DNA from: a virus
Direction: 5' to 3' (one strand)
DNA length: 28,357 nt
Virus record (IMG/VR): IMGVR_UViG_3300036800_000026
Span: 1 to 28,357 of that record
Program-made: the position numbers and the translations under genes
Part shown: positions 1 to 28,357 of the stretch, piece after piece
Numbering within the stretch: the stretch's first letter is position 1
How the letters are laid out: the number at the start of each line of letters is the position of its first letter
Notes under the pieces: model-generated
What the model was told of the DNA's origin: nothing
Seen by the model: only the letters and a program-made list of their open reading frames with translations
Database searches by the model: none

Positions 1-1
1 C

Positions 2-85
2 GAGATCGGCAAGCGCGAAGTGGTCCGATGGCTTCTTCAAGAACGTGAGGGCGGGCAGTCAACCGTTCTCAACAAGAAAGCCTGA
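2..85 (+). CDS. 3' end of an upstream phage gene (partial)
   Basis: An open frame enters from the left edge and stops at TGA 83-85, giving 27 residues that begin EIGKREVVRWLLQ and end VLNKKA. The stretch is charged and looks helical. It is cut by the window edge, so its start and function cannot be seen. It lies 8 bases before the next start and probably belongs to the same late transcript. I do not recognise the protein. Confidence 0.45.
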   Translation, partial: EIGKREVVRWLLQEREGGQSTVLNKKA

Positions 86-93
86 CATCTATC

Positions 94-327
94 ATGTGCA
101 TGGGTTCATCCCCGGCTCCTGCAGCCGTCGTACAGCCACCTCCGCCTCCACCGCCTCCTGCCGCCCCGCCTGCTCCTATTGGTGCGCCGGCTCAGAAGAA
201 GGTGGCTCCAGGCGCGTCCGGTAGCGGCGGCACTGGCGCGTACAACACCAACAGCCTTACGATCAATCCCGCCTTCTCTATGGGCGGCATGCCGACTGCA
301 TCCGGCCTCGCGATCCCTAACGGGTAA
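94..327 (+). CDS. Small proline/glycine-rich phage protein, first of a paralogous pair
   Basis: This encodes 77 residues. It opens with MCMGSS, has a run of eight prolines near residues 16-23, a Gly/Ser-rich middle and a C-terminal motif with NSLTINPAF and ending GLAIPNG. The C-terminal motif recurs in the next gene (NSLNITPSF, ending GLAIPQG), so the two genes look like a tandem duplication. In T7 the position just before the portal gene holds gp7.3, a small tail/adaptor protein. A comparable virion role is possible, but only position and low complexity support it. An alternative start is the ATG two codons downstream. No good Shine-Dalgarno site is visible. Confidence 0.6.
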   Translation: MCMGSSPAPAAVVQPPPPPPPPAAPPAPIGAPAQKKVAPGASGSGGTGAYNTNSLTINPAFSMGGMPTASGLAIPNG

Positions 328-332
328 CGCGC

Positions 333-635
333 GTGTGTTCCGCACCAGACGGTGCCGCTCCAGGCTACTACGGTAGTCCATTCAACCCGGCGAACAACGC
401 CACTTGGGTGAATGGCGGCTTAGTCATCACACCCAAAACACCGGCCGCAACCATTCAATCGTCCGCGCCTCCTGGCAGCGGGCCAGCAGCCCCAACGGCT
501 GCATCATCTGGTCCTACTGCAGCAATGCGCCAAGGCGCAGGTATCTTCGGTAACTCGCTCAACATCACTCCGTCGTTCCCAATGGGCGGCGGCGGCGCAG
601 TGCAGCCTTCAGGGCTCGCAATACCGCAAGGCTGA
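333..635 (+). CDS. Small proline/glycine-rich phage protein, second of the pair
   Basis: This encodes 100 residues from a GTG start (MCSAPDGAAPG). Only 5 bases separate it from the stop of the preceding gene. The N-terminal half is Asn/Gly/Trp-containing, the middle is Pro/Ala/Ser-rich, and the C-terminus (NSLNITPSFPMGGG, then GLAIPQG) matches the end of the preceding protein. Both proteins carry Cys at position 2. Like its neighbour it sits directly before the portal gene and may be a minor virion or assembly protein. Function is not established. GTG is chosen because no ATG lies in frame nearby and the C-terminal homology fixes the frame. Confidence 0.6.
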   Translation: MCSAPDGAAPGYYGSPFNPANNATWVNGGLVITPKTPAATIQSSAPPGSGPAAPTAASSGPTAAMRQGAGIFGNSLNITPSFPMGGGGAVQPSGLAIPQG

Positions 636-644
636 TAACACCAC

Positions 645-2333
645 ATGGCAGACAAGCAGGGCTCTATGAAGCCCGCTGAAAAAACTGCTGGCGCTCGTTA
701 CTCTCAACTCGAAACGACCCGTACGCCGTTCCTGCTGCGCGCTCGTGAAGCCTCACGCCTCACGATCCCGTCGCTCTATCCGCCTCTAGGCCACACCGGA
801 GCCACACTGCTGCCGACGCCTTACCAGGGCGTAGGTGCGCGTGGCGTGAACAACCTGTCGGCACGATTGTTGTTGACGTTGTTCCAGCCGAACGCTCCGT
901 TCTTCAAGCTCTCGGTGTCCGAGTACGCATTGAAGCAAGCGGCCGGCGGTCAGACCGACCAGAACGGAAATCAGGTCGACATCAAAGCGCAGATCGACGT
1001 TGCTCTCTCGCAAGTAGAGCGCGACGTGATGCGTAAGTTCGAGACGAGCGCCATGCGCCCGACGATTGCGGAAGCTCTCAAGCACGCGGTTGTCGCCGGC
1101 AATGTCCTCATCTTCATGAAGCCTGACGACGGGCTTCGCTACTACAATCTCGAGAACTTCGTCTGTCGTCGCGATCCAAGCGGCACAGTGTTGGAGATCA
1201 TCGCACGCGACATGGTGTCGTGGGATACGCTCCCACTCGCCGTGAAGAAGCTGTTCGATAAGACCAACGCGGAGAACGACTCGGACGCCGAAGAAGGCCA
1301 AGCACCAGCAGATCAACCCGACAGCACAAGTGGTGAGCGTTCACTCGCTCTCTATACGCACATCTGTCGCAAGGATCGCCACTGGAAGGTCTATCAGGAA
1401 CTCAAGGGCAAGATCATCCCCGGTTCCGAGGGAAACTACCCGCTCGATAAGAGCCCGTGGATTCCCATTCGGTGGACTAAGATCGACAATGAAGACTACG
1501 GACGTGGCTTCGTAGAGGAGTATCAAGGCGACCTTCAGTCCCTTGAGGGCCTCGCGCAAGCCGTGGTCGAAGGCGCAGCCGCCTCGGCCAAGTACCTAGT
1601 CCTCGTGAACCCGAACGGTCTCACGAAGATCAAGCTAGTCTCCGAAGCCCCGAACGGTGCCGTGCGCGCCGGTCGTAAGGAAGACGTTGAAGTCGTCCAA
1701 GCGAACAAGGGTGGCGACTTAGCCGTCGCATCGAACACCGCGAAGAACATCGAGCAGCGCCTCGAAGCCTGCTTCCTGCTCAACAGCGCCGTCCAGCGTA
1801 ATGGTGAGCGCGTCACTGCCGAAGAGATTCGGTACATGGCGCAGGAGCTTGAGACCACTCTCGGTGGCCTCTACTCGATCCTCGCGCACGAGTTCCAACT
1901 TCCCTTCGTAACGCGTCTCATGCTCGACATGGAACGCAAGAAGGAACTTCCTGTCCTTCCGCACAAGCTCGTCAAACCGACTATCGTCACTGGCCTAGAA
2001 GCTCTCGGCCGTGGTAACGATCTGTCGTGCCTCGAACAGTTCCTCCAGACGCTCTCGCAGAACATGACCCCGCAATGGGTTGCTGCGCGCGTCAACGGCG
2101 ACGAACTGACGAAGCGTGTTGCCTCTGCCACTAACATCGACCCGACCGGGTTGATCAAGTCGGATGCGCAGGTGCAGCAAGAGCAGCAGCAGCAACAACA
2201 GCAAGAGATGATGCGCAACATGGCCACCAACGCCGTTCCTAACGGTGTGAAGGCTGTAGGCGATCTAGCGAGCAATGCCCAAACTTCAGCTATCCAACAG
2301 CAACAACAACCCCAACAAGGTGCAAATGGCTAA
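645..2333 (+). CDS. Portal (head-tail connector) protein, T7 gp8-like
   Basis: This encodes 562 residues, close to the 536 of T7 gp8. The portal forms the dodecameric ring at one capsid vertex through which DNA is packaged and ejected, and on which the tail assembles. Recognisable features are the N-terminal region around RYSQLETTRTPFLLRAREAS, the GARGVNNLSARLL segment and the central DYGRGFVEEYQGDLQSLE segment, both typical of podovirus connectors. The C-terminal 60 residues are Gln-rich (QQEQQQQQQQ, then QQQQQPQQ), a low-complexity tail that may vary in length. The scaffold and capsid genes follow as expected. A start at 666 (MKPAEK) is an alternative; 645 is kept as the longer frame. Confidence 0.93.
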   Translation: MADKQGSMKPAEKTAGARYSQLETTRTPFLLRAREASRLTIPSLYPPLGHTGATLLPTPYQGVGARGVNNLSARLLLTLFQPNAPFFKLSVSEYALKQAAGGQTDQNGNQVDIKAQIDVALSQVERDVMRKFETSAMRPTIAEALKHAVVAGNVLIFMKPDDGLRYYNLENFVCRRDPSGTVLEIIARDMVSWDTLPLAVKKLFDKTNAENDSDAEEGQAPADQPDSTSGERSLALYTHICRKDRHWKVYQELKGKIIPGSEGNYPLDKSPWIPIRWTKIDNEDYGRGFVEEYQGDLQSLEGLAQAVVEGAAASAKYLVLVNPNGLTKIKLVSEAPNGAVRAGRKEDVEVVQANKGGDLAVASNTAKNIEQRLEACFLLNSAVQRNGERVTAEEIRYMAQELETTLGGLYSILAHEFQLPFVTRLMLDMERKKELPVLPHKLVKPTIVTGLEALGRGNDLSCLEQFLQTLSQNMTPQWVAARVNGDELTKRVASATNIDPTGLIKSDAQVQQEQQQQQQQEMMRNMATNAVPNGVKAVGDLASNAQTSAIQQQQQPQQGANG

Positions 2334-2535
2334 CGCCACGCCGACCCCGACAGTCGCAGACGCGATTGAAGCAGTGGTCGAATCTGAGAACAGTCTGAAG
2401 GCCGCGATGGAAGCGTTCCAATCGCAGACCGTCGTCACGAAAGCCGCCCCCGCTATTCTGCAGGGAACGCTGCCCGCGCGCCGCGACCCGGAAGTCATCA
2501 AGCTTCCTGGTGGTACCGTGATGGTGAAGAACTAA
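2326..2535 (+). CDS. Small protein between portal and scaffold
   Basis: This encodes 69 residues (MANATPTPTVADAIEAVVES...), overlapping the portal stop by 8 bases. A GGTG-type ribosome site lies just upstream of ATG 2326. A longer frame from 2275 exists, but it would run 59 bases into the portal gene and starts with low-complexity Asn/Ser, so the internal ATG is preferred. The N-terminal half looks helical. The C-terminus (RRDPEVIKLPGGTVMVKN) looks like a short beta hairpin. Its place between portal and scaffold suggests a head-assembly accessory protein. No family is recognised. Confidence 0.65.
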   Translation: MANATPTPTVADAIEAVVESENSLKAAMEAFQSQTVVTKAAPAILQGTLPARRDPEVIKLPGGTVMVKN

Positions 2536-3308
2536 TGGTCGATACCGTTACGTTCAACACGCCGCCGACTACGCCCGTAGCCCCGGCACCTGAAGCGCCA
2601 CAGCGCCCTGAGAGCGTCCCTGAGAAATTCTGGGATGCCGAGAAGGGCACCGTCAAGGTCGACGATCTTGCGAAGTCCTACGCTGAGCTTGAGAAGAAGT
2701 TCTCGACGAAGCCCGCTGCTCCCGAGACGAAGCCTGCTGTCACTGCTCCTGCAGATGCCAACAAGACCGACGTTGCGGCCGATCCAGTCGCGAACGATCC
2801 GACCGGCAAGTTCGTTCCCTTCACAACGGAACTGAACGAGAAGGGCGCGCTGTCCGACGAGAGCTACACGAAGCTCGCCGAGATGGGCTACTCGAAGGAC
2901 GTGGTCGACACGTACATCGAGGGCTCGCGCAACCGTGGCTCCGCACAAGCGGCTGAGCTTGTGGGCACAGTAGGCGGCGCGGACAACTACAAGTCGATGA
3001 TCACCTGGGCGCAGGCGAACCTGCAGCCTAACGAGATCGCCGAATATAACGAGGCGCTCAAGTCTCCCGGCGCGAAGTTCGCTATCCAGGGGCTTCACTC
3101 GCGCTTCACCGACGCACAAGGCAAAGACCCTGCATTGCTGACCCACGAGAACGGCGGTAACAATGCCGGCGAAGTGTATCGCTCCGTCGCTGAGATGACG
3201 CGCGATATGCAAGACAAGCGATACAAGACCGACAAAGCGTTCCGCAAGGACGTGGAGGGCAAGGTCGCTCGCTCGAATCTATTCGGCAACCGCAAGGCTG
3301 CTCGATAG
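2535..3308 (+). CDS. Capsid assembly scaffolding protein, T7 gp9-like
   Basis: This encodes 257 residues, somewhat shorter than T7 gp9 (307). Scaffold proteins direct procapsid assembly and leave before or during DNA packaging. The start overlaps the preceding stop (TAATG). An N-terminal PEKFWDAEKGTVKVDDLAKSYAELEKK segment (about residues 29-55) is the hallmark of T7-group scaffolds. It is followed by a Pro/Ala/Thr-rich linker and a charged, helical second half. The C-terminus is basic (KVARSNLFGNRKAAR), as expected for the part that contacts the coat protein. Position between portal and capsid supports the call. Confidence 0.88.
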   Translation: MVDTVTFNTPPTTPVAPAPEAPQRPESVPEKFWDAEKGTVKVDDLAKSYAELEKKFSTKPAAPETKPAVTAPADANKTDVAADPVANDPTGKFVPFTTELNEKGALSDESYTKLAEMGYSKDVVDTYIEGSRNRGSAQAAELVGTVGGADNYKSMITWAQANLQPNEIAEYNEALKSPGAKFAIQGLHSRFTDAQGKDPALLTHENGGNNAGEVYRSVAEMTRDMQDKRYKTDKAFRKDVEGKVARSNLFGNRKAAR

Positions 3309-3555
3309 TCCACTAGCGCGTCCCTCCGCGCACGTCCTGAACACTCATGGACGTTAATCCTTTAGTGGGAGTGGGTGGAAGCCCCACACTCTCAATGAAG
3401 TGAGACGTGTCGTGCTGCCTGTCTAGGCGGCGACAACGAGACCTCAACTAACGCTACCGAACAGCTTGCCCCTCCGAGGAGGGAGAACCTGATGGGACGT
3501 TGCGTGACGAGCGGATCGTATTCCCTCTCACCACAAGCATTGAGACTCCAACTCT
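3309..3555 (+). promoter_or_regulatory. 247-base untranslated leader before the capsid gene
   Basis: No real gene is seen here. The stretch contains a hairpin built on GTGGG/CCCAC near 3369-3389 and a compact C-rich/G-rich hairpin CCCTCC-GA-GGAGGG near 3473-3486. The second hairpin contains a strong Shine-Dalgarno sequence facing ATG 3492. The frame from 3492 is not the capsid frame. The capsid ATG at 3556 has only a weak site, and an in-frame stop at 3541 rules out an earlier capsid start. In T7 the corresponding place carries a phage promoter and an RNase III site, so a promoter or mRNA-processing role is likely, though no consensus can be read from one copy. Confidence 0.5.
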
Positions 3556-4488
3556 ATGACTACCATGACTCCGTCACGCGTTGCCCAGGTCAATCAATCT
3601 GGCGATGCGCTGGCACTGTTCCTCGAAGTCTTCTCTGGCGAAGTCCTCGCCTCGTACGAGATTTCGACGATCATGAGCGACAAAGTCCTCTCGCGTACGA
3701 TCAGCGAAGGCAAGAGCGCGCAGTTCCCGGTTATCGGCCGTACGACTGCTTCGCTCTATACTCCTGGCACCGAGATTCTCGGCAACCAGATCAACCAGAA
3801 CGCCAAGGTCATCGCGATTGACGGCCTGACGCTGGCTGACGTGTTCATCGCGAACATCGACGAGGCGATGAACCACTACGACGTTCGCGGCTACTACAGC
3901 TCGGAACTCGGCAAGGCGCTCGCGCGCACGAAGGATTCGTTCCTGCAGCAGATAACTCTGCTCGCGGCGCGTGCTTCGGCCAACGTCGCTGACTCGGGCT
4001 ATCCGGGCGGCACGCAGCTTACCAACGCGGCCTTCGCGACTTCCGGTGCGGCTCTCGCGTCGGGCATCTTCAACGCGGCTGAAGTTCTCGATCAGAACAA
4101 CAACCCCGATGATGAGCGTTACGCGGCCCTTCTGCCGGCGCAGTATTACCTGCTCGCGCAGACGACTGCAGTCCTGAATAAGGATTGGGGTGGGATGGGT
4201 TCGTACGCTGACGGCAAGGCTCCGAAGGTCGGTGGCGTCGAGGTCGTTAAGTCGAACCTCGTTCCGTCGACCAACGTGACGACTGGCCCGTCCACCTACC
4301 AGGGCGACTTCTCGAACACCGTGTGCCCGATTTGGCACAAGGGTGCGGTTGGCGCGCTGACGTTGATGGACCTCGGCGTCGAGTCCGAATACCTGATCAA
4401 GTACCAGGGCACCTTGATGGTCGCCAAGTACGCGACGGGTTACGGCGTCCTTCGCCCTGAGGCGGCGGTCGAACTCAAGAAGGCCTAA
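3556..4488 (+). CDS. Major capsid protein, T7 gp10-like
   Basis: This encodes 310 residues (T7 gp10A is 345). It forms the icosahedral shell with the HK97 fold. The sequence shows the expected pattern: an N-terminal arm with GDALALFLEVFSGEVLASYE, the region SDKVLSRTISEGKSAQFPVIGR that resembles the E-loop of podovirus coats, IDEAMNHYDVRGYYSSELGKALA, and a C-terminal KYATGYGVLRPEAAVEL. Codon use is highly biased (C/G third positions), consistent with strong expression. The ATG at 3556 is fixed by the in-frame stop at 3541; ATG 3568 is a minor alternative. It follows the scaffold gene after a long leader and is followed by one small gene and a strong terminator. Confidence 0.95.
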   Translation: MTTMTPSRVAQVNQSGDALALFLEVFSGEVLASYEISTIMSDKVLSRTISEGKSAQFPVIGRTTASLYTPGTEILGNQINQNAKVIAIDGLTLADVFIANIDEAMNHYDVRGYYSSELGKALARTKDSFLQQITLLAARASANVADSGYPGGTQLTNAAFATSGAALASGIFNAAEVLDQNNNPDDERYAALLPAQYYLLAQTTAVLNKDWGGMGSYADGKAPKVGGVEVVKSNLVPSTNVTTGPSTYQGDFSNTVCPIWHKGAVGALTLMDLGVESEYLIKYQGTLMVAKYATGYGVLRPEAAVELKKA

Positions 4489-4508
4489 GCGGTAGGAGTG
4501 CAGCAGAT

Positions 4509-4751
4509 ATGCTGAACGCTTCTCCACTTATCGCGTCCTTCAAGCTGCAGGCTCAGACCTCGGCAAGCGCGGTCATCGCGACCGTCACTGGTCTGAACTT
4601 CTACGGCGACGGCTCGGTGACCTTCACCGGGACGGATGGTGTCGTCCGCCAATACGAGGGCGACAACGCGAACATCAACATGCTTCTGCAGATGCTCTTG
4701 ACGGGCACTGGCGGCTTTGCGGCCGGTACGAAGCTGGCTGGTAACGCCTAA
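4509..4751 (+). CDS. Small capsid-linked protein of unknown function
   Basis: This encodes 80 residues (MLNASPLIASFKLQAQ...), 20 bases after the capsid stop, with TAGGAG upstream as ribosome site. The centre reads like alternating beta strands (VIATVTGLNFYGDGSVTFTGTDGVVRQY), followed by a helical NINMLLQMLL and a Gly/Ala-rich end. It sits between capsid and terminator and so is made with the coat protein. A head decoration or minor head protein is a reasonable guess, but no homologue is recognised. Confidence 0.7.
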   Translation: MLNASPLIASFKLQAQTSASAVIATVTGLNFYGDGSVTFTGTDGVVRQYEGDNANINMLLQMLLTGTGGFAAGTKLAGNA

Positions 4752-4757
4752 CAGATT

Positions 4758-4794
4758 TGGGAGGGCCTCTTAAGTGAGCGCCCTCCCATTTTGT
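4758..4794 (+). terminator. Rho-independent terminator after the capsid block
   Basis: A perfect 9-bp stem, TGGGAGGGC (4758-4766) with GCCCTCCCA (4780-4788), encloses a 13-base loop and is followed by TTTTG and further T-rich sequence. It lies between the capsid-linked small gene and tail tubular protein A, the same place as T-phi in T7. It would lower expression of the tail and ejection genes relative to the capsid. Confidence 0.9.
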
Positions 4795-4816
4795 CTCTTT
4801 CACAACTGGCAGTCCA

Positions 4817-5434
4817 TTGACCATCACCACACCGACGACCGAACTAGAGGCCGTCAATACGATCCTCGGAGCCATCGGCGAAAGCCCGATCAACTCCGTC
4901 ACGAACCTCACCCTCGGTGACGCTGCGAAGGCTTACGATATTCTTACTCGCGTGAGCCGCGAAGTGCAGTCATCGGGCTGGAAGTTCAACACCGACTACG
5001 AATACCCGATCACTCCTGATACGGACGGCTTCATCAACATCCCTCTCAACGCAGCGTCCGTCGCAGTGTCGCCTATCGACGCTGGTATGTGGGACTTAGC
5101 GTGGCGTGGCGGGAAGATGTACGACCGCAAGAACCAGACGTTCGTGATCGGCAAGACTGTGCGCTTCAACATGGTCACGATCCTCACGTTCGAGGACATG
5201 CCGCCGACCGCGCGCCACTACATCACGATCCGTTCAGCCCGCATCTTCCTCGACGAGGCGATGGGTAGCTCGGACCTCAACGGCTTCAAAGAGAAAGACG
5301 AAGCCCAGGCGCAGGCCATCTTCGCCGAGAAGGAAGCCGAGGACGAGGACTACAACATCCTCTACGGATCGTGGGACGTGTTCCGCACGATTGATCGGCG
5401 CAACAGCATCAACAATCTGATCCTTCGCCGATAA
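4817..5434 (+). CDS. Tail tubular protein A, T7 gp11-like
   Basis: This encodes 205 residues (T7 gp11 is 196). It forms the ring joining the portal to the tail nozzle. The N-terminal ELEAVNTILGAIGESPINSV is characteristic of the family. Later RTIDRRNSI and the C-terminal Arg-rich end also fit. The reading frame begins with TTG 4817, with no ATG before the conserved N-terminus and only a poor ribosome site, so initiation may be weak. The gene starts just after the terminator and touches the next gene (3-base gap), which encodes its partner. Confidence 0.9.
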   Translation: MTITTPTTELEAVNTILGAIGESPINSVTNLTLGDAAKAYDILTRVSREVQSSGWKFNTDYEYPITPDTDGFINIPLNAASVAVSPIDAGMWDLAWRGGKMYDRKNQTFVIGKTVRFNMVTILTFEDMPPTARHYITIRSARIFLDEAMGSSDLNGFKEKDEAQAQAIFAEKEAEDEDYNILYGSWDVFRTIDRRNSINNLILRR

Positions 5435-5437
5435 CCC

Positions 5438-7792
5438 ATGCCCGTTATCAGCGTCTCGATCCCCTCAATGGTAAACGGGGTGTCGCAGCAGCCCGCTGCA
5501 GTGCGCCTTACGTCGCAGTGCGAGTTGCTGGAGAACGCCTACTCCAGCCCCGTTAAGGGCGTCCTTAAGCGGATGCCTTTCCGTCACCTAGCGAAGCTCT
5601 CAAGTGGCTCGCTTAATGGCGCTTACGTCCACACGATCAACCGCGACGGCACCGAACTCTACGCGGTCATCATCACGAACGGCAACCTGCAAGTCTGGAG
5701 CCTCGTCGATGGAACGCAGAAGACCGTCACGTTCGCCTCTGGCACCGGCTATCTAACCAGCAGCAACCCGAAGCATGACTTCGTGGCGATGACGGTTGCA
5801 GACTTCACGTTCGTTGCGAACCGCACCGTCACCTGCGCCATGACTGGTGCCGTTACGTCAACGCGCCCGCACGAGGCGATGTTCTATGTGCGCGAGAGCG
5901 ACTACGCCACCACGTACCAGATTCAAGTCAACGGCACGTCGGTCCAGTACACCACGTCCTCTACCGATCCTACAACGATCCCCACTACGGTTATCGCAGG
6001 CAACCTCGCTGGCTCACTAGGCACCGCCTTAGGGGCCGGCTGGAGCGTCGGTCAGTTTGGCTCCGTTGTGTACGTCCAAAACACATCTACCGACTTCACC
6101 ATCACGTCGTCCAGTTCAGCAGGCGACACCGCGATCATCGCGGTCAAAGATGCACTGAGTGACTACTCGTCACTTCCGGCCTCTGCGGTCGACGGCTTCG
6201 TGGTGAAGATCACCGGCAACAACCTGAACCCGTACCTCGGCTACTACGTGCAGTATCAAGGCGCGAGCGCTGCCGGCGGTGAATGGGTTGAAGTCCCTGG
6301 CCCAGGCGTCCACACGACCTTCGATGCCTCTACCATGCCGCATCAACTCGTTCGTAACGCGGACGGTACGTTCACGTTCCAGCAAGTTGATTGGGACGTG
6401 CGTGGCGCTGGCGACGAGAACTCGATCCCCACGCCAAGCTTCGTCGGCAACACGATCAACAACCTCATGTTCTACCAGAACCGCTTCGGCGTCCTCTCTG
6501 GTGAGCATCCGGTGTGGTCGGAGAACGACAGCTACTTCAACTTCTGGCAGCAGACGGCCACACAGCTTATCGACACCGACCCGATTGATGTAGGCGGTCT
6601 CGATGCGCGCGTGTCGATCCTATGGGCCAGTTGCCCGTTCGCCGGCACGCTGCTGCTGTTCTCGAAGCTCGGCCAGTTCCAGATGTCGAGCGGCGGCGCG
6701 CAGCTAAGTCCTTCGACGGTATCCATCTCGCCACTCACCACGTTCGAGAACCTCGTCGATAGCGCCGATCCGATCTTCACCGGCCGCGTCGTCTACTTCG
6801 CGATTGATCGTGGTGGCTTCATCGGCCTCCGTGAACTCGGCTCGCTGGCGAACAACTACCAGACCGCTGACGCACCTGAGATCACCGATCACGTTCCTCA
6901 GTACATCCCCTCTGGCATCTTCAAGCTCGCCACGTCCACGACCGACTACTCGATGGCCGTGCTGACGACTGGCGATCCGTCGAGCATCTACTTCTACAAG
7001 TGGTTCTTCTCGGGCGACCAGAAGGTGCAATCAGCGTGGTCTAAGTGGACCTTCCCGTCCACCGATACGGTCCTTAACGTGGACTTCATCGCCACCAAGA
7101 TGTACGCGGTGATCCAACGTGCGGACGGCGTGTACCTGGAGTTCCTCGATCTGCAGCTTGGCGCAGAGGACACCGGCTTCACGTTCCAAGTGAACCTGGA
7201 CCGCCTCATCGCTCCTACCGGCACGTACAACGCCGGCACGAACACCACGACGTGGACGCTTCCGTACGCGGAGACGAACACGCTGCAGGTTGTTCTAGGC
7301 TCTACATTCGGCGGCGATACGGGCACGGTGCTGACCACTCAGCAACCCACGACGACCACGATAACGGCCATTGGAGACTTCTCTGCTGGCTCGGTGTTCA
7401 TCGGCCGGCCGTACACATGGCGCTACCGCTTCTCCACTCAGTACGTGCGCGAGTACGTCAAGGGCGGCGGCTTCACCACTGTCGTGGCCAACCTAGACAG
7501 CCGACTGCAACTGAACAAGATGTATGTCGTCTACGAGGCCACCGGCTATCTGCGCGCAGAGGTCACGCCTACCGGGCGCGACACGTACGAGTACGTCTTC
7601 ACCGGACGTGAGGTTGGTCTCGCTGACTGCATCATCGGTGCAGTGGCTACGCCAACCGGGCGATGGTCGTTCCCGATCCTCGCACGTAACGATCAGGTCC
7701 AGATCGACCTCGTCAACGACACCTACCTGCCGTCGCGCGTGCAAGCGTGCGAGTGGCAAGGCAAGTTCTACACGCCCTCACAACGGATGTAA
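5438..7792 (+). CDS. Tail tubular protein B (tail nozzle), T7 gp12-like
   Basis: This encodes 784 residues, almost the same as T7 gp12 (794). It forms the hexameric nozzle of the short tail. The family N-terminus is clear: VISVSIPSMVNGVSQQPAAVR, then QCELLENAYSSPVKGVLKRMP. Other typical parts are NRFGVLSGEHPVWSENDSYFNFW near residues 350-370, and the C-terminal region with RVQACEWQGKFYTP. The stop TAA shares a base with the ATG of the next gene, indicating coupled translation. Confidence 0.95.
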   Translation: MPVISVSIPSMVNGVSQQPAAVRLTSQCELLENAYSSPVKGVLKRMPFRHLAKLSSGSLNGAYVHTINRDGTELYAVIITNGNLQVWSLVDGTQKTVTFASGTGYLTSSNPKHDFVAMTVADFTFVANRTVTCAMTGAVTSTRPHEAMFYVRESDYATTYQIQVNGTSVQYTTSSTDPTTIPTTVIAGNLAGSLGTALGAGWSVGQFGSVVYVQNTSTDFTITSSSSAGDTAIIAVKDALSDYSSLPASAVDGFVVKITGNNLNPYLGYYVQYQGASAAGGEWVEVPGPGVHTTFDASTMPHQLVRNADGTFTFQQVDWDVRGAGDENSIPTPSFVGNTINNLMFYQNRFGVLSGEHPVWSENDSYFNFWQQTATQLIDTDPIDVGGLDARVSILWASCPFAGTLLLFSKLGQFQMSSGGAQLSPSTVSISPLTTFENLVDSADPIFTGRVVYFAIDRGGFIGLRELGSLANNYQTADAPEITDHVPQYIPSGIFKLATSTTDYSMAVLTTGDPSSIYFYKWFFSGDQKVQSAWSKWTFPSTDTVLNVDFIATKMYAVIQRADGVYLEFLDLQLGAEDTGFTFQVNLDRLIAPTGTYNAGTNTTTWTLPYAETNTLQVVLGSTFGGDTGTVLTTQQPTTTTITAIGDFSAGSVFIGRPYTWRYRFSTQYVREYVKGGGFTTVVANLDSRLQLNKMYVVYEATGYLRAEVTPTGRDTYEYVFTGREVGLADCIIGAVATPTGRWSFPILARNDQVQIDLVNDTYLPSRVQACEWQGKFYTPSQRM

Positions 7793-8256
7793 TGAACGCA
7801 TATCACCGACCGGCGGTGATGCGAGATGCTTGGGTGCTGGCTCCGATCTTGCGCAAGGATGACTTGCGTGAGCTACGAGCCGCATCCGGCAGACTCGCGC
7901 ACGTCGCCATAGCAGACGGCATAAAGCACGGACCTGCGTGGACTATGTGTGACGATGAAGGCCCCTTCGGGATATTCGGAGTGGTCCCTCACGGCACGCT
8001 TAAGGACACTGGCGTGTGCTGGATGGTGTCGTCGGAACGGCTGCATAAGCACGCGCGCCAGTTCCTCAAAGCGAACCACGAGATGTTCGCTGAACTGCAC
8101 AAGAAGTTTCCTGTTCTCACCAACTTCGTCGACGCTCGCAACGCGGTCCACATCAAGTGGCTGCGATGGATGGGCTTCTCCTTCATCAACATTCATCAGG
8201 AATACGGCGTCGAGAAGATGCCCTTCTATGAGATAGTACACATATGTCAAAGCTGA
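7792..8256 (+). CDS. Internal virion protein A, T7 gp13-like (DUF2833, acetyltransferase-like fold)
   Basis: This encodes 154 residues from the ATG that overlaps the preceding stop (TAATG). It matches T7 gp13 in place and size (138 residues); that family has a GNAT-like fold without proven enzyme activity. The sequence begins MNAYHRPAVMRDAWVLAP. It contains FGIFGVVPHGTLKDTGVCWMVSSE (about 63-86), as in GNAT core strands, and a C-terminal VHIKWLRWMGFSF segment like the GNAT segment leading into the last strands. T7 gp13 is needed for normal particle morphogenesis. A GTG 45 bases earlier would extend the frame but runs inside the nozzle gene. The next gene overlaps by 13 bases. Confidence 0.8.
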   Translation: MNAYHRPAVMRDAWVLAPILRKDDLRELRAASGRLAHVAIADGIKHGPAWTMCDDEGPFGIFGVVPHGTLKDTGVCWMVSSERLHKHARQFLKANHEMFAELHKKFPVLTNFVDARNAVHIKWLRWMGFSFINIHQEYGVEKMPFYEIVHICQS

Positions 8257-8708
8257 TGTTCCAAGTGGAACCTTTCAGTGCCGTCATCGACGAAGCCGTT
8301 CCGCTACTGCAGCGCCACTACGAGGAAATCGCACTCAACAAGGCGACTACTCCGCTCGCTCCCGATTGGTCAGCGTACGCCACGCTAGAGGCCGCTGGCT
8401 TCCTGCACATCGTCACCGCGCGTGATGAAGGCAAGCTCGTCGGCTACTCGGCGTACATCGTCGGACAGCGGAACCTCCACTACGACTTTCAGATGGCCGA
8501 GACCGACATCTTCTACCTCGCCCCGGAGTACCGCAAGGGTATGGCCGGCGTGGCGCTGTTGAAGTTCTCGGAGACAAGCCTTCGCGCCATCGGCGTGCAG
8601 CGCATCGTCACGAAGACGAAGCTCTCCCCTGAACACGACCTAGGTCCACTACTTGAGCGCCTCGGCTTCTCGCCGATTGAGCGCGTCTACACCAAGGTAC
8701 TTAACTAA
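8244..8708 (+). CDS. GNAT-family N-acetyltransferase
   Basis: This encodes 154 residues with a GNAT layout: an N-terminal strand-helix, EGKLVGYSAYIVGQRN (core strands), TDIFYLAPEYRKGMAGVALLKF (about 91-112, with YRKGMAG in the place of the acetyl-CoA pyrophosphate loop) and LLERLGFSPIERVYTKVL (C-terminal strands). Its substrate is unknown. Such genes often accompany gp13-like genes in T7-group phages and prophages. ATG 8244 is used; ATG 8256, which overlaps the preceding stop as TGATG, is an equally likely start. It could modify a virion or host protein or be a second inactive fold in the particle. Confidence 0.85.
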   Translation: MSKLMFQVEPFSAVIDEAVPLLQRHYEEIALNKATTPLAPDWSAYATLEAAGFLHIVTARDEGKLVGYSAYIVGQRNLHYDFQMAETDIFYLAPEYRKGMAGVALLKFSETSLRAIGVQRIVTKTKLSPEHDLGPLLERLGFSPIERVYTKVLN

Positions 8709-9355
8709 TGGCATTTTCCGCAACCGCGATGGCTGCATACGGCCTAGCGATCAGCGTAGCCAGCACCGCAGCCACGTACGTTGGCCAGCAGCAACAAGCG
8801 TCTGCCCAGGGCAAGGCTAACGCCGCCTACGCCATGTCTCAGTCGCAGGCTCTCTCTGCCAACACTGAGCAGATGTACGCGCAAGGCCAGCGTCAGATTT
8901 CCGCTACCGACGCGCAAGCGAACCAGAAGACCGCTGCTGAGAACATGCAGCAGGGTGCTGATCAAGCGCAGGCGCAGACTAACGCGTCCGCTCGTGGCGT
9001 CACCGGCAACTCTGTTGACGCGATCCAGCGTGACTACGCGAACCGTGCTGATATGTACAACTCCAATGTGCAGTTCAACCGCAAGGCGTCTGATGCCGAG
9101 ATCATGGCGCAGATGAAGGGCGAACAGCTACAGACGGAAGGCCAGGACAACACACTGGCGTCCAACATGCGTGCCCCGCAAGGCCCGAGTACGCTTGGTC
9201 TCGTCGGCGGTCTCGCTGCTGACGCAGGCAGCGCGTACTCGAAGTATTACGACAAGCTCCCGCCTGCTCCGTCTCCACAAACGTCATCCGCTCTCTCAAT
9301 CCCGTCCGCCGCTGACTACGCGAACATGGACATGATCGAACAAGGACTCGAATAA
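8708..9355 (+). CDS. Internal virion protein B, T7 gp14-like
   Basis: This encodes 215 residues (T7 gp14 is 196). In T7 it is ejected first and forms the outer-membrane pore of the ejection apparatus. The N-terminus has a hydrophobic small-residue stretch (AMAAYGLAISVASTAATYVG). It is followed by a long Ala/Gln-rich helical region, the ASARGVTGNSVDAI segment common to the family, and a Pro/Ser-rich C-terminus. Both its start and its end overlap neighbours as TAATG, tying it to the gp13-like and gp15-like genes. Confidence 0.85.
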   Translation: MAFSATAMAAYGLAISVASTAATYVGQQQQASAQGKANAAYAMSQSQALSANTEQMYAQGQRQISATDAQANQKTAAENMQQGADQAQAQTNASARGVTGNSVDAIQRDYANRADMYNSNVQFNRKASDAEIMAQMKGEQLQTEGQDNTLASNMRAPQGPSTLGLVGGLAADAGSAYSKYYDKLPPAPSPQTSSALSIPSAADYANMDMIEQGLE

Positions 9356-11109
9356 TGGCCGGTCAACAAGACCCGTCACTACAGACGTTTGACCCGATCC
9401 AGATTCCGCGTCGGCGCGACTTCATCCCGGTCGACGACATGGTCGATCAGGTCCGTCCGCCTGACCTGTCGAAGTATCCTAACCCGATGCTGCAGCTTGC
9501 GGACGCGCTCAAGACCGTCAACCCGGTCCTCGGGCAGCTTACAGACGTAACTGCGAAGCGCGAGTCGCAGGCCGATAAGATGGCCGGCCGTGATGCTGCC
9601 ATCAAGAGCGGTCTCGCGTGGCAAGAAGGTGTCAAGCGAGGGCTCGTTCCGGCCAACGCATCGCCGTGGTTCCAGGCTGCATACAAAGAGCAGTCGGGCC
9701 GCATCATGGGCGATCAGCTTTACGCGAAGGGCATGTCGCAGTACGCGAACTGGTCCGGTCGCGATAGCGATAACCCGAACGACTTCCAGAGCTTCATGAA
9801 CAACTTCCGGCAGCAAGCTACGCAGGGAGTTAACGACCCGTACGTTATGGAAGGTCTCGCGCCGAAGCTCGAACAGGTCACTGGTCAGCTTACCGATCAC
9901 CACGTCGCGTACACAGCAGAGCGCCAGCAGAACACGATGCTCACTGGTATGGGCACCGAACTGACCAGCATGATCAACACCGAGTACCAGAAGGCACACA
10001 TGACGGGGCAGGCGGTGGACTACGATAACATCTGGGCCGCACTGCAGCGCGTCAAAGAGAACCCACTCTATGTCGGTATCCCTGGCGCTAAGGTAAACGC
10101 GGCCGTGGCTGACGCGTTCTCTAACGCCATCCATGAGACCGGCGATATGAAACTCGGTAACGTCACCGCACGCCCCAACGCGGACGGTTCTCCAGGCTTC
10201 GGCCTTATCCCGCAGTTCCGCAAGTCCATCGACGACGCGAACAACTTCGTCTTCCAAAAGAAGATGGCGTTGGACGATCACATGCGAACGCAGCAGTTGT
10301 TCGAGCAGAACCAAGCGTCGAACCACGTCCTAGGTGACGCGATCAACGCCCTGCACAATGGGCAAGCCCCAGACTGGCATGCGCTCGCAAGCATCGAAGG
10401 CTTCAAGCCTGGAGCCACGCTGCAGGTGCAGCAGTACCAGCAGTTCCTCAAGGAACAGGTGCAGCATGACGGCTCTAACTTCTTCCAGAAGTGGGGCGAC
10501 GTGTTCTCAGGGCACGTCACGCCGATGCAGCTTACTGCGCGCATCACGCAGGACCACACGTTGTCTACTGAACAGGCGACCATGTTGATGAACTACACCA
10601 TCACTGGCCGGGCCAACAAGGGCGCGTTCGCGAACCCTGGCGTTCAGGGCATCTACACCAAGACGTTCTCCGACTTGAACGCGCCGATGACGAAACTATT
10701 CGGCACACACTCGGCCGACGCCTCATCCGCGTTCTACCAGGACATGATGCAATGGGACGATAACAACCCCAGCGCATCGCCGGTTGAGCAGATAAAGCAC
10801 GCCCAAGAAGTCTCCGATACCCTCGTGTCGGTCTACAACAAGGGTGACGGCGCATCACAGACGATGGACGACGGCTTCACGATCACGAAGCCTTCAGACG
10901 CCGCCAGCGCTCCCGCAACGCCGGCTCCTGCTGCCACGAACGAGAACCCTAACCTCCCTCCGTTCCTCGATCCGAAGAACAGCGCGAAGGTGCAGACGGA
11001 CTTGGCAGCTACCAAATCAGGCCGTCATACACCGCAAGACTTCGACGCAGCCTGGGGTAAAGGCGCGTACGAACAGTTGTCGAACCCAAATCCAACTCAG
11101 AATCAATAA
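9355..11109 (+). CDS. Internal virion protein C, T7 gp15-like
   Basis: This encodes 584 residues, shorter than T7 gp15 (747). In T7 gp15 and gp16 form the internal core and the tube that crosses the cell envelope during ejection. The protein is mostly helical and polar. The N-terminus (PIQIPRRRDFIPVDDMVDQVRPPDLSKYPNPM) resembles that of related podovirus proteins. The last 100 residues are Ala/Pro/Asn-rich and likely flexible. The assignment rests on place, size class and neighbours more than on a motif. Confidence 0.8.
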   Translation: MAGQQDPSLQTFDPIQIPRRRDFIPVDDMVDQVRPPDLSKYPNPMLQLADALKTVNPVLGQLTDVTAKRESQADKMAGRDAAIKSGLAWQEGVKRGLVPANASPWFQAAYKEQSGRIMGDQLYAKGMSQYANWSGRDSDNPNDFQSFMNNFRQQATQGVNDPYVMEGLAPKLEQVTGQLTDHHVAYTAERQQNTMLTGMGTELTSMINTEYQKAHMTGQAVDYDNIWAALQRVKENPLYVGIPGAKVNAAVADAFSNAIHETGDMKLGNVTARPNADGSPGFGLIPQFRKSIDDANNFVFQKKMALDDHMRTQQLFEQNQASNHVLGDAINALHNGQAPDWHALASIEGFKPGATLQVQQYQQFLKEQVQHDGSNFFQKWGDVFSGHVTPMQLTARITQDHTLSTEQATMLMNYTITGRANKGAFANPGVQGIYTKTFSDLNAPMTKLFGTHSADASSAFYQDMMQWDDNNPSASPVEQIKHAQEVSDTLVSVYNKGDGASQTMDDGFTITKPSDAASAPATPAPAATNENPNLPPFLDPKNSAKVQTDLAATKSGRHTPQDFDAAWGKGAYEQLSNPNPTQNQ

Positions 11110-11118
11110 AGGAATAAC

Positions 11119-14100
11119 ATGGCTGATGAAGCCACCGGGCAACCTGACGTTCCTCTCGGTCCAGTAAGTGCGCCGCAAGACGCGCCGCTCGGTCCCGTCA
11201 CACAGACGCAGGATCAACCGCTCGGTCCTGCGCCGACTACTCCGGTCGAGAAGCCGGGGCTCGGTGCGAAGATCGCAAGCGCGGCAGCAGACCTCGCTGT
11301 AGGCGTAGCTGAGTCGCCCGTATCAATCGCCAAGGGCGCGTACCGTGCAGGATTCCAGACGCTCAAGACGGCCGGCGACGTTGCAGGGATGCTCGATAAG
11401 ACCCTCGGCACGCCGCCCACGGCCATCTTCGACCGTAGCAAGCTTCTCGGCCATCTCGATCCCGGCGAGCCTGACGACTCCACGACCACCGGCAAGTTCA
11501 TCGACAGCACGGCGCAGTTCGTCACGTCCGTAGCTGGCATCGGCAAGATCGCCAAGGGCCTCAGTCTCGCTGGCAAGGCTCCCGCCGCTATTGAAGCTGC
11601 GATCAAGGGCGCTGCCGCGATGGGCATCTCGTTCGATCCGCAGTCAACGCGGCTCTCGAACCTCATCGAGCAGTATCCGTCGCTATCGAACCCGGTAACG
11701 CGGTTTCTGCAGAGCGACCCGAATGACGGTGACGCCGAAGGCCGCTTCAAGAACTCGCTCGAAGGCCTCGGCCTAGGCGCGACGATGGAAGGCATCTTCA
11801 GTGGTGTGAAGGCCCTCAAGGGCTTCATGTCTGGTGATCACGAGCAGGCGATTGCTGACGCGGCTAAGGCCGTTGTCGATCAGTCGAAGCCCGTGCCTGC
11901 AGCAGAGCCTACCGGCATGCCCGGTGCGAGCGATGCGACTGAACAAGCCGCGCAGCCGCAGAAGCCATTCATGCCGCCGCCTGCTGCAACTCCAGCAGAC
12001 TTCAAGCCGCAACCCGGCGTGCCGGAGCTGAAAGGCTTCGACTCGAAGACGATCAGCGACTACAGCAAGCTCGTCAACGACAGCCTGTCTGAGCGCAGCA
12101 TGGAGGAAGCTCCTGGCGCAACGCTAGCGGCTAAGGGCATCGACCTTCCGTTCGAGAACATTCACAGCGACGACGACGCGAAGATCGCGATCAACTCAAT
12201 GGCTGCGGTTGCGTCTGACGCGGTCAATCAGGCCAAAGGCGGCGTGCAGTCGTGGGAAGACACTAAGCTCCTCGCTAGTGGCCTCGGCACCGATCCGGTC
12301 AAGCTTATGACCTCGATGCAGAACGCGTTCCCCACGATCCAGAACCTCGCGGCTCTGCAGAAGGCTTCCGGCGATTTCGTCGTGAACCTCGCGCAGCGCG
12401 TGGCTACGATCAGCAAGGTTATCGACGAAGGCCGCGCAGGCGTCGTCTATAACTCTGTCGACGAAGCACACCAGTCGCTTGCTCAGCACGGCGCGCTGCT
12501 CGATCAGATGTATCGCATGCTCACCGGCACGCGTACGAACATCGCTCGCGCGTTGAACTCGATGAAGATGGGCTACGGCGCGGAAGCGTCCGGCAGCACG
12601 GTAGAGTCGGGTGGCAGCGCCGCGATTGATCTTAGCAATCCAACTGCGATAGGCGCGTTCGCTAAGCGCGTCAACCTAGCGGCCGGCACCATCGACCCGG
12701 TTCAGAACCCGATGGGCTTCCTTAACGCCGTCATGAAGAACACAACTGTGTCGTTCGCTCAGAAGGCGACGAACGCAGTCACCGGCACGTTCATCAACTC
12801 TCTGCTGTCGACTAAGACAGCGTTTGTGAAGACGGCAGGTGACTTCCTGAACGTAGGCATGTTCCAGCCGGCTGAGCAGTTCCTCAAGGGCGTCTACATG
12901 CGCGACCCTGCGCAGGCCCTCCAGGCAGGTCAGCAGTACGTCGGTATGGTGAAGGGCGTGACGGACTCGATCCGGCTCGCTGCTAAGTCGTTCATGTCTG
13001 GTCAGCAGATTCTCGATACGTCCTCGCACTTCCACACTCTCCCGTTCGAGATGGGTGATGGCGGCGTCCTCTCCGCTCTCGCCAACGGCGATCCTGCTGC
13101 CGCTGTGGTCAACTCCCTCGCGCACAGCATCTCGCTGCCTGGGCGTCTGATAACTGGCATCGACGAGTTGTCGAAGCAGATTTCGTATCGCGGCAAGGTG
13201 TACGGCGAAGGTTGGCGCGCGGCCACTGAGAAAGGCCTTCAAGGCCAGGACAAGGCCGACGCGATCCAAGCTTATGTCAACAGCGCCTTCGACGCTCGCA
13301 CCGGAGCAGCCACCAATAGTAACGCGCTCAACTACGCGCGTGCTGGAACGTACACGACTGATCCGAATACGATCCCTGCGTCTGACTTCCTGCAGAACGG
13401 ACACACGCTGTCCTCGAACGTGCAGAACGGCCTCACGCGTTACCCTGGCGCACGCCTGATTATCCCGTTCGTGAAGGTGGTGTCGAACCTGCAGCGGTTC
13501 GCCTGGACGCACACTCCCGGCCTCAACCTTCTGCAGAAGGAGTTCCGTCAAGACCTCCTATCGGGCGGTCCTAAGAGCGCGGAAGCGTTCTCGAAGGCGA
13601 CCACTGGTGGCCTTGCGTGGGCCGGCGCGTTGTCGCTCGCAGCCAGCGGGCACATCACCGGCCAAGGCCCGACCGATCCGATGGCTCGTAGCGAGCTTAT
13701 GGACACCGGCTGGCGTCCGTACTCGTACAAGGTAGGAGACACGTACTACGACTTCCACCGACTCGATCCTCTCGCGTCGTTCCTCGGTATGGCTGCTGAC
13801 ACGTACAGCGTCGGCAAGCACATCAGTGACGAAGACTACGGCACGCTTGCGTCGGGGTTGGGGATGGCAGTGATGCACAACTTCAACGCCAAGAACTACT
13901 TCAGCGGTCTAAACAACCTGTTCGATGCGATGTCTCCTTCAGACGCGCGGACTACAGATGCACAAGAGAACAAGGCTGAGAAGTTCTTCGGCTCGTACCT
14001 CAGTGGGTTCGCTCCTGGCAACTTGGCTAACGCCAACAACGACCCGTACATGCGGGAAGCTCGTGGCGTGATCGACCAGTTTATGAAGCGCATCCCTGGC

Positions 14101-14673
14101 CTATCTGAGAACGTCGATCCTGTCCGCAACACGCTCGGTGAGCGCGTTAAGGTGGATCAGACGCTCGGTCCTCGTTTCCTCTCTCCCGTCGCGGTATCGG
14201 AAGATCACCACGACCCCGTGCAAGATGAACTCGCGCGGCAGGCGGCACTGTCGAAAGGTGCCTTCGCTCCTCCGACGAAGATGTTGAAGCTCCCCGGCGC
14301 TCCGCAAGGCGGCACCGTGGACCTCACTCAGTTCCGAGGCGCGAACGGCTACTCGGCATACGACCGGCTGCAAGAGCTTGCTGGCACGTCGCAGATTCAA
14401 GGCAAGACGATGCGGCAGGCTCTTGGTGATCTGTTCAACTCGGATCAGTACAAGAACCAGCTAACGGACAGCACCGCTCAGTACAATGGCTCGCGAAAGC
14501 AGGCCATCGACGAGAAGATCGGCGCGTACCGCATGGCTGCGGAAGATAACCTGATCAAAGAGAACTCCGCAGTGAAAGCTGCGGCGTACAAATCAGCCGC
14601 CGACGCGCACGCTGCGCAGATCAACCAGGGCGTTGCGGGGAACACTCCGCTCTCGGCCCTCGAACGCCCTTAA
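11119..14673 (+). CDS. Internal virion protein D, T7 gp16-like, without the transglycosylase domain
   Basis: This encodes 1184 residues (T7 gp16 is 1318) with an AAAGGAATAAC ribosome site. It is the largest ejected core protein. The C-terminal half carries the conserved region (NAVMKNTTVSFAQKATNAVTG near 530-550, then RLIIPFVKVVSNLQRF and GWRPYSYKVGDTYYDFHRLDPLASFLG). In T7 the N-terminus is a lytic transglycosylase. Here the first 60 residues are a repeat of PLGPV/A units (DVPLGPV, DAPLGPV, DQPLGPA) and no E-S-x-F or similar catalytic motif is seen. A hydrophobic small-residue segment (GIGKIAKGLSLAGKAPAAIEAAIKGAAAMG) lies near 135-165. Confidence 0.88.
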   Translation: MADEATGQPDVPLGPVSAPQDAPLGPVTQTQDQPLGPAPTTPVEKPGLGAKIASAAADLAVGVAESPVSIAKGAYRAGFQTLKTAGDVAGMLDKTLGTPPTAIFDRSKLLGHLDPGEPDDSTTTGKFIDSTAQFVTSVAGIGKIAKGLSLAGKAPAAIEAAIKGAAAMGISFDPQSTRLSNLIEQYPSLSNPVTRFLQSDPNDGDAEGRFKNSLEGLGLGATMEGIFSGVKALKGFMSGDHEQAIADAAKAVVDQSKPVPAAEPTGMPGASDATEQAAQPQKPFMPPPAATPADFKPQPGVPELKGFDSKTISDYSKLVNDSLSERSMEEAPGATLAAKGIDLPFENIHSDDDAKIAINSMAAVASDAVNQAKGGVQSWEDTKLLASGLGTDPVKLMTSMQNAFPTIQNLAALQKASGDFVVNLAQRVATISKVIDEGRAGVVYNSVDEAHQSLAQHGALLDQMYRMLTGTRTNIARALNSMKMGYGAEASGSTVESGGSAAIDLSNPTAIGAFAKRVNLAAGTIDPVQNPMGFLNAVMKNTTVSFAQKATNAVTGTFINSLLSTKTAFVKTAGDFLNVGMFQPAEQFLKGVYMRDPAQALQAGQQYVGMVKGVTDSIRLAAKSFMSGQQILDTSSHFHTLPFEMGDGGVLSALANGDPAAAVVNSLAHSISLPGRLITGIDELSKQISYRGKVYGEGWRAATEKGLQGQDKADAIQAYVNSAFDARTGAATNSNALNYARAGTYTTDPNTIPASDFLQNGHTLSSNVQNGLTRYPGARLIIPFVKVVSNLQRFAWTHTPGLNLLQKEFRQDLLSGGPKSAEAFSKATTGGLAWAGALSLAASGHITGQGPTDPMARSELMDTGWRPYSYKVGDTYYDFHRLDPLASFLGMAADTYSVGKHISDEDYGTLASGLGMAVMHNFNAKNYFSGLNNLFDAMSPSDARTTDAQENKAEKFFGSYLSGFAPGNLANANNDPYMREARGVIDQFMKRIPGLSENVDPVRNTLGERVKVDQTLGPRFLSPVAVSEDHHDPVQDELARQAALSKGAFAPPTKMLKLPGAPQGGTVDLTQFRGANGYSAYDRLQELAGTSQIQGKTMRQALGDLFNSDQYKNQLTDSTAQYNGSRKQAIDEKIGAYRMAAEDNLIKENSAVKAAAYKSAADAHAAQINQGVAGNTPLSALERP

Positions 14674-14693
14674 CCTCCAACTGAAAAGCATCT

Positions 14694-16829
14694 GTGGCTT
14701 TCTTCTCCATCCTCCAATACGTGGGTGACGGGACGACGACTAACTTCGCCGTCACGTTCCCCTACATCTCTGAGAGCGATGTGTCGTTCCTGGTCAACGG
14801 CGCGACGGTGTCTTACTCGTGGCTAAACACCACGACTATCACCGCCGCCGTTGCACCGGCGAACGCTGCTGTCGTCCAGATCAAGCGCAACACGTCGAAG
14901 TCGCTCCTCGTCAACTATCAGAACGGCTCTACCCTCGGGCAGGACGCGCTGAACCTGTCTGACACGCAGCTTCTCTACATCGCGCAAGAGGCGTTCGACG
15001 CGTCGTCCAGCGCGCCGATCCTGAACGCGTCTAACCAGTACGACGCTCTCACCCACAAGATCATCAACGTCGCCGATCCTACCAACGCGCAGGACGCGGC
15101 CACGAAGCATTACGTGGACAACGGCGCGACATCTCAGGTCGCACTAGCAACCGCCCAGGCCACCAACGCGGCCATCAGCGCGAGCGGAGCGGCCAATAGC
15201 GCAACGAACGCGTCCACTAGCGCAACCAATGCGGCGGCTAGCGCCACTGCAGCGGCCGGTAGTGCAGCTACGGCGTCCACCGAAGCAACCGCTGCATCCA
15301 CTTCAGCCACCAACGCGGCCAACAGCGCGACGGCTGCGGCCTCTGCTGCAGCTACCGTAGTCGCAACGTCGACCTCGCCAGTAGCCAACGGCACCGGCTC
15401 GAAGACCTTAGCGATCCAGGCCGGCAAGCAGTTCGCCGTGAACCAGTTCATCCAGATCGCCTCGGCCGGCACGGCCACGGCGTGGATGTGGGGTCAGGTA
15501 ACGTCCTACAGCGGCACATCGCTTGTTGTGAACGTAACCGTCGCAGGCGCAGACACCGGCACGCGTTCCGATTGGAACGTCACCATGTCGGGCGCACAAG
15601 GTGTTCCAGGTCCGACTGGTGCAACTGGCCCGACCGGCGCAACTGGTCCTGCTGGTGCAACCGGCCCGCAAGGTTCGACTGGTGCAACTGGTCCGACTGG
15701 TGCAACTGGTCCGACTGGCGCTACTGGTCCTATCGGTCCTGCACCGACTGTCACCTGCACCGCGAGCAACAGCTACAGCATCGATACCACGGCTAAGACC
15801 TTCACCGTGCCTACGGGCATGGGGATCACGGTCGGCTCGAAGCTGACGATTGCTTCACAAGCTGCGCCCGCTGCGAACTACATGGCGGCAACCGTCACGT
15901 CGTACAGCGGCTCGCTGCTCACCGTCAGCATTGATCTTGCTGTAGGCACTGGCGCGCACACCGATTGGAACATCTCAGTCGGCGGCACGCAAGGCCCCGC
16001 TGGTGCAACTGGCCCGACCGGCGCAACTGGTCCGACTGGTGCTACTGGCGCAACCGGCGCTCAAGGTCCGAAAGGCGATACGGGAGCGACTGGTCCTGCT
16101 GGTGCAACCGGCGCGACTGGCGCAACCGGCGCAACTGGTCCTGCTGGTCCTACCGGCGCAACCGGCGCGACTGGTGCTAACGGCGGACTAGCCGGCACGT
16201 CTGTAACCGACACGTCCGCAACGTCGGTCAACCTCGGCTCCATCAACTCCGCAGCCAACACCAACATGACCGTGTCTGCATCTATGGGTTACACCGTAGG
16301 CGCACAGGTGACGGTCACTGAAACTAGCAACAGCGCGAACTGGTTCGCCGGATACGTCTCGGCGTACAGCGGCACCACGCTCAGCGTTTGGGTTGAGCAG
16401 TTTGGTGGCAGCGGCACGCACACCGACTGGACTATCGTGGCCTTCAACGGCATCACGCGGTCGGTCGACTTCACTGCAGGCGGCTTAGCGGTAAGCTTCC
16501 AGACGCTTGTTGCGCATATCCCCGCGCCGGCTCCTGGCATCTATCTGGTCGAAGGCTTCGTGACCCTAAAGGACTCTGCCGTCACTGCTGGTCAGTACGA
16601 AGTGTTCCTCGCGGATGCAAGCGGCTTCAACTACGCCATCGGCTACGCGAACTGCCCGTCCGTCGCGAACAACCTCGTGACAGTATCCCTGCATGCGATT
16701 GTGCATGTCAGCGCCGGCATCGGCGACTTCCAGCTCATCGTCTCCGCTCCTGACGCCACTAGCAAGGTGATCTGGGACAACGAGGGCGGTGATCAGAACA
16801 CCATCCTATCAGCGGTCAGACTCGTATGA
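14694..16829 (+). CDS. Tail fibre protein: T7-type N-terminus with collagen-like linkers
   Basis: This encodes 711 residues from GTG 14694. The N-terminal ~150 residues ([27 protein letters not shown]..., AEEAFDASS-like helix, then [22 protein letters not shown]) match the virion-attachment domain of T7 gp17-type fibres. An Ala/Ser/Thr-rich coiled-coil-like stretch follows (about 150-225). Next come three related globular repeats ending [18 protein letters not shown] and [10 protein letters not shown], separated by two Gly-X-Y blocks. The C-terminal ~110 residues resemble a small beta domain ([22 protein letters not shown]) and would be the receptor-binding tip. The stop overlaps the holin start (ATGA). 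The ribosome site is weak. Confidence 0.9.
15591..15744 (+). repeat. Collagen-like Gly-X-Y coding repeat, block 1
   Basis: Tandem nine-base-scale units of the type ggtgcaactggtccgact encode GATGPT-like triplets, starting at GAQGVPGP and ending GPIGPAP. The block links fibre repeat domain 1 to domain 2. Near-identical DNA units make it prone to length change. Confidence 0.85.
15984..16188 (+). repeat. Collagen-like Gly-X-Y coding repeat, block 2
   Basis: This second, longer block of Gly-X-Y units includes [13 protein letters not shown] and runs of GAT triplets. It links fibre repeat domain 2 to domain 3. It shares DNA units with block 1, so recombination between the two blocks could delete domain 2. 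Confidence 0.85.
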
Positions 16830-17014
16830 CCCTTTCACGCCTAACACTGGACCCCATGCAGGCCCATCTCACGCTTAGTGCAGGCCTAGTGTCGACGCCC
16901 TTCTGGGCCTCGATGCTGGACGTGTACTCCCACATCATGTCCACGATTTCGGTAACGGCCGGCGCAGTCATCGGCGTTGCGACCATCGTGCGCTGGATCA
17001 TCAAGAACAAATGA
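16826..17014 (+). CDS. Holin, T7 gp17.5-like (class II type)
   Basis: This encodes 62 residues with one clear membrane segment ([21 protein letters not shown], about 39-59) and a short basic tail (KNK). A weaker hydrophobic stretch lies near 16-32. It follows the fibre gene and precedes the small terminase gene, exactly as gp17.5 does in T7. Holins permeabilise the inner membrane at the end of infection and release the endolysin encoded downstream. The start overlaps the fibre stop (ATGA) and its own stop overlaps the next ATG. Confidence 0.85.
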
Positions 17015-17271
17015 ACGCAGCCCCTAAGGCTGCACCGCAAGACGATCTTCTCCGACAACTCTATGACAAGCTGGTCGAGGCTTACACCGACCGGCTTGAT
17101 CATGGAGAGGACGCCGTTCTCAAGGACGGCTCCATCCTGAAGACGACTTGCACTGCAGCCACGCTCAAAGAGATCAGAGAATTTTTAAAGAGCCAAGGCA
17201 TCGACGCTGACGGCACGAAGCACAAAGGCGTGCAGAGTCTCGCCAGCAAGCTCCCGTTCCAACCAGAGTAG
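17011..17271 (+). CDS. Small terminase subunit, T7 gp18-like
   Basis: This encodes 86 residues (T7 gp18 is 89). It recognises the concatemer and stimulates the large subunit during packaging. The sequence is helical: LLRQLYDKLVEAYTDRLDHGED, then TAATLKEIREFLKSQGIDAD. This is the usual pattern of this family, including the motif LxxIRxFLKxxGI. The start ATGA overlaps the holin stop. It is separated from the large subunit by four genes, where T7 has only the spanin gene. Confidence 0.88.
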   Translation: MNAAPKAAPQDDLLRQLYDKLVEAYTDRLDHGEDAVLKDGSILKTTCTAATLKEIREFLKSQGIDADGTKHKGVQSLASKLPFQPE

Positions 17272-17273
17272 CC

Positions 17274-17642
17274 TTGGGAACTCCCGCTCCGATCCGTTTT
17301 CGGAGACGGTACGTGACTATCGAAGGTCGGGCACAGGTGTTGTTCTCTAACGCACGAAGCCGTGCAAGAGCAGCTAACCTTCCGTTCGACCTCGATAGAG
17401 ACTGGATCATTGATAGACTTCGTACCGGCAGGTGCGAAGTTACTCGACTGCCGTTTACGCTTCTAGCAACCGGCGGGATGAACCCGTTCTCTCCGTCTCT
17501 CGACCAAAAAGCCCCAGGCAAGGGGTACACGAAGCACAACACGCAGCTTGTCTGCTGGATATACAACGCCGCTAAGAACAGCGCGTCTCACCAAGACGTT
17601 CTGATCATGGCTCGCGCTCTGTGCGACGTGGAATGTCCATAA
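17274..17642 (+). CDS. HNH-like endonuclease or related protein
   Basis: This encodes 122 residues from TTG 17274, or from GTG 17313 if the basic leader is not translated. The pattern GRAQVLFSNARSRARAANLPF, then CEVTRLPF, PSLDQKAPGKGYTKHNTQLVCW and NAAKNSAS resembles phage HNH proteins of the type CxxTGxPF...SLDRIDPxKGY...NxxLVCxxxNxxKN. Compared with active members the usual Arg after SLD is Gln and the zinc-binding cysteines are mostly missing, so activity is doubtful. HNH proteins next to terminase genes often aid packaging cleavage in other phages. Here a packaging role or a decayed homing nuclease are both possible. Confidence 0.65.
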   Translation: MGTPAPIRFRRRYVTIEGRAQVLFSNARSRARAANLPFDLDRDWIIDRLRTGRCEVTRLPFTLLATGGMNPFSPSLDQKAPGKGYTKHNTQLVCWIYNAAKNSASHQDVLIMARALCDVECP

Positions 17643-17666
17643 CCATCTTCAAACGAGTAATGTCCA

Positions 17667-17972
17667 ATGGCGCTTCCGCGCATTGATACCTACAAGCTGT
17701 TCAACGCTCAGACGGCGAACGCCACCAGCGCGTCCGTCATCGCGGCGATCCCGTCAGGCTTCACCGTGTACGCATCGGGCGGCTTCGGCGGCGGTAACGT
17801 CCAGATGCAAGTGTCGCCCGATGGCGGCACGACCTGGGTCAACGACGGCACCACGATCACCGCCGATGGCGTCACTGAGTTCAGCACTGCGGCCACTGCC
17901 GTGCGCGCTGTCCTCGCTGGCGCGACTGCGGCGACGTTGAGTCTGTGGGTCGTCCCACACGACAACCGCTAA
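17667..17972 (+). CDS. Small beta-rich phage protein of unknown function
   Basis: This encodes 101 residues (MALPRIDTYKLFNAQTANATS...). The centre has GGFGGGNVQMQVSPDGGTTWVND, a repeat-sheet pattern seen in small phage structural proteins and in BNR/Asp-box-like turns (SPDGGTTW). The end is LSLWVVPHDNR. It lies between the HNH-like gene and the endolysin gene. A minor virion protein is possible. No catalytic motif or signal peptide is visible. Confidence 0.6.
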   Translation: MALPRIDTYKLFNAQTANATSASVIAAIPSGFTVYASGGFGGGNVQMQVSPDGGTTWVNDGTTITADGVTEFSTAATAVRAVLAGATAATLSLWVVPHDNR

Positions 17973-17975
17973 CAG

Positions 17976-18473
17976 ATGACACCTACCTTCCTCGCTGCCG
18001 TAGCCATCGTGCTGCGGCACGAGGGAGGCTATGTGAACGATCCTAAAGACCCTGGTGGCGAGACGAACTTCGGCATCAGCAAGCGTTCATACCCCTCCCT
18101 CGACATCAAGAATCTAACGGCCGATCAGGCCAAAGAGATTTACTTCCGCGACTTCTGGATCAAGAACAACATCAATCTTCTGCCCGTCACCATCGCGCCG
18201 AAGGTTCTCGATACGGTCGTCCTCGCCGGTCCTGAGTGGGGCGCTCGTCTCCTCCAGCTTGCTCTTGTCGGCCTCGGCCAGCGTCTAACCATCGACTGCA
18301 AGCTCGGCGTAATGACCGCCGCTGCGTGTCAGGCTGTCGATCCAGGCGCGCTCCTTTCCCTCTACTGCAACATGCTCGACGCGCACTACCGGCACATCGC
18401 CGACTCTCATCCTGACCTCGTGAAGTTCCTTCGCGGTTGGGAAGCGCGTGCGAAAGAGACAGACCTCGTTTGA
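17976..18473 (+). CDS. Endolysin, N-acetylmuramidase of the GH108 family
   Basis: This encodes 165 residues. The N-terminal motif LRHEGGYVNDPKDPGGETNFGIS carries the catalytic Glu (residue 16) in the E-G-G-Y context of glycoside hydrolase 108. A C-terminal region (NMLDAHYRHIADSHPDLVKFLRGWEARA) corresponds to the peptidoglycan-binding part of the family. It would cut the glycan chain of the cell wall at lysis. Residues 4-13 (TFLAAVAIVL) are mildly hydrophobic but belong to the folded N-terminal helix, so export probably depends on the holin. T7 uses an amidase encoded elsewhere, so this cassette differs. The stop overlaps the start of the lipase-like gene. Confidence 0.92.
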   Translation: MTPTFLAAVAIVLRHEGGYVNDPKDPGGETNFGISKRSYPSLDIKNLTADQAKEIYFRDFWIKNNINLLPVTIAPKVLDTVVLAGPEWGARLLQLALVGLGQRLTIDCKLGVMTAAACQAVDPGALLSLYCNMLDAHYRHIADSHPDLVKFLRGWEARAKETDLV

Positions 18474-19069
18474 TCCTCCCGACCGATACGGCCCGCGCGG
18501 CGTTAGCTGCTGCGGCCTACGACGCTTCGCGCGAGCCCACCTGGGTAACGTGCAAGAACACGCGCGTCTTCCTCGACAAAGGTGAGACGCATCCGATCAT
18601 CACCTTCGAGGGCACACGCCCGACGCTGCTATCCGACTGGATGGTGGACCTCGATCAACTCCCTTTCACCATCGACACCGTCCTGAACTCGCTGCCAGCC
18701 GGCTTCACTGCCGCCGTGCTGTCCGTGATCTTCCAGATCATGCACGACTTCCACGGCACTCCGGTTGGCTTCAACGGACACTCAATGGGCGCTGCAGAGG
18801 CCCTGCTTGCTGCCGCTCTGTGGGTTCGTGCGGGGCTCTTACTGTCCCGCGTAACGGCCTTCGAGCCGCCTCGGGTTGGCAAGCTCGGTGGTCTCCTAAC
18901 CAACGAAGACGTTCTGATCACCCACTGCGGGACCGATCCAGTGCCGGCAGTGCCATCATGGAAGGATCACCCGTACGCGGTCGATGCGCTGCCTAACCTG
19001 GGCAACTGGTCTCCCATCGCGTGCCATGAGATGGCGAACGTGCAGCAGGCGCTCAAGGCAGCAGCGTGA
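18470..19069 (+). CDS. Class-3 lipase-like alpha/beta hydrolase in the lysis cassette
   Basis: This encodes 199 residues from TTG 18470, which overlaps the endolysin stop (TTGA). The family marks of class-3 lipases are present in order: ITFEGTRPTLLSDWMVDLD (oxyanion strand and D-W-x-x-D, about 44-62), nucleophile elbow GHSMG (Ser 105), FEPPRVG (131-137), THCGTDPVPAVP (Asp 156) and a late His (ACHEM, His 186). It therefore looks catalytically complete. No signal peptide is obvious. Placed after the endolysin and before the large terminase, where T7 has the spanin gene, it probably acts on membrane lipid at lysis. An upstream TTG at 18437 is possible but would run well inside the endolysin gene. 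Confidence 0.82.
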   Translation: MILPTDTARAALAAAAYDASREPTWVTCKNTRVFLDKGETHPIITFEGTRPTLLSDWMVDLDQLPFTIDTVLNSLPAGFTAAVLSVIFQIMHDFHGTPVGFNGHSMGAAEALLAAALWVRAGLLLSRVTAFEPPRVGKLGGLLTNEDVLITHCGTDPVPAVPSWKDHPYAVDALPNLGNWSPIACHEMANVQQALKAAA

Positions 19070-20826
19070 CAGACGACAGCGTGCTGCTCGCTGGTAAGCG
19101 CCGCGAGCTAACAGCGTCGGAAGCAATCGCGCTCGGTATTGATCCTGCGCTCCTTGATTTCCGCAACTTCCTCTACCTTGTGTGGGAGCATCTTGGTCTC
19201 CCCGCTCCGACAACGCTTCAGTACGACATTGCGTCGTATCTGCAGAAGGGCCCACGCCGTCGCATCATTGAAGCCTTCCGAGGCGTCGGTAAGAGCTTCA
19301 TCACTGGTGCTTATGTGTGCTGGCGGCTGCTACTGAACCCGCAACTCAAGTTCCTAGTCATCTCCGCATCGAAGGACCGCGCCGATGCGTTCTCCATTTT
19401 CGTCAAACGCATCATCGCCGAGATGCCAATACTCCAGCATCTTACGCCTCGCGAAGATCAACGTGACTCCAACATCGCCTTCGATGTGGGACCAGCTACG
19501 ATTGATCAGTCGCCTAGCGTCAAGAGCGTCGGCATCACCGGCCAGATCACCGGCTCGCGTGCGGACGAGATCATCGCGGACGACGTTGAGTCGCTCAACA
19601 ACTCAGCCACGGTCGGACAGCGTCTCAAGCTCTCCGAGCAAGTCAAAGAGTTCGACGCCGTCCTGAAGCCCGGTGGAACGATCACGTACCTCGGCACGCC
19701 GCAGAACGAGTTCTCCCTCTACACACAACTGACAGCACGCGGGTACGAGCTTCGCGTGTGGCCGGCGCGTATCCCTGCAGCCGACAAGTTGAAGAACTAC
19801 GGGCTGAACCTCGCACCGATCATCGCTAAGCTGATCGACGATGGCGCAGCTACAGGCTCGCCTACCGACCCTAGACGGTTCAACGAACTGGACCTGAACG
19901 AGCGTGAGGCGTCCTACGGGCGCTCTGGCTTCGCCATGCAGTTCATGCTCGACACGACCTTGTCCGACGCTGAGCGTTACCCGCTGAAGCTCATGGACCT
20001 GATCGTGATGGCCCTCAACCCGACTGAAGCTCCCGCTAAGGTCGTCTGGGCTCCGACACCTAAGTCCATCATCAGCGACGTTCAGATGGTCGGGCTGGCT
20101 GGCGACAACTTCTACCGTCCTATGGAAGTGGTTGGTCCGTTCTCCCCATACACCGGCACGATCATGTCCATCGACCCAAGCGGCCGAGGCAAGGACGAGA
20201 CCGGCTACGCCATCGTGAAGGTGAAGAACGGTATCCTCTACCTGCTCGCTGCTGGTGGCTTCCAGGGCGGCTACGAGCCTGCCACGTTGCAGGCCCTCGC
20301 TGTCCTAGCGAAACGCTTCGAGGTCAATCAGATCGTCTGCGAGGACAACTTCGGTGACGGTATGTTCACCGCTTTGCTGCAGCCAGTGGTCTCGAAGGTG
20401 CATCCTTGCTTCGTCGAGGAGGTACACTCCACCGGCCAGAAGGAGCGGCGGATCATCGACACTCTAGAGCCCGTCATGAACCAGCATCGTCTGGTGGTCG
20501 ACGAGGCGGTCGTTCGCAACGACTACCAGGACGGCGATCCCCGGAAGACGCTGTTCTACCAGATGAGCCGGCTGACCAAGGATCGGGGCGCACTCGCGCA
20601 CGACGATAGGATCGAGGCGCTTGCTCTCGCGGTCCAGTTCTGGGTCGACAGCATGCGCCGCGACATCGACCAAGCGGTCAAAGATGAAGAATCTGAAAGG
20701 TTGATGGACTACATGGAAGACTTCATCGGAACAGTCTTCGGACAGGTTTCGCAGAACGGCACCATAAGTCGGGCTCAGACAGGGCAGGAGACCCCCAGAA
20801 AACCTACCGGCTGGCTCAAACTCTAG
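19066..20826 (+). CDS. Large terminase subunit (packaging ATPase/nuclease), T7 gp19-like
   Basis: This encodes 586 residues, the same as T7 gp19, from GTG 19066 overlapping the previous stop. Walker A is FRGVGKS (71-77), Walker B IIADDVE (169-175) and the coupling motif TYLGTP (about 207-212). The nuclease domain has SIDPSGRGKDE (Asp 370), CEDNFGDG (Glu 426, Asp 427) and AHDDRIEALA (Asp 513/514), so all acidic metal ligands are present. It drives DNA into the procapsid and cuts concatemers. It is the last gene of the late module. Hairpins follow the stop, then the long non-coding region that should contain the phage genome ends. Confidence 0.96.
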   Translation: MTDDSVLLAGKRRELTASEAIALGIDPALLDFRNFLYLVWEHLGLPAPTTLQYDIASYLQKGPRRRIIEAFRGVGKSFITGAYVCWRLLLNPQLKFLVISASKDRADAFSIFVKRIIAEMPILQHLTPREDQRDSNIAFDVGPATIDQSPSVKSVGITGQITGSRADEIIADDVESLNNSATVGQRLKLSEQVKEFDAVLKPGGTITYLGTPQNEFSLYTQLTARGYELRVWPARIPAADKLKNYGLNLAPIIAKLIDDGAATGSPTDPRRFNELDLNEREASYGRSGFAMQFMLDTTLSDAERYPLKLMDLIVMALNPTEAPAKVVWAPTPKSIISDVQMVGLAGDNFYRPMEVVGPFSPYTGTIMSIDPSGRGKDETGYAIVKVKNGILYLLAAGGFQGGYEPATLQALAVLAKRFEVNQIVCEDNFGDGMFTALLQPVVSKVHPCFVEEVHSTGQKERRIIDTLEPVMNQHRLVVDEAVVRNDYQDGDPRKTLFYQMSRLTKDRGALAHDDRIEALALAVQFWVDSMRRDIDQAVKDEESERLMDYMEDFIGTVFGQVSQNGTISRAQTGQETPRKPTGWLKL

Positions 20827-20830
20827 GTGG

Positions 20831-20870
20831 CCGGCTAGGGGTATAGCCGGGGAGGGCACATTGCTCTCCC
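20831..20870 (+). terminator. Possible terminator hairpins after the large terminase gene
   Basis: Two stems stand in a row: CCGGCT (20831-20836) with AGCCGG (20845-20850), and GGGAG (20850-20854) with CTCCC (20866-20870). There is no clear T-tract, only TGGCCTTCTC, so intrinsic termination would be weak. They could also be part of the packaging signal. Confidence 0.35.
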
Positions 20871-20896
20871 TGGCCTTCTCTGTGCGTCTGGTGGAG

Positions 20897-20924
20897 TGGA
20901 CTATCCAGAATAGAGGACAGTCCA
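20897..20924. promoter_or_regulatory. Pair of TGGAC-N-GTCCA-like operator sites
   Basis: TGGACTATCCA at 20897-20907 and AGGACAGTCCA at 20914-20924 each match an 11-base palindrome TGGAC-W-GTCCA with one mismatch. Their centres are 17 bases apart. Related sites recur only in the non-coding gaps to the right, so they look like binding sites of a phage regulator. Confidence 0.5.
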
Positions 20925-21338
20925 GTATGTGGCAACCAGAGATTACCCCGTACCCTAGTACCTATGCCCTGTGCTATTCCCCTTATGTGTATAGCTATTG
21001 CTACGCATGTAGGAGAGCTAGTGGTCCTGATGTGGACCTGAAGTGGTATTGAAGGGGCGAGGGTGTCCAGGGTCTTCCTCCCGACGCCCGCCGACCCTTC
21101 CCCTCAGTCGCCTGCTGGCGCAGGCTCCATCGGGGAAGTCCATAGCTGGAATATTCACCACAAAAATCTGAGGTGTCAGAGCGCACGCCGGCTGGGGTGG
21201 TTACCCCCGTGGCCCTCATCGCCGCCTTATAGGTGACCGCTCGGCCCTCAATCGCGTCATGGGCCACGCCCAAGACCACACATGATCCACAATCGCCAGC
21301 CTTCCTGCCACTAGCAACGGATTAAAGATCGCATTGGC

Positions 21339-21507
21339 GTGGTCTAGTGGCGTGCAACGTGGTGCTTAGGTGGTGCGCTAGTGGCGTTGAGTGTTAATCA
21401 GATGCGTTCGTTCTTGTTGGGACGTATCGCTATTTTTTTTGTCTATCAGCCATCCACGCCACCTCAACACCACCTAAGGCACCACGTTAGGCCACATCAT
21501 GGGCCAC
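21339..21507. repeat. Helically phased GTGG/CCAC repeats forming an imperfect dyad
   Basis: On the left, GTGG begins at 21339, 21347, 21359, 21370 and 21381. On the right, CCAC begins at 21454, 21459, 21470, 21482, 21492 and 21504. Most steps are 10-12 bases, one helical turn. The segment 21356-21375 is the reverse complement of 21468-21488 apart from one extra base. The two arms flank an AT-rich part with a T8 tract at 21433-21440. This is the architecture of an iteron or multi-site protein-binding region, such as a replication origin, partition-like site or integrase/regulator array. Confidence 0.6.
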
Positions 21508-21528
21508 ATCGGTGGCAGTCTAAGTCAC

Positions 21529-21605
21529 TGGACTGTCTAGGTGAGTGGACTTATCCACAACTTTGTGTGCATCTAGCGTGATTGTCTAGTTGACTGGACT
21601 GTGCC
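21529..21605. promoter_or_regulatory. Cluster of TGGAC-type sites around the DnaA box
   Basis: TGGACTGTCTA lies at 21529-21539, a perfect GTGGA/TCCAC dyad at 21545-21558 and a half-site TGGACTGT at 21595. Together with the copies at 20897, 22150, 22442 and 25361 they define a repeated operator-like element. Confidence 0.45.
21551..21559 (+). promoter_or_regulatory. Perfect DnaA box (TTATCCACA)
   Basis: TTATCCACA matches the strong consensus of the bacterial initiator DnaA exactly. It sits beside the phased repeats. One perfect nine-base match can occur by chance, but the setting next to iteron-like repeats makes a link to replication or to host-timed regulation plausible. Confidence 0.45.
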
Positions 21606-21795
21606 TTTTGTGGTTCTTAGAGCTTGTCAACGGCGATCAAGTCCGCTGACACGTCTGGTAGTTGAGACCGCGCGCCCTAGTCGGAACTAAAGCCCTAAGG
21701 GAATAGGAACGGTCAGACTGGTTTCCAGCGTTCTCGTCTCCGCGTGATGCTCGCGGACTGAGGATGCGCCAGCAAGCGCGAAACGAGGTTAGATC

Positions 21796-22017
21796 ATGTC
21801 AGTGTGTAGTCAGGAAGAACAACTCGCTATCGAACATCTGATTGACAAACACGGCTTAGGCTCTGTGCTTGAGACCATAGCGGTGTTGTGTGGCGACAAG
21901 GCTGGACATATACGCGCCAGCTACAGTGACAACGCCTTAGCGAGCGCATGGGACAAGGCTGAGCGTACTGTGTTCCGTTGTTCCTTCTCGCACTCTGTCC
22001 TCACGGTGACGCCGTGA
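21796..22017 (+). CDS. Small conserved-type phage protein, function unknown
   Basis: This encodes 73 residues with a GAGG ribosome site. The segment IDKHGLGSVLETIAVLCGDKAGHIRAS resembles a short helical protein often met in phages and proteobacterial prophages (HGLxxVLxxIAxxCxxKAxHI), recalled from memory. No enzyme motif is present. It is the first gene after the long non-coding region and so probably opens the early-type operon. Its stop overlaps the start of the next very small gene. Confidence 0.7.
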   Translation: MSVCSQEEQLAIEHLIDKHGLGSVLETIAVLCGDKAGHIRASYSDNALASAWDKAERTVFRCSFSHSVLTVTP

Positions 22018-22127
22018 GTGTGTTCAACATCCGCTCAAGTAAGGTCGGCGGGATACGCTTTCTGCGCATCGGCGTGTTCCAGTTCACATTCTGCAGGACG
22101 CGCAAGCCGTTCCACGCTGCGCTGTAG
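22014..22127 (+). CDS. Very small basic protein (37 residues)
   Basis: The frame starts with GTG 22014, overlapping the previous stop (GTGA), and ends at TAG 22125-22127. The translation VSVFNIRSSKVGGIRFLRIG then continues with a Phe-rich, Arg/Lys-rich tail. The pattern GGIRFLRIGxFxFxF is reminiscent of short basic proteins seen in phage early regions. The coding end runs into the terminator stem below. It is credible because of the tight overlap and the non-random sequence, but unproven. Confidence 0.5.
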   Translation: MSVFNIRSSKVGGIRFLRIGVFQFTFCRTRKPFHAAL

Positions 22128-22140
22128 CAGCTATTTTTTT
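22116..22140 (+). terminator. Intrinsic terminator
   Basis: The stem GCTGC (22116-22120) with GCAGC (22127-22131), loop of six, is followed by TA and seven T. It overlaps the stop of the small gene before it. The tract GCTATTTTTTT and the following GTTCTAACAG closely resemble 21429-21449. Confidence 0.6.
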
Positions 22141-22149
22141 GTTCTAACA

Positions 22150-22165
22150 GTCCAGCACACTGGAC
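22150..22165. promoter_or_regulatory. GTCCAG-CACA-CTGGAC palindrome before a small gene
   Basis: A perfect 6+6 inverted repeat with a 4-base centre lies between the terminator and the gene at 22189. It is made of the same half-sites as the TGGAC-N-GTCCA family but in everted order. It is probably the operator or part of the promoter of that gene. Confidence 0.5.
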
Positions 22166-22188
22166 ATAGGCACACGGGAGTAAGGTCA

Positions 22189-22431
22189 ATGGCACACTTC
22201 TACGGTACGATCCAAGGCGCACGCGGCGAGGCTTCACGGCTCGGTACGAAGTCTAGCGGTCTCCACGTTGTCGCCGCTTCGTGGCAAGGCGCGGTGGACG
22301 TTCAGCTATATGAACGTGACGGCATGGACTACGTGATTGTGTCGCTTAAGCCGTGGCAAGGTCACGGTGAAAGCCGGTTGCTCTATGAGGGGCCGGTAAG
22401 CGGATGCAAGGCCCTTGTCGCGTCTGCGTAG
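22189..22431 (+). CDS. Small conserved-type phage protein (MAHFYGTIQG family)
   Basis: This encodes 80 residues from ATG 22189, preceded by GGGAGTAAGG as ribosome site. The frame is open upstream, but that part lies over the terminator and palindrome. The sequence FYGTIQGARGEASRLGTKSSGLHVVAASWQGAVDVQLY is of a type common in phage genomes, mostly beta and of unknown function. It ends with a helical SRLLYEGPVSGCKALVASA. It is an isolated unit between two sets of operator-like elements, so it may be separately controlled. Confidence 0.75.
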   Translation: MAHFYGTIQGARGEASRLGTKSSGLHVVAASWQGAVDVQLYERDGMDYVIVSLKPWQGHGESRLLYEGPVSGCKALVASA

Positions 22432-22545
22432 TCCAGTCAACAGGATAGTCCAGGTAACGCTCAGTGATGCAGCGGTATCACCACGCCATTGCGTGTGGTG
22501 ATCACGGTGCAGCATGCGCCATCACAACACCATAGGAGCTTAGTC
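22431..22545. promoter_or_regulatory. Gap with operator half-sites and a strong hairpin
   Basis: GTCCA at 22431 and AGGATAGTCCA at 22442-22452 belong to the repeated operator-like family. ATCACCAC (22477-22484) pairs perfectly with GTGGTGAT (22495-22502) across a ten-base loop. The hairpin has no T-tract, so an operator or mRNA-processing role is more likely than termination. Confidence 0.5.
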
Positions 22546-22695
22546 ATGCGTTGTTTTGAAATCCGTCTATTCGACCGCTTTGGGAAGTACCTCAACAGTC
22601 TCCCGGCACAAGTGACGACACGCGGCCAAGCGTATCGCGCTGCCCGGTTGATGCTGGGCGGTGTCGCGGTGCGGTTCGAGATTGAGGAAATCTGA
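22546..22695 (+). CDS. Small protein of 49 residues, unknown
   Basis: The ATG at 22546 has an AGGAG site at good distance and is preferred over GTG 22489, which lies in the hairpin. The protein (MRCFEIRLFDRFGKYLNSLP...) reads as beta strand, loop, helix (RGQAYRAARLMLGG), strand (VAVRFEIEE), a small alpha/beta fold. Function is not recognised. It is the first gene of a closely spaced run. Confidence 0.65.
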   Translation: MRCFEIRLFDRFGKYLNSLPAQVTTRGQAYRAARLMLGGVAVRFEIEEI

Positions 22696-22697
22696 AC

Positions 22698-22955
22698 ATG
22701 ACCTATCGCAGCGGCTTTAACGCGCTCTCAGAGCGTCACCCTTACATCGTCGCCCGTCACCGTTTCATGGATGGCATGATCACGCGCCACCAAGCTGCGG
22801 CGATGATCGCGAGCGACCCCGAGTTCATCGCTGAGAGCGCGTTAGGTCACTCAGCGTTGAGTAAAGACGACCGTATCGCGCTCGCGTGGCGGATCGTTGA
22901 CGAGCAATGGCTACCTGAGCTTGTCGCTAAGTCGACGGGGAGGGTCGCAGCATGA
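22698..22955 (+). CDS. Small helical protein of 85 residues, unknown
   Basis: This has a GAGGAAA ribosome site and a 2-base gap after the previous stop. It reads MTYRSGFNALSERHPYIVARHRFMDGMITRHQAAAMIASD... and is mainly helical, with several His and Arg. The part HPYIVARHRFMDGMITRHQAAAMIASDPEF could be a small HTH-like or EF-hand-like helix pair, but no defining motif is present. The stop overlaps the next start (ATGA). Confidence 0.65.
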   Translation: MTYRSGFNALSERHPYIVARHRFMDGMITRHQAAAMIASDPEFIAESALGHSALSKDDRIALAWRIVDEQWLPELVAKSTGRVAA

Positions 22956-23152
22956 CCCTGCGCATGGTCAAGACGCGGTTCATTGGCGACACGGATAAAG
23001 CCGTACGCTCTGAACTGCACCAGCACCTAGCCGGTCATTCGGCAGAGTATTGGGCGATCAAGATATTCCGCGATGGGGCGGAGTTCCCGCGCGTGCATGT
23101 CGGCAAGCGTAGCTACATCAAATCGCGATGGGGCGAGGGGTTTCCGGCATGA
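22952..23152 (+). CDS. Small protein of 66 residues, unknown
   Basis: The start overlaps the preceding stop (ATGA). The protein is basic and Trp/Tyr-containing (AEYWAIKIFRDGAEFPRVHVGKRSYIKSRWGEGF), probably beta-rich, and could bind nucleic acid. An internal ATG four codons in is an alternative start. No family is recognised. It ends in another ATGA overlap, which indicates coupled translation with its neighbours. Confidence 0.6.
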   Translation: MTLRMVKTRFIGDTDKAVRSELHQHLAGHSAEYWAIKIFRDGAEFPRVHVGKRSYIKSRWGEGFPA

Positions 23153-23343
23153 TCCACGTAGGAACGCGCGTTGCGTATCAGCGCAGTTATCTCGCTATCA
23201 AGGGCTTACTCGAAACGCCAATGGCTACAGCGCGCGGCGTTGTGGTCAGTGCCGTTGATGCCGTTGCGATGGTGCAATGGGACAAGCGGCTAGGTCCGAA
23301 CAAGCCGCAACAAGTCACGATCACACAACTAGAGGAAGCCTGA
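23149..23343 (+). CDS. Small protein of 64 residues, unknown
   Basis: ATG 23149 overlaps the previous stop and is preferred to ATG 23128, seven codons upstream. The sequence MIHVGTRVAYQRSYLAIKGLL...ARGVVVSAVD...AMVQWDKRLGPNKPQQVTITQLEEA looks like a small KOW/SH3-like barrel: G-x-x-V-x-Y, then R-G-x-V-x-x, then V-x-W-D. That is a fold guess only. It is followed by one base and the next gene. Confidence 0.6.
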   Translation: MIHVGTRVAYQRSYLAIKGLLETPMATARGVVVSAVDAVAMVQWDKRLGPNKPQQVTITQLEEA

Positions 23344-23344
23344 C

Positions 23345-23659
23345 ATGGCAAAAATTCTCAACATCAATGACATGCTTGGCGCGGCGCAGGACAGCGCCTT
23401 GCCGTCATTCGAGCTTCACCGGAAAGCACTAGAGGCCGCAGCGGCGCTATTGGCCGAAGCTCTTGCATCGCATCTAGGCGTCATCACTCAGCCCGGCGGT
23501 TACGAGCAACACTTCGGCGGGCTGTGCTGCAACTTCTATGCGAAACGTAAAGGCCAGAAGTGTCCTGACGCGATCCACGAAGGCGACGAGGGTGGTGAAT
23601 GGCACACCGTCAACGGTGTCGAATGTCCGTGTCCGCCTAACACCTACCGCAACGACTGA
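23345..23659 (+). CDS. Cysteine-containing small protein, unknown
   Basis: This encodes 104 residues with GAGGAAG as ribosome site. The N-terminal half is a helical Ala/Leu-rich region (ALEAAAALLAEALASHLGV). The C-terminal half has CC, C and CPC cysteines plus several His (FGGLCCNFYAKRKGQKCPDAIHEGDEGGEWHTVNGVECPCPP), which might bind zinc. Spacing does not match a classic zinc finger. It ends the first part of the operon before a strong hairpin. Confidence 0.65.
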   Translation: MAKILNINDMLGAAQDSALPSFELHRKALEAAAALLAEALASHLGVITQPGGYEQHFGGLCCNFYAKRKGQKCPDAIHEGDEGGEWHTVNGVECPCPPNTYRND

Positions 23660-23670
23660 TAGCTCGATCC

Positions 23671-23694
23671 CTGCGCCTCTTTCGAGGGGCGCAG
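23671..23694 (+). terminator. 10-bp hairpin with a TTCG loop between small genes
   Basis: CTGCGCCTCT (23671-23680) pairs with AGGGGCGCAG (23685-23694), with one G-T pair, across TTCG. UUCG loops are very stable in RNA. No T-tract follows, so it may protect or process the mRNA or give partial termination rather than act as a full intrinsic terminator. Confidence 0.55.
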
Positions 23695-23730
23695 TAGTCG
23701 ACCCATCATCCACACATAGGAGCTACTACC

Positions 23731-24219
23731 ATGCCTGACGGAATGTCCGTTGTGCAGCCGATTGACCTTGCGAAGCCGGAAGGCGGCTTTTGGGTTGATC
23801 CTAAAGGCGGCCTGATCCCGGTTTGGGGCAAGTGCGATCACGAGCGCACGATCAATAGCCAGCGTGATATTGGCAGCTACGGCGATGCGTACCGCCTTGG
23901 CTACGTGCGCGTGTCAACGTGCCAGGACAGCGATCACGGCTTCTATGTCACGTTCATCACGGAACACGCGACCGTTAAGGCGATATGCGAAGCGGTGAGC
24001 ATTGCACGGCATCATGCGCTGCACCGGCCGCACAGCGAGTGGCGCTTTGAGGACTACGACTGCGTCAGCGCGTCCGTGTACGAGACGGACGGCAACAAGT
24101 TCGCCCGCAAGCTTATGAAGATCGCGCTCGAGAAGAACGCGGCAGAGAAGCAAGCGGCGGCACAACAGCGTGCCGATGCGTACCACGATGCTGACACTGT
24201 GAAAGGGTTGGGAATATGA
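23731..24219 (+). CDS. Phage protein of 162 residues, unknown
   Basis: This has an AGGAG site upstream of ATG 23731. The sequence has a beta-rich first half (GGFWVDPKGGLIPVWGKCDHERTI, then LGYVRVSTCQDSDHGFYVTFITEHATVKAICEAV) and a long charged C-terminal helix (ARKLMKIALEKNAAEKQAAAQQRAD). The LIPVW-x(3)-DH pattern is like a small peptidase or host-interaction protein, but no full motif is present. The stop overlaps the next start (ATGA). Confidence 0.65.
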   Translation: MPDGMSVVQPIDLAKPEGGFWVDPKGGLIPVWGKCDHERTINSQRDIGSYGDAYRLGYVRVSTCQDSDHGFYVTFITEHATVKAICEAVSIARHHALHRPHSEWRFEDYDCVSASVYETDGNKFARKLMKIALEKNAAEKQAAAQQRADAYHDADTVKGLGI

Positions 24220-24386
24220 AGGTCAAGCTACTCGCTACTCGCGCACAATACCGCAGCCTTCGCGAGGCGCTCGATACCACGCGAAGGGGAACGAAGTTCA
24301 TCAAGGTGGAGCGTGAGGCGCTCGACAAGATACTGCTCGATCACTCGCGCATCCTCGCCGTTGTCGACTATGAGGATATGGAGTGA
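24216..24386 (+). CDS. Small basic protein of 56 residues, unknown
   Basis: ATG 24216 overlaps the stop before it (ATGA) and TGA 24384-24386 overlaps the next ATG (TGATG). The protein reads MKVKLLATRAQYRSLREALD and continues with TKFIKVEREALDKILLDHSRILAVVDYEDME. It is helical, with a basic N-terminus and an acidic C-terminus. Coupled overlaps on both sides and coding-like base use support a real gene. Confidence 0.6.
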   Translation: MKVKLLATRAQYRSLREALDTTRRGTKFIKVEREALDKILLDHSRILAVVDYEDME

Positions 24387-24598
24387 TGAGCAACAGTCTA
24401 TTCGCCCGCGCGCTAACCGGCGACGACTACATGCCTAAATCCGTCGTCGGTCATCACCTTCTTATTTGTCGATACTTCCGCGCCATGCGCGCGTGTTGTC
24501 GTGAAGGCTGCTACGCGTGGCTGCGCCTGACCGCTGATCTAAAGGCGGCGCAGCGAAACCTATTGGAGTACCGCAATGGCAAAGCTGATCAATCGTAA
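24386..24598 (+). CDS. Small protein of 70 residues, unknown
   Basis: This is read from ATG 24386, one codon after a GTG alternative, overlapping the previous stop. It contains LLICRYFRAMRACCREGCYAWLRL, with four Cys in a mostly helical, amphipathic segment, and a polar C-terminus (AAQRNLLEYRNGKADQS). It may be membrane-associated or metal-binding. No family is recognised. It overlaps the next gene by 23 bases. Confidence 0.55.
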   Translation: MSNSLFARALTGDDYMPKSVVGHHLLICRYFRAMRACCREGCYAWLRLTADLKAAQRNLLEYRNGKADQS

Positions 24599-24758
24599 AG
24601 CGAAGCGCGGCCTGTCCCGCTTCGATCCTCTAGCGCGCTCTCAATCGGCCCGTGCGCTCGCCCTGCCGGAACACCAGCACCGCGTTGTGCGGTCTAAGAA
24701 GGTGTACGACAGGACACCGCGCGGAGCCTGGGAGTGGCTCAGCGATAACCAGGAGTAA
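24576..24758 (+). CDS. Small basic protein of 60 residues, unknown
   Basis: This has a GGAG site inside the previous gene. The translation MAKLINRKAKRGLSRFDPLA, then VVRSKKVYDRTPRGAWEWLSDNQE is strongly basic at the N-terminus with an acidic end, which would fit an RNA- or DNA-contacting adaptor. Function is unknown. Confidence 0.55.
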   Translation: MAKLINRKAKRGLSRFDPLARSQSARALALPEHQHRVVRSKKVYDRTPRGAWEWLSDNQE

Positions 24759-24778
24759 ATCACCCGCAGGAGAAGCAC

Positions 24779-25129
24779 ATGGCACCGTTGAAACGACGCG
24801 CGTGGCTTACGCTGCGCGTGATGCTCAACTATAACCACTATCGTCGCAGGCTTAACATCGAGCCTGCAGAGAACTGGATCGCGCTGCGGCTCATCCACGA
24901 CTGCGCGCTCGATAAGAAGGTGACGGCTAAGAAGCTTATCGCCGAAGTCGCGTGGATGACCAGCGAAGCTACGGCACTGCGTACCATCCACAAGATGGAA
25001 CTCGACGGCAAGCTTCACACGGAGCGCGATCCGAAAGACCGGCGCGTGATGATCATCCGTCCAGATGAGGCACTTGTTCATCTGGTCGAAAAACTGCTTA
25101 CACAAGCTAGCAAGATCGCTTCACGGTGA
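24779..25129 (+). CDS. Winged-helix (MarR-like) DNA-binding protein
   Basis: This encodes 116 residues with a CAGGAG site. After a basic N-terminus come ENWIALRLIHDCALDKKVTAKKLIAEVAWMTSEATALRTIHKMELDGKLHTERDPKDRRVMIIRPDEA. This is the MarR/winged-helix pattern: helix, turn, recognition helix (SEATALRTIHKMELDG), then a wing with DPKDRRVMIIRP, which closely resembles the D-x-R-D-R-R wing of MarR proteins. It is the last gene of the small-gene run and is followed by a regulatory gap, so it is a good candidate for a lysogeny or early-gene regulator. Confidence 0.8.
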   Translation: MAPLKRRAWLTLRVMLNYNHYRRRLNIEPAENWIALRLIHDCALDKKVTAKKLIAEVAWMTSEATALRTIHKMELDGKLHTERDPKDRRVMIIRPDEALVHLVEKLLTQASKIASR

Positions 25130-25218
25130 AGGCAATTCCCTGACAACGGGAAGGCGCCTTCGTCTACAACACAATCTCTGCACAATTCAGCAAGCCCCTT
25201 AGATCAAGCGTAGACGCA

Positions 25219-25271
25219 CGCAGAAAGCGTCTGGCTTGACCGCAGAAAGCGGTTGTTCTATATTTGTTCTA
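25219..25271 (+). promoter_or_regulatory. Sigma70-like promoter overlapped by two sets of direct repeats
   Basis: TTGACC (25236-25241) and TATATT (25259-25264) are 17 bases apart, a good sigma70 promoter reading right. The 11-mer CGCAGAAAGCG occurs at 25219-25229 and again at 25241-25251, a step of 22 bases (two turns), the second copy lying in the spacer. TTGTTCTA occurs at 25253-25260 and 25264-25271 (step 11), spanning the -10 box. A regulator bound here would block transcription of the downstream regulator-integrase genes. Confidence 0.7.
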
Positions 25272-25360
25272 CCCAAACTTGAAGGTCGGGGGATACCAAT
25301 GGTTATTTGTTGTCGAGGGCGTTTCGGGCAGTGCGTAGTGTGGTCCAGACTACACGGGAC

Positions 25361-25371
25361 TGGACTGTCCA
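25361..25371. promoter_or_regulatory. Perfect TGGAC-T-GTCCA palindrome
   Basis: This is the best copy of the repeated operator-like element, about 100 bases downstream of the promoter at 25236 and 113 bases before the regulator gene. A further GTCCA half-site lies at 25343. Confidence 0.55.
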
Positions 25372-25483
25372 TGCGAATGGATGATATGAACGGCGGTCGT
25401 TTGTTTTCCCTGCAACTTTGGAGATGGTCCCTGCTGTTGGCGCTCGACCCGCCAACACCACATGATCAGGAGCGAGAAGAAGC

Positions 25484-25822
25484 ATGTCACCAGCTAGGAG
25501 GCCAGTTGGCCCAGGAGAGTTAATTCTCCGCATCACCACTCACGCACTACCTGACCTGTCGCTAGCAGAGCTTAAAGTTCTGGCATGCGTGCAAGCGCAC
25601 GAAGGCGATGAAGACCCTGCACTGACGCAGAGCCGTATCGTTGAGTTGACTGGAGTGCCCAAGCAGACAGTAGGTGCTGCCCTCGACTATCTAGGAAGCG
25701 AGGGGCTTCACGAAGCGAAGCGGGAGAAGCCGCCCCTTCACCTACTGCGCCGCACCAATCGGGACAGTCGGCGCTCGAACGTGATCGAACTGACGCCGAA
25801 AGGGCGCAGCCTCTTTTCCTGA
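25484..25822 (+). CDS. Winged-helix (MarR-like) regulator next to the integrase
   Basis: This encodes 112 residues, ATG 25484, AGGAG upstream. It has LSLAELKVLACVQAHEGDEDPALTQSRIVELTGVPKQTVGAALDYLGSEGLHEAKRE: a first helix, then a clear helix-turn-helix (TQSRIVELTGVPKQTVGAALDYLGSEGL, about 48-75). A short wing and an ELTPKGRSLF end follow, as in MarR proteins. It precedes the integrase by 13 bases, so both are probably made from the promoter at 25236. It may act as repressor, excisionase-like factor or integrase regulator. It is distinct in sequence from the winged-helix protein at 24779. Confidence 0.78.
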   Translation: MSPARRPVGPGELILRITTHALPDLSLAELKVLACVQAHEGDEDPALTQSRIVELTGVPKQTVGAALDYLGSEGLHEAKREKPPLHLLRRTNRDSRRSNVIELTPKGRSLFS

Positions 25823-25835
25823 TAGGAGCAACGCA

Positions 25836-26951
25836 TTGAGCGTCACCCAACGCGGTCCCGCTTGGCAAGTCTATGTCAAGCGAGGCACACAACGTTTCCG
25901 CATCGCGGCTCCCACCGAGGAACAAGGTAAGCGGTGGGAGCAAGAGATAGTCGACTGCCTTGACGCAGGCAAGCCGGTAGACCTCGACGACATTAAGAGC
26001 ATCGGCAAGGCCGGCAGCGGTAAGACGCTTAAGGACGCGTTTGACATCGTGCAGACACGACGCTGGAAGGGCACGAAGGCAGAGAAGTCCCGATGGCTAA
26101 ACGCCCTCGCGGTCATGGAAGTCCTAGGCCAGCACACCAGTGTGGACGCAATCACCGACGAAGACGTGGACACGATGATGAAGGCGTTCGAGGACGCCGG
26201 TAACTCTGACGCCACGATCAACCGCAAAATCTCCGCGCTGTCACTCGCAGTGAAGCTCGCTATCAAGCGCGGCTGGCGTACTAAGGCGCTCGATCTAGAA
26301 CGGCGCAAGGAATACAAGGGGCGCATCCGTTACCTCGTAGGCGAGGAAGAAAACACACTGCTGACCGCAACGCGCCACTTCGGCTACACCGATCAGGCTG
26401 ACCTGTGGGTGTTCCTTATCGACACTGGCTGTCGCATCAGCGAGGCGCTGCGCGTCAACCCCGCGAAGGACTGCACGGCCACGCATGTGTCGTTCTGGAA
26501 GACGAAGAACGACGAGGCGCGCACGATCCCGCTCACTGAGCGATGCAAAGAGATTGTCCATCGACGCCGCAACCTGCCGCTACTGTTCCCGTTCGACTAC
26601 TGGACCGCAGACCGCGCCTGGGACCGCGTACGCTCGCACTTGAAGCTGCTGCAGGATCGCGAATGGGTCATCCACATGCTGCGCCATACCTGCGCGTCAC
26701 GCCTCGTGCAGCGTGGCATCCCGATCCTCGTGGTGAAGGAGTGGATGGGACACAAGAGCATCGTCACTACGATGCGCTACGCTCATCTTGCCCCTTCCAA
26801 TCTCGACGCTGCTGTGGCAGTTCTCAACCCGGCCAGCCCGCTTGGCGGAACGGTAGACGCATGGGGCTTAAAACCCCAAGGCTCAAAAGGCCGTGCCGGT
26901 TCAAGTCCGGCAGCGGGCACCAACGTCATCAACCTCAAGGAGAGTGCGTAG
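25836..26951 (+). CDS. int: Phage tyrosine-family integrase
   Basis: This encodes 371 residues from TTG 25836 with an ideal AGGAG site seven bases away. It integrates and, with help, excises the prophage by strand exchange at the tRNA-Leu site. The catalytic set is complete: Arg 200 (DTGCRISEAL), Lys 222 or 224 (SFWKTK), His 280 and Arg 283 (HMLRHTCASRL), His 306 (MGHKS) and Tyr 315 (TTMRYAHLAP). An N-terminal core-binding (SAM-like) domain spans about 65-155. The family normally ends near residue 332 (DAAVAVLN). Here about 38 extra residues are read through a tRNA gene (residues 334-362) to a stop that overlaps the lipoprotein start. The rare TTG start suggests low expression. Confidence 0.95.
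   Translation: MSVTQRGPAWQVYVKRGTQRFRIAAPTEEQGKRWEQEIVDCLDAGKPVDLDDIKSIGKAGSGKTLKDAFDIVQTRRWKGTKAEKSRWLNALAVMEVLGQHTSVDAITDEDVDTMMKAFEDAGNSDATINRKISALSLAVKLAIKRGWRTKALDLERRKEYKGRIRYLVGEEENTLLTATRHFGYTDQADLWVFLIDTGCRISEALRVNPAKDCTATHVSFWKTKNDEARTIPLTERCKEIVHRRRNLPLLFPFDYWTADRAWDRVRSHLKLLQDREWVIHMLRHTCASRLVQRGIPILVVKEWMGHKSIVTTMRYAHLAPSNLDAAVAVLNPASPLGGTVDAWGLKPQGSKGRAGSSPAAGTNVINLKESA
26836..26922 (+). tRNA. tRNA-Leu (anticodon UAA), complete, inside the integrase reading frame
   Basis: These 87 bases fold as a full leucine tRNA. The acceptor is GCCCGCT with AGCGGGC, followed by ACCA. The D arm is GGCGGAACGGTAGACGC, the anticodon stem TGGGG/CCCCA with loop CTTAAAA (anticodon TAA). A long variable arm (GGCTCAAAAGGCC) follows, and a T arm GCCGG-TTCAAGT-CCGGC. 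CCA is encoded. It shares its last 30 bases with the attR fragment at 27327-27356, but the anticodon stem and variable arm differ, so it is a different Leu(UAA) gene and is probably phage-borne. Confidence 0.9.
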
Positions 26952-27193
26952 TGGAACTGTCACCGAAGATGAAGAAGCTCGACGCGCAGTTGGTCTCACC
27001 GCTGCTCGTGCCTGTCGCCATTATCGTGATGCTGCTCGCGCTTGCCGGCTGCAATAGCGTGGTGGTCATGCACGACCCGAAGACCGGAGCGACCGCGCAG
27101 TGTCAGCCCGACAGCGGCAACCTGTTCGCTCAGCATGCGGCCGAGACGTGCGCTGAAGGCTACGAGAAGCTCGGCTGGCAGCGCGTTAACTGA
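26951..27193 (+). CDS. Small lipoprotein between integrase and attR
   Basis: This encodes 80 residues from GTG 26951, whose first base is the last of the integrase stop (TAGTG), with AAGGAG eight bases upstream. A basic start, a hydrophobic helix (LLVPVAIIVMLLALAGC) and the lipobox LAGC (Cys at about 34) mark a lipoprotein. The mature part is about 47 residues (NSVVVMHDPKTGATAQCQPDSG, then AAETCAEGYEKLGWQRVN) with two more Cys. It could be a lysogenic-conversion or superinfection-exclusion lipoprotein, or less likely an outer-membrane spanin. Being expressed with the integrase favours a prophage-state role. ATG 26969 would shorten the leader but has no ribosome site. Confidence 0.8.
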   Translation: MELSPKMKKLDAQLVSPLLVPVAIIVMLLALAGCNSVVVMHDPKTGATAQCQPDSGNLFAQHAAETCAEGYEKLGWQRVN

Positions 27194-27197
27194 GCGC

Positions 27198-27233
27198 GTG
27201 GCCTTGGGTGTGGCCTGCTTGTGGCCCATGTGG
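27198..27233. repeat. Phased GTGG(CC) repeats beside attR
   Basis: GTGG begins at 27198, 27210, 27221 and 27230, three of them as GTGGCC, at steps of 12, 11 and 9 bases. They lie about 70-100 bases from the attR core on the phage side, where integrase arm-type or excisionase sites are expected. The 9-mer GTGGCCCAT at 27221-27229 is the reverse complement of ATGGGCCAC at 21259 and 21499. Confidence 0.55.
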
Positions 27234-27299
27234 TCCGTGTCAGGCAGCACCCTGCATTAAGTCGTTGATACATCGGCACAACCGCGAACTACCAGCCGT

Positions 27300-27356
27300 C
27301 TTAAAATCCGTAGTCGCGCAAGCGATGTGCCGGTTCAAGTCCGGCAGCGGGCACCA
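27300..27356 (+). other. attR: 3' fragment of the host tRNA-Leu(UAA) gene
   Basis: From CTTAAAA (anticodon loop) to the terminal ACCA the sequence is the 3' half of a leucine tRNA: variable arm around GTCGCGCAAGCGAT, T arm GCCGG-TTCAAGT-CCGGC and acceptor strand AGCGGGC. The bases before it cannot form the 5' half: no matching acceptor strand is upstream, and the 5' anticodon stem does not pair. This is the footprint left by integration into a tRNA 3' end; the complete host gene should lie at attL, left of the window. Sequence to the right is host. Confidence 0.85.
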
Positions 27357-27495
27357 ATCATCTTTTTAGAAAGTGAACGCTTGCCTCTTCGAGCGCCCAC
27401 GCGGCGCGCCTAGGCCGAAGAGACGGTTTACCAGCAAACGAGCGGGCGATTTGTAGCGAATGCGATTAACCTAACCCAGCCTAAACATAGGATTC
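27357..27495. other. Host intergenic stretch after attR
   Basis: No gene is seen. CTCTTCG (27385-27391) pairs with CGAAGAG (27416-27422), enclosing a GC-rich part that can pair further. No T-tract follows the stem, but a CTTTTT tract stands right after the tRNA end (27361-27367) and could end the tRNA transcript. Confidence 0.5.
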
Positions 27496-27531
27496 TTGAC
27501 ATTTTAATGATACGGGTTGATACGTATCGAT
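27496..27531 (+). promoter_or_regulatory. Promoter and operator of the HTH gene
   Basis: A consensus -35 TTGACA stands at 27496-27501; GATACG or nearby TACGTA would be the -10 at 17-19 bases. TGATACG occurs at 27508-27514 and 27518-27524 (step 10), and GATACGTATC is a perfect palindrome at 27519-27528, touching the start codon. No Shine-Dalgarno is present, so a leaderless or near-leaderless mRNA is likely. The layout suggests self-regulation by the HTH protein. Confidence 0.6.
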
Positions 27532-27732
27532 ATGGTCAAAGCCCGTACTTACACCCTAACTGAAGCAGCCGAGTGTGTCGGCGTGTCGGGAATTACTTTG
27601 AAGCGGTGGTTATTATCCGGCAAAGTGCCTGAAGTTTCTCGCGACCGGAATAATTGGCGCGTATTTACTGATAGAGATATCGGCCGGATTAAGAGGTACG
27701 CATCAGTGCGGCGGGAACCGCAGCGCAAATGA
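27532..27732 (+). CDS. Small MerR/excisionase-type HTH protein
   Basis: This encodes 66 residues from ATG 27532 (TTG 27517 is a longer option within the operator). The sequence YTLTEAAECVGVSGITLKRWLLSGKVPEVSRDRNNWRVFTDRDIGRIKRY is a classic MerR-type winged HTH: T-x-x-E-A-A-x-x-x-G-V-S-x-x-T-L-x-R-W, then a wing with N-x-W-R-V-F-T-x-x-D. It has only the DNA-binding domain, with no effector part. It overlaps the methyltransferase gene by four bases (ATGA), so it is probably the control protein of that cassette, comparable in role to C proteins of restriction-modification systems. Base use is lower in GC than in the phage genes. Confidence 0.82.
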   Translation: MVKARTYTLTEAAECVGVSGITLKRWLLSGKVPEVSRDRNNWRVFTDRDIGRIKRYASVRREPQRK

Positions 27733-28357
27733 TTTCCAAAAAGAAACTCCCGGAACTAAGGCGATACATTCAGGCGGAAGAAAATCTTCCCATCACCGCT
27801 AGGATCGGGCTCGCCACGCTTGTCGTACCGGAAGGCAATGACAAGCGTCCGTGCTACAGGTGGTTCAAATACAAAGAGGCCTTTTCTTCAAAACTTCTCG
27901 GCCAATTTCTTGGCAAGGTAAGCTCGTCTTCTCCCATTCGCCTCCTCGATCCCTATTGTGGCGTCGGGACCGGCCTGTTGTCGGCCCAGCTCGCGCACAG
28001 AGCGGTTAATGCGATAGGGATAGAGTGCAATCCGTTTTCTGTTTTTGTCGCGCGAACAAAGCTGGCGTGGCACCAAATAGATGCCGAGAAATTTCGTGTG
28101 TTGGCTTCAAAGCTCGAACACGTGCAACCAACCCGGCCAGTATCATTGCCAGGACTGTCGAGCATCGCAACGGGGCGTTGCATAAGTCGGCACATGGCTA
28201 CTCAAGTAATCGCAATGCGTAATGCGATCGAAGAGATGGCACTGGGCAAAGAACGCGATGCACTTTTGCTGGGACTTGCTTCGTCTATTGAGCCCATCAG
28301 CCGCATACGGCGTGATGGGCGTGCGCTGCGGATCATCGATAAGTCCCGCACCATTTT
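27729..28357 (+). CDS. DNA methyltransferase, N-terminal part (runs off the window)
   Basis: The frame is open from ATG 27729 to the edge, giving 209 residues. Residues near 76-105 read RLLDPYCGVGTGLLSAQLA and then NAIGIECNPFSVFVARTK. This is SAM-binding motif I (D-P-x-C-G-x-G-T) followed by the acidic strand end (E-C-N-P), typical of DNA N6-adenine or N4-cytosine methyltransferases. The catalytic D/N/S-P-P-Y motif should lie in the missing part. Before motif I there is CYRWFKYKEAFSSKLL, as in several such enzymes. Coupled to the HTH gene and next to a tRNA integration site, it suggests a restriction-modification or defence island. Confidence 0.82.
   Translation, partial: MISKKKLPELRRYIQAEENLPITARIGLATLVVPEGNDKRPCYRWFKYKEAFSSKLLGQFLGKVSSSSPIRLLDPYCGVGTGLLSAQLAHRAVNAIGIECNPFSVFVARTKLAWHQIDAEKFRVLASKLEHVQPTRPVSLPGLSSIATGRCISRHMATQVIAMRNAIEEMALGKERDALLLGLASSIEPISRIRRDGRALRIIDKSRTI

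What the first reader, a model, noticed from the sequence alone, without database searches (positions are those of the whole stretch)
26836..26922. Complete tRNA-Leu(UAA) gene nested in the coding sequence of the phage integrase
A full cloverleaf with an encoded CCA lies wholly inside the integrase frame, on the same strand, and the frame stays open through it to a stop coupled to the next gene. The integrase family normally ends just before this point. One stretch of DNA thus appears to serve as a tRNA gene and as the C-terminal ~30 codons of integrase. Processing of the tRNA from the mRNA would remove the integrase stop codon and cut the lipoprotein message, which could couple tRNA maturation to integrase level. 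A phage copy of the very isoacceptor used as attB could also replace host tRNA-Leu lost to anticodon nucleases.
Basis: partly seen in the sequence, partly recalled or inferred. Interest (0 to 1): 0.8.

Follow-up and report, generated by a model that had tools for sequence, protein, structure and literature searches.

The report
Replacement tRNA fused into phage integrase
A bacterial virus that inserts itself into the middle of its host's leucine-tRNA gene carries its own spare copy of that tRNA, and in this virus the spare has run into the end of the integrase gene; carrying a spare is a known strategy, and the fusion is an unusual but probably accidental twist.

Summary
A complete tRNA-Leu(UAA) (26836-26922; Rfam 60.3 bits) lies in frame inside an integrase ORF (25836-26951). 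The phage is a temperate T7-like prophage. A second feature explains it: 27300-27356 is the 3' half, from anticodon loop to CCA, of a different tRNA-Leu(UAA) of alphaproteobacterial type. That is attR; host DNA follows.

The best reading is tRNA-dependent lysogeny. Integration breaks the host tRNA-Leu(UAA) in its anticodon loop and the phage brings a replacement of the same isoacceptor.

In related T7-like phages an isolated anticodon-loop core, matching the phage tRNA's own anticodon, follows the tRNA in 21 of 26 same-strand cases (background about 1%). Three integrated relatives show the host tRNA split, no tRNA at attL, and the element's own tRNA intact; in two, no other intact copy was found in the sequence searched.

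The nesting itself looks incidental. Relatives stop just before the tRNA, about half of tRNA-Leu frames are open by chance, and the tail is predicted disordered. The strategy is published, including for T7-like Rhizobium phages (PMC8631192, PMC10865867). attL of this prophage lies outside the window, so non-reconstruction here is inferred. Regulation by tRNA processing is untested.

The parts
25484..25822 (+). MarR-like regulator upstream of int
   Evidence: weak PF12802 match, 24.7 bits, below cutoff; a MarR-like gene sits at this place in LUZ100 and HTVC019P
25836..26951 (+). tyrosine integrase ORF, 371 aa, TTG start; conserved fold ends at about residue 331
   Evidence: PF00589 and phrog_1; alignments; AlphaFold2 model
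26836..26922 (+). complete phage tRNA-Leu(UAA), read in frame as integrase codons 334-362
   Evidence: ARAGORN, Rfam RF00005 60.3 bits
26951..27193 (+). small lipoprotein-like ORF, GTG start overlapping the int stop by one base
   Evidence: ORF and lipobox-like LAGC; no family match and no phage match
27258..27269 (+). TAAGTCGTTGAT, candidate integrase-binding site 42 nt 5' of the att core
   Evidence: motif shared with several relatives near their att cores; only copy in the window; about 8 times more frequent just 3' of int than elsewhere
27300..27356 (+). attR: 3' half of the host-type tRNA-Leu(UAA), anticodon loop to CCA
   Evidence: repeat; complete tRNAs of this form in Alphaproteobacteria
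27357..28357 (.). presumed host flank: MerR-like ORF 27517-27732 and an incomplete methyltransferase-like ORF from about 27717
   Evidence: G+C falls from about 0.61 to 0.53; plasmid rather than tailed-phage relatives

Best explanation
The window is the int-attR end of a temperate T7-like prophage of an alphaproteobacterium. Its integrase recombines a short phage core (CTTAAAA plus a few bases) with the anticodon loop of the host tRNA-Leu(UAA), splitting that gene: the 3' half is seen at 27300-27356 and the 5' half should lie at attL, outside the window. Because a short core cannot rebuild the host tRNA, the phage carries its own complete tRNA-Leu(UAA) beside int, which keeps the lysogen able to read UUA codons (tRNA-dependent lysogeny). 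In this phage the usual int stop and spacer before the tRNA are missing, so the integrase frame reads through the tRNA to a stop about 26 nt past it. This is most likely a neutral fusion adding a disordered tail. Shown: the tRNA, its nesting, the attR half of a different tRNA of the same isoacceptor, and the complete anatomy in three relatives. Inferred: attL in this prophage, expression of the tRNA, and dependence of the lysogen on it.
For: (1) The tRNA is intact by two methods. (2) attR at 27300-27356 is the 3' half of another tRNA-Leu(UAA), typical of Alphaproteobacteria. (3) Relatives of int are T7-like phages, several with a tRNA-Leu beside int. (4) An isolated anticodon-loop core matching the phage tRNA's own isoacceptor lies within 100 nt 3' of it in 17/20 UAA, 2/3 CAA and 2/3 UAG same-strand cases, with none of the wrong type; background 0.7-1.1% per 100 nt. 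Others have it elsewhere 3' of int, including LUZ100. (5) Three integrated relatives have the host 5' half at attL and the 3' half at attR with a shared core of about 10-13 bp; joining the two host halves gives a tRNA-Leu of the same anticodon as the element's tRNA, while attL gives none: Shinella sp. PSBB067, a decayed element keeping a T7-type RNA polymerase; genome G666, about 42.7 kb; record G681. In Shinella and G666 the element's tRNA is the only intact copy found by pattern. (6) Full tRNA-Leu and long half-tRNA attP rarely co-occur in relatives, except at integrated ends. (7) Nesting: about half of tRNA-Leu frames are open by chance; tail predicted disordered.
Against: attL is not in the window, so a long restoring core in this phage cannot be excluded; the tRNA would then be an extra copy. 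The core lies 464 nt from the tRNA start here, against about 86-105 nt in most relatives. The 1-nt TAGTG overlap with the next ORF is typical of coupled genes and could mean the extended frame is translated for a purpose. No close relative of this int was found, so conservation of the nesting itself could not be tested among near relatives.
Confidence: 0.82

Rival explanations
1. The tRNA is a passenger or relic of an earlier integration, picked up by imprecise excision, while the real attP restores the host tRNA in the canonical way.
For: Proposed for LUZ100 and Pelagibacter phages (PMC10134795). The phage tRNA shares 31 nt at its 3' end with the attR half. attL is unseen.
Against: The core-isoacceptor match over UAA, CAA and UAG phages, the three integrated relatives whose attL holds no tRNA, and the intact stems of a tRNA different from the attR half argue for retention by need.
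Confidence: 0.1
2. The nesting is selected: excising the tRNA from the shared transcript destroys the int stop codon and lowers integrase once lysogeny is established.
For: Same strand, so co-transcription is expected; the TAGTG overlap; a second possible case in L229, where an int frame runs through tRNA-Asn.
Against: Relatives with the same neighbours keep a stop before the tRNA; open frames are common by chance. No expression data.
Confidence: 0.12
3. The tRNA serves lytic growth: it counters anticodon nucleases that cut tRNA-Leu(UAA), or it supplies UUA decoding.
For: A known role of other phage tRNAs, as discussed in PMC10865867 and PMC11476347.
Against: Only one tRNA is found in the window, and it is the isoacceptor of the att site; in relatives the isoacceptor switches together with the att core.
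Confidence: 0.08

Closest known systems
tRNA-dependent lysogeny of actinobacteriophages (Fionnbharth, LeBron, Gaia; PMC10865867)
   Same: tyrosine integrase, attB in a host tRNA, phage tRNA of the same isotype; short core in the relatives of this phage
   Different: different integrases and hosts; tRNA not described inside the int frame; requirement proven by mutants there, not here
Rhizobium vTRX32-1 and RHEph01-like Autographiviridae phages (PMC8631192)
   Same: T7-like temperate phages, related integrase, 12-bp core in tRNA-Leu, phage tRNA-Leu proposed to replace the host's
   Different: core CAGATTTAGGTT is of the UAG type; here UAA; no nesting reported in the passages read
Fonsibacter/Pelagibacter HTVC019P-type phages (PMC6811365)
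   Same: T7-like, integrate in tRNA-Leu, one reported with its own replacement tRNA-Leu
   Different: integration in the UAG isoacceptor; no nesting reported in the passages read
LUZ100 and related Pseudomonas T7-like phages (PMC10134795)
   Same: MarR-int module with tRNA-Leu(UAA); candidate CTTAAAA core about 160 nt after the matched part of int
   Different: tRNA on the opposite strand upstream of int; authors read it as an excision relic
archaeal suicidal integrases (SSV1 and pTN3 type, PMC8371274)
   Same: tRNA-derived sequence translated as part of the integrase
   Different: there the att site is inside int and integration splits the gene; here the att core is 349 nt past the int stop and int stays whole

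Membership tests
tRNA-dependent lysogeny | tyrosine family integrase | tested here: met
   PF00589, phrog_1
tRNA-dependent lysogeny | attB overlaps a host tRNA gene | tested here: met
   3' half of an alphaproteobacterial-type tRNA-Leu(UAA) at 27300-27356
tRNA-dependent lysogeny | common core too short to rebuild the tRNA at attL | tested here: inconclusive
   attL outside the window; met in three integrated relatives
[quoted passage not shown]
   intact tRNA-Leu(UAA) 26836-26922
tRNA-dependent lysogeny | phage tRNA required for lysogeny | not testable with these tools
   needs mutants
temperate T7-like (Autographiviridae) phages | T7-type terminase and head-tail connector | tested here: met
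   PF22530, PF12236
temperate T7-like (Autographiviridae) phages | single-subunit RNA polymerase next to the int/att module | not tested
   expected at the attL side, outside the window; present in the Shinella element and in phage relatives
archaeal suicidal integrase | att site inside int, gene split on integration | tested here: not met
   core at 27300, int ends at 26951 and is whole beside attR
canonical tRNA-gene integration | att core long enough to restore the tRNA | tested here: inconclusive
   attL not in the window

The most novel reading that the evidence does not exclude
The fusion is functional: one transcript must choose between becoming integrase mRNA and becoming the tRNA that makes lysogeny survivable. 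Cutting out the tRNA leaves a stop-less int message, so integrase falls once the replacement tRNA is supplied.
Probability: 0.12. Interest if true: 0.75.

Novelty: new variant of a known kind. Interest (0 to 1): 0.42.

Why it matters
It adds an in-frame fusion to a strategy in which a prophage becomes the sole source of an essential tRNA. The authors who defined the strategy asked how common it is outside Actinobacteria. The isoacceptor-to-core match across T7-like phages suggests it is common there, and it predicts att sites for phages such as LUZ100, for which no attachment site turned up in the paper searched here. If the fusion were regulatory, tRNA maturation would directly set integrase output, which could be tested directly.

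Tried and rejected
Pseudogene or att relic: rejected on the Rfam score and intact stems. The tRNA as the host's own attL copy: rejected, because the DNA on its 5' side is int and the host 3' half lies elsewhere (27300). Archaeal-type suicidal integrase: rejected, att core outside int. Close relatives of this int in genome contigs and viral contigs: none. Exact tRNA or repeat patterns in viral contigs: none. G237, an int relative with a tRNA-Ser upstream, was fetched but has a different layout and was set aside. attL of L040: not in its record. Promoter scan around the tRNA: no + strand site in 25400-27500, which is uninformative for this host. Candidate integrase-binding motif TAAG[TG]NNTTGAT: enriched but only modestly (5 in 68 kb near int, 6 in 620 kb elsewhere), so used as a hint only.

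Full report
What is there. ARAGORN and Rfam agree on a complete tRNA-Leu(UAA) at 26836-26922. It lies inside the ORF of a tyrosine integrase, 25836-26951, on the same strand. The integrase's nearest named relatives are T7-like temperate phages (BB8, LUZ100, Limnohabitans YIMV22061, Rhizobium and Pelagibacter phages), and the window carries a T7-type terminase and head-tail connector. The conserved integrase fold ends at about residue 331-333, just before the tRNA. An AlphaFold2 model places residues 343-371 below pLDDT 50, so the tRNA-encoded tail is predicted disordered.

The second tRNA piece. A 31-nt repeat is part of a 57-nt sequence, 27300-27356, that runs from the anticodon loop to CCA of a tRNA-Leu(UAA). 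It has a different anticodon stem and variable arm from the phage tRNA. A pattern search covering both forms found 35 loci, all in genomes labelled Alphaproteobacteria, its orders and families, or unclassified Proteobacteria/Pseudomonadota. Most are complete chromosomal tRNA-Leu(UAA) genes, several with the same TCCGTAG continuation. The base 5' of CTTAAAA departs from the host form (T instead of A), so host sequence begins at the loop. Past 27357 G+C drops and the incomplete methyltransferase-like gene there has plasmid rather than tailed-phage relatives. This is the expected right end (attR) of a prophage integrated in the anticodon loop.

Comparison with relatives. I collected 80 viral contigs by integrase and 80 by terminase and scanned them for tRNAs. 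Many carry a full tRNA-Leu on the int strand, mostly 7-55 nt after the int stop. In every one of these the integrase stops first, apart from one overlap of about 10 nt. Each of these full tRNAs tends to be followed by an isolated copy of the anticodon-loop sequence of its own isoacceptor: 17 of 20 UAA, 2 of 3 CAA and 2 of 3 UAG within 100 nt, with no mismatched type, against about 1% background. Others have the core elsewhere 3' of int, including LUZ100 at 161 nt after the matched part of int. A different set has a long half-tRNA and no full tRNA-Leu, the canonical arrangement.

Integrated cases. Three loci show both ends. In Shinella sp. PSBB067 the host tRNA-Leu(UAA) 5' half plus ACTTAAAATC is followed by a T7-type RNA polymerase gene; 8.8 kb on lies the 3' half, and the element's own tRNA-Leu(UAA) is about 150 bp inside that end. 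In genome G666 the two halves of a tRNA-Leu(UAG) lie about 42.7 kb apart and the element carries tRNA-Leu(UAG). In record G681 the halves of a tRNA-Leu(UAA) flank about 42 kb with a full tRNA-Leu(UAA) beside int. Joining the two host flanks gives a tRNA in each case; attL as it stands gives none. In Shinella and G666 pattern searches found no other intact copy of that isoacceptor. Limits: the Shinella search covered one 4.6-Mb replicon, and a tRNA with an unusual T-loop would be missed. Two more integrated ends, L040 and L186, show a full tRNA-Leu(CAA) with an attR half of another tRNA-Leu(CAA).

Mechanism. This is the anatomy of tRNA-dependent lysogeny, defined in mycobacteriophages (PMC10865867), where a short core leaves the host tRNA broken and the phage tRNA is required. 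The same idea was stated for T7-like Rhizobium phages with a 12-bp core (PMC8631192), for a Fonsibacter phage (PMC6811365), and for Lo5R7ANS-like prophages of Sinorhizobium (PMC12429752, PMC11476347). The window fits it in every feature that can be seen. The one structural feature that cannot be seen is attL.

The nesting. It is real but not conserved. About half of all tRNA-Leu(UAA) reading frames are free of stops, so once the int stop and spacer are lost the frame is likely to run through. Processing of the tRNA from a shared transcript would leave int without a stop codon; the lipoprotein ORF would keep its Shine-Dalgarno and start. Whether that matters is untested. L229 offers a possible second case, with an int frame running through tRNA-Asn to the contig end.

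Verdict. The finding is real, and most of its strangeness is explained by a known strategy. The new parts are the in-frame fusion, the UAA case with a displaced att site, and the isoacceptor-matched cores across T7-like phages.

Noticed in passing
L229:15240-15473: T7-like int frame runs through a complete tRNA-Asn(GTT) to the contig end; possible second int-tRNA fusion.
   Followed up: partly
L171:14800-23780 (Shinella sp. PSBB067): Decayed T7-like prophage keeps RNA polymerase, MarR, int and the only intact tRNA-Leu(UAA) found on the 4.6-Mb replicon; looks locked in by the tRNA.
   Followed up: yes
L004:3863 (LUZ100): CTTAAAA about 160 nt after the matched part of int, a candidate attP core for LUZ100, whose tRNA-Leu(UAA) lies just upstream of int.
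   Followed up: partly
L018:4391-4460: 5' half of a tRNA-Leu(UAG) downstream of int without a 3' half; origin unclear.
   Followed up: no
L016, L017: int followed by a half tRNA-Leu(UAG), a complete tRNA-His and, in L017, a complete tRNA-Leu(UAG) identical over 54 nt to the half.
   Followed up: no
L111; L116/L117; L092/L106: Alphaproteobacterial genomes with a full tRNA-Leu(UAA) plus a separate half copy, signs of other elements using this site.
   Followed up: no
window 15582-16228: Collagen-like [11 protein letters not shown] repeats in the tail-fibre-like ORF 14694-16829.
   Followed up: no
window 18437-19069: Lipase_3-like ORF between the muramidase-like ORF (17976-18473) and the terminase.
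   Followed up: no
window 27517-28355: MerR-like ORF and an incomplete methyltransferase-like ORF directly beyond attR on the presumed host side.
   Followed up: partly
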